Below are positions 1-64,000 of a stretch of DNA of 64,000 nucleotides, one piece after another. The notes below the pieces were generated by a model. The model saw only the letters and a program-made list of their open reading frames with translations. It did no database searches and had not been told where the DNA came from. Origin of the DNA: Prevotella sp. E9-3 (lineage in GTDB: Bacteria; Bacteroidota; Bacteroidia; Bacteroidales; Bacteroidaceae); assembly GCF_022024015.1 (NCBI RefSeq), contig NZ_CP091786.1, positions 496,001 through 560,000 on the forward strand. The letters run 5' to 3'. Every line of letters begins with the position of its first letter. Position 1 is the stretch's first letter. The translations under genes were made by a program, and so were the position numbers.

Positions 1-1296
1 GCTGCCGAACTGTTCAGGGGAAAGATAGATATTGTGAATGATATTCGCTGGAGCACCATCTGCGTCAGTCTTGGCTTTATCCTGTTGGTGGGTATTATCT
101 CGGGCATCATGCCTTCGTTGCAGATAGCCCGTTTCCAACCCATCGACATCGTAAAAGGTAACTTTCGCTATCATTCCAAGATGGTGTTCAGCCGACTGTT
201 TATCATTGTGCAAAATGTGGTGACCATGTCGATGCTCACCTCGGCCCTTGTCATCTGGCTACAGTTGCACCACCTTATCAATGCGCCATTAGGGTTCAAT
301 GCAGAGAATCTTTACTATGTCAATGCGCCAGAGGGAAAGAGCCAGACGGTGAGAAACCAGTTGGAGAAAATGCCGTTTGTTGAGGCTATTGGCGAGTATA
401 GCGGCACTACTTTCTCCACCTACAGTAGCAGTATGCGCACCATTAATAATAGTGAAAAGATGGTTTCCCTCTATCTGACCGATATGGACTCGACGGCGCT
501 CAAACTCTATGGTCTGGAAATACTCAAAGACAATGGTCTGACAAATGATGGCTATTATCTGAATGAAGAGGCTATGCGCTGTTTTGAATTTGATGATGAC
601 AAGCGTGAGATGATTTGGGGCAAGGGAGAGACAAAACCCATCAACGGCATTATCAAAGACTTTCACCATATCAATGTGTTGGAACCTTATAAACCTTTTG
701 CTATCCGAATACAGGAGCATATAGAACGGTGCAACTTCCTCGTCAAGACCCGATCGACCTCTGGTCGCTTGCAAGGCATAAATGGTGACAAGCATGCTCT
801 GACAGCCTTCAGACAGATGCTGAAAGAAATGAATGTACCTGAGGAAGAATTGCAATGGTATGTCTCTTGTATCGAAGATAATATTGCCGAGACTTTCGAA
901 GATCAGCAGAACACGCTGAAGATTGTCTCGCTCTTCACCGTTATAGCCATCATTATTTCTGTGTTGGGGTATATCGGCATGTCGCTCTTCTTTATCCGTC
1001 AGCGACAGAAGGAGATAGCCATCCGTAAGGTGATGGGCTCTACCTCGCGCGAGGTGCTGTTGCTGATGCTGCGCACGTTCTCAATACCTCTACTTATATC
1101 GTTTGTCATCGCTGTGCCCATCTCGTGGTACATCATGCGCGACTGGCTCTCGAACTTCAGTTATCGCATCGCGCTCAGTCCCTGGATCTTCGCTGTAGCT
1201 GGGTTTATCTGCTTCATCATTTCCATGCTCACCGTCATCATCCAGAGCTGGCGCGCTGCTTCTGAGAATCCGATAAATAGTTTAAAGACTGAATGA
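1..1296 (+). CDS. MacB/FtsX-type ABC transporter permease, 5' end outside the window
   Basis: The frame is open from base 1, so the window begins inside the gene and holds only about the last 431 codons. Full-length relatives are about 780-800 residues. Visible parts in order: a membrane segment, a second one beginning the C-terminal half (SRLFIIVQNVVTMSM), an extracytoplasmic MacB_PCD-like region, then three C-terminal transmembrane helices of the FtsX domain. The cytoplasmic loop QKEIAIRKVMGSTSREV and the tail AASENPINSLKTE are hallmarks of this family. It is expected to form an inner-membrane mechanotransmission or efflux complex with an ATPase such as the one at 4525. The second permease at 1998 is a paralogue. 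The substrate cannot be deduced. GTG 34 is internal, not the real start. Confidence 0.9.
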   Translation, partial: AAELFRGKIDIVNDIRWSTICVSLGFILLVGIISGIMPSLQIARFQPIDIVKGNFRYHSKMVFSRLFIIVQNVVTMSMLTSALVIWLQLHHLINAPLGFNAENLYYVNAPEGKSQTVRNQLEKMPFVEAIGEYSGTTFSTYSSSMRTINNSEKMVSLYLTDMDSTALKLYGLEILKDNGLTNDGYYLNEEAMRCFEFDDDKREMIWGKGETKPINGIIKDFHHINVLEPYKPFAIRIQEHIERCNFLVKTRSTSGRLQGINGDKHALTAFRQMLKEMNVPEEELQWYVSCIEDNIAETFEDQQNTLKIVSLFTVIAIIISVLGYIGMSLFFIRQRQKEIAIRKVMGSTSREVLLLMLRTFSIPLLISFVIAVPISWYIMRDWLSNFSYRIALSPWIFAVAGFICFIISMLTVIIQSWRAASENPINSLKTE

Positions 1297-1374
1297 CAAA
1301 TGATGAAGTGTAAATAAATCATACGCAAAACTGTATAATATTTAGACATACCGCCTTAGGGAGGTGCAAAAAGC

Positions 1375-1405
1375 TTGGAGACACATCAGTAAAAGAGTAA
1401 ATTTG
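1375..1405 (+). promoter_or_regulatory. Bacteroidetes-type promoter for the secreted protein and permease
   Basis: TTGG (1375-1378), a 19-nt spacer and TAAATTTG (1398-1405) match the -33/-7 layout used by the primary Bacteroidetes sigma factor. The start codon at 1443 lies about 37 nt beyond the -7 box. Confidence 0.65.
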
Positions 1406-1442
1406 CATTGTCAAAACAATAATTCTTTAAAATTGTTCGATT

Positions 1443-1985
1443 ATGAAAAAGGTATTTATTTCAATTCTGATGTGTGTAGCCGCCATGAGCGTAAAGGCAC
1501 AAGTTCTCACCTCTGAAACAGTGAACAACGTTTATGAGGATGTTACTAATAAGACTGATGGCGATTTTGCCTACAATGCAGAATGGGCAGGAAAGGAAAT
1601 CACCACCATGTATATCTACAAAAAGAATAATAGAAAGGGCAATATGACACTGACACCGCATGCCAAATATGAGTATAGCTATACTGCCGACGGCATCATG
1701 AGCAGTAAGGTTATCTATCGCTGGATAGAGGGACAGAACAAATGGATCTGCACCGCTCGCTATGACTATCAGCTGGATAATGGCACTTACAGCACAGAAT
1801 ACAGTCGGTACAACCATGCCAACAATTGTTTTGACCAGCCAGTGGACAAGATGATATACACACTGATGTCAGACGATAGCGTCAACTATGTGAGTCACTA
1901 TCATCGCAACCAGCCTATGGCACGCTTCGAACTGGTCAGTGAGACAATTGTAACAGACATGCCCATGCTGTTTGTTGTGAAATAG
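1443..1985 (+). CDS. Small secreted protein, DUF3836-like
   Basis: 180 residues with a clear Sec signal peptide (MKKVFISILMCVAAMSVKAQ, cleavage after the AQ region) and no lipobox Cys. The mature part is rich in Tyr, Asn and charged residues and in beta-strand patterns, with repeated strand-turn units such as KYEYSYTADG and ARYDYQLDNG. This resembles the DUF3836 family of Prevotella/Bacteroides secreted proteins; the assignment is from memory of the family and is tentative. It has its own promoter and is followed 12 nt later by a permease gene, so the two are probably co-transcribed. No catalytic motif is visible, and its role in the export locus is unknown. Confidence 0.7.
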   Translation: MKKVFISILMCVAAMSVKAQVLTSETVNNVYEDVTNKTDGDFAYNAEWAGKEITTMYIYKKNNRKGNMTLTPHAKYEYSYTADGIMSSKVIYRWIEGQNKWICTARYDYQLDNGTYSTEYSRYNHANNCFDQPVDKMIYTLMSDDSVNYVSHYHRNQPMARFELVSETIVTDMPMLFVVK

Positions 1986-1997
1986 ACCAAATTAATC

Positions 1998-4367
1998 ATG
2001 ATGAATATTACTAAGACATTAAACAACCGTGGCCAGCACAACTGGATCAAGATTCTTTGTCTGGCTGTTGGTCTGGCCACGGGTATTGTATTAATAGGCA
2101 AGGCTGGTTTCGAACAGTCGTGGGATAGCTTCTTCCCATCGAGCGACCGCATCTTTATCGTTTACGAAGACGTGATTCGCGATGGCGAATACCAGCATTA
2201 CTCACAGACACCAGGTGCTGTGGCACCAGCCTTTAAACGCTATTGCCCGCAGGTGGAGGCGGCCACACGCTATACGTCTTTCGCCTGGGATATGCCCATC
2301 GTGACAGACGATGATAAGCGTGTGCGTACTAACTTCTTCCTCGTGGATAGCTGCTTCTTCGATGTGTTTCCTTTCCGTGTGCTGGCAGGCAATGCCAGGA
2401 TAATACTCAGCAAGGAGAATAGCTGCATGATTCCCTTCTCACTGGCAGAAAAACTGGCAGGTAGCACCAATCCCCTCGAAATAGTGGGCAAACAAGTGTT
2501 CTATAATAAACGTGGCGGTTTGGCATTTACTGTTGGAGGGGTGTATGAGGATATTCCTTTAAACTCCCGTTTACATGGCATACAGGTGATGGTGTCTATG
2601 CCTACCATTACTCAGATAACATGGGACGGACGTGAGAACTGGTTGGGCAACGACCGCTATTTCGGGTACGTACGCTTGGCTGAAGATATTACTCCTGACG
2701 ACCTGAAACCTCAGATAGAGAAGATGAAAAAGGAAAACCTGCCTCAGGAAGAGCTGAAGAAGGCTGGCGTAGATATTGGTTTCTCTGTTGGTCCTTTGAG
2801 CGAGCATCATACGAATGATGATGCCACTCGCCGCATGACGTGGATTCTCTCTATTCTGGCAGCTGTGCTTATAGGCTGTGCTGTGATGAACTACCTGCTG
2901 TTGGTGATTGGCGGTGTAAGCCGCCGGGCTCGCGAGATGGCTGTGCATAAGTGCTATGGTGCTGAGGACCGCCATATCTATCTGAAGGTGATTGCTGAAA
3001 GTCTTGGTCATCTGTTGCTGGCGCTGGCATTTGCTGTTTTGCTGCTGGTGGCGTTTAAAGACACCATCGAAGAGTTGGTTGGTGCTCCACTCCTGGTATT
3101 ATTACAGCTGGATAACAATGTGCTCATGATTTCGTTCACTTGCCTGATGGTGCTGGTAGTTACAGGGTTGGTACCTGGTTGGATCTACACCCATATCCCT
3201 GTGACGGCTGCCTTCAAGAACTACAGCCACACGCATCGCTTGTGGAAACTCTTGCTGCTGGGCTTGCAGTTCGCATCGGCCACCTTCCTCATCGTACTTC
3301 TGATGGTGGTAGGCCGACAGTATAAACTGATGGTGAACGATAATCCTGGCTATGATTATACCAATTTAGGAATGGTCGATATAGACGGTGTTTCGAAAGA
3401 GCAGCGCCAGCTGGCTTATGATGAGTTGAGCAAGCTGTCGTCGGTGGAAAGTATCACGATGTCGTATGTTAATCTGACCCAATATCAGAGTGGTGACAAT
3501 ATTTACCTGCCAGGTGACGACCGTGAGTATATGAATATCTCTGATTGGTACTATGTGGGTGATCACTTCTTCGATGTGATGCGCATTCCAGTCATTGCTG
3601 GTCGCACCTTTACAGAGCAAACCGACACGCTGCGCGAGGTGATGGTGAGTCGAAAGTTCGAAGAGAAGATGAAGCAATTGGCAGGCTGGGATCAGGCCGT
3701 CGGCAAGCAGATTATCTGCACCTCGTTCGATGGTCCTCACACCATTGTGGGTGTGTTTGAGAATGTTCGTGTGGGTAGCATTTCTGATCAAGACACGCGC
3801 CCTAGTGTGTGCTTCTATAGTCGTCATCCTAATCAGATGCACCATTTCACTATACGTTTCCGCTCGATGAACGGACTTGAGGCTGCTAATAAGAAACTCA
3901 GGGAGATTGTGACTGATAATCCCGACATAGAAATCGTGCCTTATAACCAGATGATTACCTCCCTTTATACCGATGCCCATCGTTTCCGTAGTACTGTGAT
4001 GATTGGCGGCTTTGTGGCACTGGTCATTGCGCTGATCGGACTGATTGGCTACTTGACAGGTGAGATGGTCCGCAGACAGAAAGAGATCGCTATCCGAAAA
4101 GTGAACGGCGCCACTATCATTGATGTGCTGCAGCTGTTTATCCGCGATGTACTGCGCCTTGCACTGCCTGCAGTGGTTGTCGGTGTTGTCGGAGGCTGGC
4201 ATGTATCGCGCCTGTGGCTGGAGCAGTTCAGTGAGAAGACTGAGCTGTCGCCGGTACTCTTTAGCCTCTGTGCCTTGGCAGTAGTGGTGGTTATCCTCTC
4301 GGTGGTTAGCCTGGGCTGCTATCGCGTGGCCAGCAGCAATCCTGTTGATTATCTAAAGAATGAATAA
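1998..4367 (+). CDS. MacB/FtsX-type ABC transporter permease
   Basis: 789 residues, a complete member of the double-FtsX permease family. An N-terminal membrane segment (about 15-35) is followed by an extracytoplasmic MacB_PCD domain (about 50-270), a first FtsX block (about 285-400, loop SRRAREMAVHKCYGAE), a second membrane anchor (LWKLLLLGLQFASATF), a second extracytoplasmic domain and a C-terminal FtsX block. The loop QKEIAIRKVNGATIIDV and the tail ASSNPVDYLKNE match the partial permease at the window start. ATGs at 1998 and 2001 are both possible starts. The partner ATPase is encoded at 4525 after a repeat-containing gap. Such loci often export or extract envelope components, but the substrate is not predictable. 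Confidence 0.92.
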   Translation: MMNITKTLNNRGQHNWIKILCLAVGLATGIVLIGKAGFEQSWDSFFPSSDRIFIVYEDVIRDGEYQHYSQTPGAVAPAFKRYCPQVEAATRYTSFAWDMPIVTDDDKRVRTNFFLVDSCFFDVFPFRVLAGNARIILSKENSCMIPFSLAEKLAGSTNPLEIVGKQVFYNKRGGLAFTVGGVYEDIPLNSRLHGIQVMVSMPTITQITWDGRENWLGNDRYFGYVRLAEDITPDDLKPQIEKMKKENLPQEELKKAGVDIGFSVGPLSEHHTNDDATRRMTWILSILAAVLIGCAVMNYLLLVIGGVSRRAREMAVHKCYGAEDRHIYLKVIAESLGHLLLALAFAVLLLVAFKDTIEELVGAPLLVLLQLDNNVLMISFTCLMVLVVTGLVPGWIYTHIPVTAAFKNYSHTHRLWKLLLLGLQFASATFLIVLLMVVGRQYKLMVNDNPGYDYTNLGMVDIDGVSKEQRQLAYDELSKLSSVESITMSYVNLTQYQSGDNIYLPGDDREYMNISDWYYVGDHFFDVMRIPVIAGRTFTEQTDTLREVMVSRKFEEKMKQLAGWDQAVGKQIICTSFDGPHTIVGVFENVRVGSISDQDTRPSVCFYSRHPNQMHHFTIRFRSMNGLEAANKKLREIVTDNPDIEIVPYNQMITSLYTDAHRFRSTVMIGGFVALVIALIGLIGYLTGEMVRRQKEIAIRKVNGATIIDVLQLFIRDVLRLALPAVVVGVVGGWHVSRLWLEQFSEKTELSPVLFSLCALAVVVVILSVVSLGCYRVASSNPVDYLKNE

Positions 4368-4369
4368 AA

Positions 4370-4515
4370 GACCCTCCCCTTGCCCCTCCCTAGAGGGCGG
4401 GGGAATGGTCAGCTTGCTAAACAGAACAATAATATAAACAATAAAAGAATGACCCTATAAGCCTACCAGCATAACTATTCACTCCCCTCCATTCAGGGAG
4501 GGGCTGGGGGTGGGT
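4370..4515 (+). repeat. REP-like imperfect palindrome of C-rich and G-rich arms
   Basis: The arm at 4370-4391 (CCCTCCCC and CCCCTCCCT runs) is the reverse complement of 4494-4515 except at three positions. Each end also contains its own small hairpin. It fills the gap between permease and ATPase and resembles dispersed intergenic elements of Prevotella genomes. No ORF is present. Confidence 0.6.
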
Positions 4516-4524
4516 CCCTTGCTT

Positions 4525-5187
4525 ATGATTAAACTTGAAAACATTCAGAAGGTGTTCCGTACTGAAGAGGTGGAGACCGTTGCATTGGGCGGTGTATCGC
4601 TCGAAGTGAAGAAAGGTGAGTTCGTGGCCATCATGGGTCCCTCGGGCTGTGGTAAGTCAACGCTGCTCAATATCTTAGGATTGCTCGACAATCCTACCAG
4701 TGGCACCTACCAGTTGGATGGTCAGGAAGTGGGACAACTGAAGGAAAGCCAGCGCACCAAAGTGCGTAAGGGGCAGATAGGCTTTGTGTTCCAGAGTTTC
4801 AACCTGATTGATGAATTGAATGTGGAGGAGAATGTGGAGTTGCCTTTGACCTATCTGGGCGTGCCCAAGAAAGAGCGTAAGGCGAGGGTAGAGGAGGTGC
4901 TGCGCCGCATGGCGATTTCGCATCGTGCCCACCACTTCCCCCAGCAGCTTTCGGGAGGTCAGCAGCAGCGTGTGGCCATTGCCCGTGCGGTGGTGATGAA
5001 CCCCAAGCTGATTCTAGCCGACGAGCCCACTGGAAACCTTGACTCTAAGAACGGACTGGAGGTGATGCAGCTGCTTACCCAACTGAACCAGGAAGGGACA
5101 ACCATTGTGATGGTAACCCACTCGGAACGCGATGCCGGATATGCACAAAGAATCGTTAATTTGTTTGACGGACAAGTGGTTGTGTAG
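4525..5187 (+). CDS. ABC transporter ATP-binding protein (LolD/MacB type)
   Basis: 220 residues from ATG 4525; a GTG 15 nt upstream would add a tail unlike the family. Walker A is GPSGCGKST (38-46), the Q-loop lies in FVFQSFNLI, the signature is LSGGQQQRVAIARA, Walker B is LILADEP, and the H-loop is in VMVTHS. Length and spacing fit the LolD/MacB class that works with FtsX-fold permeases, so it probably energises the two adjacent permeases. Start selection is supported by the canonical opening MIKLENIQKVF. The gene lies 157 nt after the second permease across a palindromic repeat, which may modulate read-through. A hairpin follows the stop codon. Confidence 0.95.
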   Translation: MIKLENIQKVFRTEEVETVALGGVSLEVKKGEFVAIMGPSGCGKSTLLNILGLLDNPTSGTYQLDGQEVGQLKESQRTKVRKGQIGFVFQSFNLIDELNVEENVELPLTYLGVPKKERKARVEEVLRRMAISHRAHHFPQQLSGGQQQRVAIARAVVMNPKLILADEPTGNLDSKNGLEVMQLLTQLNQEGTTIVMVTHSERDAGYAQRIVNLFDGQVVV

Positions 5188-5218
5188 AAAAAAATAGTTG
5201 AATTTCGTTTAACAAATA

Positions 5219-5250
5219 CTAAATGGCTGAACTTCGGTTTGGCCATTTAG
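5219..5250 (+). promoter_or_regulatory. 9-bp inverted repeat overlapping the fimbrial promoter
   Basis: CTAAATGGC (5219-5227) and GCCATTTAG (5242-5250) are perfect inverted repeats. The right arm begins inside the -33 box at 5239-5242, so this could be an operator; it could also serve as a weak terminator for the ATPase gene, but no T-run follows. Confidence 0.5.
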
Positions 5251-5269
5251 TGTAAAAAATATACCTTTG
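5239..5269 (+). promoter_or_regulatory. Promoter of the fimbrial operon
   Basis: TTGG (5239-5242), a 19-nt spacer and TACCTTTG (5262-5269), an excellent Bacteroidetes promoter. It rules out the upstream TTG 5267 as a start and supports ATG 5306. Confidence 0.75.
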
Positions 5270-5305
5270 TACCCACTAAACTTAATCAACAGACTTACGG
5301 GTACA

Positions 5306-6697
5306 ATGATCTTAACCAGACGTGCAATCCTTTTTTTCTTGCTGATGATGGTGTTTGTGCAGTTAAATGCTCAGATGCCTGATGGAAAATATTATCATCA
5401 GTTAGAAGAGTTCCCGTTTGTTTTTGTTACTGAAGATTCTATCTCATCTTTTGAAATTTCCGATTCTCTTTTTGATGCTTCGGCAAAAGGAATACGCTTT
5501 AAAGTGAACCGTACGGAGTTACTGTCTGACGATCCTTTCATTCCTTTGTATAAAGAAAAATTCGTTCCTTGGCTGAAAAATCAGAATCTGAAACTCCGCC
5601 AGGTGTATGTGAAAGGTGCTGCTTCGCCAGAAGGCCCGTACGACAATAACGTTCGATTGAGTCGTGAACGAACAAAGCGGCTGATTGATTTCCTGATTAC
5701 TGAATCAGGGCAGACAATGGATAGTCAACAGCCTGTTGAAGCCAAGAGTATCACTGAGGACTACGGTCTGTTGGTGAAGAGAATGAAAGAGGCTAATGAT
5801 CCTGACTATGACAGAGTGAACGAGGTTTGGCTGTCGTGCAATGGTGATGAGGCCTGTTGCAAGAAAAGGTTGATGGCGTTGGATCAGGGACGGTTGTGGC
5901 AGCGACTCCTGCAGGAGTATTACCCGGCACTCCGTCAGGCAAGGGTGGTCCTATGGTACACATTCTCTGTTCCACAGGCAGTTACTCCAGAGCCTGTTGA
6001 CTCAGTCGTAATTGTAGGGGTTCCCGACTCTGTGTCTGTTACACCAGTAGTTACACAATATGAACGCCGGCATCTGATTGCCGCACGAACAAATCTTGTT
6101 CACGACCTGCTTTATGTACCGCAGTTTGGTTTTGCTTATGGCGGAAATATTCAATTGGAGTATTATCCGTTGCGAGGCCATTACACCTTGAATGCAGGCT
6201 TTACCTTTACCAACCATCGTCATTGGAGCGATAATAAGTTCTTCCAGTTGCGTGATGCGCAATTGGAAGTTCGTCGTTATTTCAAGGGTGGCGGTTCGTT
6301 CATCGGACCATATCTGGGTCTGTATGCCGAAGGAACCAAATACGGTATCGGTTTCAGTAAGTCGAAGGGCTGGGAAGGCGAAGGCGGTGGAGGTGGCCTC
6401 AGTGTAGGATATACCTGTGCACTGAATAGTAAGGGTAGCCTTCGATTGGAGTTAAGTGCCAGTCTGGGCTTGTTCTACACCCGTTACGATCCTTATGTGT
6501 ATGGTAATCCGCTTTCAGGGTCGGAAGACGGTCTTTACTATTATGATTATTACGGTAATACTAGTGATTTCAAGGAACGTAATCACCAGTTTACATGGCT
6601 TGGCCCTACCAATGCAGGTATTCATATCACCTACGATATCGTTTACAGAAAGAAAAAGCCTGTGAATGCTCAGCAGCAGAAAGGAGGTGAGCGATGA
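5306..6697 (+). CDS. DUF3575 outer-membrane protein with OmpA-like N-terminal domain
   Basis: 463 residues from ATG 5306 with the signal peptide MILTRRAILFFLLMMVFVQL ending at NAQ. The N-terminal half contains an OmpA-like motif (VKGAASPEGPYDNNVRLSRE followed by RTKRLIDFL), expected to touch peptidoglycan. The C-terminal half (about 255-455) is a run of amphipathic strands with aromatic girdles (LEYYPLRGHYTLNAGF, PYLGLYAEGTKYGIGF) typical of a DUF3575 beta-barrel. Genes of this family commonly open FimA/Mfa1-type operons in Bacteroidales. Its stop overlaps the next ATG by 4 nt, so translation is probably coupled. It probably acts as an outer-membrane platform for fimbrial subunits; that role is inferred from context. 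Confidence 0.85.
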   Translation: MILTRRAILFFLLMMVFVQLNAQMPDGKYYHQLEEFPFVFVTEDSISSFEISDSLFDASAKGIRFKVNRTELLSDDPFIPLYKEKFVPWLKNQNLKLRQVYVKGAASPEGPYDNNVRLSRERTKRLIDFLITESGQTMDSQQPVEAKSITEDYGLLVKRMKEANDPDYDRVNEVWLSCNGDEACCKKRLMALDQGRLWQRLLQEYYPALRQARVVLWYTFSVPQAVTPEPVDSVVIVGVPDSVSVTPVVTQYERRHLIAARTNLVHDLLYVPQFGFAYGGNIQLEYYPLRGHYTLNAGFTFTNHRHWSDNKFFQLRDAQLEVRRYFKGGGSFIGPYLGLYAEGTKYGIGFSKSKGWEGEGGGGGLSVGYTCALNSKGSLRLELSASLGLFYTRYDPYVYGNPLSGSEDGLYYYDYYGNTSDFKERNHQFTWLGPTNAGIHITYDIVYRKKKPVNAQQQKGGER

Positions 6698-7872
6698 ATC
6701 GTTTACACCATATTATATATATAGTCATCGTGGCCTGTCTTTCTATTCAGATGGAGTCGTGCATAGAACCTCCCTTGCATCTGGCCGGTCAGGAAATGGA
6801 AATTGAGATTCCTGCCGTTGAGACAGAACTGAGTGTGGTATGGGATGTTACCGCTGACTGGGCTACCGACTGGTATTATGGTTGGGACGAGAAAGACGAC
6901 TCTATTTGGGGACGTATTGGCTACAGTCATCCGCGCAGTTATCAGGTAAGAAGATACTATACCGGTGATGATCCTTCGGCACCTCACACCATGGTAGATG
7001 CTTTCTCTATCCGCAGCACCAGTTTCCGCCGTTTCTTCTCCTTCGGTTACTATGATATTCAGATTTGGAGTGATGTAGATTCAAAGGACGGTACTCAGGT
7101 GCTGGTAATCAATGAGAAACTGGACTCAGTGACCGCAACTACAACAGGAACACGTGGCATGTCGCGTTCGGTAAGCCGACTCGTAGGTTCGAAGGAAACA
7201 GAAGATACTACCTCAATTATCGGTCTTAGAAACCAGCCGGAGATTTTCTACGCCGCTTATCCGGAGGATATTTATATCTCGCATGATTTGAGCGATTATC
7301 AGTACGACCCTGTGGAGCACCTTTATATCAAAAAGATAGAAACCGAGTTGCGCCCATTGGTGTATATCTATCTGGTACAGATTGTGTTGCTCAACAATGA
7401 CGGCCGTATTAAGGGTATCAACGGAAATGCCGCCATATCAGCCATGGCCAGTGGAACGAACGTGAATACCGGACATACCAATAATCAGCCCACAGTGATT
7501 TATTTCAACACCCGACTGAAACGTGATATGGTGGCAAAAGGAATGCCCTGTGATATTATTGGTGGAAAACTAACCACTTTCGGTCTCTGCGATATGGAGG
7601 CATACACACGTCAGGGTAGTATCTATCAGGGATCACGATCAGCACTGCACAATTATCTGTTCTTCGACCTCATATTCAGTAATGATGGGGTGAAGACCTA
7701 CTCTATAGACGTTACCGACCAGTGTCAGCGACAGGCTCACGGAGGTGTACTCACAGTTTTTTTGGACTGTTCGCAGCTGGAGCCGCCATCGGATTCCGAA
7801 AACGGGACAGGCAGTTTGTTTGTGCCTACTGTTGAAGACTACGAGGACGTGTTCTGGGATATAGAACTATAG
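6694..7872 (+). CDS. DUF5119-like lipoprotein of the fimbrial operon
   Basis: 392 residues. The signal peptide ends at the lipobox MESC (Cys23), followed by IEPPLHL, a start I associate with DUF5119 proteins of Bacteroides/Prevotella. The mature part is all-beta in pattern with WDV, WYYGWDEKDD and YDIQIWSD segments and resembles the Mfa2/FimB anchor subunits. It overlaps the DUF3575 gene by 4 nt and lies just before the fimbrillin array, consistent with an anchoring or length-controlling subunit. Unlike the twelve downstream subunits it has no obvious TRA-type maturation site near residue 50; TTGTRGMSRSV around residues 148-158 is the closest. Anchor function is inferred. Confidence 0.75.
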   Translation: MNRLHHIIYIVIVACLSIQMESCIEPPLHLAGQEMEIEIPAVETELSVVWDVTADWATDWYYGWDEKDDSIWGRIGYSHPRSYQVRRYYTGDDPSAPHTMVDAFSIRSTSFRRFFSFGYYDIQIWSDVDSKDGTQVLVINEKLDSVTATTTGTRGMSRSVSRLVGSKETEDTTSIIGLRNQPEIFYAAYPEDIYISHDLSDYQYDPVEHLYIKKIETELRPLVYIYLVQIVLLNNDGRIKGINGNAAISAMASGTNVNTGHTNNQPTVIYFNTRLKRDMVAKGMPCDIIGGKLTTFGLCDMEAYTRQGSIYQGSRSALHNYLFFDLIFSNDGVKTYSIDVTDQCQRQAHGGVLTVFLDCSQLEPPSDSENGTGSLFVPTVEDYEDVFWDIEL

Positions 7873-7939
7873 TCGCGGAAAGGAGACCATAACCCAATAA
7901 GAAGAGAGAAAAATCAATCATTTTTTATATCAACCCATT

Positions 7940-9421
7940 ATGAAAACAAATTATTTGTTAGCAGTAGCTGTTGCAACAGTGTTGGGCAGCTGTAGTAGTG
8001 ATGAACTGGTCAATGAGTCGGCCGCAAGTAAGTCTGACAAGGCCCCCATTGGCTTTAGCGTAGAGAAACAGAATATTACGCGCGCTACGAATCTTGAGAC
8101 TGTAAACCACTTTAACTTCGGTGCATGGGCATGGAAAGTCAACGGAAAGAACAGCCTTGCTGATGCCGAAGTGATGAACAACTATCTGGTAGGTTACTCA
8201 GATGAAACCAACAAGAAGGGTTATGATCACAACGGCGCCACCACATGGGCTGGCACCGCTGGAACACTTATCGACCACACCTCTCCTTGGTTCTATGAAG
8301 GATTGGGTACAGCAGAGTACACAAGTCCTGCTTATGGCTATGCTGCAACGGCAACTGACTACATGTCAAACAATGCCAATCAGTATCTTCGTTACTGGGA
8401 CTTGGCTTATGCTAACACCAACTTCTATTGCTATGCTCCTTACGTGAAGAACGCTGGAGATGACAAGAAGGTTACCTTCAATCACACTACTGGTGAGATG
8501 ACTTTCGCTGCCAACACCATCCGTGATGGCTATGACGAGACCCTAAATTCTGCTTATGCAGCATTCGACCGCTCACTCTCTGAGTTTATGTATGCTGGTG
8601 TACAGGCAACAAATGCTGATCGCGAGGACGTTGTGGTTCCTTTCAAGCACATGGGTGCTCAGCTCTTTATCCGCTTCTATGAGGATATTCCTGGCTATAG
8701 GGTTGAGTTGATTGACCTGGGCGAAGATAATGGCAAGATGGCTTCTTCTGCTACTGGTGATTTGACAAAGGGTATTCAGGTAACACCTGCTAAGATTAAT
8801 GGTACCAGCTATGAATTGGCTGAGTATAACACTACACAGGGAGCTACCGTTACATTCGATGCAAATGCAAATGCCACTTACACTCCATCATGGACTGGTA
8901 GCACAACAGCTAAGACCAACTTGATGTTCCAGATTCCTACTGAAGGTAAGACTACTTCAGCTGACGCTCCTGCAAATCTGGCTAATTACAATGGTCATAA
9001 GGTGATTAAGGAGGTTGTAACTACTGGTACTCAGGAGTATAGCTATTCTCCCACCATCTACTATGCAGTAGCCCAGCCTACTACAAGTGAGACTGGTCTG
9101 ACCTTCCACGTGTCTTACCGCATCATTGCTGAGGACAACCAGGAGGTAATCACCGTTCACAATGCTACCGTACACGTTCCCTACAAGGATGCCTCTGACA
9201 AGTTTATCACTGTATGGCAGCCCAACGTGAAATATACCTATTCGTTCAAGATTACCAAGAACTCAACTGGTGATACTAATCCCGATGAGGAGATTAATCC
9301 TGTAGATCCTGAAGTGAGCACTAAGAAAGCACTGTATCCCATCGTCTTTGATGGCGCTACTATCGAGGATTACACTGAAGTGGAAAGCAATCCCACTGTT
9401 ACAGACGGTACACAATACTAA
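7940..9421 (+). CDS. Fimbrillin family lipoprotein, probable major subunit (F1)
   Basis: 493 residues; lipobox LGSC with Cys18, then a polar linker and the maturation site ITRAT (Arg48). In FimA/Mfa1-type pili an Arg-specific protease cuts at such sites and frees a groove filled by the donor strand of the next subunit. The remainder is a two-lobed beta-sandwich pattern ending in VKYTYSFKITKNSTGD and a C-terminal strand. It is the first fimbrillin of the operon and the only one followed by a strong GC-rich hairpin. That hairpin would let it be made in excess over downstream subunits, so I infer it is the shaft subunit. Codon choice looks uniform with its neighbours. Confidence 0.85.
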   Translation: MKTNYLLAVAVATVLGSCSSDELVNESAASKSDKAPIGFSVEKQNITRATNLETVNHFNFGAWAWKVNGKNSLADAEVMNNYLVGYSDETNKKGYDHNGATTWAGTAGTLIDHTSPWFYEGLGTAEYTSPAYGYAATATDYMSNNANQYLRYWDLAYANTNFYCYAPYVKNAGDDKKVTFNHTTGEMTFAANTIRDGYDETLNSAYAAFDRSLSEFMYAGVQATNADREDVVVPFKHMGAQLFIRFYEDIPGYRVELIDLGEDNGKMASSATGDLTKGIQVTPAKINGTSYELAEYNTTQGATVTFDANANATYTPSWTGSTTAKTNLMFQIPTEGKTTSADAPANLANYNGHKVIKEVVTTGTQEYSYSPTIYYAVAQPTTSETGLTFHVSYRIIAEDNQEVITVHNATVHVPYKDASDKFITVWQPNVKYTYSFKITKNSTGDTNPDEEINPVDPEVSTKKALYPIVFDGATIEDYTEVESNPTVTDGTQY

Positions 9422-9435
9422 TAAACCATAATTAT

Positions 9436-9460
9436 TCTCCGGGGCCTCGTGCCCCGGAGA
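9436..9460 (+). terminator. Intra-operon GC-rich hairpin (attenuator or partial terminator)
   Basis: TCTCCGGGGC (9436-9445) and GCCCCGGAGA (9451-9460) form a perfect 10-bp stem with a CTCGT loop. No long T-run follows, so it probably causes partial termination or protects the upstream mRNA 3' end instead of ending the operon. It sits between the first and second fimbrillin genes. Confidence 0.75.
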
Positions 9461-9485
9461 TATATACCATTAGATTCTTAACACT

Positions 9486-10682
9486 ATGCGTATATTCCGT
9501 TACATTCTCTTGACTGTAACAACTGTGTTTGCTGCTTCTTGCTCTTCCGACGGCGTGTTGGAAGACGTCAATGTTGTGAACGATCATCTGCCAATGGTCT
9601 TTGGCACATCATCGTCGGCACCGGAGTCAGTTGTCACCAAAGGTTCTACTCCTTTGGAGGCAGACTTTCGTGTGAGCACCTGGAAAAATTTTGACAAGCA
9701 GGAACAGCTTACGGTGATGAGCGGATTCAAGGTAGATTACACCGCTTCTGCCGCACCCTATAAGTGGAACTACGTGGGTGTGAACGACCAGCCACAGCGC
9801 TACTGGGATCTTTCGGCTTTCCCTTATGAGTTCCGCGCCGTGTCGCCCTATATGGATGCTGCGTCTCTTGATGCTACGGGTATAAGTATAGATGTTCAGC
9901 TTCAGCCATTCAGGGCACAAACCCTTGTGGATGACGTGTATAATGTGGAGAGTAAAGAAGCTGAGCCTTGTCTGGTATCACATGTAAACCGGGTAAAAGA
10001 AGGTGATGACTATGTAGATCGTGATTGTATAAAGAAAGTTGAGATTAATGCCGATGCAAAGGCAAATGCAGTGCGTGAAGTGCATCTGCCCTTCCATCAT
10101 CTGATTTCAAAAGTGGGATTCCGTATCTTTATTGATGACCCACAGCCTTCATCGCCCGACTATCAGGTGACGTTGAAGGATGTTCAAATCTCAATTGTCA
10201 ATGACGGGAACAATTTCATTACGTCCAGTCAAACCTATACCGCTACCAATGCGCAAGGACTGGGCAAAGGCACTTTCTCTAACAATGCTACCGCTACTGG
10301 TGAATTTGTATTGCTGAGTCATGGCGAATATGCGGGCCTGAACCTGCGTGATAATCTGAACAGGGAAACGGCTTTCGACCTTTGTCCGTCTTATCTTCAG
10401 CAAATCCCACAGAAGAATCTCAGAATCCGTGTACAGATAACCATGCAGACCGACCATGTGGTGAATGGAACAGTGGACGAGTCGCATACTTTTGCCTACA
10501 ACAGTCTGTTGACTATGGACAAGGAGAATGCAGCAGGCGAATACTTCGCATGGGAGCCTGAAAAGCGATATGTCTATTATCTGCACATACCCAATCTGCT
10601 TGGACACGATATATTCCTCGATACCTGCGAGATACTGTCGTGGGACGAGGTACAGACATCAGAAATACCTGTTGAATTATAA
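9486..10682 (+). CDS. Fimbrillin family lipoprotein (F2)
   Basis: 398 residues; signal peptide with lipobox AASC (Cys19). The maturation site is VVTKGS with Lys52 in place of the Arg seen in the other eleven subunits, so a trypsin-like protease with Lys specificity, or no cleavage, must be considered. The body contains the RYWDLSAFPYEFRAVSPY segment, also found in other fimbrillins (RYWDxxx followed by YxFxAxSPY), and ends in KRYVYYLHIPNLLGHDIFLD. It follows the probable shaft gene after the 9436-9460 hairpin and may be an accessory or adaptor subunit. F3 starts 20 nt downstream, within the same transcript. Confidence 0.82.
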   Translation: MRIFRYILLTVTTVFAASCSSDGVLEDVNVVNDHLPMVFGTSSSAPESVVTKGSTPLEADFRVSTWKNFDKQEQLTVMSGFKVDYTASAAPYKWNYVGVNDQPQRYWDLSAFPYEFRAVSPYMDAASLDATGISIDVQLQPFRAQTLVDDVYNVESKEAEPCLVSHVNRVKEGDDYVDRDCIKKVEINADAKANAVREVHLPFHHLISKVGFRIFIDDPQPSSPDYQVTLKDVQISIVNDGNNFITSSQTYTATNAQGLGKGTFSNNATATGEFVLLSHGEYAGLNLRDNLNRETAFDLCPSYLQQIPQKNLRIRVQITMQTDHVVNGTVDESHTFAYNSLLTMDKENAAGEYFAWEPEKRYVYYLHIPNLLGHDIFLDTCEILSWDEVQTSEIPVEL

Positions 10683-10702
10683 AAACAAAAAATAATTGTA
10701 TA

Positions 10703-13045
10703 ATGAAACGATTTTTTTACCGTACCCTGCCAGTCCTCGCACTCTGTGCACTGGCATCTTGCTCAGAGGACGCTTCTGAGTCAATAGTTTCAAATGTTAA
10801 TAACGAAGTGATTGACGGCCGCGAACTGATCGCCCTTTCAGGTGATGACAATGCCGTCACTCGTGCAGCAGCTGGATTTACCGCTGACACTCGAGTAGAG
10901 ATGCGTATTAAGGCTGAGGCTGCTGGCAGAAATCCTCGTTATACTGAGGCTGTTGCAACAGCAAAGGCTATCGAGAATGCTTCTGACCTGTCAAGTTTAG
11001 AATATATCTCTGGTAAGGAGCGTTATTGGGATGATGCTTTTGGTCGTGAGTCTAAGTTGACTATCTATGCTTTTGCTATTCCTGGCCAGACAAGTGCAGC
11101 ACTTCCCCAATTGAGCAAAGAAGGTTTTACTGTTGTAGATGCAAATACCAATCCTAATTGGTCTAGAGGTGATGATTATACTACTGTAACATGGAGTGTA
11201 AACACGGAACAGACCGATGAGACGATGAAGACTGATAACCTTACTTATAGTAATAATATCAGTGAAAATGGTAAGGGCGGTCGTTATAGCAATGTGTATA
11301 ACACTACCGAAAACAAATGGGATTCTAAAGATTTCGAGGATGGCCAACTGGTATGGGTTGCCAAAGAGGCAGGCTCAACTACCGGTAAGTTCGATAAAGG
11401 TCATTTGGTATTCAATCACGCTTTGGCTTGGATTGAGATTAATCTGAAAGAGGGAACAGGTTTTAATAACACTTCTAATGCTGACTTTAAGTGGTCAAAG
11501 AATAAAACCTTTGCGGGCGTTTCTCAGAATATCACTCTGAAAGGTTTCTACACCAGCGGCACTTTCGATGTAGCAAAAGGTGAATGGGTTAATGATGAAA
11601 ATACGCAGTTGATTTCAAATGATATCACTCAGATGAACGAGACTACAAAATCAACTCCTGATGCTCAGACCACTCGTCAGCTCAATGCTTATGTGTTGCC
11701 TGGTAATAACCTTTTCACTACAGAGTCTAATGTTGTTGAATTTGAAATTGACAACGCTAAATATTATGTGACTGGCAAACAGATTGCAGAAGCCGTCCGT
11801 AAGTTCTACGAGAACGATCAAGAAAGCGCTTATAAGAATTTTACCATCATTGAAGCTGGTAAGCATTATGTTATTAACCTCTCTGTAGGTAAGAAGAGCA
11901 TCGACCGAATCACCGCTGCTATTGTGGATTGGGAGGAAGTTAACTCTTCTGATGCAAAGGCTCAAAACACCTATCCTACATTTACCTTTGATGATCGTAC
12001 TGCCAGACTTAATGAGAGCGGTGCAGCTAAGTTCAATATCTATCGTGCTGCCAAGACTGCTAATAACTATATCGATGGATTGACTGCGGCCAACTATGAT
12101 TGGGCTAGTGGTTATACTACTGATGGCGCCGCCACCAAGGAATGGGATTCTGAAAATAATTTATGGAAAACCAACTGGTTCTGGGAGGATAATTTGACCT
12201 ACTACCATTTCCGTGCTGCTGGCTATGATGAGAATACTACCGGTACGCCAAGCGTTACAATTGAAGCTAACACTGCAACTGGTGACTATTTTGAAATTAA
12301 AGCAGGCGAAATCAGCAAGACTGGCTCTGAGTATAAGGATTGGCTATGGGGTGCACCTTTCAAGGCTTCTACAGGCCTCTTGACTTATTCTTCTGAGTAT
12401 GGCTTTGATAACACTTCTGGCGACAATCATCAGATTGCTCAAGCCATCGGTTCCACCACCAGCGATATTAATATGAAGCTGTTCCACATCACAAGCCAAA
12501 TCAAGGTTAATGTGATTACTAAGGATGAAAAAGATGCCAGCCGTGTTATTCTGAAAAAAGATGATAAACTAACTAAAGTTGAGATTCTGAACTTCCTGCC
12601 CACGGGAACTGTGCTGATGGGTACTGGTCTTGTTTCTGCTACTGGCAATACAAGAACAACTGAAGTTGAGATGACTGCCGGAACATATACTGCAGGCACA
12701 AATACTGCAGGCGCTAAAGTTGAAGGATATACTTATGGTATGGTTCCTCAGGTGCTGAGTTGGACAGGTGGTACCATTGGTATTCGTATCACCACACCTG
12801 ATAATAACCAGTATTTGGTGAAAGATTTGAGCGCTTGTACGGCTACAGTGGCAACCAACAGTCTGGCTAATCCTTATACAGAGAAGGATGATAAAGGGCA
12901 TGATATCATCACTGCCTGGTATCCAGGTTTCCAATACACCTACAATATTACTGTCAAGAAGACTGGTATTGAGCGCATTACTGCCGCTGTTGTTGGTTGG
13001 GAAATCGTTGAGGGCACCGATATCGAAATCGACCTTGAAAACTAA
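10703..13045 (+). CDS. Two-domain fimbrillin lipoprotein (F3)
   Basis: 780 residues; lipobox LASC (Cys20) and maturation site VTRAA (Arg54). The protein contains two fimbrillin-like units. Each closes with the same strand pair: SVGKKSIDRITAAIVDWEEV near residue 405 and TVKKTGIERITAAVVGWEIV at the C-terminus. This shows internal duplication, as in F4, F5 and F6. The motif KERYWDDAFGRESKLTIYAF in unit 1 marks the conserved core. It is likely a surface subunit incorporated into, or at the tip of, the fimbria. It is about twice the size of a standard FimA subunit. The gene lies 20 nt after F2 and 24 nt before F4. Confidence 0.82.
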   Translation: MKRFFYRTLPVLALCALASCSEDASESIVSNVNNEVIDGRELIALSGDDNAVTRAAAGFTADTRVEMRIKAEAAGRNPRYTEAVATAKAIENASDLSSLEYISGKERYWDDAFGRESKLTIYAFAIPGQTSAALPQLSKEGFTVVDANTNPNWSRGDDYTTVTWSVNTEQTDETMKTDNLTYSNNISENGKGGRYSNVYNTTENKWDSKDFEDGQLVWVAKEAGSTTGKFDKGHLVFNHALAWIEINLKEGTGFNNTSNADFKWSKNKTFAGVSQNITLKGFYTSGTFDVAKGEWVNDENTQLISNDITQMNETTKSTPDAQTTRQLNAYVLPGNNLFTTESNVVEFEIDNAKYYVTGKQIAEAVRKFYENDQESAYKNFTIIEAGKHYVINLSVGKKSIDRITAAIVDWEEVNSSDAKAQNTYPTFTFDDRTARLNESGAAKFNIYRAAKTANNYIDGLTAANYDWASGYTTDGAATKEWDSENNLWKTNWFWEDNLTYYHFRAAGYDENTTGTPSVTIEANTATGDYFEIKAGEISKTGSEYKDWLWGAPFKASTGLLTYSSEYGFDNTSGDNHQIAQAIGSTTSDINMKLFHITSQIKVNVITKDEKDASRVILKKDDKLTKVEILNFLPTGTVLMGTGLVSATGNTRTTEVEMTAGTYTAGTNTAGAKVEGYTYGMVPQVLSWTGGTIGIRITTPDNNQYLVKDLSACTATVATNSLANPYTEKDDKGHDIITAWYPGFQYTYNITVKKTGIERITAAVVGWEIVEGTDIEIDLEN

Positions 13046-13069
13046 TATTGAAACCAGAAAAAGGAATAA

Positions 13070-15295
13070 ATGCTAATTAAGGCGGATAAATATATAGCAC
13101 TTACTCTGGGTTGCATGCTGACACTCTCGGCATGCAGCTCAGACGAGGAGCTTTCTATTCCCGACAATCAGAGCAAAACCACTATTGATCTGGCGGCTGG
13201 CATATCTGACGATGCTCCCAGTATCACTCGTGGAGTTACCCGTAGCGTCGTAACCACTGACAATACCGGTTCCAAGCCCCTTGAATTGGGTACCAGTATC
13301 TATATGGTACTGAAGAGCGAGGACAAAGAAAATACAATGGCCGCCCCGATGTTTACGCGAACCATCGCTTATGCTGAAGGCTCCACTTCAGGCAATAATA
13401 AACTGAAATTTAATACACAATATGGTCGTTTCTGGGAGGATAGCTATTCACGCAACTCGCAGTTGTCTGCCTATGCCATTTGTGTGCCAAATTATTATCT
13501 GGAGGCTTCAGTTCACGAGCAAGCAGTTAAGTCGGGTTGGGTGGATAATACCAAATGGGAGATCAACAACTCGGACAACTACGACAATACGTGGAACGAG
13601 ACTAATGGCGCCACCACCATCGAATGGCCTCTACGAACAACTCCCGTCGCACAGCAAACCACAGATTTCGTTAGCAGTCAAGATATCTGTTTCAGTAACA
13701 ATGTGTCGGCAGTTGGCGATGGTCGTGTGGCATTTGATGAGACTCACAAGAAATTTGGTAGTGGTCTGATGACTTTCTATCATGCACTAACTCGTGTCAC
13801 CTTTAAAATTAAGAAAGGAGAAGGCTTTGAGAAAGATGAGAAGTTCGAATTCTCTGAAGCCGGTCAGAATATCGTGCTGAAGAAGTTCCTGGCCAATGGC
13901 ACCTTTGATATTGAACAGGGCGAGTTCATTACCAGCTCTGAAGCAGACATCAATGAGTTGGCTGTGGCAGCTACTAAAACCACGGATGGTTATGAATATG
14001 TGCTGGACGGACTGATGCTGCCTGGTACAAATCTGATGGATATAGAGATAGGTACCGTAAGTTTCATCATCAACAATAACTTGTACCAGCTGACAAAGCA
14101 GACGTTGTACAATGCTTTGGTGAAAAAGGCAGAAGAAGAAGGTAAACCGCTTCGCCTGAATGAAGGTAAAATGTTAGCTGGCGTGCACTATGTGTTCACC
14201 ATGACCGTGGGCAAAAAGAAGATGGATAGCTTTACCGCTGCTGTGGTTGACTGGGAAACGGTGAACGCCGACGTGGTGGAACCAAGCAATGCCCGCATCA
14301 CTATGACGCTGCTCGATAAGGGTGTGCAGAAGAAAGGCGCTGCCGACTTCGACCTCTTCAGAGCAGGCAACTATAACGATGGGGCCATTGATGATGACTT
14401 CACCCGTTATGACTGGCAGACTGGATATACTCCTGTGGAGAACAAGGCTCAGCTCGTAGAGGCTATAGTTAATTCGGGCATCTATGCTGCCGAAGAGGCT
14501 CAGGATCCCCATACTGCCTGGTACTGGCCAGACAACAAGACGTTCTATCATTTCCGTACGGTGATGCCGAAGACGGATGATACGTGGAAGGTAGAGAGTG
14601 CAGGGAACAGTGATGACTATATCTCGCTGACAGCTGACTTTGCCGACAGCTATCGTGATGTGTGCTGGGGTGCTCCTTTTGAGACAACTTCAAGTAAGTT
14701 GACTTACGATAGCGACAGCAGAGGTTTCGACGGTAAAGGTTCAGGCCATCAGCTCTCCAAGGCTATTGGTCCTACGAAGAGTACGGTCAATATGATTATG
14801 TTCCACATGATGAGTGATGTAACCATTAATCTGACAACTACCGAAGGTGCCGATAAGGTGGACCTGACCAACGCTAAGATGGACCTGAACAACATTCATA
14901 CCACTGGAAAGGTGCTGATGGGTAACGGACTTGTTATTGCCGACAATGGTACTGCAACCGTAAGCAACGAAAAGATGGCAGGCAGCAACGAGATCCCCTG
15001 GCACTATGGATTTGTGCCGCAGTCGCTGGAGAATGTTGAACTGACCATTACTACAGCAGATAACAACCTGTATATCGTCAACATGGAAGCCGTGCTGGCT
15101 GCTACGGTAGGAGATAATATCATCCAGAATCCTTACCCCAAGTCGGGCTCGAAATATGTCATCAATCGCTGGTTGCCCAACTATCAGTACACCTATACCT
15201 TCAAACTGACCAAGGCAGGCATCACCAAGATTACGGCCAGTCTGGCTGCCTGGGAGACAGTTGAAGCCGGTGACGACAATGTTCAAATCAGATAA
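13070..15295 (+). CDS. Two-domain fimbrillin lipoprotein (F4)
   Basis: 741 residues; lipobox LSAC (Cys22). Two consecutive maturation-type sites occur, ITRGVTRS (Arg54 and Arg58). Unit 1 closes with GKKKMDSFTAAVVDWETV, unit 2 with TKAGITKITASLAAWETV, the same architecture as F3. Shared segments with F3 include GRFWEDSYSRNSQLSAYAI and the paired GAPF and HQxxxAIG stretches of unit 2, so F3 and F4 look like a gene duplication. The stop codon overlaps the ATG at 15295, the first of three in-frame ATGs before F5. Confidence 0.82.
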   Translation: MLIKADKYIALTLGCMLTLSACSSDEELSIPDNQSKTTIDLAAGISDDAPSITRGVTRSVVTTDNTGSKPLELGTSIYMVLKSEDKENTMAAPMFTRTIAYAEGSTSGNNKLKFNTQYGRFWEDSYSRNSQLSAYAICVPNYYLEASVHEQAVKSGWVDNTKWEINNSDNYDNTWNETNGATTIEWPLRTTPVAQQTTDFVSSQDICFSNNVSAVGDGRVAFDETHKKFGSGLMTFYHALTRVTFKIKKGEGFEKDEKFEFSEAGQNIVLKKFLANGTFDIEQGEFITSSEADINELAVAATKTTDGYEYVLDGLMLPGTNLMDIEIGTVSFIINNNLYQLTKQTLYNALVKKAEEEGKPLRLNEGKMLAGVHYVFTMTVGKKKMDSFTAAVVDWETVNADVVEPSNARITMTLLDKGVQKKGAADFDLFRAGNYNDGAIDDDFTRYDWQTGYTPVENKAQLVEAIVNSGIYAAEEAQDPHTAWYWPDNKTFYHFRTVMPKTDDTWKVESAGNSDDYISLTADFADSYRDVCWGAPFETTSSKLTYDSDSRGFDGKGSGHQLSKAIGPTKSTVNMIMFHMMSDVTINLTTTEGADKVDLTNAKMDLNNIHTTGKVLMGNGLVIADNGTATVSNEKMAGSNEIPWHYGFVPQSLENVELTITTADNNLYIVNMEAVLAATVGDNIIQNPYPKSGSKYVINRWLPNYQYTYTFKLTKAGITKITASLAAWETVEAGDDNVQIR

Positions 15296-15300
15296 TGACG

Positions 15301-15345
15301 ATGAGGCTTACACATAATCAGATATTGAAGATGAGGCTTACACAT
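15301..15345 (+). repeat. 30-bp-period duplication at the F5 start
   Basis: ATGAGGCTTACACAT occurs at 15301-15315 and 15331-15345. Both copies begin with an in-frame ATG, so a small tandem duplication created an alternative upstream start for F5. Confidence 0.9.
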
Positions 15346-17388
15346 TATATATATATTATTCCTCTGGCTCTTCTTACTGCTTGTAGTAGCGAAGATGATC
15401 CCAACAACGGCGCCAATCACTCTTTAGGTGGACAGATAGAACTGTCGGCAGGACTTGTTGAAGGAACTCTTCAGGCGGAGACACGAGCTGCCGGTGAAAC
15501 TTATCAGACTCTTAAGCCCAATACTGCTATTGCTTTGCAAGTGAGTGGTACATGGACAGGACATACTCCTGAGAATATAGTGAAAACCAGTATTGCCGAA
15601 GTGGAAGTCTCTACATCTACTGCCAATGATCTGGAGCTGAGTCCTGCTCTCTATTGGGATGATTACGGAATGGCAGATCCGGCAAACGCATCTTCAGGAC
15701 GTACTCAAGGCTTGACTATCTATGGCGTTGCTGTGGATGGAGAGAAAATAGCTCCTACGGTTACTGACTGGACAGCACTCAGTTGGGACGTGAAGGCCGA
15801 TCAAACAGCAGGATGGACTCATAACGACTTGCTGATATCGAACAATATTAAGGAAGGTACTACCGATGGCACTTATCTGTTTGATGAACGCACAGCTGGC
15901 AAGCAGCTTGCTTTCCGCCATGCTATGAGTAAAATAACGGTGAACTTGAAGGCTGGTGATGGATTCACTGGTGGTGAATTTGTTGCTAATCCTGTCGTTG
16001 AACTGACCAGTAATGAGGCAGGGGCAACCATCAACGATGAGTGGGCCTATACCAAAGGAACTGTAAATGTGACCAATGGCGTTGTGACTTTGGTTGACAA
16101 GGCCGTCATCACTATGTATCAGGCATCTGCTGCTACATCAGGCTATAATGTTACAAAAGAGGCATTGGTGATGCCCGGAAGTGAATTTAAGGCAGACGAT
16201 GCTATCATAGCCCGTGTTCAGGCAGATGGCAATATCTATTATGTGACAGGCGAGAAGATTCGTACGGCTATAAATGCTACCAGCCATGCAACGGATGGAG
16301 CTTATATATTAGAGGCCGGAAAAAATTATATTATTAATGTAACTGTCAATAAGACAAGTATCTCTGTTACGGCTACTATTGTGAACTGGACAGATATTAC
16401 AGCAGAGGAAGTTTCACCTGTCATCAATGTCTGGGCTGATTTCGGTAATAGCTCAAGTTCCTATGGTGATGATGCGTTCAGCTTCTATCGCAGTAATTCA
16501 TTGGATGATGGGTATAGTAATGACTCGTCATTGGTTGAGAATGGTTTCTATAAGGAAGAAAGTGTGGTCAGTAAATCAGGCACCGATTGGACGATGACTC
16601 CTCGGTTGTTCTGGGCTCATCATAATATTCACTATCAGTTCCGTGGGGTATTGCCTCGTACAACCACCGATCCCGACAACCTAACAGCTCCTCATGTAGA
16701 GACGGCTATCCACAATGCGAAGAACTATCAGGTGATAAAAGTGCAGAATGTCGCTTATGCTGCAGGCTCCTTCCCCTCTGATTTGCAGATTGCCCGCCCC
16801 GAGATTGATGAGGATGCAACGTGCACCAATGATGAACCCGGTCACACAAGGACAAACCTTTTCAATGGTGGCATCTGTGCAACCGAGGGAAATGTAAACC
16901 TGAACTTCCGTTATATGATGGCCCAGGTAGAGGTGCACTTGTCAACGACAAATACCAGTAGCCAGGTCAATTTGGAAAATGCTGTCGTCGAAATTGTAAA
17001 CGTCTATAATACCGGCGATGTGAAACTGGGTGACAGAGAAGTTATTCCCACAGGTTCTCTTTCTTCTTACACACTGGCTACTGTTAGTGGAGCCGGCAAT
17101 GAGAACATGCGTCTAAGTGCAATTGTACCACAACAATTGACCTATACAGCAGCACAGGCTTCTACAAATGTCCGTTTCCGTATCACATTGGCTAATGGCG
17201 ATGTGTATTATGCTGATGTGGCACCCATCAAAAAAACAGGTACTGCCGTTCTTGTGGCTCCTAACGGGAAATGGGAATCGGGTGTCCATTATGTGTATCA
17301 TCTGAAACTCTCAAAAACAGAGATTACAGTATCGGCGACCTTGGATGACTGGTCCACGGTCAAAGCTGAAGAGGATGTGTGGTTCTAA
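15331..17388 (+). CDS. Two-domain fimbrillin lipoprotein (F5)
   Basis: 685 residues from ATG 15331, which gives a normal signal peptide (MRLTHYIYIIPLALLTAC, Cys18). In-frame ATGs at 15295 and 15301 would add 10-12 residues of duplicated sequence before it. The maturation site is ETRAAG (Arg52). Unit 1 ends in VNKTSISVTATIVNWTDI and unit 2 in SKTEITVSATLDDWSTV, the same closing strands as F3, F4 and F6. Aromatic segments LYWDDYGMADPA and RLFWAHHNIHYQFRGV mark the two cores. It is probably an exposed fimbrial subunit. F6 follows after 16 nt. Confidence 0.82.
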   Translation: MRLTHYIYIIPLALLTACSSEDDPNNGANHSLGGQIELSAGLVEGTLQAETRAAGETYQTLKPNTAIALQVSGTWTGHTPENIVKTSIAEVEVSTSTANDLELSPALYWDDYGMADPANASSGRTQGLTIYGVAVDGEKIAPTVTDWTALSWDVKADQTAGWTHNDLLISNNIKEGTTDGTYLFDERTAGKQLAFRHAMSKITVNLKAGDGFTGGEFVANPVVELTSNEAGATINDEWAYTKGTVNVTNGVVTLVDKAVITMYQASAATSGYNVTKEALVMPGSEFKADDAIIARVQADGNIYYVTGEKIRTAINATSHATDGAYILEAGKNYIINVTVNKTSISVTATIVNWTDITAEEVSPVINVWADFGNSSSSYGDDAFSFYRSNSLDDGYSNDSSLVENGFYKEESVVSKSGTDWTMTPRLFWAHHNIHYQFRGVLPRTTTDPDNLTAPHVETAIHNAKNYQVIKVQNVAYAAGSFPSDLQIARPEIDEDATCTNDEPGHTRTNLFNGGICATEGNVNLNFRYMMAQVEVHLSTTNTSSQVNLENAVVEIVNVYNTGDVKLGDREVIPTGSLSSYTLATVSGAGNENMRLSAIVPQQLTYTAAQASTNVRFRITLANGDVYYADVAPIKKTGTAVLVAPNGKWESGVHYVYHLKLSKTEITVSATLDDWSTVKAEEDVWF

Positions 17389-17404
17389 GAGTATTATTTA
17401 AAAG

Positions 17405-19228
17405 ATGACAAAGAAGATTATTTTATATATCGGTATTGCCTTGCTACTTTCAGGCTGCACAGCTGACGAGGAACAGACTGCTTTGCTGTCGGCTGAAGGT
17501 AAGACACCTTTGCAGATAGCTGCCAATCTTAGTAATGAGAAAGTCGTTACAAGAGCATCCGGCAGCAGTTTCGATGATACGGATGAACTCATGGTGTACA
17601 TCCGTCATACTGTAGGTACCCAGAAAGGTAGTTATACGCCTGTATCGGCCGATCAGGCTCCTAAGCTTGTAACCTTTAAGGCTTCAGAATCGCCTGTGCT
17701 ATATTGGGATGATTTCAGTAATTCAGCCTCTGCCAATACTGATTTGCGAACGGATGGACATGCTCTTCAAACCTATTATGGCTATTGTTATAATGGCGGA
17801 GTTCCCTCAGCAGCCTTGTCTGAAGAAACTGGTTCTTTGGAATGGACTATTGGTAACCAGACCAAAGCCGAGGACGTACAGCATGCCGATCTGTTGTGGT
17901 CGGCTGAACAGAAGGCTGTTCCTTATTCGCATGCTAAAGATCAGCTCGGTACGCTGAATGTCCCCTTTTCTCACGCTATGAGCGAAGTGACGGTGACGCT
18001 GAAAACCGATGATACCTTTAGCGGTAATCCGCAGTCTGCTACCGTCTTGACGCTAAAGGATATCAATACAATTGCCCAGGTGAACGCACCTGAAGGTGTT
18101 GTCAGCAGCGGTACTCCTGCCGATATCAGGATGTTTGCTGCCGCCTATGTTTCGGGGGATACCCGTAACTATACTGCTGTTATTACGCCTGGTACATCAT
18201 TCACCTTAGGTAATGAATTGTTGAAAATCACCGATGTGGATGGCAATGACTATTCATTGAAAGTGACAGCCGATATGCTGAAGACAACTGCTTGGGCAGA
18301 TGGCTATACCGACGATCAGAGTTCCATCGTTGCAAAGTCTGGCGTAAACTATCATCTGGATATAACCGTAAGCAAAACAGCTGTGACTGTTCAAGCCAGT
18401 TTGACTGACTGGGTTACGGTGAATGCCAACGGTGAGGGTGATATCATTTTCAATAATGATATTAAGGTGTTTACTGTTGAGGGAAATGGCATCGATTTTG
18501 AAGACGGAGCCTCGTTCCGTTTGTATTGGAAAGAATCTGCTGCTACGGCCAACTACAGTCTTGCCACCACCTCAACCTATGATGCTACAGAAAAGGTATG
18601 GAGCAATACTCCTGCTATCTGTTGGCCCAATGGAACAGACAAGTTCTTCTTCCGTGCGCTAGCCAATAATACAGGTACCGATGTGAACCAAGGCGAGGAT
18701 GTGTTGTGGGGTACTACGGCCAAACATGCCTCATTAGAAGCTGGCGTGGCGATAGCTCCACGAACAGGCAATGTCCCAATGGCGTTTGAGCATGCGATGA
18801 GCAAGATTAAATTTGTTTTGGAAACAGCCACAGGCGAAGCTGCGGTCGATCTTACAAATGCAACTGTTTCCGTCAGCAACCTTTATACATCAGGAACTAT
18901 CAGTATTGAAGATGGCAGCATTACAACTGCTATAGCGAAAGAGCCACTGGCAATTTCGAGCCTTTCAGAAAATACCGATGTCGTGGTGGTACCGCAGACC
19001 ATAGACAATAATGCCATCGTGACCATTACGCTCAACGATGGAACTACCTATCGTTTGCAACTCAACTTGTGCAAGGATAGCGATAATGCTGTGATAGGCG
19101 AATGGAAACGTGGTGAACATTATACCTATACCATACATATTGAGAAAGAACAGGTTAGCTTCCGTGCCATGATTCTGGATTGGGAAGAAAAGACAGGTAG
19201 TGGTGAGGCAAACCTTGAATGGGACTAG
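17405..19228 (+). CDS. Two-domain fimbrillin lipoprotein (F6)
   Basis: 607 residues; lipobox LSGC (Cys18), maturation site VVTRAS (Arg50). Unit 1 closes with VSKTAVTVQASLTDWVTV and unit 2 with IEKEQVSFRAMILDWEEK. It is the shortest of the four two-domain subunits. Conserved segments include VLYWDDFSNSAS and PFSHAMSEVTVTLKTDD, the latter recurring as EHAMSKIKFVL in unit 2, which supports internal duplication. A 190-nt spacer with simple repeats separates it from F7, the longest gap inside the array and a possible place for a change in expression level. Confidence 0.82.
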   Translation: MTKKIILYIGIALLLSGCTADEEQTALLSAEGKTPLQIAANLSNEKVVTRASGSSFDDTDELMVYIRHTVGTQKGSYTPVSADQAPKLVTFKASESPVLYWDDFSNSASANTDLRTDGHALQTYYGYCYNGGVPSAALSEETGSLEWTIGNQTKAEDVQHADLLWSAEQKAVPYSHAKDQLGTLNVPFSHAMSEVTVTLKTDDTFSGNPQSATVLTLKDINTIAQVNAPEGVVSSGTPADIRMFAAAYVSGDTRNYTAVITPGTSFTLGNELLKITDVDGNDYSLKVTADMLKTTAWADGYTDDQSSIVAKSGVNYHLDITVSKTAVTVQASLTDWVTVNANGEGDIIFNNDIKVFTVEGNGIDFEDGASFRLYWKESAATANYSLATTSTYDATEKVWSNTPAICWPNGTDKFFFRALANNTGTDVNQGEDVLWGTTAKHASLEAGVAIAPRTGNVPMAFEHAMSKIKFVLETATGEAAVDLTNATVSVSNLYTSGTISIEDGSITTAIAKEPLAISSLSENTDVVVVPQTIDNNAIVTITLNDGTTYRLQLNLCKDSDNAVIGEWKRGEHYTYTIHIEKEQVSFRAMILDWEEKTGSGEANLEWD

Positions 19229-19231
19229 GTG

Positions 19232-19411
19232 TAGATGAGAGATGAGAGGTGAGAGATGAGAGGTGAGAGATGAGAGTTGAGAGATGAGAGGCTTGGGTGT
19301 CCCGTTGGTAGCAAGCAACCATAGGTCGAGCGGCAACCACTGAATGGGAACTAACGGAACGATAGAAACTATAGGCACTATAAGTACTATAGTCACTATA
19401 AAAACTATAAT
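19232..19411 (+). repeat. Simple-sequence spacer between F6 and F7
   Basis: About 19232-19290 consists of tandem GAGAGATGAGAGGT-like units. About 19368-19411 consists of repeated ACTATA units (CACTATAAGTACTATAGT and similar). No gene, promoter or terminator hairpin is evident. Confidence 0.75.
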
Positions 19412-19420
19412 AATTGAGAG

Positions 19421-20545
19421 TTGAAGAATTTAATTATCATATTACTCGGAATAGTTATGCTTGCGGGTTGTGCCGCCAGCGATGAGATGGCGGAGCCTGC
19501 CGATAGCGTGGTGGGTACACCTGTGCTGTTCACTTCCGGCAATGAGAACCTTGCGGTGACCAGGGCTACAATACCCTATATGGCACAAGGCAGTCGCTTT
19601 ATCTGTTCAATGTACTATCACGCAAAGAATAACGATACCGATGATACCGATTTTGATGTTGTCGATCCGATAGAAGGCGGAACGATGACAACTGCTTCCC
19701 TGCAGATTAGTAACACTCTGGGCAATGCAAACTATCTTACTGGACAGTTCTATTGGCAGAATCGTTTAAACCACGCCTTCCTGGCTTTAGCTGACTATAA
19801 CCGTCTCAATGAAACACCTGTAGTGAATGGCAAGAACGTCACTTACGATCTGGCGAGAGGCACACGACAGTCTATTAGTGAACAGCCCGATCCTATTCTT
19901 GCCCTTACTATTGCAAAACCTTCAGGTTCTACACAGGAAGGCAACCGTGTGCGCCTTTATTTCAAACATCAGTTTGCTTTGGTGCAGGTGAATGTAAAAT
20001 CCTCTGAGGATAATTCGGCAGAGATTACAGCTGAACAGATAGAAAAAGTTGAACTCTTGGGCGTTTCCACAGAGGGCATTGTCAGCACCCACCTTCATCC
20101 CGACGGTACTGTAGATGCAACCAAAGCCAAGGATGTTGACCTTGACCAATATACCGATGAACAATTGGCAAACAATAAGTGGGGCACCTCTTTCTCACTC
20201 TTCGATATGGCAACGGGAATCAAGGATGAAGAAGGACATGATGAAGGCTATGCCGTAGGATTCCTGAAGTCATACAATGCTATTACGTTCGGTCACCTTT
20301 GGGCCATTCGCGTTACCTGGCATGAGGGAACAGCCGATGACCCAGGCGTTGTGCACGTCTCTACCTATGAAGTTCCTGAGACCAATGAAACGGATGTCCC
20401 TTTAAGAACATTGGCCAGCGGTATGAAATACGTGTATGATTTGGAAGTTCGTCGAGGCATCCTCGCTGTCATTCGTACGCAGGTGCTTGACTGGAAGCAG
20501 AAAGAAGAATTGGTCTATGGAACCGATGGAACAATCATGAATTAA
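19421..20545 (+). CDS. Fimbrillin family lipoprotein (F7), TTG start
   Basis: 374 residues. TTG 19421 gives a complete lipoprotein signal (hydrophobic LIIILLGIVMLAGC, Cys17). The next ATG (19457) would leave only four residues before the Cys, so TTG is the better start. The maturation site is VTRAT (Arg48). Core segments include QFYWQNRLNHAFLALADY and FKHQFALVQVNVKSS, and the closing strand is AVIRTQVLDWKQKEELV. It is a single-domain subunit. The weak start codon together with the repeat-rich upstream spacer may keep expression low, as expected for a minor or adaptor subunit; this is inference. F8 begins 12 nt downstream. Confidence 0.78.
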   Translation: MKNLIIILLGIVMLAGCAASDEMAEPADSVVGTPVLFTSGNENLAVTRATIPYMAQGSRFICSMYYHAKNNDTDDTDFDVVDPIEGGTMTTASLQISNTLGNANYLTGQFYWQNRLNHAFLALADYNRLNETPVVNGKNVTYDLARGTRQSISEQPDPILALTIAKPSGSTQEGNRVRLYFKHQFALVQVNVKSSEDNSAEITAEQIEKVELLGVSTEGIVSTHLHPDGTVDATKAKDVDLDQYTDEQLANNKWGTSFSLFDMATGIKDEEGHDEGYAVGFLKSYNAITFGHLWAIRVTWHEGTADDPGVVHVSTYEVPETNETDVPLRTLASGMKYVYDLEVRRGILAVIRTQVLDWKQKEELVYGTDGTIMN

Positions 20546-20557
20546 GACAGTACTTGA

Positions 20558-23386
20558 ATGAAGTCCACCTTATATTATATATTACATATTTCAATCTTCA
20601 GTATGGCAATATTGCTGACTGGTTGCGGTGAAGACCTGTCACCTTTGGCAGACAATGGTATTGATGCAGACGAACCAATTGCCTTTACTACCTATCTGCC
20701 GGCGAGTGTCATCACTCGTTCTACGGTTGAAGAAGATGCTTTCCGTCAGCGTATGGGCGCTTACAAGGCAGTAGTTGATGACTATCGTTTCTCAATAGAG
20801 ATGTTTGAAGATGGCATTCCTGATGCAATAGGTAGCGGTGTTTATCAGCCGGGAGAAGAAAACGATGGCAATCTGCTTGCTACTGCGCCCCTCTATTGGC
20901 CTGGCAATACCCAAAAAGTTGGCTTCAAGGCTACAGCAGGAACAGTCTCTTTGGAGTCCGATCAGACAACAAAGGCAAAGCTCCTCTTGCAGGACCAGTT
21001 GTTGGGCTATGGCTTTATGTCTCTTTGGAATGAAAGTGCCAATGCCCCTGTTGATGATGAAGATGCGCTGAACTATCGTACTTTCAAAGAGTGGTATTCA
21101 GCCAATAAAGAATTAGGTATGGCACCATCTGGACAAGATGAAGTGAGCTATTACAAGCGTATTCCTCTTTTCCTGCGCCATCAGCGTGCTCTGGTCACCA
21201 TTCGACTGAAAGCTGGTGAAGGCGTGAATCCAGAAGACCTGACTTTCGACAAGGCCAAGACGAATATCTCCACTAAGATATTCAGTTATGCTGAAGGAAA
21301 ATATCAGGCGATAAAGCCTCTCGCAAACAAGACCTCTATCAGTTATGACCCTTCAGCAGATGAAGTGGAGACGACGGAATATACCGCAGTTGTCAATCCA
21401 TACGATTATCGGGCAAAAGCTACAGCAGACACTATTGCCGAGATAAAACTTTCTGAGCAGCGATTTACATTCTTTGCCGGAAATGATGAAAACTTTGCTG
21501 ACGATGACCACATGAAGGCTTATGACCTCCATGCCGGTCAGCATCTGGTCATCACCGTTATACTTGGTCGCGGTAGTCGTAAGGTGGTGATTACCTCTTA
21601 TGTAGAGGACTGGACCGAAACGGTGACCACCTCTGTTGTTGATGACTACGGACAGGCTGGCGACCTGATTCAGATTACGAACCGGAAGGAACTCTATGAT
21701 TTCCTGACCAGTAAGGAAAACAAGCAAGGCAATGTGGCTATTATTGTGCCGAATGCTATTGACTTAGAGAAGGATGGCGATGCCGTGGCCGAATGGACAC
21801 CACAGCCTTTGAACTGTACCCTGAACATGGCGGGTGCTACTTTCCATACCAATCATCCAGTGTTCTCTACTATCAGTTCCTCAGGCACTATTGTGAATGG
21901 AACCATTACTGTGGGCAATACCCATGTGGCTTCGGCCATTGCCGAGACCAACCTTGGAAAGATTGAGCGTATTGATGTGTTCCCCCGTGATGCCGAGGGA
22001 AAAGCATCTACCGGTTATGCCACTCAGGCAGGATTGGTCGTTGTCAATTCCGGCACCATCACAGCTTGCTCTTCTGTTCTTCCTGTCCATGGCTCAACAG
22101 GTTTTGTAGGCGGTATTGCCTCACGTTCTATTTATGCTGAAAACGGTTCCGGCCCAATGCCAGTGATTGATGGATGTACCGTGAATGCCCGTGTTGACGG
22201 TAGCGATGGCGTGAAAGGTGGCGGCATTGTGGGTGAGGCCGTAGGTCGTGTAACGGGCAATACCTTCATTTATGGTATCACCGTCTCGCAGTCGGCCGCT
22301 GATTTCAAGAATATTGTTCAGTCGAAGGCTGGCGACAAGGATTTACGTGCTTACAACAATGCCTGGCCTACCAATGTTCCCAATGCTTTCGGTGAGGTGG
22401 AGAATCCGAATATGACAGTTGCCGCTGAACAGTACGATGGCGTGCTCGATCGTCAAAACGAACTGGAACTCCTACTTACCTCAGCCTACAACAGAACTGA
22501 CAAGCACTATCGCTTGTCCGACAGTTTCAGTATGTTAGACTGGACCTATGGCAAAAGAACCGACATCCTCAACAGTTCCGATGCCCATGCCGACGGAAAC
22601 GTCCTTTTTCATCTGGATGGCAACGACATGACAATTACTACCGATGGTATGCTTTTCAGTAATGTGATGGGAACGGTCAGAGATTTGACTGTACGCCTGA
22701 GCAGCGACCTGATTACCGAGTTTACTGATGGTACCGATGCCATTGCAGCCCTTGCCTATGCCGTGACAGGTTCCAATGCCAAGATCAGTAATATTAAGGT
22801 GAAGGCAGGCGCTCATCGTATTCAGGCATCCAATGCTGGTGGCATAGTGGTGTGGGCTTATGATGGAGCAACGGTCGAGGACTGCCAGTGCAAGGCCAAT
22901 ATTCAGATTTGGGTAAACGGTATCGGCGATGGTGCCCGCATCTATGCCGGTGGCATCGTAGCCTGTGCCGCCAAGGCTACCATCACCCGCTGTGTGTATT
23001 ACAATGCCGATGCCACCCTCTTCCGCAATACCGACCCTCAGATAGTCAAGGGCACGCTGACCACTCCTGTTGCAGGTATCGATAGCAAGGGCATTTACTA
23101 TGGCGGCATCCTTGGAGGTACCGCCGAAAAGGAGAGTGTTCATGAGAATCCCAACGTACTGATTACCGACTGTACCAGTTGGTTCATTACCTCAAAGAAC
23201 TCAAAGAAAGGTTCTGTCGTGGGATATGCCCTCGATAAAGATGGCATTGCTGAAGGATGTCAAGGCAACTGGTGGCCGGGTGAGAGCGATGGGGTAGGCT
23301 CGTTCCCTGACGGTAAGTCGGTAGAACAACTCATTGGCCGTCGCAATGCTGTTGCTCCTATAGAAAATACGAACTATGACGATTAA
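20558..23386 (+). CDS. Large fimbrillin-like adhesin with GLUG/beta-helix tail (F8)
   Basis: 942 residues; lipobox LTGC (Cys23), maturation site ITRST (Arg54). An N-terminal fimbrillin domain closes near residue 360 with GSRKVVITSYVEDWTETV. The long C-terminal part has repeating hydrophobic-Gly patterns (GTIVNGTITVGNTHVASAI, GGIVGEAVGRVTGNTF, GGIVVWAYDGATVEDCQC, YYGGILGGTAEKESV) typical of GLUG motifs or a right-handed beta-helix, as in surface adhesins. This suggests a tip adhesin presented by the fimbria. The stop codon is followed after one base by the first ATG of F9. Confidence 0.78.
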   Translation: MKSTLYYILHISIFSMAILLTGCGEDLSPLADNGIDADEPIAFTTYLPASVITRSTVEEDAFRQRMGAYKAVVDDYRFSIEMFEDGIPDAIGSGVYQPGEENDGNLLATAPLYWPGNTQKVGFKATAGTVSLESDQTTKAKLLLQDQLLGYGFMSLWNESANAPVDDEDALNYRTFKEWYSANKELGMAPSGQDEVSYYKRIPLFLRHQRALVTIRLKAGEGVNPEDLTFDKAKTNISTKIFSYAEGKYQAIKPLANKTSISYDPSADEVETTEYTAVVNPYDYRAKATADTIAEIKLSEQRFTFFAGNDENFADDDHMKAYDLHAGQHLVITVILGRGSRKVVITSYVEDWTETVTTSVVDDYGQAGDLIQITNRKELYDFLTSKENKQGNVAIIVPNAIDLEKDGDAVAEWTPQPLNCTLNMAGATFHTNHPVFSTISSSGTIVNGTITVGNTHVASAIAETNLGKIERIDVFPRDAEGKASTGYATQAGLVVVNSGTITACSSVLPVHGSTGFVGGIASRSIYAENGSGPMPVIDGCTVNARVDGSDGVKGGGIVGEAVGRVTGNTFIYGITVSQSAADFKNIVQSKAGDKDLRAYNNAWPTNVPNAFGEVENPNMTVAAEQYDGVLDRQNELELLLTSAYNRTDKHYRLSDSFSMLDWTYGKRTDILNSSDAHADGNVLFHLDGNDMTITTDGMLFSNVMGTVRDLTVRLSSDLITEFTDGTDAIAALAYAVTGSNAKISNIKVKAGAHRIQASNAGGIVVWAYDGATVEDCQCKANIQIWVNGIGDGARIYAGGIVACAAKATITRCVYYNADATLFRNTDPQIVKGTLTTPVAGIDSKGIYYGGILGGTAEKESVHENPNVLITDCTSWFITSKNSKKGSVVGYALDKDGIAEGCQGNWWPGESDGVGSFPDGKSVEQLIGRRNAVAPIENTNYDD

Positions 23387-23387
23387 G

Positions 23388-25277
23388 ATGATGAAACGTA
23401 AACATACATTATTGATTGGCATTTATGTGGCGCTGCTGTTGACGGCTTGTCAGCAGACGGATGAGTCAGCGATTGCCGACGATAATACCAATCCCGTTAT
23501 TCAGGTTGGTGGTCTCGATACAGATGAGTTGACGGTTCAGTCTGTCACCACGAGAGCTACTGCTATCATTGAAGATACAGTTACCAAAATCGATGCTGAA
23601 AGAATCTCCTGGCTAGTGAAACCGTTGAAGACTGGTTTGGATATTCACTACGGAATTGGTTCAAACTCATGTGTGGCAACCCTGAAACTGCTGTCTGACG
23701 CCAACGATGATATCAAGTATTCATCGGGCAATTTAGCCGAGTATTCTTTTCTGAGAAAAGATAATGACCTGGTTGCCCGTTGGTTTGACAATGGAGCCCA
23801 TTCCTTCAGCGGCGTGTATGTACCTGATCGTCTGGTTACAGGTGCTGTTCCAACCAGCCTGACCACCGACCAGCATTTTGATAAGGGAGGTACCGACGAA
23901 ACCCAATGGGGCAACTACACCCTTCTTGACCACTATCTGGCCATGCCGCCCAATCACACTATTCATGCCACTGTGGGCCGCATCAAACTGCCTTTCCGTC
24001 ATCGCCTTGCACGTGTGTTGGCCTATATCCTGATTGATCCGATTATCGGTCGTGACGTGAAAATCGAAGGCTATGCCTTGGAAACTGATGGCAAGGACGA
24101 CCCCACCACTTCAAAGATTCGTTTCTGTAATGTGAATGTCTTGTCTGGCGTAACCGATGATACTCCTCATTGGACTAAGGTGCGCAAGGCTATTCCTCAT
24201 TTCGTGGGCGAGCGTGGCAGTTATGATGATTCGCAAAAGAAATCATTGGCCGATGAGTTCATTGGCTATTACGATACGCAGAAGAAGAAATATATCTATC
24301 CTACCGACAAAGAATGGGCAGATATTCACGAACTGACGTTCGATCCCACGACCAATCAGACTGCCGATGGCGCTTATGAGCGTACGGTCTATGGAAAAGT
24401 TCCTGTGTATGATTTGATTGTCCGTCCTACCTATACCTCGCTGGATAATGTGATGTACGATGAGGAAGGCTTTGCTAATGCCCAAACCAAGCAGAACCTT
24501 TATGTGGCAACCAATCAGATTGATTTCGACATCACCTTAGACAACGGTCTGAACTATACGAAGAAATTCACCTTCGACCTCGATGCCAACCACGAGACGG
24601 TGGTCTATCTGCGTATCTCCCGCGAGCGTGTCGATTACAACAATTCCGGTAGCGAACTCTGGATAGAGACCGTTGGTTCTGATAACTATTATGGTGTGAA
24701 CAATCAGAACGGGAATACCCTCTCCATTGCTGGAAGCAGTTGGCAGCGTGCCTATACCAATAGTACTACCAACCATACTGTGACCGATGGACATCAGTAT
24801 TTGCAGGACGAAGAAGATGATGCTCAGTATGTGTCAGACTCGAAATGGATAGAACTACTGCTGCAGGCATATGAGGGAGGTGAGCATCATGGTGACTATT
24901 TCATTCTGGATCATGATATTACCATCCCGTCCTCAATATTGCCCGATAATTTCGAGTTTACAGGCCATTTGGATGCGATGGACCATACCATTACAATTAC
25001 TTCAACTGAAGGCGAACGAACATGGCTGTTCGATGGTCTGAACGGGACTTACCTTACACCACAGGAAAAAGATGCGAATGCAATATGGCAAGCCAATGTC
25101 CATAGCGAGGGCGGTCAATGGGTTCCCACATTGGGATGGCGTGCCGAACTGCTTAATATCAAATTGTCTGGCGGCTCCTTCTTCAAGTCTGGTGCCATTG
25201 TTTCCGGTTATGTGAACAACTGTTGGGAAGGTGACACCCCTGTTTCAAACATGCCCTCATTACCTGAATATGAATAG
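23388..25277 (+). CDS. Fimbrillin-like lipoprotein (F9)
   Basis: 629 residues from ATG 23388 (a second ATG follows at 23391); the lipobox is LTAC (Cys21) and the maturation-type site is TTRAT (Arg56). An N-terminal fimbrillin-like domain contains VGRIKLPFRHRLARVLAYIL and closes with ETVVYLRISRERVDYNNSG. The C-terminal region (about 480-629) begins with a disordered linker and contains beta-rich segments such as DYFILDHDITIPSSIL and NFEFTGHLDAMDHTITIT, similar to the tails of F8, F10 and F12. It is likely a minor tip component. The F10 start lies 3 nt after the stop. Confidence 0.72.
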   Translation: MMKRKHTLLIGIYVALLLTACQQTDESAIADDNTNPVIQVGGLDTDELTVQSVTTRATAIIEDTVTKIDAERISWLVKPLKTGLDIHYGIGSNSCVATLKLLSDANDDIKYSSGNLAEYSFLRKDNDLVARWFDNGAHSFSGVYVPDRLVTGAVPTSLTTDQHFDKGGTDETQWGNYTLLDHYLAMPPNHTIHATVGRIKLPFRHRLARVLAYILIDPIIGRDVKIEGYALETDGKDDPTTSKIRFCNVNVLSGVTDDTPHWTKVRKAIPHFVGERGSYDDSQKKSLADEFIGYYDTQKKKYIYPTDKEWADIHELTFDPTTNQTADGAYERTVYGKVPVYDLIVRPTYTSLDNVMYDEEGFANAQTKQNLYVATNQIDFDITLDNGLNYTKKFTFDLDANHETVVYLRISRERVDYNNSGSELWIETVGSDNYYGVNNQNGNTLSIAGSSWQRAYTNSTTNHTVTDGHQYLQDEEDDAQYVSDSKWIELLLQAYEGGEHHGDYFILDHDITIPSSILPDNFEFTGHLDAMDHTITITSTEGERTWLFDGLNGTYLTPQEKDANAIWQANVHSEGGQWVPTLGWRAELLNIKLSGGSFFKSGAIVSGYVNNCWEGDTPVSNMPSLPEYE

Positions 25278-25280
25278 CGT

Positions 25281-27782
25281 ATGAAAATCAATCGTTATAT
25301 ATATATAGTCCTTTCCATTCTTCTTGCCGGCTGTACTGAGGAGATGGAAGAACAATCGTTTCTCCATGGTGAACTGTTAGGTCAGGGAGTTAGTTTCAGT
25401 GCCTCGATGGCCGAACCTTTTGCCACTCGTGCCACTTATCGCCATGACGGCAGTTTCAACGAGGGCGATATCATGACCATCTACCGTCAGTATTCTCCCG
25501 ATGCGGGTATTTCGTTTGACAGTAAGACTGAGGCTTATCGTGTATATTATCTGTTTTCCAAGTATGTGACAGGTACCAGCGTGGCACTCGATATCGACTG
25601 GAAACCGCAGGTGGGCGCAAAAGGCTCCAATGCTCCGGGAACAACTTTCGTGCAGACAGCAGCCGACTCGCTGACATGGGAGAACGGACGTACCGTTCGC
25701 TTCCGCTCGTGGTCACGCAGCAATCTCGCCGGTTGCATCAGCAGTAAGAAAAAAGGGTCGTACTATCCCGACTATTGCGTGTCGGAATGGGTCACGGTGT
25801 CAGGTCCTACGCTGGAAGTTCCATTGACCCTTCGTCATCAAGGCTGTCGTATCGGGTTCACGGCTAAGTCGGGAAACCAATTGGCCGGTGCCGAATTGTG
25901 TACTGACTATCATGACTATATGCGTCAGGACAATGCCGGTTCTACCGAGCGTGACGAGTCAACAGCCGAGCATGGAAAGACCGAAGCCGATGCCCAGGCC
26001 GAGGCCGATGCAGTAAAAGCTGTTTACGAGAAGATGTGCATGCCTTCGGGGGTCGATATTTACACCTCGCTGCTCCGAACCATGACAAAGACGCTTTATG
26101 ACAATACCAATGATTTCTCTGATATTCCCTATAAGTCAACAGCCGATGGCATCGTTTCCTTTGGCACCAAGACCTCTGCCGAGATTCGTGACGATGTGCA
26201 GCGCCCTTTGTTTGCTGGCGTTGACGGACGTATGTATATGGTGACCATTCCCTATGACATGAGTACTGACGGCAATCAGGGAGAGACGCTTCGTCTGCCT
26301 GCCTGTACTCGATTCAGGGTTAAACTCTTTGACGTGAACGATGGCGACAAAGCCAATACCGACAATGTGGAGGCAACCTATCACATCTTTGCCCTCAGCG
26401 ATATAAAGGATGAAAACGGCGACGAGATGTTTCCTGACGGTCTGGAACTGATTCCCGGCTATAGCTATCTGTTCAGCGTGGGCTACCGTTATGAGAGTTT
26501 TACCATCACGCCCGTGAACAACTTCTCTTGGGCACAGCAGGACCAGGAAACGGGTAACGGTAAAGATGAGGCTCAGCCCAAGACAGATTCTAAAAGTTAC
26601 CAGTGGTGGAAGGACGCTATCAACGCTGCCATCCCCAAGGAGTTGAGCGATACTTATGATCCGGAGTTCCATATTAAGTCGCGTGAAGAGTTTCTGGAGT
26701 TCATCAAACTGGTGAATGGAACGGCCGTTGCCGATAGTGTGGTCTATAATCACTATTTCCCAGCTATTGCCGACCAGCCGGCCTATACGATGCCTGACAC
26801 CCTTCGCGGACCATACAGTTTCTATGAAGAAGGACTGGACCGCCATTTTAAAGTGTATCTGGATTGCGACCTTGATTTCTTTGACTGGAAACTGACTGCC
26901 ATCGGCAATGAGAGTCCTTCCGTGCGCTTAGGAACTCCCGGGGCCCATCCTTTTCGCGGTGAGTTCAACGGACAGATGCATACCCTGAAGAATGTGTATA
27001 TGGATGGCGGCTATCTGTTCGGCCACTGTTACGATGCCACTATCAGTAACCTGAAGATTGAGACCACTCATGATTTTATGTTGCTCAATACGGCCGAGGC
27101 GAAAGATGCCAAGACAGGCTTTGGCGCCTTTATCATTGGCGTCTCAATCAAGGCGCCTTCATCCGGCAATCCTATTGCCCATACGCTTTCTGGCAACAGT
27201 TATGTGGTTGGTTGTATCTATGAAGGAAAGGCTGGTGGCGCTATGGTGGGCAAGGCCGACAATCTTACTATGTATGGCAATATGATGGCAGCATCGGGAC
27301 TTGCCAGTGGAACGGGTGCCTTGTTGGGCAGCTATGCCGATCCTTCAGATGCTTTTCTTGCCTCACAGGGTGTGGGAGAACCCTTGAAATGGGGACGTTT
27401 CATGGTGAACTATTATGATGTGACCCTCTCGCCCGGTACACATGCTGTGAGTACTATTGTCGATAACTATCAGCAACAGGAATATATCCGCGGTGCAAAG
27501 TCGTATGTGCTGAAAGCCAAGAACGACAACCTGTTGGCTGACGATATGCCTTTCTCCAAGCTCACCACCGAGACCATGCGCCAGGGATTTTATGGTCTGG
27601 CTCCTTGGAAGGCTATAAACTATGCTATCTGGAAATACAACAGTTCCGACTTCGGTAAGAAATATCCTTGTGCCGGTCATTATGTGAACAATAATGTGGG
27701 CTATGCCCATACCTATCCGCAGTTGGTGAGTGGTGCACCTGCCGATGACGGCAACGCCAACGTGTTGGAACAGAATAATTGA
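25281..27782 (+). CDS. Large fimbrillin-like adhesin (F10)
   Basis: 833 residues; lipobox LAGC (Cys18), maturation-type site ATRAT (Arg50). The N-terminal fimbrillin-like domain contains LEVPLTLRHQGCRIGFTAKS and ends near residue 415 (YSYLFSVGYRYESFTITP). A linker rich in Gln, Asp and Lys follows, then a C-terminal beta-helical domain (FRGEFNGQMHTLKNVYMDGG, GGAMVGKADNLTMYGNMMAA) like that of F8 and F12. It is probably displayed at the fimbrial tip. Extra Cys residues around 210-270 (ELCTDY, YEKMCMPSG) could form a disulfide. Two short direct repeats follow its stop codon. Confidence 0.75.
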   Translation: MKINRYIYIVLSILLAGCTEEMEEQSFLHGELLGQGVSFSASMAEPFATRATYRHDGSFNEGDIMTIYRQYSPDAGISFDSKTEAYRVYYLFSKYVTGTSVALDIDWKPQVGAKGSNAPGTTFVQTAADSLTWENGRTVRFRSWSRSNLAGCISSKKKGSYYPDYCVSEWVTVSGPTLEVPLTLRHQGCRIGFTAKSGNQLAGAELCTDYHDYMRQDNAGSTERDESTAEHGKTEADAQAEADAVKAVYEKMCMPSGVDIYTSLLRTMTKTLYDNTNDFSDIPYKSTADGIVSFGTKTSAEIRDDVQRPLFAGVDGRMYMVTIPYDMSTDGNQGETLRLPACTRFRVKLFDVNDGDKANTDNVEATYHIFALSDIKDENGDEMFPDGLELIPGYSYLFSVGYRYESFTITPVNNFSWAQQDQETGNGKDEAQPKTDSKSYQWWKDAINAAIPKELSDTYDPEFHIKSREEFLEFIKLVNGTAVADSVVYNHYFPAIADQPAYTMPDTLRGPYSFYEEGLDRHFKVYLDCDLDFFDWKLTAIGNESPSVRLGTPGAHPFRGEFNGQMHTLKNVYMDGGYLFGHCYDATISNLKIETTHDFMLLNTAEAKDAKTGFGAFIIGVSIKAPSSGNPIAHTLSGNSYVVGCIYEGKAGGAMVGKADNLTMYGNMMAASGLASGTGALLGSYADPSDAFLASQGVGEPLKWGRFMVNYYDVTLSPGTHAVSTIVDNYQQQEYIRGAKSYVLKAKNDNLLADDMPFSKLTTETMRQGFYGLAPWKAINYAIWKYNSSDFGKKYPCAGHYVNNNVGYAHTYPQLVSGAPADDGNANVLEQNN

Positions 27783-27842
27783 CCTCCCTTTAGTTCCCAC
27801 GAGGAAAAAGAGTACCCCCCTTAGTTCCCACGATGGGGAAAT
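27783..27842 (+). repeat. Two tandem copies of a short intergenic repeat
   Basis: CCCTTTAGTTCCCACGAGG and CCCCTTAGTTCCCACGATGG lie side by side between F10 and F11, sharing the core TTAGTTCCCACGA. They look like an imported dispersed repeat; no function is visible. Confidence 0.6.
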
Positions 27843-27857
27843 TTTAGAATTTAAGTG

Positions 27858-28937
27858 ATGAAGAGATATATTTTATTTCGTTTTTTGATTTCCATGTGTG
27901 CCATTTTCTTGATGGCTGCTTGTTCCTCGAGCGATGATGACGAACTTGCACAGCCCCGACAGGGCGTGCTACAGCTCACCACCTCAGTCAGCGATTTCGA
28001 GGGCATGCCTCTCACCCGTACCAATATTGCCGGCAATGCCTTTGCCGTGGGCGACCGTATGAAATTGAAGATTATCTGCCCTTTCAGCGACCACACAGAG
28101 TTCGGTGAGACTACCTATGGTCATAGTGCCGATGCCCTGTGGCTGATGAAATGGAATGGCACTGCTTGGACTCCCATCGTGGCCAGTGATCAGGTCGATG
28201 TGGAGGGACAGTATGCCTATACCGATGCTCCCAACCTGTTCAGTCAGTACGAGGCCCAGCAGACTCCCTATGTATATACCGCTTCTACATGGAGTGAAAA
28301 TATTCTCTTCATTTCCAACGGTTCGATGTATTCGCAATATTCCTATGTGTTCCATGCCGACCAGACCGAGGAGAATGACTACCTGAGTTCTGATCTCCTT
28401 TGGGCGCAGAGCTATATGCAGACGGGCTCCTACAATGTACACCTGTCGTTCCAGCATGTGATGGCCTGTCTGAAGATTGCCATTCCTGAGAGTTTTTCCG
28501 CTTCGGCTGTTGTCACCTTGGAAGGAATGCCTGCTATCGACCAGCGTGAAGTGGTGGTTGGCGACTACTATGCCGGTAAGAGCAAAGTCAACTCCGGTTT
28601 CGGCTATCAGCAAAAGTGCAGTTGTGCGAAGGAGTACAACGGTCAGGTGCTGGGTGTTGCCATCAACGATGATGCACAGCGCAAGGCAATCGTCTATCCA
28701 ATGACGGGAAATCCCAATCCAAATAGTCTCCCTGCAATTCCTAACGATGGTGTTTATACCGCCCATCGTGATGCGGCTTCTGGCTGCTACTATCTCATTG
28801 TACCTCCCTGTAAACTTTCTGAGAAAGCCCGTTTCTGGATCAGGGATGGAGAGAGACGTTACAGCTACGAACTGCAGACCTTAGAGTTCAAGCAAGGAGA
28901 ACAGTATCCTGTAACCATTACATTAGCTACCGAATAG
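27858..28937 (+). CDS. Fimbrillin family lipoprotein (F11)
   Basis: 359 residues from ATG 27858 (an in-frame GTG lies directly before it). The signal peptide ends at MAAC (Cys22) and the maturation-type site is PLTRTN (Arg54). It is a single fimbrillin-like domain: VGDRMKLKIICPFSDH early, then VHLSFQHVMACLKIAIPES, the conserved subunit-core strand, and a C-terminal strand LEFKQGEQYPVTITLATE. Its compact form and place before the last gene of the array suggest an adaptor between shaft and tip. The spacing to F12 is 2 nt, so the two are probably translationally coupled. Confidence 0.78.
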   Translation: MKRYILFRFLISMCAIFLMAACSSSDDDELAQPRQGVLQLTTSVSDFEGMPLTRTNIAGNAFAVGDRMKLKIICPFSDHTEFGETTYGHSADALWLMKWNGTAWTPIVASDQVDVEGQYAYTDAPNLFSQYEAQQTPYVYTASTWSENILFISNGSMYSQYSYVFHADQTEENDYLSSDLLWAQSYMQTGSYNVHLSFQHVMACLKIAIPESFSASAVVTLEGMPAIDQREVVVGDYYAGKSKVNSGFGYQQKCSCAKEYNGQVLGVAINDDAQRKAIVYPMTGNPNPNSLPAIPNDGVYTAHRDAASGCYYLIVPPCKLSEKARFWIRDGERRYSYELQTLEFKQGEQYPVTITLATE

Positions 28938-28939
28938 TC

Positions 28940-31000
28940 ATGATCATAAAACAGATATATAAGTGCGTGGCCCTTCTGCTGGCCGTTGTTTTCACGGGAT
29001 GCTCAGCCGATGATGAAACGGCAGGTTCCTTGTTGGACACTGCCGTTGAGTTGCAGGGCATTCAGGCCACTATCGATGACGGCACTTCCGGAAACATCAC
29101 CCGTGGAACCGTCACCAAACTGGAAGAGTATATAGGTCGCAGCGCTTTTAAGGGTGGCGACAAGGCTGTATATACCGATATTCGTCGTACATTCAATCCG
29201 CTGCCCAGTTTCACCTATCCCGGCCTCGGCGGTTACGAAGGAATCATTTTCGTTGCAGGAAATGGAGGTGGCTGGACGCGTCAGGCTGGCGAAAACGAAC
29301 CCGAGCGAGTGTATTGGAGCGATGCCGTCAGTCCTCATACGTTCATTGCCTATAGCACTCCCAATGTGGCCGACTTCGACTGGACTCCTTTTACGCCGAT
29401 TGAAGGTGAGAAAGTCTATTACGCCGGTACGTTGGGAAATCCCTCAGACAATGGCGCTATCGTCTATTCCTCGTCTGAAGACCTGGAAAATGAAGACCTG
29501 CTCCTTTCCTATAGCACACAGGTAACGGCCGAACCTGGCGGTAGTGTGGCCCAGGTTAAGTTTACCCATGCTTTGAGCAATGTGCGCGTGGTGGTCGATA
29601 TTGATGGTTTCTCGGCAGGTTCTAATGCTGTTGACAACCGTTCTGTGGTTTCCAACATGCGCTTGCTCCATCAGCCAACGAAATATGTCTGGAAACAGGC
29701 CAGTGCGGGGGTTCAGCCCGTTAACTACGGTGAGGATAATCCTCGTAAGGACCTTCTGCTTTGGACTCCCAATGCCGAAGGAAGCGGAACGGCACAATAT
29801 AAGAAGTTCACCTTCTATGGCATCACTATCCCTCAGACCGCCGAATATATCAGTACCATTCCTGAAAGCGATGTGGAAGGCCGCACGGTACAACTTCGTT
29901 TTGATGTAACCTATCCCAATCCTTTGAATCCCAAGGAGAATGTTACCAAGACTTATACGGCATCGTTGACGGGCGTCTATTTCGAGGCAGGCTATAATAC
30001 AACGATTAATATCTCGCTGAACCACCGCAACGAAGAGATGACCGTTGGCGCCGACTATGAAAACTGGCTGTTCGTTGCTACCCCCGAGGTAGGCGAACTG
30101 AAAAAAAATTCCACCTTTCTGCACGACACCGAGCGAAAGAATGTAACCATCCTTGGCGATGCCAATGCCACAATGGACGATGCTACCTGGCTCTATCGGT
30201 TGAATAATGTGGTGTATGATATCTATGGTCATAATGGTGAGACACCGAACACGGCCTATCAGATTAGTACGGCCTATCAGTTGCTGTCGTTTGCCTATGA
30301 GGTGAAGAACGGTCACGACTTTGCCGGAAAGTATGTGCGTCTGGATGCCGATATCACCCTGCAGCCCGAACATGACAGTCAGGTGCTCAGTTGGATAGGT
30401 ATTGGCGATGCCACTCATCCGTTCAATGGCACTTTCCTGGGCGGCGAACGCTTTATCTATCGTTTGAAAGGAACGCCGCTTTTCGTTTCTCTCGGAGCCA
30501 ATGCCAAGATAGAGCAATTGCAGGTGAATGCCGTCGTTCCAGAAAATTCTGCTGCCGCTGTCAGTGGTTCAGGCCTCTTTGCCAATAGCAATGCCGGACT
30601 CATCTGCGGTTCGAAGGTGGTGGGCGATGTGACGTTCAACAGTACTGTTGCTGGTGCCTTCGTGGGTGAGAATACGGGTGTCATCTTTGCCAGCTATCAT
30701 ATTGGCACTACCAAGAGTACAGCCGCTTCGGCCTCTGTCGGCGGACTGGTGGGCAGCAATAGTGGTACCATTGTCGGATGCTATCAGGCCGGCAAGGTTG
30801 TTGGTACAACCACAGGTGGCATTGCAGCCGTGAATACAGGGGTGATGGAATGTTCCTATGCTAATGTTTCCGACATGACGAAGGCTTCCTTCGTTGAAAC
30901 TATCAATGCCGGAATAGCTGCATGGCGTGCCAGTCATCCTGAATATGACGACCACTCTTATGTTTACCAGCCTGCCAACTATCCCAAGTTGGCAGATTGA
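28940..31000 (+). CDS. Fimbrillin-like adhesin with GLUG repeats (F12)
   Basis: 686 residues; lipobox FTGC (Cys21), maturation-type site ITRGT (Arg55). The N-terminal fimbrillin domain closes near residue 375 (TINISLNHRNEEMTVGADYE followed by NWLFVATPEVG). The C-terminal 180 residues carry at least four GLUG-like units: GLFANSNAGLICGSKVVGDV, GAFVGENTGVIFASYHIG, GGLVGSNSGTIVGCYQAGKV and GGIAAVNTGVMECSYANV. GLUG repeats occur in surface adhesins, so this is a good tip-adhesin candidate. It is the last gene of the array; the next gene has its own promoter at 31063-31093. Confidence 0.8.
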   Translation: MIIKQIYKCVALLLAVVFTGCSADDETAGSLLDTAVELQGIQATIDDGTSGNITRGTVTKLEEYIGRSAFKGGDKAVYTDIRRTFNPLPSFTYPGLGGYEGIIFVAGNGGGWTRQAGENEPERVYWSDAVSPHTFIAYSTPNVADFDWTPFTPIEGEKVYYAGTLGNPSDNGAIVYSSSEDLENEDLLLSYSTQVTAEPGGSVAQVKFTHALSNVRVVVDIDGFSAGSNAVDNRSVVSNMRLLHQPTKYVWKQASAGVQPVNYGEDNPRKDLLLWTPNAEGSGTAQYKKFTFYGITIPQTAEYISTIPESDVEGRTVQLRFDVTYPNPLNPKENVTKTYTASLTGVYFEAGYNTTINISLNHRNEEMTVGADYENWLFVATPEVGELKKNSTFLHDTERKNVTILGDANATMDDATWLYRLNNVVYDIYGHNGETPNTAYQISTAYQLLSFAYEVKNGHDFAGKYVRLDADITLQPEHDSQVLSWIGIGDATHPFNGTFLGGERFIYRLKGTPLFVSLGANAKIEQLQVNAVVPENSAAAVSGSGLFANSNAGLICGSKVVGDVTFNSTVAGAFVGENTGVIFASYHIGTTKSTAASASVGGLVGSNSGTIVGCYQAGKVVGTTTGGIAAVNTGVMECSYANVSDMTKASFVETINAGIAAWRASHPEYDDHSYVYQPANYPKLAD

Positions 31001-31062
31001 GTAAATGAATCTATATATGGCAAAAAAGTTCTTCCGTTCGCTAACAATTACTATTGAAATGT

Positions 31063-31093
31063 TTGGGAGATATTACAATTTTGCATATCTTTG
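31063..31093 (+). promoter_or_regulatory. Promoter of the small membrane-protein operon
   Basis: TTGG (31063-31066), a 19-nt spacer and TATCTTTG (31086-31093). It rules out the in-frame TTG 31091 as a start and supports ATG 31136. Confidence 0.75.
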
Positions 31094-31135
31094 CAAAGAT
31101 TTTTAAACAAAACTAAACCAATATTACTCAAGCTC

Positions 31136-31471
31136 ATGGAACAGCAGAAAGTTGATATGTTCATCATGATGAACAACAAGTATCTACCCGAGTCTCAGAT
31201 TATGTATGTACGTGATCGTTTGCTTGCAGCAGATGACAGTAAGGAGTCAATGCTTCATGCCATTCAATTCAAGGACCCCACAATAGCTCTGGTCCTGAGT
31301 CTTCTGACAGGCAATTTAGGCGTAGATCGTTTCTATATCGGTGATACCGGATTGGGTATCGGCAAACTGCTAACCTGTGGCGGTTTGGGTATTTGGGTTC
31401 TTATAGACTGGTTCCTGATTATGGGAACCACCCGCGAGAAGAATTTTGAACGCCTGATGGCTTACCTCTAA
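31136..31471 (+). CDS. TM2 domain-containing membrane protein
   Basis: 111 residues from ATG 31136. A hydrophilic N-terminus (about 1-45) is followed by the TM2 domain: a first helix (TIALVLSLLTGNLGVDRFYI), the characteristic Gly-rich turn GDTGLGIGKLLTCGGLG, and a second helix (IWVLIDWFLIMG). The DRFYIG and GxxKLLTxGGxGIWxLIDWF pattern is diagnostic. The gene opens a four-gene cluster whose members overlap by a few bases. TM2 proteins have no agreed biochemical function; co-occurrence with DUF2752 and DUF4870-like genes is common in Bacteroidales, and I infer joint envelope or stress function. Confidence 0.92.
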   Translation: MEQQKVDMFIMMNNKYLPESQIMYVRDRLLAADDSKESMLHAIQFKDPTIALVLSLLTGNLGVDRFYIGDTGLGIGKLLTCGGLGIWVLIDWFLIMGTTREKNFERLMAYL

Positions 31472-31881
31472 TGCACTTGAGCAGAGGACGTCTGTACACA
31501 TTGCTATTGTTCCTGACTGCAAGCGGCTATCTTTGGTTGTTGGTCGGGAATGATAGTGGTAAGACCATAGGCTGGACCGGTTGCCTTATACGTTATATTT
31601 TTCATATACCATGTCCGTCGTGTGGAACCACTCGTTCTGTGCGTGAGATGTTTCGTGGTGAATGGCTGTCTGCCCTGTATTACAATCCTATAGGAGTACT
31701 GTTGGCGGTGCTGATGGTGGTGATACCCATATGGATTGTAGCCGATCTGCTCATGAACTCGTCGTCCTTTCTCCGTGCCTACCGCCAGACTGAGAAGATA
31801 TTCCAGCGCAGGCTGTATGCCTTCATCGGTATTGTGGCTATATTGATTAATTGGATATGGAATTTTCAAAAATACCTCTGA
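31471..31881 (+). CDS. DUF2752 family membrane protein
   Basis: 136 residues. The ATG overlaps the previous stop (TAATG). It has three hydrophobic helices and, between the first two, the invariant DUF2752 motif PCPSCGTTRS (residues about 48-57), with Cys residues that could bind metal or form a disulfide. The function of the family is unknown. It overlaps the following gene by 25 nt, indicating tight co-expression. Confidence 0.92.
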   Translation: MHLSRGRLYTLLLFLTASGYLWLLVGNDSGKTIGWTGCLIRYIFHIPCPSCGTTRSVREMFRGEWLSALYYNPIGVLLAVLMVVIPIWIVADLLMNSSSFLRAYRQTEKIFQRRLYAFIGIVAILINWIWNFQKYL

Positions 31882-32315
31882 ACGATTCTTCTCAGCCCAT
31901 AGAGGATGTTGTTCCTCTTGAGGATGAGAAGGAGCGCGCTTCCAACTGCTATGTCATGTCGCTGGTGGCCGTGATGGTAGGCTTGCCAATGCCCATCATT
32001 AACCTTCTGGCTACGGGCTTTTTCTATTTTGTGTCCAGAAAGAGTACCTTCTTTGTTCGTTGGAACTCCATGCAGGCGCTGGTCTCACAGGTGCCGTTGT
32101 TCGTCATGAACAACATCCTGTTCTGGTGGACCGTCAGGATATTGTTCTGTTTCACTGATCTTTCATCCGTGTATATTGCCTATTTCATCACCGTCAACCT
32201 CTATAATATCTATGATTTCATAGAGACAGTCCGCTCTGCGGTTGGCACTCGAAAGGGAAAAATACATCGTTGGTATCTTTATAGTACGATAACCGATAAA
32301 ATATGTATGCGATGA
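31857..32315 (+). CDS. DUF4870-like membrane protein
   Basis: 152 residues from ATG 31857, overlapping the DUF2752 gene. An acidic N-terminus (PIEDVVPLEDEKERASN) precedes three or four hydrophobic helices. The FFYFVSRKSTFFVRWNSMQA segment resembles the DUF4870 signature, in which a basic-aromatic motif follows the first helix pair (SxFVRxxxxQAL). No catalytic motif is visible. It overlaps the M48 protease gene by 13 nt. The assignment rests on pattern and neighbourhood. Confidence 0.72.
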   Translation: MEFSKIPLNDSSQPIEDVVPLEDEKERASNCYVMSLVAVMVGLPMPIINLLATGFFYFVSRKSTFFVRWNSMQALVSQVPLFVMNNILFWWTVRILFCFTDLSSVYIAYFITVNLYNIYDFIETVRSAVGTRKGKIHRWYLYSTITDKICMR

Positions 32316-33085
32316 AAAAGATACTTACAGAACTCCTTTTCTCCGTATTGCTGTTTCTGGGCATCTTCTATGCCACCTTGCAGGTAGATTGGATGAAACT
32401 GTTCAATCTTTCCCCTACCATAGTCGGGGATAAGTTAGCGGAATGGGTATGGGATTTGACCTACAATGATCTTCATGAGGTAAAGTCAGACGATGTGTGC
32501 CTGCCTATAGACACACTGGTCCGTGAAATGTGTCTGGCCAATGATATAGACACTGCCAGCGTCAATGTTCTGGTAAGCAGGAATAGTGATGTGAATGCCT
32601 TTGTAACTGTTGGCAGACATCTTGTTGTATATACGGGACTTATCGAGAAGATGGACAATGAGTCGCAGCTGTGTGCTGTTATTGGTCACGAACTGGCTCA
32701 TCTTGAGTTGGGCCATGTTCAATCGGGCATACGTAGGCAGGCCGTTTTTCAGGCAATACTGATTCTTCTTACAGGCAACTCCAATGTTGACGGCCTGATA
32801 AAACTCACCAGCAGAATGCTGAGCAATACCATCAGCCGTGCCAAGGAAAACGATGCCGACGCACAGGGCGCCCGCTATCTCCATGCCATGCATCTTGACC
32901 CGATGGAGATGGCCAATTCTCTGGAGAAGCTTGAGAGCTATGGTGTACTCTCATATCTTTCTGACCATGCAGACAGCAAGGACCGTGCCGCACGTATCCG
33001 CAAAATGCAGTTCAAGTCAAACGGCCCGTTCCGTCAGATCCTGATGCCTGAAACCTGGAATACTCTTAAGTCGCATTGCGAATGA
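32303..33085 (+). CDS. M48 family metalloprotease (Ste24/HtpX/BepA type)
   Basis: 260 residues (a second in-frame ATG at 32312 is equally plausible). An N-terminal membrane anchor (about 8-27) is followed by an M48 catalytic domain: NVLVSRNSDVNAFVTVGRHL before the zinc site HELAHLELGH (His129, Glu130, His133) and the third ligand in KENDADAQGARYL (Glu182). The short length without tetratricopeptide repeats resembles minimal M48 proteases involved in membrane protein quality control. It is the last gene of the TM2-DUF2752-DUF4870 cluster, whose products might be substrates or partners. A hairpin about 70 nt downstream probably ends the operon. Confidence 0.93.
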   Translation: MYAMKKILTELLFSVLLFLGIFYATLQVDWMKLFNLSPTIVGDKLAEWVWDLTYNDLHEVKSDDVCLPIDTLVREMCLANDIDTASVNVLVSRNSDVNAFVTVGRHLVVYTGLIEKMDNESQLCAVIGHELAHLELGHVQSGIRRQAVFQAILILLTGNSNVDGLIKLTSRMLSNTISRAKENDADAQGARYLHAMHLDPMEMANSLEKLESYGVLSYLSDHADSKDRAARIRKMQFKSNGPFRQILMPETWNTLKSHCE

Positions 33086-33155
33086 GTTCTTTTGTTCTGA
33101 TTTTCGATCATTTTTTTCGAAAATTAAGACAAATAAAAATCTCAAACTAGAACGG

Positions 33156-33213
33156 GAAGTGGCTCTCACAAACCATAAAAGTGGTCTTGGAGCCACTTCT
33201 CGTACTGTTTTTG
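33156..33213 (+). terminator. Probable terminator of the membrane-protein operon
   Basis: GAAGTGGCTC (33156-33165) pairs perfectly with GAGCCACTTC (33190-33199), and a T-run follows about 9 nt later (TGTTTTTGTG). Confidence 0.65.
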
Positions 33214-33323
33214 TGATGAAATTTTGGGTGATTATTGCTATTTTGGCGCATTTTTCATCGTTTTATTCTGTAGTTCTTTAAAAACTGTAATGCAACTGAA
33301 TGAATACTATGATGCAATTGAAC

Positions 33324-33408
33324 TTCAGTTGTTGTATAACTGTTATTCAGTTGCAGTATAACTGCAATTCAGTTGCGGTATAACTGTTATTCAGTTGCGG
33401 TATAATAG
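33324..33408 (+). repeat. 22-bp tandem repeat, about 3.8 copies
   Basis: Units start TTCAGTTG and continue with (C/T)(A/G)GTATAACTG plus four variable bases at 33324, 33346, 33368 and 33390. Just upstream (33292-33301) GCAACTGAAT reads as the inverse of ATTCAGTTGC. This lies in a 472-bp coding-free gap (33086-33557), between convergent genes, that otherwise holds only the terminator above and AT-rich sequence. Confidence 0.85.
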
Positions 33409-33557
33409 AACGTCTATTGCAAGCAATGGTTTAGGTGGGGAAAAAGTGATTTTTACAACTTGTTGATAATCAGACGTTTCGCGAAGTATGCTCAAAACTC
33501 TCATATTTTCGACCAACTTTGCGTTTGGTGAATTCCGTGCGAGTTTTGAGGGGAGTT

Positions 33558-34745
33558 CTACTTGTCAACAATCACGGTTGGCGTGTCGTGATAACGCCCT
33601 ACCACAAGAACGTCTATCCCGGTTTTATAGCGATAAAAACCAGAGAGGGTGCTCACAATGAGTTCATAGCTTTTTCCAATCTCCACCTGATCGAGTGTGA
33701 GCAGATGATTGTCATTTGTCGAGTCTTTGGGCTTGAACTCATAGAAAATACTATCGGGTATGAGGACAGTCTGCGGGTCGTCGATGTTGAGCGCGGTAGT
33801 GAAGGCGCCTAGAGGCGAGCCAATACCCGTGAAGATGAAATGCACCTTGTTGCCGCAGTAAGTGCGCAGAAACTCAAAACTGGTGCTGAGGCTGTCAACA
33901 TCATAGACCATGATACAATGCATGCGCGGCCAAAGCTGGGTGACCAATTCAGTGCCTACGTGGTGGCTCTCCATAATTTCGCGGATGGCACAGGCACGTT
34001 TCGGACTGGAGGGCACATAGACGTTTCCTTTCTCAATATCATCTGTGAGCTTGGGCCAGTGCTTCTCAATATAGCTCAGCATATCCAGCATATTGATATA
34101 CTGATCGCAGAGCGTCAGCGAGATGTCCTGCTGATAGAGGGCAAAGAGGGCCTGAAGATAGAGCTTTTCCGGCTGTTCGGCTGATTTGATGATATCGATG
34201 GGGATCACATAGATTTGGTCGTTGTCAAACTCCCGTTTGGTGAGTAGTCGGCCAAGTATATTGCCAACAGTAATTCCCGAAGCCAGACGGTCTATATTGT
34301 TGTCTATCAGATTGAGCGTCATGCCATCGGTGAGGAAGCCATGGTGAGCGGCAATATAGAATCCTGAAGAAAAGCTGTAGTCGTAGCAAGACTGCAAACT
34401 CCATCTCGACATGGGAATCTTGCAGTGGTTGTGGCTCTCTGAAATATGTTCAGTATGATAAGTGGTCAATACATTTCGCTCGCCATTGACTACCCGGTCT
34501 ATGTATGCGGCATAGTCGTCGAAGGTGCTGAGTGGCACGAAACTTCTGAATTCATCCATATTCCGGATGTTTTCAAAGCCGTGGTCATGGCCGTAAGCCG
34601 TTTTGGCGTTCTCTCGTATCAGCCTCATGACAAACTCTTCCTGAGTGCGCATCGGCTCATACGTGATGTCGTCCAAACGGTTTCTGATTCGCAGACCGTC
34701 AGCCCAGCGAGCTTCGTTGACTGTTTTGAGCAACTTATCGAACAT
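33558..34745 (-). CDS. GH3-family (auxin-responsive-promoter-like) protein, C-terminally shortened
   Basis: 395 residues. The N-terminal region (EEFVMRLIRENAKTAYGHDH followed by GFENIRNMDEFRSFVPLSTF) and the ATP/acyl-adenylate-type core (SFSSGFYIAAHHGF, FTGIGSPLGAF, IFYEFKP, ELIVSTLSGFYRYKTGIDV) are those of bacterial GH3 proteins, members of the ANL adenylating-enzyme superfamily. Family members are usually about 500 residues. Here the frame stops right after VGRYHDTPTVIVDK, so the mobile C-terminal lid domain is missing. In usual relatives the segment YKTGD precedes it; here it is YKTGI, with the Asp next. I infer a decayed gene; the substrate is unknown. The 22-bp repeat array lies about 150 bp past its 3' end. 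Confidence 0.75.
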   Translation of the reverse strand: MFDKLLKTVNEARWADGLRIRNRLDDITYEPMRTQEEFVMRLIRENAKTAYGHDHGFENIRNMDEFRSFVPLSTFDDYAAYIDRVVNGERNVLTTYHTEHISESHNHCKIPMSRWSLQSCYDYSFSSGFYIAAHHGFLTDGMTLNLIDNNIDRLASGITVGNILGRLLTKREFDNDQIYVIPIDIIKSAEQPEKLYLQALFALYQQDISLTLCDQYINMLDMLSYIEKHWPKLTDDIEKGNVYVPSSPKRACAIREIMESHHVGTELVTQLWPRMHCIMVYDVDSLSTSFEFLRTYCGNKVHFIFTGIGSPLGAFTTALNIDDPQTVLIPDSIFYEFKPKDSTNDNHLLTLDQVEIGKSYELIVSTLSGFYRYKTGIDVLVVGRYHDTPTVIVDK

Positions 34746-34746
34746 A

Positions 34747-34975
34747 TTATTGTATTGCTACTTTTGTTCCTGCATAGGCGTTGACATTGATGTTGTTGGT
34801 GTGTGGACCAATAACAGGCAACAGTCCCCAACTTCTGATGGTTTCTGCTGCCTGTTCAATGGCCTCCTGTGGCACCCAATAGGCGGGAGATACTAAAGCA
34901 ACTTTTGCCCCCCTCTACCAAATAAGGTGGCCTTACAATCTTATTTACCAACTCAACACCTTTTGAAAATACCAT
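34747..34975 (-). pseudogene. LD-carboxypeptidase (peptidase S66) 5' fragment, frameshifted
   Basis: Reading the minus strand from ATG 34975 gives MVFSKGVELVNKIVRPPYLV then EGGK. After a one-base frameshift at the G6/A4 run near 34905 the frame continues VALVSPAYWVPQEAIEQAAE and then GLLPVIGPHTNN, stopping at 34747-34749. The RPPYL/VALVSPA/VIGPH pattern is the N-terminus of LD-carboxypeptidases, which cleave the L,D bond in peptidoglycan tetrapeptides. Only about 75 of roughly 300 residues remain and the catalytic Ser, Glu and His regions are absent. It ends one base before the GH3 start codon. A -7-like box (reverse of CAAAAGTA, 35041-35048) lies upstream. Confidence 0.75.
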
Positions 34976-35096
34976 TATTTATTATTTTTTTGATTTTGCT
35001 TTAGTAGAATGTTTTCATGTAGTTTGTTTTGTTCTTTTTGCAAAAGTAAAAATATTTTTAAGATTACGCACTATTTTATCTGTTAAATTTTTAATT

Positions 35097-35180
35097 TTTG
35101 TAAATTCTGAGACTGTTTTTGTAAATTCTGAGAGTATTTTTAATTCATAATGCATAATGCATAATTCATAATTCATAATT
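35097..35180 (+). repeat. AT-rich direct repeats
   Basis: TTTGTAAATTCTGAGA occurs twice at 35097-35135, then CATAATT/CATAATG units run in tandem from 35142 to 35180. Together with the palindrome below they fill the coding-free gap 34976-35364. Confidence 0.75.
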
Positions 35181-35219
35181 AGGCTGCGCCAAAAATGATT
35201 TTTGTAAGATTATATTTGT

Positions 35220-35298
35220 AGATTTTTCGTCAGATTTTAAGGAGTGAAACGACGACCAAGATATTGGGGCGCTTCGCTTAAAATCTGACGAAAAATCT
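35220..35298 (+). repeat. Palindromic element with 22-bp perfect arms
   Basis: 35220-35241 is the exact reverse complement of 35277-35298 (core TTTTTCGTCAGATTTTAAG). Outside the arms TAAGATT and AATCTTA continue the pairing after a loop, and GCTGC-TAC-GCAGC plus a T-run follows at about 35314. It looks like a dispersed MITE-like or REP-like element, and could also act as a terminator between the AraC gene and the decayed locus. Confidence 0.8.
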
Positions 35299-35364
35299 GG
35301 TTTCAAAATCTTAGCTGCTACGCAGCGGTTTTTAGGACCATAGGTTCGGGTTTTTCATGAACCG

Positions 35365-36462
35365 CTATTGTTGCGATTGTTTTTTGGCCCATTCGGTAAA
35401 TGATTGCCCTTTTAGATGCTTGAAAACGGATGCGAAAGTGCTATAGCTCTTGAATCCACAATCACTGGCCAGTTCTTGGGCAAGGATGGTGCGCCCTGCA
35501 GTAATGGCTTCTTGGTATGTTTTTATGCCATGTTCAATGCGCAGACTGTTGATATAGGCATTGTAGGTGGTGCCATGGTCAGAGAAATACTTGCTCAGAT
35601 AGGTGCGGTTGGTGCCTAATGTGGATGCAAGCTGCTGTAATGTAAGATCGTGTTGAAGGAAAAACTTGGTGTTTTCGCACAGGTCGGTAAGCATCTTACC
35701 AATGTCTGTGTGAAGGCTGGTGTTAATGCCTGTTTCTTTTATTTCTTCCTCTTGTTCGCTTTTCTTAATCTCCAATATCTGCAAGGTCTCAACGCGCCAA
35801 AGAAGAAAAGCGATGATGACGATGGTGTTGATTTGTGACAGATATTCTCTCACCATGTCTCCAGGATTGGTGGTGTAGGCCTGATAAATGATGCATACAA
35901 TAATCACGAACAGCAAACTCTGCCATACCTCCTTGTGCTCAAGGTCGGCAAAATTTTCGCGCAGCCAGCGACTGTAGTGATAAAGTGCGTAAATATAATA
36001 TCCTATGAATACCAGAATAACGGCTCCCTGCCAATAATGAGTGAGGAAGAGTGAGCTGTCGTTGTGAGTAGAGATTCCTATGCAGGCAGCCGCAACGGTT
36101 GGAACTTGCACCAGAAACCAGGGCCATATTCGGCGGTCTCTGTCTTGCAACATGCGTAGCAGCATGGCCATTGCCAGTGGCACGAGGGTGATATGGTCAA
36201 GTGTTACGGCAATGATGTTGCGCACCAGGCGGTCTTCTGTCAGCCAATGGTTGCCGAACAGGAACCACCAAATGTGACTTAAAGCCGAGGCCATGAAGAA
36301 AGCCGACGTCCAATAGCGAAGGGCTTTAGGCGGAATGATGTCAGAGGCTATTCCATTGTTACGCCTAAGACAAAGGTAGAGACTTGCTATCAGTGCCAGC
36401 ATGGCAACACCACCGTAAAGCATGAGGAAGATAATGTCTTGAATACTCTGTTCTGCGTACAT
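35365..36462 (-). CDS. Membrane-anchored AraC family transcriptional regulator
   Basis: 365 residues from ATG 36462. The longer frame to 36546 begins upstream of a good -7 box (reverse of CAAAGATA at 36503-36510), so it is not the start. The first 220 residues hold six to seven hydrophobic helices. The C-terminus (about 265-360) is a double helix-turn-helix: LTLQQLASTLGTNRTYLSKY then AQELASDCGFKSYSTFASVF, ending FKHLKGQSFTEWAKKQ. Fusion of a multi-helix membrane module to AraC DNA-binding is common in Bacteroidetes and suggests envelope or small-molecule sensing. No ligand or target can be read. It sits at the host side of the prophage boundary. Confidence 0.9.
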   Translation of the reverse strand: MYAEQSIQDIIFLMLYGGVAMLALIASLYLCLRRNNGIASDIIPPKALRYWTSAFFMASALSHIWWFLFGNHWLTEDRLVRNIIAVTLDHITLVPLAMAMLLRMLQDRDRRIWPWFLVQVPTVAAACIGISTHNDSSLFLTHYWQGAVILVFIGYYIYALYHYSRWLRENFADLEHKEVWQSLLFVIIVCIIYQAYTTNPGDMVREYLSQINTIVIIAFLLWRVETLQILEIKKSEQEEEIKETGINTSLHTDIGKMLTDLCENTKFFLQHDLTLQQLASTLGTNRTYLSKYFSDHGTTYNAYINSLRIEHGIKTYQEAITAGRTILAQELASDCGFKSYSTFASVFKHLKGQSFTEWAKKQSQQ

Positions 36463-36529
36463 TTGTTGATGTGGACTATTCGTTGTTAAGTAATTTTCAA
36501 GGCAAAGATAATGATTTTTTTTGAAAAAA

Positions 36530-36554
36530 AAGAGGATGTACGACACATCCTCTT
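36530..36554 (-). terminator. Intrinsic terminator (minus strand), possibly bidirectional
   Basis: AAGAGGATGT (36530-36539) pairs with ACATCCTCTT (36545-36554). On the minus strand the stem is followed at once by a run of T. It would stop leftward transcription from the phage repressor side before the AraC gene. Confidence 0.75.
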
Positions 36555-36708
36555 AAATAATGATTTTTTTTGGTCGGGATGAGGCGAAAGTCATGGCAAA
36601 CGGAAACTCCGATGTTACCGGCGTTTCAAGGGGCAAAAATGTGGAAACTTGAACAAAATTCGTCCGAGTTACGTCTGACTTGCTGAAGCCGTTCCCACTT
36701 GCATCCAT
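36553..36708 (-). CDS. Possible small ORF at the prophage boundary
   Basis: A 51-codon frame (start ATG 36708, MDASGNGFSKSDVTRTNFVQ and onward, ending RPKKIII) whose stop lies in the terminator stem. I do not recognise it, and it has no clear promoter of its own. It could be translated from the repressor transcript or be meaningless. The stretch 36555-36772 contains nothing else I can support and may include the left attachment site. Confidence 0.25.
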   Translation of the reverse strand: MDASGNGFSKSDVTRTNFVQVSTFLPLETPVTSEFPFAMTFASSRPKKIII

Positions 36709-36772
36709 CGCTATTTCAGAATTATTTGAATAAAATTTTAACTTTGTTTTAATATCGTAATAGTGTGTTTTA

Positions 36773-37249
36773 TTATTGGTTTTGATTTTTCGAGATCATC
36801 TGCGACAGGGTAATTACTTCGTCATGTCGCTTTTTCCATTGTTGTATTTCAGCGTCTTTCATAGCAATGATCCTTTCTTTGTCAACAATCATCTCGTCTT
36901 TTAGCCGTATAATCTCGTGAAGGTGGTCTACTTTCATTGTAAGGTCATTGTTGATTGAACTATTTATAATATTGCTACTTCCCGATACGCCTTCTGTCTT
37001 TTGAACGGGCAATTCACCTGGTTCAAAATCCACGAAGAAATCTATAGACTTGCCTGTTTCCTTCATAAAACCGGTAAGCAGTTCTAAGGTAATGTTGTGA
37101 CCGACTCTGAAGAACGGAGCGAGATTGTATTCGTCCGTACCGGCGTTCTTTCTGGGCTTTCTGTATTTAAGCATGGCCTTTGCCAACTCGGTATAAGCCC
37201 CTCTGCGATCTTTCAGGTAATCCCTCAGTCTTGTTCCATTGTATCTCAT
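36773..37249 (-). CDS. Probable phage repressor with N-terminal DNA-binding region and coiled coil
   Basis: 158 residues from ATG 37249. The N-terminus (YNGTRLRDYLKDRRGAYTEL then AKAMLKYRK) looks like a divergent helix-turn-helix. The middle has a Ser/Asn-rich linker, and residues about 105-158 form a coiled coil (MKVDHLHEIIRLKDEMIVDK then ERIIAMKDAEIQQWKKRHD), suited to dimer formation. It is transcribed away from the early operon, from a -7 box (reverse of CAAAGTTA, 37284-37291), with two operator-like repeats in the shared intergenic region: the classic lysogeny-switch layout. An upstream in-frame ATG (37273) lies only a few bases from the predicted transcription start. The repressor role is inferred from layout. 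Confidence 0.65.
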   Translation of the reverse strand: MRYNGTRLRDYLKDRRGAYTELAKAMLKYRKPRKNAGTDEYNLAPFFRVGHNITLELLTGFMKETGKSIDFFVDFEPGELPVQKTEGVSGSSNIINSSINNDLTMKVDHLHEIIRLKDEMIVDKERIIAMKDAEIQQWKKRHDEVITLSQMISKNQNQ

Positions 37250-37283
37250 ACGCTTAAAAGTTAAAAGTTGCAAAGAAACATAA

Positions 37284-37354
37284 CAAAGTTACGTTAAAAC
37301 ATTGCTTTTATAAATTTAATCATTAATTTTGCGGCAAATTTAGTCATTAATTTT
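37284..37354. promoter_or_regulatory. Divergent phage promoters with two operator-like repeats
   Basis: Leftward -7 box: reverse of CAAAGTTA (37284-37291). Rightward promoter: TTG at 37302-37304, a 19-nt spacer and TAATTTTG (37324-37331). AAATTTAATCATTAATTTT (37312-37330) and AAATTTAGTCATTAATTTT (37336-37354) are direct repeats with one mismatch and a 24-bp period. The first covers the rightward -7 box and the second its start site, as expected for operators. Confidence 0.7.
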
Positions 37355-37372
37355 AATATTAACAAGGATTTT

Positions 37373-37570
37373 ATGGAGAAAATGGACGAATTGGGAATTA
37401 ATTCCTACTATGAAACATTGCCGCGTGGCGAGAAGGACAGCTTTGTTCGAGACGTGGCAGAAGCCATTGGCCAAAGCACGTCCAACGTGCGTCTGAAGAT
37501 GAAGAACAGCCGATGGGGAAAGACAGAAGTTCCTATCATTGCAGAGATCATCGAAAAGAGGGAGGGCTGA
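37373..37570 (+). CDS. Small early DNA-binding protein (Cro-like candidate)
   Basis: 65 residues, the first gene of the rightward early operon. The segment DSFVRDVAEAIGQSTSNVRL then KMKNSRWG fits a helix-turn-helix with a Gln-Ser-Thr-Ser turn and a following recognition helix. Position opposite the repressor and small size suggest a Cro-type antagonist. No family could be named with certainty. The next ATG is 2 nt after its stop. Confidence 0.65.
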   Translation: MEKMDELGINSYYETLPRGEKDSFVRDVAEAIGQSTSNVRLKMKNSRWGKTEVPIIAEIIEKREG

Positions 37571-37572
37571 CT

Positions 37573-38127
37573 ATGTGCATGAGGAAGATTGAGTTCTATG
37601 TATCGCCAGACGGCAAGGTGAAGGTTGACGAAGAGGGAACGCCCATCACCAAGGAATTCACCGAGTCTGAGCGCGAGTTGACCGAATATGTGGCCAACTT
37701 GATTAAGAACCAGTACCCGGAGGCATTCAATGCCCTGGCACTGGAGTACCGCGCATCAAAGCCTAACAAATCATTCTTCTTATACCTCATTGTCCATCGC
37801 TTTATACGCTGCAACTTCGGCAAGTTCGACGGGCTTACGTATGACATCGAGGGGAATGTGCTGCACATAGAGGACATTGCCTGTCCTTTGAAGTGGCGCA
37901 ACGACTGTCCTCTCAAAGACATTGTCTGCAGGCCCAAGCCATTCGGTCTCACATCGAGAGAGGCAGAAGTGGCAAAACTATCCAGTACTGGCAGAACCTA
38001 CGAGGAGATTTCAGAAGAACTGGGCATTACTCACTCTACCATCAAGAACACCATTCAAAAGATAAAGGAGAAGTTGCACCTGACATCTTCGAAGGATATT
38101 GCAAAACTCATAATTGCTACGCTATGA
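37573..38127 (+). CDS. LuxR/GerE-type HTH regulator of the prophage early region
   Basis: 184 residues from ATG 37573. The N-terminal 115 residues show no known sensor domain; a CPLKWRNDCPLKDIVC segment has three Cys residues that could bind metal. The C-terminus is a clear LuxR-type helix-turn-helix: LTSREAEVAKLSSTGRTYEE then ISEELGITHSTIKNTIQKIK. With no phosphoacceptor domain it may act as a sigma-region-4-like or activator protein for later phage genes. Its stop overlaps the next ATG (ATGA). An activator role is inferred. Confidence 0.85.
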   Translation: MCMRKIEFYVSPDGKVKVDEEGTPITKEFTESERELTEYVANLIKNQYPEAFNALALEYRASKPNKSFFLYLIVHRFIRCNFGKFDGLTYDIEGNVLHIEDIACPLKWRNDCPLKDIVCRPKPFGLTSREAEVAKLSSTGRTYEEISEELGITHSTIKNTIQKIKEKLHLTSSKDIAKLIIATL

Positions 38128-38318
38128 ATGTTGGAGATCGAGTAATTGTAGACGCAGCCGTCACGGGTGACGGCATCCATCACAGCGGAGTCATTGAGGA
38201 TATCTATGACTTTCTGAGAACATCGATTGTCGATGTACATTTTGACGAACCGACCCCGCGAGGGACGTGGGGCGCGACGGTGACGAATCTGGCACTTATA
38301 AGAAAGGAAAGTGTATGA
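38124..38318 (+). CDS. Small phage protein of unknown function
   Basis: 64 residues (MNVGDRVIVDAAVTGDGIHH and onward), overlapping the LuxR-type gene by ATGA and the next gene by ATGA. The pattern VGDRVIV...GIIxD and VDVHFDEPTPRGTWGATVTN resembles a small SH3-like beta-barrel, but I do not recognise a family. Confidence 0.7.
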   Translation: MNVGDRVIVDAAVTGDGIHHSGVIEDIYDFLRTSIVDVHFDEPTPRGTWGATVTNLALIRKESV

Positions 38319-38551
38319 GATACCTTGCAATAAAGATTCGTGGCCTAGTACACATTCTGAACGACCAAGACGAACTTGGCGGTATTATCGACCTCGGCAT
38401 TGAGCACACGACGCTGGGCGAGGTGTGCGATGACAAAGAATACGGAGATAACTGTAACGCCGACTGCCCTCAGTTCTGCTCTGGCACTTGCCAGGCTACC
38501 CTCTTCAGGGATATTGATGGTAAACTTTGGCATGTCAAGACTAATAACTAA
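38315..38551 (+). CDS. Small Cys-rich phage protein
   Basis: 78 residues from ATG 38315, coupled to the preceding gene by ATGA overlap. The centre contains CDDKEYGDNCNADCPQFCSG and a fifth Cys two residues later, suggesting a structural zinc site. No family recognised. The product lies in the early operon between small beta proteins, so it may be a host-takeover factor; this is a guess from position. Confidence 0.7.
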   Translation: MRYLAIKIRGLVHILNDQDELGGIIDLGIEHTTLGEVCDDKEYGDNCNADCPQFCSGTCQATLFRDIDGKLWHVKTNN

Positions 38552-38564
38552 AAACAAAAGCAAT

Positions 38565-38909
38565 ATGGATAAGTGGTTCTTTATCGAAGTGCAGACATAC
38601 AAGTCTGTCAACAATATGGGCAAGGAACTGGCTCAGTATGTCTACGACAAATACGACCAGGTCGTTGTACACGAGAATTGCATCAGCAGCATCAATGCGG
38701 ACATCATAGAGAAGATGGAAGCGCTGGAAGCCAAATATCCCAAATGCAAGGCTTTCGCTCACGAGTGCCGGAAGTATAGCGACAAGTATGGGCAAGAGAT
38801 ATTTGACATATCGGCAAAACCAAGCAATGTTTACAATGACAATTATGTATTCATCCTTCGCACGACATACATACGGAAGATGAATCTGGAAACAACCCTT
38901 TCATTATAG
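38565..38909 (+). CDS. Phage early protein of unknown function
   Basis: 114 residues from ATG 38565; an in-frame extension upstream overlaps the previous gene and is rejected. It is mixed alpha/beta (MDKWFFIEVQTYKSVNNMGK followed by ELAQYVYDKYDQVVVHENCI) with no membrane segment and no recognised motif. It lies between a Cys-rich protein and a DUF4406 protein in the same operon. Confidence 0.65.
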   Translation: MDKWFFIEVQTYKSVNNMGKELAQYVYDKYDQVVVHENCISSINADIIEKMEALEAKYPKCKAFAHECRKYSDKYGQEIFDISAKPSNVYNDNYVFILRTTYIRKMNLETTLSL

Positions 38910-38918
38910 TTCAGACTT

Positions 38919-39323
38919 ATGAAAGTATACATCAGCGGAAAGATAGGTGAGGAGGTGCTCAGCGAAGCCACCCGCCAGAAGTTTGCCGAGGCGGAGCAGA
39001 TGCTGAAGGCAAAGGGCTATGAGACGTTCAACCCGACCACGAGCGGTCTGGGAGGTTATGCAGAATACAATGTGAAGAACGCGATGTACAAGACATCGTT
39101 CTATCAGGAGATCCTGCTGTGCGACCTGGTGCAGCTGGCACAGTGCGATGCCATTTATATGCTGGCCGACTGGTCAGAGTCGAACGGTGCCAACGTTGAG
39201 TTGGACTTTGCCGTTGCCACAGGCAAGCAGCGGTTCTGGGAAGGCGAAGAGGACGCCAAGGTGTTCTGCGACGATGCCGGGAATTACACCGATGTATGGA
39301 TGCCAATTGAGAGAGAGCCATGA
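38919..39323 (+). CDS. DUF4406 (nucleoside deoxyribosyltransferase-like) protein
   Basis: 134 residues. It starts MKVYISGKIGEEV, contains AEAEQMLKAKGYETFNPTTS and the core CDAIYMLADWSESNGANVEL followed by DFAVATGKQ. This is the DUF4406 pattern, a Rossmann-like fold related to nucleoside 2-deoxyribosyltransferases (the ADWxxSxGAxxE stretch corresponds to the active-site Glu region). Phage members are thought to act in nucleotide metabolism; the precise substrate is unknown. ATGA overlap couples it to the next gene. Confidence 0.85.
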   Translation: MKVYISGKIGEEVLSEATRQKFAEAEQMLKAKGYETFNPTTSGLGGYAEYNVKNAMYKTSFYQEILLCDLVQLAQCDAIYMLADWSESNGANVELDFAVATGKQRFWEGEEDAKVFCDDAGNYTDVWMPIEREP

Positions 39324-39511
39324 AAGCAGAAGTTCCACTTTATGTAGTCACGGGAATACACCGTGGGGGGGGTAAAAGAGAAACACTCTCCCTGCCCTGC
39401 AGCCGACTCAAAGCCGTCGAGCTGAGAGACTGGACGCGCCGATTCCTCGGTGGCACCAAAATATATCGTGACATTCAAATCAGAGAAATATGCACATACA
39501 GAAATACGTAG
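39320..39511 (+). CDS. Small phage protein, first of a tandem paralogue pair
   Basis: 63 residues: VPLYVVTGIHRGGGKRETLS then SRLKAVELRDWTRRFLGG. The layout YVVTGIxR, a spacer with GxR/K, then a basic helix with (E)(M/L)RD repeats in the overlapping next gene. A run of eight G (39365-39372) encodes part of the GGG turn and is a possible slippage site. Function unknown. Confidence 0.6.
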   Translation: MKAEVPLYVVTGIHRGGGKRETLSLPCSRLKAVELRDWTRRFLGGTKIYRDIQIREICTYRNT

Positions 39512-39678
39512 TCACCGGCATCAGCCGCCTATCCGGTGAGCGAGTGGCAGTGACCGCACCCCACTCGCTCACCAAGACACAGGAGATGCGCGACAAAATG
39601 GCCGCCAGGCAACACAGCCGTTCAGCCTACAAGTGTCTAAAGATAGAACCGGCAGAAAAGGAGGGAAACTTATGGTAG
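39490..39678 (+). CDS. Small phage protein, second of a tandem paralogue pair
   Basis: 62 residues: MHIQKYVVTGISRLSGERVA then TPHSLTKTQEMRDKMAAR-like basic helix (PHSLTKTQEMRDKMAARQHS). It overlaps its paralogue by 22 nt in another frame. No family recognised. A promoter for the primase gene lies directly downstream. Confidence 0.6.
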   Translation: MHIQKYVVTGISRLSGERVAVTAPHSLTKTQEMRDKMAARQHSRSAYKCLKIEPAEKEGNLW

Positions 39679-39694
39679 CGTATTTTATAATCAT

Positions 39695-39718
39695 GGCGCA
39701 ATGACATATCTTTGCGCC
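39695..39718 (+). promoter_or_regulatory. Promoter with flanking inverted repeat before the primase-helicase
   Basis: TATCTTTG (39707-39714) is a good -7 box. GGCGCAA (39695-39701) and TTGCGCC (39712-39718) form a 7-bp inverted repeat around it, an operator candidate. The -33 region is T-rich without a clear TTTG. Confidence 0.55.
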
Positions 39719-39738
39719 AAGGAATCAATCTTACAGCT

Positions 39739-42700
39739 ATGATCAAAGAGCATATCATCGAGAAACTGATAAGCCTGAACATCCAGGATGTTGTAGGCGA
39801 CTATGTTCAGTTGAAGAAAGCGGGCGTCAACTGGAAAGGCCTTTGCCCCTTCCATGACGACAAGACACCGTCGTTCTATGTCAGCCCGTCGAAGAACATC
39901 TGCCACTGCTTTGTCTGTGGGCAAGGTGGCAATCCCATCAGTTTCGTCATGAAGAAAGAGAACTGCGACTTCCGGCAGGCCTGCAAGATATTGGGCGACA
40001 AGTACCACATACAGGTGGAGGAAGAACCGCAGCGGGAACAGACCAAGGAGGAACGGGAACTGCAGGCCAAGCGTGAGAGTGCCTTCGTCATCTACGACCA
40101 TGTGCAGCGTCACTTCGTGGAGTGCATCCACGCCGACACGCCGGAAGCGAAAGCCACCTACGACTACGCTGTGAACCGCTGGGGAGCAGAGACCGTAGAG
40201 GAGATGGGTATCGGTTATGCACCGAAGGACTGGCAGGACATCATCACCTTTGCCAGGAAGGAAGGCCTGAGCATTCCTATTATGAAGGAACTGCGGCTGA
40301 TCAGTACATCGGAGAAGGGCAACGATTACGGCTTCTACAACGACCGCCTGATGATTCCTATCAAGGACAAGTTCGGGCGTGTGATCAGTTACACCGCCCG
40401 CACCATGGACGAGCACAAGGAGAAAGGCACGAAGTACATGAATGGTGCCGAGAGTTTCTTCTTTACCAAGGGCAACCACCTCTTCGGACTCGACACCGCA
40501 CAACGGGAAGGCGCCAGGCAGGAACTGTTCTACGTCGTGGAAGGAGCACCCGATGTCATCAAACTCCAGGAGATAGGCATCACCAACACTATCGCCGCCC
40601 TTGGCACGGCGTTCACCAAGGAGCAGTTCCAGCTGCTGAAGCGCTACCACTGCCAGCTCTGCTTCATCCCCGACCAGGACGGCCCCGGCATAGAGGCTGT
40701 GAAGAAGAACGGCCGCCTGGCCATGGAGGCAGGCTTCCGCGTCACGGTGAAGGAGATACCGCCCATCGAGGACGAGGACGGCACCAAGCACAAACAGGAT
40801 GCCGACAGTTACTTCCACCGTCCAGACAAAGAACATAAGAACAGCGCCGAGGCACAGATGGCCTCACTCACCACCGAGGACTTCGTGATGTGGCTGGCAC
40901 GCCACATCTATAATGAAGACCAGACCGACACGGCCAAGAGCGACAGCGTGAAGGAAATCTGCGACACGCTGATCCTGGAGCAGGACGACTTCACACGTGA
41001 GAGTCTGATAGAGGCACTGGCCAAGACATACGGACACAAGACGCTTTGGCGCAATGCGGTGAACGATGCCAAGCGCCGCCGCAATGAGGCCAAGGCCAAG
41101 AAGAGTTCGCAACGCTCAGGCATCGACCTCCGCAAATACGGGTTCTTCGAAGAGCACAACTGCTACTGGAGTACTGAGGACGGTAGCGAGAAGCAGTGGT
41201 CGAACTTCAAGATGAAGCCTCTCTTCCACATCATGGGCGTCGATGACTCTAAACGCCTGTACGAGATTACCAACATCGACGGTGTCACACGCACGCTGGA
41301 ACTCAACGCCGATGAACTGGTAAACATGGCCAAGTTCCAGATAAAGGTGGAGAGTGCCGGCAACTTCCTCTGGCTGGCCAATATCGAGGAACTGAAGAAA
41401 CTGAAGAAATACCTGTTCGACATCACAGGCACGGCCATCCGCATACGTCAGTACGGATGGCAGAAGCGAGGCTTCTGGGCCTTCGGCAACGGCTGCATCT
41501 TCGAGAACGGCTGGTACCCGGCCGACCACATGGGCATCGTACACTTGCACGATGCCGACCCCAAACTCGACAATTACTACCTGCAGGGTGCCTCCGACCT
41601 CTATGCCGAGGACACCAGCTACTTCGCCTTCGAACGGCAGTTCGTCATGCCTGAAGGCCATAGCAGCATCAGCCTGCACGACTTCGCCCTGATGATGGCC
41701 GACGTGTTCGGCAATAATGCAAAGGTGGCCGTCTGCTACCTGCTGGCCTCCATCTTCCGCGACATCATCACCGGCTACACCACCAACTTCCCACTCCTGA
41801 ACCTCTTCGGCCCGAAGGGCAGCGGTAAGTCGGAACTGGGCATCACCCTCATGCGCTTTTTTACTATTGGCGACCGCCCCATCAACCTGCGCAACACCAC
41901 CGCTCCCGGCCTGTCGCAGGCACTGGCTATGTCGGCCAACGGCATGGTGCACCTCGACGAGTATAAGGACTCGCTCGACATGCGCATCATCGAGATCATA
42001 AAGGGCGCCTACGACGGTGTGGGCCGCTCGCGTCTGGACATGGACCGCGGCAAGCAGGTGGAGAAGACACCCGTGGACTGCGGTGTCATCGTCAGTGGCC
42101 AGGAGATGCCCACGCTCGACATCGCCATGTTCTCGCGTATGATATACCTCACCCACGACACCACCGTCCACGACCGCGAGGCTAAGGACAAGTTCAACCG
42201 CCTGGCCGACATACGCAAGATGGGACTGCAGCACCTCACCAAGCAGATCCTCTCGCACCGGGCACTCTTCGAGAGTTCGTTCTACGACACCTACAACGAG
42301 GTGACCAATGAAGTCTACGACCTCATTGACGGCCAACAGGTCGAAGACCGTCTGTGGCGCAACTGGGTCATGCTGCTCGCCGCCTACAAGACGCTCTACC
42401 AGCAACTATCCCTGCCCTTCGACTACGAGGAACTGAAGGCCCTTTGTGTCGAAGGCATCAAGCGGCAGAACTCCGAGATCATCAGCAACAACGAACTGGG
42501 CAACCTTTGGAACGCCATGATGTATCTCTACCAGGAGGGCATGATCTTCAGCGACGGCGACTTCAAGGTGAAGTACGTCAAGGCACTGAAGACCGACCGC
42601 ACCGAGCGTGAGTACCGTACAGAGACACCCATTCTCATGCTGCGCCTGAGCCATTTCATCGGCCAGTACATGAAGATGGCCAAGCAGCAGGGCGAGACCG

Positions 42701-43044
42701 TGATGTCGAAAGACTCCATCCGCTACTACCTCACCACCAGCGGTTCGTACTTAGGCATGAGGGCCTCCGAGCGGTGGAAGGTCTATCAGGACGGCAAGCC
42801 GAAGACCGAGGTGCGCGTGGACAAGGGCGGCCAGACACGCACCGCTGATGTCTGCATGTTCGACCGCTGCATGTGCTTCGACTACCTGGCATTGAAAGAG
42901 AAGTTCGATCTCAACCTGGAGTCGATGTCGGCAGAACGTGCCGACGAGATGGAACAGCAGATAGGCGATGCAGAGGCACGTCGCTTTGCCGACCGGCGCG
43001 AGCCGGATATGTTTACCGACAATAGTGGGGATAAGCCATTTTAG
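39739..43044 (+). CDS. Phage DNA primase-helicase (CHC2 zinc finger, TOPRIM, ATPase)
   Basis: 1,101 residues from ATG 39739; the in-frame TTG 39712 lies in the promoter. Domains in order: CHC2 zinc-binding module LCPFHDD...CHCFVCGQGG (Cys36, His39, Cys57, Cys60); TOPRIM fold with VVEGAPD (about 267-273) and the acidic DQDG (about 311-314); a long linker; an ATPase with Walker A GPKGSGKS (about 690-697) and Walker B HLDEYKD (about 738); then a C-terminal winged-helix-like region. This bifunctional layout is that of self-sufficient phage replisomes. The iteron array directly downstream is its likely site of action. It is followed by an 11-bp stem terminator. Confidence 0.92.
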   Translation: MIKEHIIEKLISLNIQDVVGDYVQLKKAGVNWKGLCPFHDDKTPSFYVSPSKNICHCFVCGQGGNPISFVMKKENCDFRQACKILGDKYHIQVEEEPQREQTKEERELQAKRESAFVIYDHVQRHFVECIHADTPEAKATYDYAVNRWGAETVEEMGIGYAPKDWQDIITFARKEGLSIPIMKELRLISTSEKGNDYGFYNDRLMIPIKDKFGRVISYTARTMDEHKEKGTKYMNGAESFFFTKGNHLFGLDTAQREGARQELFYVVEGAPDVIKLQEIGITNTIAALGTAFTKEQFQLLKRYHCQLCFIPDQDGPGIEAVKKNGRLAMEAGFRVTVKEIPPIEDEDGTKHKQDADSYFHRPDKEHKNSAEAQMASLTTEDFVMWLARHIYNEDQTDTAKSDSVKEICDTLILEQDDFTRESLIEALAKTYGHKTLWRNAVNDAKRRRNEAKAKKSSQRSGIDLRKYGFFEEHNCYWSTEDGSEKQWSNFKMKPLFHIMGVDDSKRLYEITNIDGVTRTLELNADELVNMAKFQIKVESAGNFLWLANIEELKKLKKYLFDITGTAIRIRQYGWQKRGFWAFGNGCIFENGWYPADHMGIVHLHDADPKLDNYYLQGASDLYAEDTSYFAFERQFVMPEGHSSISLHDFALMMADVFGNNAKVAVCYLLASIFRDIITGYTTNFPLLNLFGPKGSGKSELGITLMRFFTIGDRPINLRNTTAPGLSQALAMSANGMVHLDEYKDSLDMRIIEIIKGAYDGVGRSRLDMDRGKQVEKTPVDCGVIVSGQEMPTLDIAMFSRMIYLTHDTTVHDREAKDKFNRLADIRKMGLQHLTKQILSHRALFESSFYDTYNEVTNEVYDLIDGQQVEDRLWRNWVMLLAAYKTLYQQLSLPFDYEELKALCVEGIKRQNSEIISNNELGNLWNAMMYLYQEGMIFSDGDFKVKYVKALKTDRTEREYRTETPILMLRLSHFIGQYMKMAKQQGETVMSKDSIRYYLTTSGSYLGMRASERWKVYQDGKPKTEVRVDKGGQTRTADVCMFDRCMCFDYLALKEKFDLNLESMSAERADEMEQQIGDAEARRFADRREPDMFTDNSGDKPF

Positions 43045-43085
43045 TCTTATTTATAGATTATAGCTGAAGATTTCTTTTCTGCAGG

Positions 43086-43119
43086 AGGCCTGGCGCGTGA
43101 TGCGTCGGGCCTTTCGTTT
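43086..43119 (+). terminator. Terminator after the primase-helicase
   Basis: AGGCCTGGCGC (43086-43096) pairs with GCGTCGGGCCT (43102-43112) over 11 positions (two G-T pairs), loop GTGAT, followed by TTCGTTTG. The loop and right arm resemble the hairpin at 51497-51525. Confidence 0.7.
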
Positions 43120-43205
43120 GTCATCTTTTAATCACTAATTTAATAACAAGTCGCTTTCTCAGCCAAATTTTATGCGCGGGCGTGCGCGAGCGCGAGAAAA
43201 ACGCT

Positions 43206-43457
43206 GCACACATATGCACACGACTGCACACATTTTTGCAAACGTCTGATTTTTAGGTATTTGCAATCCGCACACAAACGCGAGAGTTCGCACACACCCT
43301 GCACACATTTGCACACACTCTGCACACAACGCCCCGGTTTGCACACAAAAAGGCGCGTTTGCACACAAAATTTTCGATTTGCACACATTAGATTTAGAGG
43401 TAAAGTATTGATAATCAAACAAATAAATAAATGTGTGCAGTTGTGTGCAGTGTGTGC
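43206..43457. other. Candidate phage replication origin: iteron array with AT-rich core
   Basis: GCACAC occurs on the + strand at 43206, 43216, 43226, 43270, 43290, 43301, 43311, 43322, 43341, 43361 and 43381, mostly in TTTGCACACA or CTGCACACA context. A degenerate GCAAAC lies at 43238. The inverse GTGTGC occurs at 43433, 43443 and 43452. Spacings are about 10 or 20 bp, so copies lie on one helix face. The two blocks point at each other across an AT-rich segment (43387-43431), a plausible unwinding element. The gap 43045-43569 has no credible gene; the weak -7 box TACCTTTG (43540-43547) serves the next gene. Confidence 0.7.
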
Positions 43458-43569
43458 AGCCATTTTGGTATTCATGTGCGAGGAAATGTTCTTCCTGCAT
43501 TAAAACTTAGTTGTACGCTCGTTATTGCAGGAAAAATGCTACCTTTGCATCAACAAAACCAAGCTACCT

Positions 43570-44058
43570 ATGAGCAATATCCTCATCTATGTCAAACTTC
43601 CGCTCTACGAACGAGAGTGGTGCGAGCACCATTTTGGCAGGCCCTGCGAGTTTCCTGCCGCTACCAACCTAAACAATGTCATCCGTCATTTCTCCCGTCC
43701 TCGCCCTGCCGGTGTCGCCCCCGACACACAGCAGCCCGGCGAACTGGCCATCTGTCTCATGGGGAGCAAGTCGAAGAAGCCTGAGGTGTACAACTACATC
43801 TCTAAGCATGGCAAAGCCGCCATTGCTGAAGCTATTGACGACCTCTTCATCATGCATATGTGGGAAGAACTAACCGATATTGGCACCCGATCTGTGCAAC
43901 TGTCGAAGCTGGTAATGGACTGGATGGAAGCCAACGGCATCTCCATGACAGGGAACAACTACGAAAACCTACGCATGAAGTTCCAGCGTATCAAGGATGC
44001 ATATAAAAACAAGGCCGGAATAAACGTGTCTCGCGGCTACAAGCACGAAAACCCTTAG
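43570..44058 (+). CDS. Phage protein of unknown function
   Basis: 162 residues from ATG 43570, downstream of a TACCTTTG box; the upstream in-frame ATG (43525) lies before that box. The N-terminal part (MSNILIYVKLPLYEREWCEH then HFGRPCEFP) contains a Cys-His-Cys pattern. The C-terminal half is helical (HGKAAIAEAIDDLFIMHMWE and following; ENLRMKFQRIKDAYKNKAG) and could bind DNA. It sits directly after the iteron array, so it is a candidate origin-binding or replication-accessory protein; that is inference only. Confidence 0.65.
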   Translation: MSNILIYVKLPLYEREWCEHHFGRPCEFPAATNLNNVIRHFSRPRPAGVAPDTQQPGELAICLMGSKSKKPEVYNYISKHGKAAIAEAIDDLFIMHMWEELTDIGTRSVQLSKLVMDWMEANGISMTGNNYENLRMKFQRIKDAYKNKAGINVSRGYKHENP

Positions 44059-44133
44059 AAAAAGTTAAATTCTTTCGCGTTTCTATCCATAAAATCGAAG
44101 AAAAGTTTCAAACCTGTTCAACACCGTTCAACT

Positions 44134-44547
44134 ATGTCAAACTTAGTTCATGTCAAAAAGATTGAAATTGCCGATGCTTGCAGCCTGGGAAGTATTCAGG
44201 TGCTCAGTGAAACGACATGCCGTTTCAAAAGCCAGCCCGTTTTTTCTGAAATCAACATCAAGGAACTCGTTGGTGTGGCCATTGAGGACAGCTACGAGAA
44301 TAACCAGAAAGTCTATACGACAACGGCAACGTTCAATACCTGCGACAAAAAGCCGATAACTGTTCGGCAGGCATCCTTCCGCCTTACGTCTATTGACGGA
44401 AAACAGTATATGATAGGCACGGACTCCCGCCCGTACCCTATTATAAAAGAAAGGAATCAATTCCCAGAGAAACCAGGTGACAGCACATTGAAGACTGTCA
44501 CCATCACCTGGAAGTCGTTACACCCCATGCTCCTTATTGTTGAATAA
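44134..44547 (+). CDS. Phage protein of unknown function
   Basis: 137 residues, rich in beta strands (SFRLTSIDGKQYMIGTDSRP then YPIIKERNQFPE; VYTTTATFNTCDKKPITVRQ). No signal peptide or membrane segment. In related Bacteroidales phages small beta proteins at the start of the head module are often virion components, but I recognise no family. It ends 57 nt before the prohead protease. Confidence 0.65.
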   Translation: MSNLVHVKKIEIADACSLGSIQVLSETTCRFKSQPVFSEINIKELVGVAIEDSYENNQKVYTTTATFNTCDKKPITVRQASFRLTSIDGKQYMIGTDSRPYPIIKERNQFPEKPGDSTLKTVTITWKSLHPMLLIVE

Positions 44548-44575
44548 GGTATTTTCTTTCCTAAATCCGACTTTG

Positions 44576-44583
44576 TATCTTTG
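44576..44583 (+). promoter_or_regulatory. -7 box of the head operon
   Basis: TATCTTTG at 44576-44583 with a T-rich -33 region, 22 nt before the protease ATG. It makes the in-frame start at 44581 impossible. Confidence 0.5.
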
Positions 44584-44604
44584 CGAAAAGTCTTTCACAA
44601 AGAT

Positions 44605-45723
44605 ATGAAATACGACTTCTACATTACCGGCACAATCGGCTTGGAGTACGACTGGTGGACAGGCCACCGTGGTACAACCGCCAATATGGTAAAGAACTTC
44701 CTGCGCGACCACAAGGATCAGGAGGTGACCATTGCCGTGTCTTCGTTTGGAGGATATATCGACGAAGGCCTGACCATCATGGAGTATATCAAGGCTCATG
44801 GCAAATGCAACATGGTCATCGTCGGCATGACGGCCAGCGCAGCCACTATCCTCTGCATGAAGGCCAAGAGTATCAAGATTGCACGTGGCTCAATGATGCT
44901 CATCCACAACTCTTCACAGATGATTGATGTGTGGACAAGTGCTAACAAAGAGCAGATAGACACTATCATCCAGCAGTTCCAGCACGAAAGGGAGCAGCTT
45001 GACACTATAGACAAGTGTTTGGCTGATATCTATGCTCAGAAAAACGGCAAGACTCTGGAAGAGAATCTTTCGATGATGGGCAGGGAAAAATGGCTCTCGG
45101 CTCAGGATGCCCTGGATTTCGGCCTGGTTGATTCTGTACTCGACGATGACGACAACGTCGTAAAGGCCAAAGCTGTCGTGAACGCCTATGCCTGCTTCAC
45201 TGGAGCCAGTGAGCACTTTTGCCTGCCCGCCATGGAAAAGGCAGACAAGCCTAACCGCTCATTCTTTCAGCGCATGAAAGAAGCTCTGCAGAATGTTTCT
45301 GGCATTATGAACGATGCCGAACCTGATGAACCCAATTCACAAACTAATTCTATAACAGATATGAAGAAAATTGTTCTTAACCTCATCTGTGCTGTCCTGG
45401 CCATCAAGGACATCACTATCGGCGAGAAGGGCGAGGCCTCTATCACCGAAGACCAGCTTAACCGGCTGGAGAATGCTCTGAAGGAAAAGGATGACCGTAT
45501 CTCTGCCCTGGAGACAGAGAAACAGACGGCCATCAATGACAAGCAGACTGCCGAAGAGGCCATGGCCGATGCCCAGCAGAAGCTCAACAAACTCCAGAAA
45601 GAGTTTGACGATTTCAAGGCTGAAGCCGGTGCCGACACTGGTAGCAAGCCCGCTGGCGATGAGGGCACTCACGCGCCTAAGACCGCCAAAGACATGTATA
45701 ACGGCATCAAAACCCTCCTCTGA
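44605..45723 (+). CDS. Prohead (head maturation) protease of ClpP/S14 type fused to scaffold-like coiled coil
   Basis: 372 residues from ATG 44605. Residues 1-200 are a ClpP-like serine protease: SSFGGYIDEG (oxyanion region), GMTASAATIL with catalytic Ser78, and MLIHNSS with His101. A third catalytic acidic residue likely lies near residue 150. Residues about 285-345 are a long coiled coil (ITEDQLNRLENALKEKDDRI and onward) ending in a disordered Gly/Ala/Lys segment, as in fused protease-scaffold proteins of HK97-fold phages. It is the first gene of the head operon and is followed 2 nt later by the presumed major capsid protein, its expected substrate. The coiled-coil tail probably acts as internal scaffold and is cleaved off. 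Confidence 0.88.
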   Translation: MKYDFYITGTIGLEYDWWTGHRGTTANMVKNFLRDHKDQEVTIAVSSFGGYIDEGLTIMEYIKAHGKCNMVIVGMTASAATILCMKAKSIKIARGSMMLIHNSSQMIDVWTSANKEQIDTIIQQFQHEREQLDTIDKCLADIYAQKNGKTLEENLSMMGREKWLSAQDALDFGLVDSVLDDDDNVVKAKAVVNAYACFTGASEHFCLPAMEKADKPNRSFFQRMKEALQNVSGIMNDAEPDEPNSQTNSITDMKKIVLNLICAVLAIKDITIGEKGEASITEDQLNRLENALKEKDDRISALETEKQTAINDKQTAEEAMADAQQKLNKLQKEFDDFKAEAGADTGSKPAGDEGTHAPKTAKDMYNGIKTLL

Positions 45724-45725
45724 TT

Positions 45726-46859
45726 ATGGCACAGATTACAGACATGACCGTGGACGAGTTGGCAAGAGTCATCACTCCACAATTCCTCGAAGAGAGCGCC
45801 CAGCAGATCAGCCGCGAACTGCAGCAGATTCCTTTCCAAGTGTTCCAGGACCAGACGGCGAAGTATGTCACCGTACTTCCCGGAGTCCGCAATTCTATTA
45901 CGTTCAACGAGCTGGAAGGTGACGCCGAGCTGGGGCCGTGGAAGTCGAGCCGCCGCGATGATGCTGACTATGCCATCAATGGCCGTACGCTCGAGGTGTT
46001 CCCCGGCAACTGCGCCAAGGACTTCGATCCCATGCCGCTGCTGCACTCCATCTGGGGTGAGAGCATCGCCGCCGGTGAGCGTATCTCGAAGGGTATGATT
46101 GCCCGTAAGCTGGTGACGCTCTTCGCTGCCAAGATTGGTATGCACATCGACGAAGTGGTGTTCGTCGGTGGCGTACGCAACAAGGCCGGTGACAAGACCG
46201 CAGACCTCTTTGACTCCTTCGATACCATTATCGGCAGGGAGATCAATGCCGGAAATATTGCCTCTGCAAAGGGCAATTACCTCCATTTGGGTGCTATCGA
46301 CGAGACCAATGCCGTCGAGAAGCTGAAGGAATTCTGGCGTGCAGCCGACAAGATGCTGAGGAAGCAGGGCCGTCACGCATACATGTATATGTCGCAGGAC
46401 ATCTACGACTACTACTGCGATGACTACCAGGCACGCCACGGTGCATTGCCCTACAACACGTCGTATGACAAGGTGACGCTTGAAGGCTCCAAGGGCCGTT
46501 GTGAGTTCGCAGTGCTCGACAACATGGCCGGTTCGCAGTACCTGAAGATTACGGTGAAGCCGAATCTCCTGCTCGGTACCGACATCATGAACCAGCAGAA
46601 CCATCCGTATATCGGCAGCTATTCGCCCTGGGCCTGCACCTTCTGCTATGCCGGCATCTACGGCGAGCAGATCCGCTCGCTCCGCAAGGAGAATCTGATG
46701 ATTGGCGACCTGGGCGAGAACGACACGTATTACCCCGTTGTCGACACGACGGGCAAGAACCCCAAGGCAGAGGGCTGGTATGAGCTGAGCGGTTCGAGTT
46801 ACGTGGCCACTAACGACACGGCTCCTGCCTCTGGCAAGACCTACTACATCAAGAACTGA
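45726..46859 (+). CDS. Presumed major capsid protein (HK97-fold)
   Basis: 377 residues. Placement directly behind the protease-scaffold gene and a typical layout support this call: helical N-terminus (AQITDMTVDELARVITPQFL), a predicted E-loop region, then a long alternating core (RKLVTLFAAKIGMHIDEVVF, DKMLRKQGRHAYMYMSQDIY, HPYIGSYSPWACTFCYAGIY). The last 45 residues (PKAEGWYELSGSSYVATNDT and onward) look like a small add-on domain, possibly a surface decoration. I do not see sequence identity to a named reference from memory, so the fold is inferred from context. It is followed by a 202-residue structural-type gene. Confidence 0.72.
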   Translation: MAQITDMTVDELARVITPQFLEESAQQISRELQQIPFQVFQDQTAKYVTVLPGVRNSITFNELEGDAELGPWKSSRRDDADYAINGRTLEVFPGNCAKDFDPMPLLHSIWGESIAAGERISKGMIARKLVTLFAAKIGMHIDEVVFVGGVRNKAGDKTADLFDSFDTIIGREINAGNIASAKGNYLHLGAIDETNAVEKLKEFWRAADKMLRKQGRHAYMYMSQDIYDYYCDDYQARHGALPYNTSYDKVTLEGSKGRCEFAVLDNMAGSQYLKITVKPNLLLGTDIMNQQNHPYIGSYSPWACTFCYAGIYGEQIRSLRKENLMIGDLGENDTYYPVVDTTGKNPKAEGWYELSGSSYVATNDTAPASGKTYYIKN

Positions 46860-46887
46860 AGGTTTAACCCATAAAGAATAGACTATT

Positions 46888-47496
46888 ATGAGTTGCACAA
46901 CGAAATCGCTCTATAAGAGCATCGAGGCATGCCCTGGCAAGAAAGTCATGCCGGGCATCCGCCGCCGTCTGTACTACAAGCACCGTCGCGCCATTGCGAC
47001 CTTCCCCAAGCTGCCTGACGCTGACGATGAGAATGTGAACGATATGGCCCAACTCGCACAGTACCAGGGTGACTTCACTCTGGCAGCCGAGGAGTACTGG
47101 CAGTTTATCGACCTGAAGGATGAAGCCAGTAACGTCACCTTCGAGCCTGTAGGCGAAGATCCCTCACAACTGTATAGCAACCAGGCTAACGCTATCGTGG
47201 CCGGACAGGACGATGAGGTGAAGGGCTTTGCTCGCCAGGCCCTGAACGATGACATAGTGTATGTCTATCAGGATCGTTCCGGAAAGTTCTGTGTGTTGGG
47301 CAATGAGGCATTCAAATGCCACACCAAGCCAAGCGGTGACACTGCTGCCGAGGCAACAGGTGCCATCATCACTACCTTCGCCATTCAGGTGTATGATGAG
47401 TGTCCCGTGCCAACGTACACTGGTAAGCTCATGCTGTCGGCTACCACATACATCGACTGCGCCGATGGTGAGGAGAAGACTGTCACCAATCCTTGA
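46888..47496 (+). CDS. Probable virion protein of unknown function
   Basis: 202 residues following the capsid gene by 28 nt. An N-terminal basic segment (MPGIRRRLYYKHRRAIATFP) is followed by a beta-rich body (VYVYQDRSGKFCVLGNEAFK; TTFAIQVYDECPVPTYTGKL). Candidates are a capsid-stabilising or tail-tube protein; neither can be confirmed by eye. A T-run hairpin directly downstream probably ends the head transcript. Confidence 0.65.
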   Translation: MSCTTKSLYKSIEACPGKKVMPGIRRRLYYKHRRAIATFPKLPDADDENVNDMAQLAQYQGDFTLAAEEYWQFIDLKDEASNVTFEPVGEDPSQLYSNQANAIVAGQDDEVKGFARQALNDDIVYVYQDRSGKFCVLGNEAFKCHTKPSGDTAAEATGAIITTFAIQVYDECPVPTYTGKLMLSATTYIDCADGEEKTVTNP

Positions 47497-47497
47497 A

Positions 47498-47523
47498 ACC
47501 CGTAAGCGGGAATCTTTTTTTTT
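47498..47523 (+). terminator. Terminator after the capsid operon
   Basis: A short CCCG-TAAG-CGGG hairpin (47499-47510) followed by AATC and nine T. The stem is short but the T-run is long. Confidence 0.6.
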
Positions 47524-47554
47524 CATACGATAAATTAAAGTTGATTGAAAACCC

Positions 47555-47588
47555 GGGGCGGAATCAGGCGTGAGCCTCGTTCCGCCCC
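47555..47588 (+). terminator. Second hairpin with GTGA tetraloop
   Basis: GGGGCGGAA (47555-47563) pairs with TTCCGCCCC (47580-47588). Inside, AGGC-GTGA-GCCT forms a GNRA-type tetraloop. TTCTTAATT follows, so this can be a terminator backup or an mRNA 5' structure 19 nt before the next start. Confidence 0.65.
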
Positions 47589-47606
47589 TTCTTAATTACA
47601 AACATC

Positions 47607-48440
47607 ATGGACCAGATTCTTACAGCCAAAATATTCAATTTCCTCCAGCTGGAGAACCCGACGGAGACTCAGATCATCGAGGGGGCTACGCTGCTGCTGC
47701 AGTGCAACCCCAACCGCGAACGCGGCATCTATAATACGGCCATGCGACGGCCCAAGTCGACTTTGCCGTGGATCCGCACAGACCTGAAAAAGTATTACGA
47801 CATCCGGAAGCGTGGGCTAACCACTCCCGAAGTCGAGAAGTTCAATAGTGAAACTATCAGCCGCGTAGAGCAGACGCTTTCCATGGTACCCAGTGGAGTA
47901 GCACAGGAGGGCGAAGACGCTCCTGTTGTTCCTGCTCTTGGTACACGAGGCATGCGCGAAGACCATGACCAGCTGCCCCCTGAGGTGCAGGCCATCTGGG
48001 AACGCAACGCTGAGCGGTGGAAGAAGATGGCACGTCTGCACTTCCAGCTGTCACAGATGATAGCCAAGCCAGACTATGCCCCTTGTGACGGCAACGAGTT
48101 GTGCTACCAGCTCCGCCAGGTTGATGACGAGCTGCGTAATGACTATGAAATTTACGACACCTACGACGTCGTAAATACCGTCGTAGGTAGTAACCCGGAT
48201 TCTGCCGGTGACAAGGTGGATGTCTTCACCGATAATGTGAAGACCATCCAGAATGCACGAACGGCCATATCACGTGGCCTGGGCCGTAAGACACCGCACA
48301 CCGCCGAGTCTCTTCAGAAGATCCAGGAGGCAGTCAACACCCTCTTTGCTCTGAAACAAACTATCAAGGCTGAAACGGTGGAGAAGCTGAAGGCCGTCGG
48401 TATCAGTATTCCTAAAACAGAAACTGATGCCGAAGGGTAA
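47607..48440 (+). CDS. Phage protein of unknown function
   Basis: 277 residues, mostly helical (MDQILTAKIFNFLQLENPTE at the start; LQKIQEAVNTLFALKQTIKA near the end). A middle Pro/Glu-rich linker (SGVAQEGEDAPVVPALGT) separates two halves. Its end overlaps the next gene by 14 nt. It lies between capsid and terminase genes, so a role in packaging or head assembly is plausible. No family recognised. The stretch encoding YDTYDVVNTVVG carries a small 8-bp DNA palindrome (CCTACGAC/GTCGTAGG), probably coincidental. Confidence 0.68.
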   Translation: MDQILTAKIFNFLQLENPTETQIIEGATLLLQCNPNRERGIYNTAMRRPKSTLPWIRTDLKKYYDIRKRGLTTPEVEKFNSETISRVEQTLSMVPSGVAQEGEDAPVVPALGTRGMREDHDQLPPEVQAIWERNAERWKKMARLHFQLSQMIAKPDYAPCDGNELCYQLRQVDDELRNDYEIYDTYDVVNTVVGSNPDSAGDKVDVFTDNVKTIQNARTAISRGLGRKTPHTAESLQKIQEAVNTLFALKQTIKAETVEKLKAVGISIPKTETDAEG

Positions 48441-48990
48441 GGACATAACAAAACTGTTGCGCCCTGTCCGTGATGTGCCACTCCAGGCATATTTTGGACA
48501 GGGGCTGCACACCCTCGGATTGTTAGGCTGGCTATTGCCACAGACAGGGTCTGCGGATATATGGGTGAGCAGCTACAGCACCAGCGAGCCGTTCCTGAAT
48601 GGCTTTTTCCTACTACGACAGAAAGGTTTGGTCAACCACTCTGCCATACTTCTCGACCAAAGGGCTGCACGCAAGACACTCCATCTGGAGAGTCTGCTGG
48701 ATGCCGCCTTCGAGCGTATCTACCTGGGGCAGAACCATTCCAAGCTGCTGCTCCTGCAGACCCGCGACATGACTGTTTCGGTCATCACGTCGCAAAACCA
48801 AACATACGGCGCACGCGCCGAAAGCACCATCATCAGCACAGACCACGGGGTGTTTGACTGCCTCATGCGGCAGTTCCTGGACATCTGTGGGCAAGGTGCC
48901 GTAGAACTTGACCTGAAGAATGGAAAAGGAATTGTTACAGAAGATAGAGCCGCTGGCACACCTGCTGTTGACCCCTTCCCAGATTGGTGA
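48427..48990 (+). CDS. Phospholipase D-like (HKD-type) protein in the packaging module
   Basis: 187 residues. The pattern DIWVSSYSTSEPFLNGFFLL...LGQNHSKLLLLQTRDMTVSV followed by ITSQNQTYGARAES matches one half of a phospholipase D fold: HxK in NHSKLLLL, then a TSQN segment at the place of the usual GSxN. The full HxKx4D spacing is not present, so activity is uncertain. It overlaps the previous gene by 14 nt and the next by 71 nt. A nuclease role in packaging or host DNA breakdown is possible; this is inference. Confidence 0.5.
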   Translation: MPKGKDITKLLRPVRDVPLQAYFGQGLHTLGLLGWLLPQTGSADIWVSSYSTSEPFLNGFFLLRQKGLVNHSAILLDQRAARKTLHLESLLDAAFERIYLGQNHSKLLLLQTRDMTVSVITSQNQTYGARAESTIISTDHGVFDCLMRQFLDICGQGAVELDLKNGKGIVTEDRAAGTPAVDPFPDW

Positions 48991-49189
48991 CCTCTTGGGA
49001 CTGAGTGGTGAAGATGTAGCCGAGCTGCAGAACCCTTACAAGGAGGCAGGCAAAATGTACCGTCGCGTCCTCGCTGAACGGGCCCTTGAGCTGCATGAGA
49101 AGACGCTGCGTCTGGCTGACATCGGTTCACCGACAGCCATTGACGAGGCAAACCAGTGGCTAAGAACCGCACAAATAAGCATAGAATGA
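48920..49189 (+). CDS. Probable terminase small subunit
   Basis: 89 residues with an N-terminal helix-turn-helix-like segment (LTPSQIGDLLGLSGEDVAEL) and a helical tail (KMYRRVLAERALELHEKTLR), fitting the DNA-recognition subunit of terminase. It ends exactly at the ATGA overlap with the next gene, and the terminase large subunit lies two genes downstream. Confidence 0.65.
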   Translation: MEKELLQKIEPLAHLLLTPSQIGDLLGLSGEDVAELQNPYKEAGKMYRRVLAERALELHEKTLRLADIGSPTAIDEANQWLRTAQISIE

Positions 49190-49845
49190 GATTCGACATC
49201 GACCTATATTCCGACAACCTCATGCTTCCAGAGGATGAACTGCGGGCCAAACAGGTGGCTCCTCAGGTCATCCGCCGTATTGTGCGACTGCGCGACATCT
49301 ACAACTATATGTTGCGCAACCCGCTGAAGAAAGACCGCGAATACATAGACTACATACAAGCTTCATACGTCGATGCCGACGGCAAGCAGCTGTCGAAGCG
49401 AAAGGCCTATGAAGACATCGAGATCCTTCATGCCATTATCGGCAACTTGCAGCAATGCAGCAAAGAGTGGCACCGATGGCGCTTTAACAACATGATCATG
49501 GAGGGCTATGCCATCGCCCTACGTAAAGAGGATGCTGCAGCCATCGCCAAGCTGGCACAGCAGTATGGTAAGTACAACCAGCTCGACAAGAACGATGAGC
49601 GGGACAAGGGCTATGGCGAGATTCCCAGAATCGTGTTTACTTTCGACGTGTCGAAGATGGGCTTTCAGCCTATTGCCAACCTGCTGCACGTCATCGCCGA
49701 GCTGGAGGCGCACTTCACGCACTCCAGCTACAACCGTGTGGTGGAGGATGCCGACGTGGTGGAGCTGACGGATGCCGTGGCTGAGAAGGAGAAACAGGTG
49801 ACCAAACAGATAGAAGCACATGACGACACAGGAACAATATCTTAA
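49186..49845 (+). CDS. Phage packaging-module protein
   Basis: 219 residues from ATG 49186 (ATGA overlap with the previous stop). A GTG at 49156 would extend it into the previous gene and is less likely. Helical, with a KRKAYEDIEILHAIIGNLQQ segment resembling a helix-turn-helix region and a Lys/Asp-rich middle (YNQLDKNDERDKGYGEIPRI). It overlaps the terminase large subunit by 26 nt. It may be part of the terminase holoenzyme; no family name can be given. Confidence 0.68.
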   Translation: MRFDIDLYSDNLMLPEDELRAKQVAPQVIRRIVRLRDIYNYMLRNPLKKDREYIDYIQASYVDADGKQLSKRKAYEDIEILHAIIGNLQQCSKEWHRWRFNNMIMEGYAIALRKEDAAAIAKLAQQYGKYNQLDKNDERDKGYGEIPRIVFTFDVSKMGFQPIANLLHVIAELEAHFTHSSYNRVVEDADVVELTDAVAEKEKQVTKQIEAHDDTGTIS

Positions 49846-51448
49846 CCCGGCACAGGCCTATATGTTGGCCCTGCTCACCAAGGACATGACCATGGTGGGC
49901 GGGCGTGGCATCGGCAAGGGCCTCATTGCCGCCTCGCTGCTGCGCCGCAACGTCGAGGGGATGCCGGGCAGCAACACGGCCCTGGTAGGCCCGAACAGCA
50001 AGCGCATGTGGACGAACATCATCCCGTCATGGGACACGCACCTGCGCCGCTGGGGGTTCGTTGAGAATGTTCACTATGCCTGGGGAAAGAAACCAGCGAA
50101 AGACTGGGGGTGGAAAGACCCCATCATCAAGCCGATGAACTGGGAAAACACATTGTCGTTCTGGAACGGCAGCTATGCCACAGTCATCAGCCAGGACCGC
50201 AAAGGCACCTCCAACTCGCAGAGCTTCGACTTCGTGCTGATTGACGAGGCAAAGTTCATCGACTTCGAGCAGCTGAAGGATGAAACCTACCCCGCCAACC
50301 GTGGTAACGGCAATGCATTCGGACATCTTTATTATCACCACGGCATCTGCAAGTTCTCCGACATGCCCACCACCAAGAAAGGCTCGTGGTTCCTGAATGA
50401 CCGCGAGAAATGCGACCCGGAGAAGGTCAAGATGCTTGAAGGACTGATACTGGAACTGTCGCTGGTGAAGAAACGGCTGGCCGATATGGTGGCCGCCCAT
50501 CAGCGGCCATCGTCTGCAGAGCTGCACTATCTGCGCCGACTGTCGCGCACGGTGAACATGCTGCGTGCCGAAACCTATCTCTATAAGGAGTTCTCGAGCA
50601 TCCAGAATCTGGAGATCCTGGGCGAGGAGTTCATCCGCCAATGCTATCGCGACATGCCACCGGCCACGTTCCGCACCACCATCATGTGCCGACGCGTGGA
50701 ACACAGCGAAGACAGCTTCTATAATGCCAAGACCGACCGTAACCTCTATACGGCTGTCGACAAGAACTACATCGACTCGCTGGGCTTCGACATGGACAAG
50801 CTGCGCCATGTGGACTGCCGCACAGATGCAGACATCATACCCACGGAACCACTCTGGGTGAGCATGGACGCCAATGCGAATATCAACTGGGCAGTCATCG
50901 GACAGCCAGGAGCCGATATGAAGCTGCGCATCCTGAAATCGTTTTTCGTGAAATATGAGCGGCGACTTCCGGAACTGGTTGATGACATCTGCCTGTATTA
51001 TGGCCCGCTGAAACACAAGGAGGTGGTGTTCGCTTTTGATTCAACGTTTGTGGGCAACAACTATGGCGTTTCAAAGGCCGACTTCCACACCATCGTCACA
51101 CAGCGCTTCATTGATCATGGGTGGGTGGTCCACGAAGTTTATATCGGCCAGCCCTGGCAGCACCCTGTGAAGCAGCAGCTCATCAACGGCATGTTCCTCG
51201 GCCAGCGCACTTACCGTATACTAATCAACGAGGAGAATAATCCGGATCTGCTGAACTCCATCGACTCGGCCATGACCATCAATGGTACCAACCTGAAGGA
51301 CAAGAGCGGCGAGAAGAAGCCTGAGACAGAGGAAGACCCCTTGCAGGGGCGCACTGACGGCTCTGATGCGTTCGACACGCTGTGCATCGCTGTGGAGATT
51401 GGTAATGCTCCTGTCTATGGCGGCGGTGGGGGTGGCGGCATTATGTAG
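49820..51448 (+). CDS. Terminase large subunit
   Basis: 542 residues. The N-terminal ATPase has Walker A GGRGIGKG (about 27-34) and Walker B FVLIDEAKF (about 137-145). The C-terminal RNase H-like nuclease has acidic positions in SMDANANINW (about 349), VFAFDSTF (about 404) and GSDAFDTL (about 514-521). All key motifs of a TerL packaging motor are in place. The C-terminus ends in PVYGGGGGGGIM, an unusual poly-Gly tail. After the stop a hairpin (51497-51525) precedes a coding-free stretch of about 700 bp. Confidence 0.94.
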   Translation: MTTQEQYLNPAQAYMLALLTKDMTMVGGRGIGKGLIAASLLRRNVEGMPGSNTALVGPNSKRMWTNIIPSWDTHLRRWGFVENVHYAWGKKPAKDWGWKDPIIKPMNWENTLSFWNGSYATVISQDRKGTSNSQSFDFVLIDEAKFIDFEQLKDETYPANRGNGNAFGHLYYHHGICKFSDMPTTKKGSWFLNDREKCDPEKVKMLEGLILELSLVKKRLADMVAAHQRPSSAELHYLRRLSRTVNMLRAETYLYKEFSSIQNLEILGEEFIRQCYRDMPPATFRTTIMCRRVEHSEDSFYNAKTDRNLYTAVDKNYIDSLGFDMDKLRHVDCRTDADIIPTEPLWVSMDANANINWAVIGQPGADMKLRILKSFFVKYERRLPELVDDICLYYGPLKHKEVVFAFDSTFVGNNYGVSKADFHTIVTQRFIDHGWVVHEVYIGQPWQHPVKQQLINGMFLGQRTYRILINEENNPDLLNSIDSAMTINGTNLKDKSGEKKPETEEDPLQGRTDGSDAFDTLCIAVEIGNAPVYGGGGGGGIM

Positions 51449-51496
51449 CAATCTTGTGTTTCATACAGATTTGTTTTAGGTTTTTAGTTAATGATT

Positions 51497-51536
51497 GGGC
51501 AGGTGGCCGCAGTGATGCGTCTGCCTGTTTCCATTT
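51497..51536 (+). terminator. Terminator after terminase
   Basis: GGCAG (51498-51502) pairs with CTGCC (51521-51525), with partial pairing inside, and TGTTTCCATTTT follows. The loop and right arm share GTGATGCGTC with the terminator at 43086. Confidence 0.5.
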
Positions 51537-51604
51537 TCTGTAGGTACATGCCAACGTATTGTTATTGCGGTTCTTATTTACCTGATTGACTTTTATTTAG
51601 TATC

Positions 51605-52096
51605 GCGCCCACCGTGCCCCGCCCGCCCTGAGCCGCTCGCTTGGACGCTCGTGCCCGGGGACGGTGGGCGCTTCTATCTCTTCTATATTTGCAACTGTCA
51701 GGGCGGGCGTCTATTGGCTTATACCAGTGGACTTCAGTGGGTGATGGTCGCCCATGGGCGCGGGGCGTCTCGGCTTCAGGGTGGCATCGGTGAGACTAAA
51801 GAGGTGGGCTTTGACCGCAAACGGCTCTCTTTTGCCTCGGTTGAACCTACCATGATTATTCCATTTCTTGGCGGTGGCTGGCAAGGGCTGTGCAGAGCTG
51901 GATGTCTCGTGTGGGTCATGCCGTTGTTTATGGCTCCTTGTGCAATCCCCTTGCCGGGCTTCATCATTTTTACTTTGCAAAGTTAGCGCAGGCGGCATCC
52001 TGCAAGGTCGTGCTGCAGTTGGCTCGGAATTTTTTCAAGGAATTTGGGGTGCAGTGGCGCCGGAAACCAAATTCCCAAGGCTCAGGGCTTGAAAAA
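51605..52096 (+). ncRNA. Candidate structured RNA with pseudoknot (region 51449-52208 has no gene)
   Basis: GCGCCCACCGT (51605-51615) pairs perfectly with 51661-51671. GCCCGCCCTGA (51621-51631), inside that loop, pairs perfectly with 51698-51708 outside it, giving an H-type pseudoknot of two 11-bp helices. Further pairs: GGCAAGGG (51880-51887) with 51948-51955; GCAGG (51988-51992) with 51999-52003; TTTTTCAA (52031-52038) with 52089-52096, enclosing GGAATTTGG (52039-52047) with 52067-52075. ORFs here are short and of non-protein-like composition. A -7-like TATATTTG (51684-51691) lies inside the knot without a good -33, so an alternative start there is possible. Confidence 0.55.
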
Positions 52097-52208
52097 TTTT
52101 CGGCCAAACCTTGCATTTGCATGCCTCCATACTGCTTCTCCTTATAAGCACGTAAAAATCGAAAAGCCCCAAGGGGCACAAGTTAAACCCTTTAAACAAC
52201 TTACAGCA

Positions 52209-52430
52209 ATGACCCACAACGTACAGACATCCATCTACACCCGCACACGCCTGTTTGCCAACCACTACTATCTGAATCTCTATCAGGCAGTCATCAACAC
52301 CGAGGACGGCGAGAGCTACGAATATGAGGTAGAAGCCGACTCCTTCCACGAGGCCACCGAGAAAGCCGAGCAGTATGCCTACAGTCTGGGCGTGGACATC
52401 ACCTACGTAGAAGTCTATCACATGGCATAA
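52209..52430 (+). CDS. Small phage protein of unknown function
   Basis: 73 residues from ATG 52209; a longer in-frame extension enters the structured RNA region and is rejected. The segment [20 protein letters not shown] followed by [18 protein letters not shown] suggests a small alpha/beta domain similar to DUF-type single-domain phage proteins. A GCCCCAAGGGGC palindrome lies about 30 nt upstream. Not assigned to a family. Confidence 0.65.
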
Positions 52431-52470
52431 GTCATCAACATTGTATCACCCTATAACAACAGTCACAACT

Positions 52471-52995
52471 ATGAAAGAGAAAATGATCATCGTCAATCAG
52501 GTTAAGTCGAACCGCTCAGAATTTATGGTTTGGCAGGTTGCAATCACCGGGGAACCATTCGCACAGTACTGCAAGAGCCCCCTTAAAGCCCTTCGATTCG
52601 CCTTCATGCTAAAAAAATCCAAGGGCGTGAAGATTGCAATGGAAAGTATTGCCACCCTCCAACAGGAAATCAGCCGCCAGAAAGAGGCAGAGCAAAAGAA
52701 AAGCGATGCAGAACATGTCGAACTCGAAGAGCTGTCTGCAACGGTGCGCCAGTTCAAGGAGCTGAAAGCCAAGCATCCCGACGCTCTTTTCCTATTCAGG
52801 GAAGATGACTTCTACACGGCCTATTCAGAGGATGCAGAGTGCATCAGCGAGCTCCTGGATATAGTCATCACCAGGAAAGGTAAGCGCAACACAGCCTCGT
52901 TTCCGAAGCATGCCCTCGATACCTATCTGCCGAAACTGGTCAAGGCTGGCAAACGAATCGCTATCTGTGACACTAACAATGAGGCTGCTGCGTAG
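52471..52995 (+). CDS. MutS domain I-like protein
   Basis: 174 residues from ATG 52471. Residues about 55-90 form a helix/coiled coil. Residues about 92-167 match the N-terminal mismatch-recognition domain of Mut[21 protein letters not shown], then [20 protein letters not shown], and [20 protein letters not shown] followed by AICD. In MutS the Phe-x-Glu motif contacts the mismatch; here it reads F-Y-T (Phe114, Thr116), so mismatch binding may be lost. No clamp or ATPase domain follows. Such orphan domains occur on Bacteroidales mobile elements. Its role is unknown. Confidence 0.8.
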
Positions 52996-53032
52996 GCGGC
53001 CTCTTTTCATTAACCCTATAAAAGAAAACGCC

Positions 53033-53563
53033 ATGATGCAATTTGCCTTGTTCGATTACATTCCAAAGCGGAACCTGCGCCGTGCCTCATTTGAGCAGCA
53101 GGACATTAGCCGGATGATTCTCGGCTTCAAGGATGGCCGCAATGTCTACACACGATGGGCTGCGCATGAAGTCTGCCGGGCAATCAGGCTGATGGACCTT
53201 ACTGACACAGTCCTGGTTTGTATTCCGGCAAGCACGATCTACAGCCATGTGCGGCGTTGGAAGCGGTTCGCTCAGTTGGTGTGCCGCCTGTCGGGCATGC
53301 AGAATGGTTTCGACCGCGTACAGGTCAGCGGTAGCCGCAAGCGGGCACACGTCACTGGCGAGTACGAGCTTTGCACCAACATCAAGCATTACGTTCATAT
53401 CGACAATGACTTCTTCAGAGGTAAAAAGGTGTTAGTCATTGACGACATCTACACTACTGGACAGTCATCCAGGGCGTTCATCGGCGCAATGCAAGCTGCT
53501 GGTGCAGACGTGCAGATGGCACTGTTTCTGGCGAAGACAAAACTGTTCTGCAGGAGCAGATGA
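53033..53563 (+). CDS. Phosphoribosyltransferase (type I, ComF-like)
   Basis: 176 residues from ATG 53033 (53036 also possible). The PRPP-binding loop is KVLVIDDIYTTGQSS (about 131-145), the hallmark of type I phosphoribosyltransferases. The earlier TVLVCIPASTIYSHVRRWKR and NGFDRVQVSGSRKRAH segments fit the flexible loop region. Length and basic patches resemble ComF or a phage PRTase. The stop codon borders directly on the large structured RNA region. Substrate unknown. Confidence 0.82.
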   Translation: MMQFALFDYIPKRNLRRASFEQQDISRMILGFKDGRNVYTRWAAHEVCRAIRLMDLTDTVLVCIPASTIYSHVRRWKRFAQLVCRLSGMQNGFDRVQVSGSRKRAHVTGEYELCTNIKHYVHIDNDFFRGKKVLVIDDIYTTGQSSRAFIGAMQAAGADVQMALFLAKTKLFCRSR

Positions 53564-53567
53564 CTAC

Positions 53568-53610
53568 TTCGCTTATTCAGCGACCTGATGCTTATGGCCT
53601 CGCGGCCATC
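53568..53610 (+). repeat. Double-hairpin module A
   Basis: TCGCT-TATTC-AGCGA (53569-53583), linker CCTGATGCTT, then ATGGCC-TCGC-GGCCAT (53594-53609). Begins five bases after the PRTase stop. Confidence 0.85.
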
Positions 53611-54011
53611 TTCTTGCCCACCCTCGACCCCCTGCGCACCTAAACGCTCATGCTTCGACACTGGCGGTAAGTCACCACCAGAGTCATTCGCGTTCTGCAA
53701 ACAGGACGCCCACCATGCAGCCCACCCCCGCACGGCCTGCTCTCGCTCCTTTCCGTTGCACATGAGCCGAGGGAAGAGCCTTGGCGGCTGTCAGGTGGTG
53801 GTTCGGACGGGCGAGTACCTGACATTGGGAGGTCAGGCACACGTCCGCCACGTTCCGCACCCTACCACCGCGAAACACCGCCACTTGACAGCCAGGCACA
53901 TCCCTCGGCTGATGCTCCACTACACTCCGCGGTTCCGGCTGTGCTGGGGTGGGCTGCATCGTGCCACCCTGTTTGTACGGCTGTTGCCGTGAAGGTGCTT
54001 GCCTGATTGTT

Positions 54012-54055
54012 TTCGCCTATTCGGCGACTCTGTGCTTATGCCCTTTACGGGCATC
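54012..54055 (+). repeat. Double-hairpin module B
   Basis: TCGCC-TATTC-GGCGA (54013-54027), linker CTCTGTGCTT, then ATGCCC-TTTAC-GGGCAT (54038-54054). Both stems differ from module A by paired changes. Confidence 0.85.
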
Positions 54056-54064
54056 TCAGGCTTC

Positions 54065-54108
54065 TTCGCTTATTCAGCGACCTTATGCTTATGGCCTTGA
54101 CGGCCATC
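54065..54108 (+). repeat. Double-hairpin module C
   Basis: TCGCT-TATTC-AGCGA (54066-54080), linker CCTTATGCTT, then ATGGCC-TTGAC-GGCCAT (54091-54107). Closest to module A. Confidence 0.85.
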
Positions 54109-54274
54109 TGTCGTTTCTGCTGAAAGAGGCTACGCCACATTCAGCAGAGTGGTTTGCAGAAGTGGGATAACAGGAAGCAGATAATGGGCAACTCTCTGGC
54201 TCTGGGGGAGCCGGCGTTTATGCTCATTATCTGCTTCCTGCCACCCCACACCTGCCTGTAACCGTCAACGGCTC

Positions 54275-54315
54275 TTCGGCTACTCGCCGACTATATGCTT
54301 ATGGCCATAGCCATA
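54275..54315 (+). repeat. Double-hairpin module D
   Basis: TCGGC-TACTC-GCCGA (54276-54290), linker CTATATGCTT, then ATGGC-CATA-GCCAT (54301-54314). The first stem has swapped its base pairs relative to the other modules while keeping pairing. Confidence 0.85.
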
Positions 54316-54708
54316 CACGTTTCAGCACGAAGTGGCCTAACATAGGCCACCTCTTGCTGACTTACAAGCAAGAATGACTCGTCATACTTGCACACGACCG
54401 CAAACGGCGTGCCAGCGGCACCCCCAGCCTTTGACTTGTTTGTTAATGGGTGTTAATACATATACCGCCCGTTTTCAAGGGGTGTAATTACATTTTGGGC
54501 GTAGGGCGGTGTCGGGGTCGGTTACGACAAACTACCTTGCTCGTCCAAGGTAGCGAAGACGTTCTGTTTGGGTATCAGCCTTTTACGAAAAATCGGTGTT
54601 CACAACTTTTTCAGGCTGATGGGAGTGTAATTGCACTGGCGAGCGGCTGCAGCTGTCGCTTTCTTGCTCTGGCAAGCGACCTTTTTGGTCGAGCGGCCGT
54701 TGTTTCGC

Positions 54709-54739
54709 TTGGCAGATTCGGGGAAAATGTGTACCTTTG
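54709..54739 (+). promoter_or_regulatory. Promoter of a short phage sRNA
   Basis: TTGG (54709-54712), a 19-nt spacer and TACCTTTG (54732-54739). Confidence 0.65.
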
Positions 54740-54742
54740 CAG

Positions 54743-54815
54743 CGTAGTTTCCCTACTACGTTATATTTGAAAACCAAGAATACAGTCCCCTGCTTGCGAA
54801 AGTAGGGGATTTTTC
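54743..54815 (+). ncRNA. Candidate small RNA of about 72 nt
   Basis: Directly after a good promoter come hairpin CGTAGT-TTCCCT-ACTACG (54743-54760), an unpaired A-rich middle, and an intrinsic terminator: CCCCTGCTT (54787-54795), GCGA tetraloop, AAGTAGGGG (54800-54808) and ATTTTTC. There is no ORF of note. It could be a regulatory sRNA, or a leader with an attenuator for the 54855 gene. Confidence 0.55.
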
Positions 54816-54824
54816 ATACCTTTG
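54794..54824 (+). promoter_or_regulatory. Promoter of the small membrane-protein pair
   Basis: TTGC (54794-54797), 19 nt, TACCTTTG (54817-54824). Its -33 box lies in the terminator stem of the upstream sRNA, so termination and initiation are physically interlocked. Confidence 0.6.
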
Positions 54825-54854
54825 CAGCCACGTTTCATTTAAACCTGATATGAT

Positions 54855-55058
54855 ATGCTTTATGTAGGATTATTTTTAGTAGCAGCAATCGCTCTGATTG
54901 CAGGTATGTCAGCTATTGACGAAGCTTCAAAACAGCGTGAAGGAGCTAATAGTGGAACGGCTATGATTGTCGGTTTTTTCTTTAGCCCTCTGGCTGGGTT
55001 CCTCTACTGTCTCTGTTTCCCAGAGAAAAAAAAGAATGTTAAAGAAGAAAACAAATAG
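54855..55058 (+). CDS. Small membrane protein (paralogue 1)
   Basis: 67 residues with two hydrophobic helices (MLYVGLFLVAAIALIAGMSA and AMIVGFFFSPLAGFLYCLCF) joined by a polar loop, and a Lys/Glu-rich C-terminal tail. SPLAGFLYCLCFPEKKK is matched by SPIGGLLYVLCFPPKRR in the next gene. In phages, small two-helix proteins can be holins or superinfection-exclusion factors. No lysin is nearby, so the role stays open. Confidence 0.75.
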   Translation: MLYVGLFLVAAIALIAGMSAIDEASKQREGANSGTAMIVGFFFSPLAGFLYCLCFPEKKKNVKEENK

Positions 55059-55063
55059 CTGAT

Positions 55064-55237
55064 ATGGATGGTGTCTTAGGCTTCCTTGGTATTGTATACC
55101 TATTCGGCATTTTCGTTGTGACGAATGCAGCAAGAGAACGGGATTGTGACATGTTGATGGTGGTGCTCGCCTCCATTATTTTGTCGCCCATTGGTGGTCT
55201 CTTGTATGTACTTTGCTTCCCTCCAAAACGGAGGTAA
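55064..55237 (+). CDS. Small membrane protein (paralogue 2)
   Basis: 57 residues starting MDGVLGFLGIVYLFGIFVVT, with a polar loop NAARERDCD, and a second helix ending SPIGGLLYVLCFPPKRR. Starts 5 nt after the paralogue's stop. The common C-terminal motif SP(L/I)xGxLYxLCFPxK(R/K) indicates a tandem duplication. Confidence 0.75.
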   Translation: MDGVLGFLGIVYLFGIFVVTNAARERDCDMLMVVLASIILSPIGGLLYVLCFPPKRR

Positions 55238-55251
55238 ATGTCTCTTTCTTT

Positions 55252-55320
55252 CCAAATTTTGAGTCAAATTTGGGAAAAATGAGGTGGTTATTCAATTTTT
55301 CTGCTCGAAAATTTGAATAA
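55252..55320 (+). promoter_or_regulatory. Two AT-rich inverted repeats before the leader promoter
   Basis: CCAAATTT-TGAGTC-AAATTTGG (55252-55273) is perfect. TTATTCAATTTTT (55288-55300) and AAAATTTGAATAA (55308-55320) pair at 12 of 13 positions; the right arm covers the -33 box at 55312. Operator candidates; the first may also end the upstream transcript. Confidence 0.55.
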
Positions 55321-55343
55321 TCTAATTATTTGTTGTACCTTTG
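55312..55343 (+). promoter_or_regulatory. Promoter of the leader RNA
   Basis: TTTG (55312-55315), a 20-nt spacer and TACCTTTG (55336-55343). Transcription would begin at or next to the first copy of the 15-nt repeat at 55349. Confidence 0.7.
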
Positions 55344-55348
55344 CTCCC

Positions 55349-55568
55349 GCTTAACAGACAGTGGTAGACCACTCGGCAGGGCGCACGTCAGACGCCTGAG
55401 CATCATGCTGGGGCATTTTTTTTGCCCATAGTGCATCCGTATAACGGCTGCCATCTCGTAGATAGAACTGCCCTCTGGGTGAGTCACTGTCTGTTAAGCA
55501 ACGGGATGTGCAGCCGTTTCTCTGTATCTCCGTGCCGGCGAGGTTCACCGGCTGCTTAACAGACAGTG
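55349..55568 (+). promoter_or_regulatory. Candidate cis-regulatory RNA leader with three-copy switch repeat
   Basis: GCTTAACAGACAGTG occurs at 55349-55363 and 55554-55568, its exact inverse at 55485-55499. The middle copy can pair with the first (closing a 150-nt domain) or with the third, which lies 4 nt before the ATG at 55573 and so would cover the ribosome landing site. Inside are GGCAG (55374-55378) with CTGCC (55468-55472), a GGGCA-T7-TGCCC hairpin (55412-55428), GCAGCCG (55510-55516) with CGGCTGC (55549-55555) and GCCGG/CCGGC (about 55534-55552). This fills the 335-bp gap 55238-55572. A DNA-level role (inversion, protein binding) is the alternative. Confidence 0.6.
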
Positions 55569-55572
55569 CAAT

Positions 55573-55794
55573 ATGCAACAGACAATTCAGATCGGGCAGG
55601 TTCAGCCCTCAGTTCTTTCCAGATGGGAAAGTACTGTAGAGAACTTGAAAGTGTGGTGGAGTGCCACCAGCAACTCATTTACGGCCCTCTGTGCCACTGA
55701 CGAGGGCGAAGTGTTCACTCATGGCGACGTGGTGAAGGCTCACCTCGCGCTCACCGCAGTACTTATTTTAATAGGAATAGGAGGTGCGCTATGA
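55573..55794 (+). CDS. Small phage protein with C-terminal membrane segment
   Basis: 73 residues: MQQTIQIGQVQPSVLSRWES at the start and AHLALTAVLILIGIGGAL at the end, a probable single transmembrane helix. Its start is 4 nt from the third switch repeat. It overlaps the next gene by ATGA. No family recognised. Regulation through the leader is inferred. Confidence 0.65.
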   Translation: MQQTIQIGQVQPSVLSRWESTVENLKVWWSATSNSFTALCATDEGEVFTHGDVVKAHLALTAVLILIGIGGAL

Positions 55795-56114
55795 TGACCC
55801 GCGAACAGTACATTCTGCAGAAGCAGGAGATCGACGAGCAGATGAAGCAGACGCGCATCGCCGAGAGGAAAGAGACGGCAGCCGTCAACGACGACTACGA
55901 GCTGCGTATGCGCGACCTTGCCGATGCCTACCGCCGGCAGCGTCAGGCCCTCTTCGAGGAGCGCGACCAGAAGCGCACGGAGATTGAGAGCCGTTACAAG
56001 GACAAGCGCCGCGCCCTCTGGGTGAAGGACTGCGAGCTGGTGAGCCGGTGGCGCGCACAGTTGAACAATGGTGAAATTACCCCCCCCCACCACCAATGGA
56101 GGAGAGCGGCCTAA
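55791..56114 (+). CDS. Coiled-coil phage protein
   Basis: 107 residues, predicted almost entirely alpha-helical and highly charged (QKQEIDEQMKQTRIAERKET; RRQRQALFEERDQKRTEIES). ATG 55791 (overlap with the previous stop) or 55794. A run of nine C (56080-56088) near the 3' end encodes part of ITPPHHQW and could slip. Function unknown; together with the next two genes it forms a block of small helical proteins. Confidence 0.68.
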   Translation: MMTREQYILQKQEIDEQMKQTRIAERKETAAVNDDYELRMRDLADAYRRQRQALFEERDQKRTEIESRYKDKRRALWVKDCELVSRWRAQLNNGEITPPHHQWRRAA

Positions 56115-56132
56115 CGAAGGAGGAACCGAGCA

Positions 56133-56399
56133 ATGAGTAAGTTTATAGATACTTATGAGTATGCCGAGCGGCGCATCGCCCTGGAGCATGCCGTAGTGGA
56201 AACCTACGAACGGGAAGCCGAGGAACGTGAGGCCATCAACCAGGAGTTTGAGCAACTGATGCAGCGCCTGCGCGAGAACAGGATGCACCTTGAGCAACTG
56301 CACAAGAGCAAGGAGCAGGAGCGCAAGGACCTGCAGAAGGCCATCAAGAAACTGAATAAAGACTATGACGGAAAGGAGGAAGACGATGGACGACTATAA
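56133..56399 (+). CDS. Coiled-coil phage protein
   Basis: 88 residues, charged and helical (AVVETYEREAEEREAINQEF then EQLMQRLRENRMHLEQLHKS), similar in style to the preceding protein; the two may form a heteromeric coil. It overlaps the next gene by 14 nt. No family recognised. Confidence 0.65.
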   Translation: MSKFIDTYEYAERRIALEHAVVETYEREAEEREAINQEFEQLMQRLRENRMHLEQLHKSKEQERKDLQKAIKKLNKDYDGKEEDDGRL

Positions 56400-56583
56400 A
56401 AAGGCCGTGCTCGACATCTACTTCAAGGACCGCACCGACTCCGGGCGCTTCACCTCGCAGGACATCTGCGACAACCTGCGCGAGACGGTGACGCTCACGC
56501 CCGACGAGGTGACGGAGTACATGATGGGCAAGGGCTATGTGCTCGTGCGCTACGATGACCGTCTGGTGTGGATGGCCTTGTAG
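56386..56583 (+). CDS. Small phage protein, winged-helix-like
   Basis: 65 residues from ATG 56386. The order SGRFTSQDICDNLRETVTLT, then PDEVTEYMMGKGYVLVRYDD and RLVWMAL suggests a small winged helix-turn-helix. A strong terminator follows 46 nt after the stop, so this block (55573-56583) is one transcript starting at the leader promoter. Confidence 0.65.
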   Translation: MDDYKKAVLDIYFKDRTDSGRFTSQDICDNLRETVTLTPDEVTEYMMGKGYVLVRYDDRLVWMAL

Positions 56584-56628
56584 CAAGAGGTGAAAGCCTA
56601 GGAAACAATTTTTTTTATTCATCATTCC

Positions 56629-56665
56629 GGGGGTGGCTGCCTGCGAGGCTCGCCGCCCCCTTTTT
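56629..56665 (+). terminator. Intrinsic terminator of the leader-controlled operon
   Basis: GGGGGTGGC (56629-56637) pairs with GCCGCCCCC (56652-56660; one G-T pair), with inner GCCT-GCG-AGGC, and TTTTT (56661-56665) follows. Confidence 0.85.
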
Positions 56666-56699
56666 CTGGGCTGTATTTTCACGCACACACCTATATAAG

Positions 56700-56707
56700 T
56701 ACCTTTG
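56700..56707 (+). promoter_or_regulatory. -7 box of the structural operon
   Basis: TACCTTTG at 56700-56707 with a T-rich -33 region (56675-56680), 18 nt before ATG 56726. Confidence 0.5.
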
Positions 56708-56725
56708 CGAAAAAGAACATTCGCA

Positions 56726-57781
56726 ATGGCCACACTCATATCACAACCTTCCCAGACCTGCTTCTCGTCGGTGGTCGAGGACATCGTCTTCAACACCGCA
56801 TCGGAGAGCGGCATCCTCGTGCTCACCATCGTACAGGGTGGCAACCGCCAGATCGTCATAGAAGAGACGATGTACCCCAGCATCGACGGCAGCATCGTCA
56901 TCAGCGACGTGAGTTCGCTGGTGGAGCCCTACGCCAAGGAGCACATGCAGGTCACGCTGGAGTGTACCTTCACCGACGATGCCGGGGCGGCAAGCATCAC
57001 GCCCGTCACCGTGCTCTATGCTATGGCCGACGTGGGCACCACCGCCAGTGAGTTCATCGAGAACCACTTCCTCACCATCCTCGACGGAGAGAAGATCACG
57101 GCACCGGGACGCGAAGAGCGACTCTATGCCTATGGCACGTCAACGGTCACGGTGACGGCTGAGGTTGAGACGGCAGCAGGGGCGTTCACTACCATGATGG
57201 CAGAACTCAATGCCGGCAGCGTGGTGGGCAGTCTGGCGCAGTTCGTGGTGTCGCCCGACAACATCGCCGCACTCATAGGTCTCGCCGGTGGCCGCCTGCT
57301 GGGCTACACCGTAGAGGCAGGCAGCCGTAGGCAGCACTTCCGCTGCTTCGAAGACCAGGTGCCTCCGGCACCGTCGCTGCTCTTCGTCAACAGCTTCGGG
57401 TGCGAGGAGTTCATTCACTGCGTGGGTACGCACAAGAAAGCCTCGAAGTATGAGCGCAAGTCGGCCCGCATAAAAAGCCGCCTCAGGAACTACCGCGTGA
57501 CGGAAGACCGCCAGTTTACGGCCAACACAGGCTGGCTCAACGAGGCTATGGCCGACTGGGCCGATGACCTGTTCCGCTCTGAGGAGGTCTACCTGTGGGT
57601 CGACGGGCAGCGTGGCCGCGAGGTGGTGGTGAGCGACTCGAAGAGCGAGATCACCAATGAGGATGACAACATGCCGGCCTTCGAGTTCACCTACTCCTAC
57701 GCTCAGCGCATACACAACGTGATGCAGCCGGGGCGTGCCGGGCGCATCTTCGACAACACCTTTGACCATACGTTCAACTGA
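56726..57781 (+). CDS. Probable virion structural protein
   Basis: 351 residues from ATG 56726. Beta-rich throughout (DIVFNTASESGILVLTIVQG; STVTVTAEVETAAGAFTTMM) with a C-terminal FEFTYSYAQRIHNVM segment. In related phages, proteins of this kind lie next to the portal and tail genes. It may be a tail or adaptor component; I do not recognise a named family. It is the first gene after the strong terminator and new promoter, and is followed 1 nt later by a small gene. Confidence 0.68.
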   Translation: MATLISQPSQTCFSSVVEDIVFNTASESGILVLTIVQGGNRQIVIEETMYPSIDGSIVISDVSSLVEPYAKEHMQVTLECTFTDDAGAASITPVTVLYAMADVGTTASEFIENHFLTILDGEKITAPGREERLYAYGTSTVTVTAEVETAAGAFTTMMAELNAGSVVGSLAQFVVSPDNIAALIGLAGGRLLGYTVEAGSRRQHFRCFEDQVPPAPSLLFVNSFGCEEFIHCVGTHKKASKYERKSARIKSRLRNYRVTEDRQFTANTGWLNEAMADWADDLFRSEEVYLWVDGQRGREVVVSDSKSEITNEDDNMPAFEFTYSYAQRIHNVMQPGRAGRIFDNTFDHTFN

Positions 57782-57782
57782 T

Positions 57783-58040
57783 ATGCAGAAGAAAGTGAAG
57801 TCGGCCATACATTTGAAGGAGGCACAGCTGTTCCTCGACGAGTGCCAGCGCACACACGAACTGGTGTGGGTGGTGGCACTGACCAAGGAAGGCGTGCTGC
57901 ATCGCTACGACGGGTGGCAGGTGCTGAGCAGCTGGTGGCGGCGCGGCACCCACGACCTGCTGAACCCTAAGAACGGGCAGAAGCGCAAGGTGAGAGACGT
58001 ACTGATTTTTGAGATAAACGGACATCCAGTATATATATGA
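57783..58040 (+). CDS. Small phage protein of unknown function
   Basis: 85 residues from ATG 57783; the longer frame overlaps the previous gene. LFLDECQRTHELVWVVALTK followed by EGVLHRYDGWQVLSSWWRRG is Trp-rich. A KNGQKRKVRDVLIFEINGHP strand pair ends it. It overlaps the portal gene by ATGA, so is likely made with it. Confidence 0.65.
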   Translation: MQKKVKSAIHLKEAQLFLDECQRTHELVWVVALTKEGVLHRYDGWQVLSSWWRRGTHDLLNPKNGQKRKVRDVLIFEINGHPVYI

Positions 58041-59434
58041 AAGAGACCTATTTTTTTGACATTCCGCGTGCGGATAGCGTGGCCTCCAGCGCGATAACGT
58101 CTGGAGACGTGTACTCGTCGCCGGAGGCTGACGATACCATCTCCGTGAAAGCCGATGACGGCAATACCTACGAGGTGGTGGCCTGGGGCGCCGACAATCA
58201 GCTGCCATACGTACTGAAGGAAAAGGTAGAGAAGAATTCGGTGATGAGCCAGGACAAGTTCTTCAACGTGCTCACCTGCTATGGCCGTGGGCTGGAGTAC
58301 ATCGACCAGGCCACACGCAGCGAGAAGAACCCGCTCCCGACTAACGACAAAGAGGTCAGGAAATTCTTCGTGCGCAACAACATGAAGCGGTTCTTCGCCG
58401 AGCAGGTGACTGACTTGAAATATTATTTCTTCTGTGTCTGCGTGGTCATCTTGAACCGCGAGCGGACGAAGATCGTGCGCCTGGTGCATAAGGATGCCTG
58501 CCACATCCGCTTTCAGAAGGCTGACGAAATGGGACGTATCAAGCACGTGCTCTTTGCCGATTGGAAGGACAACGACAACCCTGAGCACGTTGAAGCCATC
58601 CCCTTGCTCGACGAGTATGACCCGCTGGGTGACCTGTCGGCACGTACCGGCAAGGAGAAGGACCCGCTGGGACAATTCAAGAAAGCGCCAGGCTCACACA
58701 TGAAGTTCGCCATCGTCTGCAAGATGCCGACCGTGGGCAGCAGCTACTATCCCATACCCTATTATTCTGCCGTTTTACGTGATGGCTGGTATGACATCTA
58801 CGGGCTGCTGACCGCTGCCAAGAAAGCGAAGATCAAAAATGGGCAGAATATCCGGTATCATGTGGAGATCAACACGAACTTCTGGGAGAGCCGTGCACGT
58901 GAAAAGGGCATCTCGCTAAACAAACCGGAGTTCCAGGCGATGAAGAACGAGTTCGTCGCCCAGCTGCGCGACTACCTTGGCGGCTCTGCCAACAGTGACA
59001 AGCTGATGTGGAGCGAGTTCAGCGCCTCGCTGGACGGAAAGAGTGAGCTGCACAACATCAAGGTGAACGTGGTGGATACCAGCAAGGCCGGCAATGAGTA
59101 CAACGACGACGTGGCCGAGGTGAGCAACGTGCTGGCCTACTCAGACAACGTGCACCCGAACCTGGCAGGTGCCACGCCGGGCAAAAGCCAAATGAACAAC
59201 TCTGGCAGCGACAAGCGCGAGCTGTTCACCCTGAAGCAGACCCTCGAGACCATGCCGCACGACATGATGATGACCGTGCACAACACCGTCATCTACTTCA
59301 ACGGCTGGGAAGAGAAAGTCTATCCGGACGTGCCGATGATCATCCTGACCACGCTCGACCAGAATACCGATGCCAAACAAGTAACCACCAATAACGGACA
59401 GAAAGAAGATGGAAATACTGACGGTAATAACTAA
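58037..59434 (+). CDS. Phage portal protein
   Basis: 465 residues. Consistent with a Bacteroidales phage portal: an early NQLPYVLKEKVEKNSVMSQD segment, a central helical region (IYGLLTAAKKAKIKNGQNIR), and near the C-terminus NVLAYSDNVHPNLAGATPGK then SGSDKRELFTLKQTLE, a pattern I associate with portal proteins of this phage group. The portal forms the dodecameric entry ring at one capsid vertex and docks TerL. Its distance from TerL (about 6.6 kb, with RNA-rich sequence between) is unusual, because the two genes are normally adjacent. It overlaps the next gene by 26 nt. Confidence 0.75.
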   Translation: MKETYFFDIPRADSVASSAITSGDVYSSPEADDTISVKADDGNTYEVVAWGADNQLPYVLKEKVEKNSVMSQDKFFNVLTCYGRGLEYIDQATRSEKNPLPTNDKEVRKFFVRNNMKRFFAEQVTDLKYYFFCVCVVILNRERTKIVRLVHKDACHIRFQKADEMGRIKHVLFADWKDNDNPEHVEAIPLLDEYDPLGDLSARTGKEKDPLGQFKKAPGSHMKFAIVCKMPTVGSSYYPIPYYSAVLRDGWYDIYGLLTAAKKAKIKNGQNIRYHVEINTNFWESRAREKGISLNKPEFQAMKNEFVAQLRDYLGGSANSDKLMWSEFSASLDGKSELHNIKVNVVDTSKAGNEYNDDVAEVSNVLAYSDNVHPNLAGATPGKSQMNNSGSDKRELFTLKQTLETMPHDMMMTVHNTVIYFNGWEEKVYPDVPMIILTTLDQNTDAKQVTTNNGQKEDGNTDGNN

Positions 59435-60251
59435 GGAAGTCTTTGAGACGTATGTTCCTGCTGCCAAGATGCCGGAAAGGAACAGCAGTGTCTACAACCG
59501 GCTGCAACAGCAGTTCAAGGATTCCTACTCAATGATGATACGCACGCTGGTATCGCCCCAGTGCGAAGGAGTACTCGACACCAACGAGTGGCTCAGGACG
59601 CTGGCCGTCCCACTGGTGTGCGTCGATGCCTTCGTGCGCACCTGCCGCTCCCTCGACCTGGTTCTGACGGCCACCGGCTTCGGCATCGTCTCGACAGAGA
59701 GCACGGCACCGGCATCGAAGAGCCGCGTCGATGCGCTCGTTGAGCAGCTGAGCCTTCAGGAACTGGACCTGATAGACGAGATAATCCAGGGACTGATGAA
59801 GGTGGAAGGCTGGGGCCTGACAGAACAGGCACAGATGCGTGTGGCCACACTCTTCTACCGTCCGCAGCAGCTGAAGCACATGACAACGCTGAAGCTGACA
59901 ACGGACAACTGGCAACTGGCATTGGGCCGTGCCACTACAGCCAGTGCATTGCTCCGGAATGAAATCAGCGACGAATACATGGATGAGCTGCTCGTGAAAC
60001 TGCGCACGGCCACCATGGGGAATGCTGATATCATCGTCGCACAGAAATGCATAACATTCATGGCCGACTTCATCAGCATGTACGACCTCAACGGCGGCAT
60101 ACCCAACGAAGTGCTGCTGCGCCAGGTAGTACACCAATTAGAAAGCTACCGCGACAGCTACCCCACCTATACCGGCTCTACACTCTATGCCCGACGCCAT
60201 GCAGAAAGATACCAGAACAAAAGAGAAGATCCTACATTCTTCTTTATGTAA
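59409..60251 (+). CDS. DUF6712-like head-tail module protein
   Basis: 280 residues, mostly helical: LVSPQCEGVLDTNEWLRTLA, LDLVLTATGFGIVSTESTAP then ASKSRVDALVEQLS. The FGIVST(D/E)STAPASKSRV stretch is one I associate with DUF6712, found next to portal genes in Bacteroidales phages; the name is tentative. It is likely a head-completion or connector protein. Confidence 0.68.
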   Translation: MEILTVITKEVFETYVPAAKMPERNSSVYNRLQQQFKDSYSMMIRTLVSPQCEGVLDTNEWLRTLAVPLVCVDAFVRTCRSLDLVLTATGFGIVSTESTAPASKSRVDALVEQLSLQELDLIDEIIQGLMKVEGWGLTEQAQMRVATLFYRPQQLKHMTTLKLTTDNWQLALGRATTASALLRNEISDEYMDELLVKLRTATMGNADIIVAQKCITFMADFISMYDLNGGIPNEVLLRQVVHQLESYRDSYPTYTGSTLYARRHAERYQNKREDPTFFFM

Positions 60252-60255
60252 GGAG

Positions 60256-61002
60256 ATGCGCTTCACTGTACCCAAGGGGTGGAAGGAACTGACTCAGGAG
60301 CAGCTGCGCTATGTGCTGCGCCTGCTGTGGCTGTATAACGACCGTACCGACGGAATGGACCGCGCAAAAATGGCTGCCTTCGTACATTTCTGCGGCTTCG
60401 AGGTGGTGCGCCGCACCGACCAGGGATGGCTGTGCCGGCAGCGGAAGTCGGGCGACGCGTTCCTGCTCGACCCGGAACTGCTGCCGTCGCTGCTGGAGTC
60501 GGTGGAGTGGATTGCCGACACGGAGCAGATGAATGTGCGCATTGAGCAGGTGGGAGGATACAAGGCCGTGGACTTCGAGCTGCAGGAGCTGCCTTTCGGC
60601 AAGTACCTGGAGGCAGAGAACAATTTCCAGTCTTACCTGCAGTCGAAACAGGAAAATAGCCTCTCGGAACTGGCGAGAATCCTCTACCTCGTTCCTTATG
60701 GGAGCGATGGCCCCACATTTGGCGAGGAAGAACTTCTGGGTGCTTTCCTCTGGTTCAATGCCGCGAAACAGCTGTTGGGGCGCATGTTCCCTAACTTCCT
60801 GAAGCCTGCCTCCGGCGAGCAGGAGCCGGTAACGCAAGAGTCGCTCATCGAGGCCACGAGGGCACAGATACGCCTGCTGACCAAGGGCGACGTGACCAAA
60901 CAGAAGTATATCCTGGAAGAAACAGACACCTGGACTGCCATGGCAGAACTGGACGCTCTGGCCAAGGAGGCAGAAGAAATAAAACGTAAGTATGGAAAAT
61001 AA
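60256..61002 (+). CDS. Phage head-tail or tail-assembly protein
   Basis: 248 residues from ATG 60256, 4 nt after the previous stop; a start at 60187 would overlap the upstream gene by 65 nt. MRFTVPKGWKELTQEQLRYV then LRLLWLYNDRTDGMDRAKMA opens a helical body with a mixed Gln/Glu-rich second half. It overlaps the next gene by 11 nt. In position it could be a tail-assembly chaperone. Not assigned to a family. Confidence 0.65.
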   Translation: MRFTVPKGWKELTQEQLRYVLRLLWLYNDRTDGMDRAKMAAFVHFCGFEVVRRTDQGWLCRQRKSGDAFLLDPELLPSLLESVEWIADTEQMNVRIEQVGGYKAVDFELQELPFGKYLEAENNFQSYLQSKQENSLSELARILYLVPYGSDGPTFGEEELLGAFLWFNAAKQLLGRMFPNFLKPASGEQEPVTQESLIEATRAQIRLLTKGDVTKQKYILEETDTWTAMAELDALAKEAEEIKRKYGK

Positions 61003-61492
61003 CAGTTTTGACGCCATCGCCTATTTCTATGCGATGACTGAGCGTAACAAGCTGGCCAAGGAAAAGGGCTTCGTGCCGGTGACCATCAGCAATACAGACA
61101 ACCTGGAGGGACTGATGGAAGAGTACCGCGACAACGACCGCTTCGTGGCCATCACCGACACGAACAGCGGCAACCTGGCCAGTGCCGACGGTGCCTACGG
61201 CTTCACGAAACGCAGGGCCTACACCGTGTTCATCCTCTCGGCCTACGAGTATGGCAACATGCAGGCCCGACAGCAGGAGTTGGAGCTGTGCCGCGAGCTG
61301 TTCCTGCAGTTCGTGTCGCGAATCCTGCGCGACAAGTATCTCTACGACGAGAAGCAGATGTACTTCGACACCCACGCCATCCCCAACCAGGAGCTGGGCC
61401 GCTACTACCTCTCTGGCATGGCCGGACTACACTTCACGCTTTATGTTCACGAACCGGTAGATTTACAGTATGAAGAGGATCAATGGAGCTAA
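60992..61492 (+). CDS. Phage protein of unknown function in the tail-completion cluster
   Basis: 166 residues, alpha/beta (DNDRFVAITDTNSGNLASAD; RRAYTVFILSAYEYGNMQAR, then a helix with Cys, QQELELCRELFLQFVSRILR). It lies between a presumed chaperone and an HK97 gp10-like gene and overlaps both neighbours, consistent with the small proteins that seal the head-tail joint. No family recognised. Confidence 0.65.
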   Translation: MENNSFDAIAYFYAMTERNKLAKEKGFVPVTISNTDNLEGLMEEYRDNDRFVAITDTNSGNLASADGAYGFTKRRAYTVFILSAYEYGNMQARQQELELCRELFLQFVSRILRDKYLYDEKQMYFDTHAIPNQELGRYYLSGMAGLHFTLYVHEPVDLQYEEDQWS

Positions 61493-62036
61493 CATGCCCC
61501 AGACCGAGGAGGAGCTTCGGAAATGGGAGGATGAATGGAGCGACATGATGGTGACCATTTGGACGGAGAACATTGTGCGATTGGGTATCATCGACACAGG
61601 AAACTTGATGCGCTCGCTGACAGGCAATGTAATAAGAAATACCGACCAGAAGGAGATGGTCCACGAGTTCGCCCTATACGGCATCTACGTGGCCCGTGGT
61701 ACCGGGCGGGGCTACACGCCTGGCAATCCCGGCGACCTGCCGTTCTTATCACAGTCGTACCGCATCGAACACGGACTTGACAAACCCAAGAAAGTGGGCC
61801 CGGCATGGGGCGGTCGCGTGGCCGGCGGCAAACCGCTCAGTAAAAAACGCAACTGGTTCCTCAGGAAATACCTGCGCTCCATGTATGTGCTGGCAGAGAT
61901 GGAACGCAACGTCTATGGCGAGATGTTCATGGGTAACCTCTCCAACGTCATTGAGTCTATCTTCAGCAACGGCAGCAACGGTGGTCTGAAAGACCGCAAT
62001 GGACGCGACATGAGTTATGTGCTGGCCAACTTCTGA
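61470..62036 (+). CDS. HK97 gp10-like tail-completion protein
   Basis: 188 residues. The segment ENIVRLGIIDTGNLMRSLTG, followed by a strand pair (HEFALYGIYVARGTGRGYTP) and a basic loop (KPLSKKRNWFLRKYLRSMYV), fits the HK97 gp10 fold of tail terminators/completion proteins (typical GxxDTGxLxxS...; Y(A/V)xxxExG). It overlaps the previous gene by 23 nt. It ends 53 nt before a tail gene with its own -7 box. Confidence 0.75.
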   Translation: MKRINGANMPQTEEELRKWEDEWSDMMVTIWTENIVRLGIIDTGNLMRSLTGNVIRNTDQKEMVHEFALYGIYVARGTGRGYTPGNPGDLPFLSQSYRIEHGLDKPKKVGPAWGGRVAGGKPLSKKRNWFLRKYLRSMYVLAEMERNVYGEMFMGNLSNVIESIFSNGSNGGLKDRNGRDMSYVLANF

Positions 62037-62066
62037 CAGGTATTTTCAACTTCCTTCCCGACAGGA

Positions 62067-62074
62067 TAAATTTG
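62067..62074 (+). promoter_or_regulatory. -7 box before the tail adhesin gene
   Basis: TAAATTTG at 62067-62074 with TTTC at the -33 position, 15 nt before ATG 62090. Confidence 0.4.
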
Positions 62075-62089
62075 CATAAAAACGGCAGC

Positions 62090-63496
62090 ATGGCATACAC
62101 GACAGACTATATGGAACGGTTCTTCGAGGGTATACGCGACGAGCATATAACCCACGCCAACACGGCAACCCGTGTGGGCACGGCCTTCCTCATGCTGCTG
62201 CGCTACCTGATGTCGCCCGACATCCCCTTCATTCGCAAGGATCAGGAAGACCGCACCGCCTTCCTGCTGCACCTGCTGGCAGGGGCCGTCATCGGCGAGA
62301 GCGGACAGATAAGACTCAACCCCGACGGCAGCATCACCTGCAGCAGCATCAACGTGCTGGGCAGTGCTGTCTTCAACGAACTGGTCTTTAATCATCAGAA
62401 CGTATTAGAGGGCGACACCTATTTTACCGACCGTGGCATCATCGAGAACGTGGAGTTCCTGGGCAACCGGCAGTTCCGACTGACCCTGCGCAAGATGTAT
62501 GACAACGACCGGGTGACATTCCACACCTACGACGTGCTGCGCTGCGCGATGAACAACCTCGACACGGCACGTACCTACAAGACTTCATGGATGCGCGTGG
62601 ACAGCGTGGACCTCGATGCCAACACCGTAGACGTGACACTCTACGACAACGAGGACGTGCCGGGCGGCGTGAACTATGCGCCGGAGGCCACGGCAAGGAT
62701 GATACGCTGGGGCAACCAGATAGACCCCGACCGCCAGCAGGTGTTCTTCATCTCGTCGGAGGACGGGCGGTTCCTGTTCCTCCAGGGCGTGACAAAGCCT
62801 ATCCTTGACGATGGCAACTACTCGGCCTTCGTCGGCCTGCCACCCGACCTCGACTGTCTGAGGAACCTGCCCATCAACAAAAGGCAGCCGTATATCTATG
62901 CCCGTGGTCTGATAGTCCAGGACATCATCCGCGTGGACTACCAAGGCAATCCACAATATACGGCCCGCGACCGTGGACAGTGGGATGCCACGACGCAGTA
63001 TCTCTACGGCTACGATGAAGAGGCACAAGGCTTCTTTGCCGACCGTGTGTGGTGGGGCGGCTGTCTGTGGCAGGCAGCGGTAGAGAATCCCACCGTGGGC
63101 AGGGAGCCACGCTACAACAATCCCGACTGGGCATGCCTGCTGGGCGGCAAGAATATGTCGCTGGAGATAGTGAGCACGGCGGGCGACCAATTCCCGGCAG
63201 GGAAGGCGTGGCAGACAACGCTCATCGCTTCGCTATGGAATGCGGAGATGCAGATCAGCGACACGGAGATAGGCTGGGACAATATCAGTTGGCAGCGCAT
63301 CAGCCCGGACAGCGAGGGCGACACGGCATGGAACATCACCCACGCGCAGGGCACCTTGGGCTTCACGCTACCGCTCGACTCGACGGTGGACTATCCCGGA
63401 GCGTGGGAGGCAGGTGCTCAGGTGAGCTTCCGATGCGATGTCTTTCTGCCTGAGCAGAACGACACCTTCAGTGCCATGTATTCGATTCTAATGTAA
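62090..63496 (+). CDS. Probable tail fibre/baseplate protein
   Basis: 468 residues from ATG 62090. An N-terminal helical segment (HITHANTATRVGTAFLMLLR) is followed by repeated beta motifs (DGSITCSSINVLGSAVFNEL; NRQFRLTLRKMYDNDRVTFH). A Trp-rich middle module (RDRGQWDATTQYLYGYDEEA then RVWWGGCLWQAAVENPTVG) looks like a carbohydrate-binding or chitin-binding-like fold. The C-terminal domain is beta-rich. This is typical of receptor-binding tail proteins of gut Bacteroidales phages; the receptor would be a host surface glycan or protein. The next gene starts 9 nt downstream. Confidence 0.65.
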   Translation: MAYTTDYMERFFEGIRDEHITHANTATRVGTAFLMLLRYLMSPDIPFIRKDQEDRTAFLLHLLAGAVIGESGQIRLNPDGSITCSSINVLGSAVFNELVFNHQNVLEGDTYFTDRGIIENVEFLGNRQFRLTLRKMYDNDRVTFHTYDVLRCAMNNLDTARTYKTSWMRVDSVDLDANTVDVTLYDNEDVPGGVNYAPEATARMIRWGNQIDPDRQQVFFISSEDGRFLFLQGVTKPILDDGNYSAFVGLPPDLDCLRNLPINKRQPYIYARGLIVQDIIRVDYQGNPQYTARDRGQWDATTQYLYGYDEEAQGFFADRVWWGGCLWQAAVENPTVGREPRYNNPDWACLLGGKNMSLEIVSTAGDQFPAGKAWQTTLIASLWNAEMQISDTEIGWDNISWQRISPDSEGDTAWNITHAQGTLGFTLPLDSTVDYPGAWEAGAQVSFRCDVFLPEQNDTFSAMYSILM

Positions 63497-63505
63497 TATT
63501 GAGAT

Positions 63506-64000
63506 ATGAGGATAAAACAAAATCAAGGCCGCGTGGTGCATGCACCACTGAGTTTCATCTTCCAGATTGTGGAGATGGGCGGCTCGCTGCTGCAGAAATA
63601 CGATGCGTCGTCGCAGTCGTTCATTCCGGACAGACGGCTGACTCCCTTCGTGCTGCAGCCGCAGTTGATCATCAGCGACCCCGACGGCACGGTGGCCACT
63701 GCCGACTATGTAACACAGATGGTCAACGTGACATGGACGCTGAAGCATATAGCCGGTGGTATCATTTCCATACTGCCTGCCACATCGGGCAGCACCACCT
63801 ACTATGATGTTAATGCCGTGACCAAAAAGCTGACACTCTACCGTAACACCCTGCCTCAGGAAGTAGTGAAAATTGCCTTCCACGGTGAATACGTAGACAA
63901 ACGACGCAACGAGGTGTTAAAGTTCGACTGGGAGAAAGACTGCGTGACGGAGACACAGACCGACTTGAACATTACCCTCGATGCCGGCAGGTGGCGCGGC
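63506..64000 (+). CDS. Tail-associated protein, 3' end outside the window
   Basis: 165 codons open to the window end from ATG 63506. Starts MRIKQNQGRVVHAPLSFIFQ; beta-rich with VTWTLKHIAGGIISILPATS and LTLYRNTLPQEVVKIAFHGE strands. This fits an adhesin or fibre accessory subunit behind the upstream tail protein. Identity cannot be given because most of the gene may lie outside. Confidence 0.7.
   Translation, partial: MRIKQNQGRVVHAPLSFIFQIVEMGGSLLQKYDASSQSFIPDRRLTPFVLQPQLIISDPDGTVATADYVTQMVNVTWTLKHIAGGIISILPATSGSTTYYDVNAVTKKLTLYRNTLPQEVVKIAFHGEYVDKRRNEVLKFDWEKDCVTETQTDLNITLDAGRWRG

Follow-up and report, generated by a model that had tools for sequence, protein, structure and literature searches.

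A locus in Prevotella sp. E9-3 carries an element of about 0.75 kb that comprises four double-hairpin modules, a core domain and a long rod (Table 1), and the best reading of the comparative sequence data is that it represents a new family of phage RNA, large in size and modular in build. Comparison across relatives demonstrates the domains themselves, two-sided changes in their stems, reordering and changes in copy number, and it shows the core to be linked with a phosphoribosyltransferase gene. In the model we favour, to which we assign a probability of roughly 40%, the modules, the core of some 390 nt and the rod would together form one multi-domain noncoding RNA, transcribed from the plus strand of the prophage and likely expressed late, which would probably act as a structural scaffold with the modules as repeated docking units. 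By the window we mean the whole stretch of DNA that was analysed, 64,000 nt of contig NZ_CP091786.1 (positions 496,001 to 560,000). Large, ornate RNAs of phages are so far known in a small number of classes, and what they do is still to be established. The family described here offers many natural variants in which domains are added, removed, reordered or repeated, so that the roles of the domains should be readable by comparison, and the linkage to a ShosT-like phosphoribosyltransferase supplies a first candidate partner.

Table 1. Positions of the element's domains and of neighbouring genes, in window coordinates.
Feature	Position	Strand	Description	Support
Primase gene	39712		In line with the element	
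ClpP-type head maturation protease gene	44581		In line with the element	
Terminase large subunit gene	49820–51448	+		phrog_2, E=2e-7
MutS domain I protein gene, 184 aa	52441–52995		In line with the element	E=1.4e-22
Phosphoribosyltransferase gene, 176 aa	53033–53563	+	Directly upstream of the element	PADLOC ShosT, E=1e-10
Double-hairpin module 1	53569–53609	+	Stem 1 TCGCT/AGCGA, loop TATTC, linker CCTGATGCTT, stem 2 ATGGCC/GGCCAT	Covariance model, E=7e-15
Core domain, 388 nt	53616–54003	+	GCCCACCCTC...CCCCTGCGCACC to GGTGCTTGCC, closed by GCACC/GGTGC	25-sequence alignment
Double-hairpin module 2	54013–54054	+		Covariance model, E=4e-14
Double-hairpin module 3	54066–54107	+		Covariance model, E=3e-16
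Rod domain D2	54112–54266	+	Small hairpin and long duplex	Inverted repeat, 11-sequence alignment
Double-hairpin module 4	54276–54314	+		Covariance model, E=2e-10
Further predicted hairpin, 3′ side	54322–54360	+		Minimum-energy fold only
Separate conserved element of ~200 nt, downstream	54457–54662	+		93.7% identity in L007

Double-hairpin modules and their relatives

The first-pass annotation had described four copies of a module with two stems, TATTC or TACTC loops and a 10-nt linker. All four are present, although their starts had been placed one base too far to the left (53568, 54012, 54065 and 54275), and the plan is borne out within the window, where the copies differ at pairs 4 and 5 of stem 1 and at pair 4 of stem 2, on both sides each time. 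A covariance model built from 44 copies, the window's own four included, matches the window at these four sites with E values from 3e-16 to 2e-10; the next-best match in the window has an E value of 0.88, and across the single-contig, 3.73-Mb genome of the strain the model finds only the same four copies. A pattern made of the linker and stem 2 gave two matches in the window and none in 100 shuffles. The four modules of the window are real and lie far above chance. The predicted fold of the region 53560–54365 (806 nt) has an energy of −379 kcal/mol.

The two-sided stem changes hold across the family. An alignment of 44 distinct copies, drawn from 14 loci, has 98.5% of its cells paired, and covariation in it reaches 0.355, compared with 0.111 after shuffling and no more than 0.050 when partners are slid. 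These copies had been selected on pairing, 7 of 51 candidates having been taken out by eye beforehand, and the pairing-free test is provided by the word TGCTTATG: both stems are found at 39 of the 53 such words inside 46 RNA spans, which include near-duplicates, as against 1 of 97 elsewhere, a control that is conservative because some of the loci in it were fetched by a match to stem 2. The annotation had allowed that related phages might hold nothing but degenerate, unpaired copies; they carry intact and paired ones.

The near-constancy ascribed to linker and loop extends to the whole family, except that the linker may be 9 nt long as well as 10 nt and the loop is mostly TANNC. Because the loop and the linker change so little while the stems drift, the modules look like points of contact, and a role as binding site or docking unit is plausible. 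Each double hairpin would then be one docking unit on the scaffold, in contact with other modules within an RNA-only particle or with one repeated protein. If the modules do dock, they would form a natural code for RNA assembly written in tandem repeats. Pairing of the loops with the core through TAYTC/GARTA was considered and dropped, since the loops differ inside one RNA (TATTC, TACTC and TATGC in L055).

The idea of the module as an independent unit had to be given up: every recognised copy, except a degraded one in genome G126, sits in a core-bearing element, and cores that lack modules are common. The G126 sequence (L094, 1500–1575) is a module-like remnant without a core, preceded by a lipoprotein-like lysis gene and followed by unrelated sequence.

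Core, rod and the rearrangement of domains

In relatives the core is about 300–390 nt long and adjoins the modules. An A-type alignment of 25 sequences (from 40 distinct A/B cores, which form 31 clusters at 97%; six short B-type cores were left out) has 86 consensus pairs, with 95.5% of 2144 cells paired, a share that leans upward since this alignment also supplied the structure; the consensus structures of module and rod likewise come from their own alignments. Two-sided changes occur at 46 of these 86 pairs, against 23.3 after shuffling and at most 16 when slid, and covariation is 0.289, against 0.121 and at most 0.056. The 5′ stretch CCCRCCCTC...CCCCTGCGCACC and the 3′ stretch GGTGCTTGCC are nearly invariant, parts of both having been in the search pattern that fetched the sequences. 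Composition-corrected folding z scores average −7.1 (A, n=25), −8.4 (B, n=6) and −7.7 (C, n=6) on the plus strand, and −6.6, −5.7 and −6.5 on the minus strand. A protein-coding core was rejected: any one of the six frames stays open in 2 of the 25 cores at most, and 349 of the 385 gap runs in the alignment are not multiples of three. In the window itself an open frame of 134 aa overlies the core (53588–53992), which counts against the RNA reading, but the relatives do not keep it.

The arms of rod D2, at 54156–54190 and 54221–54255, are 83% complementary over 35 nt. When 11 of the 12 known rods were aligned (that of L006, near-identical to the window's, was left out), two-sided changes were seen at 22 of 39 pairs, with covariation of 0.471 against 0.135. 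The outer arms differ in sequence between phages while their complementarity is nearly complete and the internal loop, GGCAACnCTnnGGCTC...GAGCCnnCGYTTATGC, is constant. Many module-free phages have another rod before the core, with an inner CCCGCCCACCCTGGGCCG...GCTTATGCCCGG, which may be a separate domain too; in L158, L177 and L199 a 5′ rod with CCCGCCC...GCCCGG is kept 3′ of the phosphoribosyltransferase gene, with no core seen. The motif TTATGSC is shared by modules, rod and 5′ rod, with 77 occurrences on the plus strand of the 46 spans (mostly in module copies) against 10 expected, and 4 on the minus strand. The conserved intergenic element at the downstream end of Table 1, which contains CATATACCGCC...GGGCGTAGGGCGGTG and CCTTGCTCGTCCAAGG, was dropped as a part of the RNA, for it persists in several loci without a core; it is possibly a regulatory or replication site.

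The number and order of the domains vary widely. Modules are present in 9 of the 31 A/B core clusters (the window, L007, L012, L028, L055, L062, L074, L077 and L087) and in all four C-type records. They were not found in the other 22 A/B clusters, where some contigs end near the core, so that the core does not need them. The copy number runs from 1 to 10, the maximum being that of L055, and L077 has two modules before the core where L090 has four, though both cores cluster at 97%. D2 follows the core in the window, L055 and L111 and precedes it in L077, L087, L090 and L132. A tandem pair of cores is present in G116 and L005; by reading, the structured stretch of L005 extends over ~8.03–10.85 kb of its locus with an interruption near 8.4–8.8 kb, and where a 3′ part would be expected, L028 and L062 instead have a promoter-like box with a small open frame. 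It is likely that the element was built by the shuffling and repetition of self-contained RNA domains.

A bolder view would have the family behave like multidomain proteins, with RNAs from ~0.4 to ~2.8 kb (L005) whose domains are shuffled, duplicated and lost, and which form RNA particles or arm the adjacent defence-type phosphoribosyltransferase; we regard this as possible, if somewhat doubtful. The modules might also be an array or decoy that titrates an RNA-binding protein of host or phage, with a copy number that drifts with need. The variable stems around near-constant loops and linkers would suit such an array, as would the change from two to four copies between near relatives and the ten copies of L055, but the many A/B clusters in which no module was seen argue against it, and we think it unlikely.

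Strand, expression and the adjacent phosphoribosyltransferase

With primase, head protease and terminase genes in line with the element, the locus is read as a prophage. The likely late expression of the scaffold RNA in our favoured model is suggested by where the element lies, in a row with the terminase and head genes or, in phages of the C type, behind an amidase gene. The orientation of the element with its flanking genes was counted in favour of the plus strand. Eight of the 53 loci examined (L101, L102, L108, L110, L112, L122, L134 and L142) have an intrinsic terminator on the plus strand, 6–7 nt past the core; the scan had returned ten loci, from which L055 and L140 were removed as their hairpin is a module. 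The sequence TAnnTTTG is the −7 consensus of Bacteroidota. Such boxes, where they occur within 900 nt downstream of the core, are mostly on the plus strand, being on the minus strand in 2 of 54 loci, and upstream a plus-strand box within 900 nt was seen in just 3 of the 54; the 53–54 loci of these scans include near-duplicates and several loci per record. Seven loci (L101, L102, L108, L110, L112, L134 and L142) have a plus-strand box ~100 nt past the core and terminator, together with an apparent small cargo gene, and the stretch past the core is a possible insertion hotspot in these phages.

Other measures are divided between the strands. On the plus strand of the core, a swap between U-G and G-U is kept at one pair (15 and 8), U-G is present in 24 of 25 sequences at another, and wobble pairs prevail at three positions; G-U cells number 31 and A-C cells 47 in the Watson-Crick columns. 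Raw folding energy is lower on the minus strand in 23 of 25 A cores, the composition-corrected z score favours the plus strand in 24 of 37 sequences, and the rod folds have 53 G-U pairs on the plus strand against 47 on the minus strand. Base-pair statistics, energy and unpaired composition do not settle the strand.

The annotation had treated two-sided changes as evidence of selection on RNA pairing; as proof, this is too strong, given these core counts and the rarity of wobble in the modules (three G-U and three A-C cells). Because wobble is rare and G-U shows no excess over A-C, template-switch mutation could account for the local hairpins. Template switching is able to create and maintain hairpins, according to the accessible part of PMC8794818, and scarce wobble cells fit repair by this route, so that module stems could persist without selection on RNA. 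The element would then consist of DNA hairpins used in replication, packaging or recombination, or of repeats maintained by template switching with no function as RNA. We judge this quite improbable, as pairs at least 140 columns apart in the core alignment also change on both sides (13 of 27 pairs and 45 cells, a count without a separate control), which template switching explains less well, and as the three core positions dominated by wobble, the rod alignment (18 G-U cells against 7 A-C) and the terminators past the core all point to RNA. The same terminators, and the position of the element directly after a gene and in line with it, would be expected of a long structured 3′ untranslated region that merely stabilises or ends a late messenger RNA. 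The size, conserved unpaired stretches, tandem cores and domain shuffling would exceed the needs of a stabiliser, however, and this explanation appears highly unlikely.

The phosphoribosyltransferase matches ShosT over residues 27–170 and also the PsyrT model of PADLOC (3e-7), and it weakly matches solved phosphoribosyltransferases, ShosT among them. A search from the protein found 52 viral loci, in which it is 60–98% identical to that of the window while the terminase is often at 45–50%. In 37 of the 46 loci that could be tested, those with at least 700 nt downstream of the gene, the core follows the gene at a distance of 37–414 nt and in the same orientation (L193 and L196 are weak and divergent); three of the six uncounted loci also show a core. 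For the nine testable loci that gave no match, reading of the sequences shows a divergent core in L194 and a divergent structured-looking stretch in L189 and L191, whilst L158, L166, L177, L185, L192 and L199 keep the gene with no core seen downstream, and in those six loci the core is thus dispensable. The gene was unmatched in the records of L005, L052, L058 and L123, which may be fragments, and in genome G116, which is 55% complete.

This linkage raises the prospect of a protein-RNA control pair, in which the RNA would bind the ShosT/PsyrT-like phosphoribosyltransferase and hold or activate it, the modules resembling the repeats of type III antitoxins or a retron-like sensor. The regular position of the core after the gene, the matches to ShosT and PsyrT, the tandem hairpins and the conservation of the protein relative to the terminase are all consistent with such a pair, but it fits poorly with the six loci that have a gene and no recognisable core, and with the C-type phages (L005, L052, L058 and G116) and L123, which have a core in records, possibly incomplete, where the gene is unmatched. 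In type III systems, moreover, the gene order is opposite to that seen here. On balance we consider a control pair improbable.

In the accessible part of PMC9122126, DprA homologues are the antitoxins of shosTA, and phosphoribosyltransferases are probable retron effectors. For such an antitoxin, a PADLOC scan of five other neighbouring proteins gave no match; the products at 54855 and 55064 match nothing in Pfam, PHROGs or PADLOC, and those at 52044 and 55573 nothing in PADLOC. The isolated MutS domain I in a phage protein of 184 aa is unusual, and homologues of it are present in most relatives.

Known RNAs and distribution of the family

The view that no described motif has this form stands, in that no Rfam family matches the element. 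Rfam covariance models, including those of ROOL and GOLLD, gave no match at gathering score in the window or in L005; when hits with E values as high as 5 were admitted, microRNA families alone appeared within 53000–55600 (at the rod), and once elsewhere in L055, and a known RNA family was rejected. The accessible part of PMC12286853 states that Rfam has profiles for ROOL, GOLLD and OLE, that ROOL is an elaborate RNA of several hundred nt borne by phages and prophages with no known function, and that GOLLD, likewise large, ornate and phage-borne, combines a conserved region with a variable one and exceeds 800 nt in many members. The element resembles ROOL in a length of several hundred nt, a predicted elaborate structure and a prophage setting (terminase, head protease and primase in line), and differs from it in the lack of an Rfam match, the tandem double-hairpin modules and the reordered domains; there are no tRNA genes in the window, tRNA islands being a frequent though not obligatory neighbour of ROOL. 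As in GOLLD, the prediction is of a large ornate phage RNA with conserved and variable parts, but here Rfam gives no match and the conserved part is a core flanked by accessory domains rather than a 3′ region. Two further hallmarks of these classes are the homo-oligomeric cage of ROOL and, for GOLLD, an expression that rises during phage lysis.

Type III toxin-antitoxin systems (ToxIN, CptIN) are described in the accessible parts of PMC8860590 and PMC4627078 as short structured RNA repeats beside a protein gene. The element also has repeated structured RNA units next to a protein gene, but its unit is a double hairpin, its neighbour is a phosphoribosyltransferase and not an endoribonuclease, and most related cores have no repeats. 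No endoribonuclease of the ToxN, CptN or TenpN type was found beside the repeats, where 52441–52995 and 53033–53563 encode the MutS domain I protein and the phosphoribosyltransferase. The likeness to ShosTA and PsyrTA lies in the adjoining ShosT-related phosphoribosyltransferase. REP and BIME palindromes are short hairpins of fixed plan that occur repeatedly. Unlike these and MITEs, the modules are not dispersed (four copies at one locus of the genome) and are embedded in a large conserved element.

The core is found in dozens of IMG/VR phage contigs. Its pattern picked out 41 viral stretches, at least four of them by chance (L103, L116, L120 and L127), and matched 11 of the 398 genus genomes, that of the strain included, against none with the reversed pattern; in an order-wide sample of 198 genomes the strain's own was the sole match, the other 197 having none. 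The C-type core pattern matched three viral stretches and 1 of the 398 genus genomes. A strict module pattern gave four viral stretches and 11 genome matches, of which one (L012) is a true relative and ten (L009–L011 and L013–L019) were judged to be chance, and a looser one gave 76 viral stretches, 13 of them (on 12 contigs) taken as real from stems and context and the other 63 as chance. With the module covariance model, four matches were obtained in 150 genus genomes; one, in G137 (L095), was rejected as apparently inside a gene, leaving three genomes with modules, one of these a remnant. The same model matched the strain's own genome alone in an order-wide sample of 393 genomes. No match was obtained by blastn of 53000–55600 against 50,697 phage records, from which those closest to the window were possibly left out. 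Nothing recognisable as this element appeared in the accessible parts of open-licence papers on relatives of GOLLD and ROOL, on RNAs of Prevotella or Bacteroidetes phages, on phosphoribosyltransferase-linked RNA, or on large noncoding RNA since 2024; a 2021 survey of the human microbiome lists, in its accessible part, 3161 candidates of 27–219 bp. In L141, from the same genus as the window, the sequence upstream of the core is the same as in L012.
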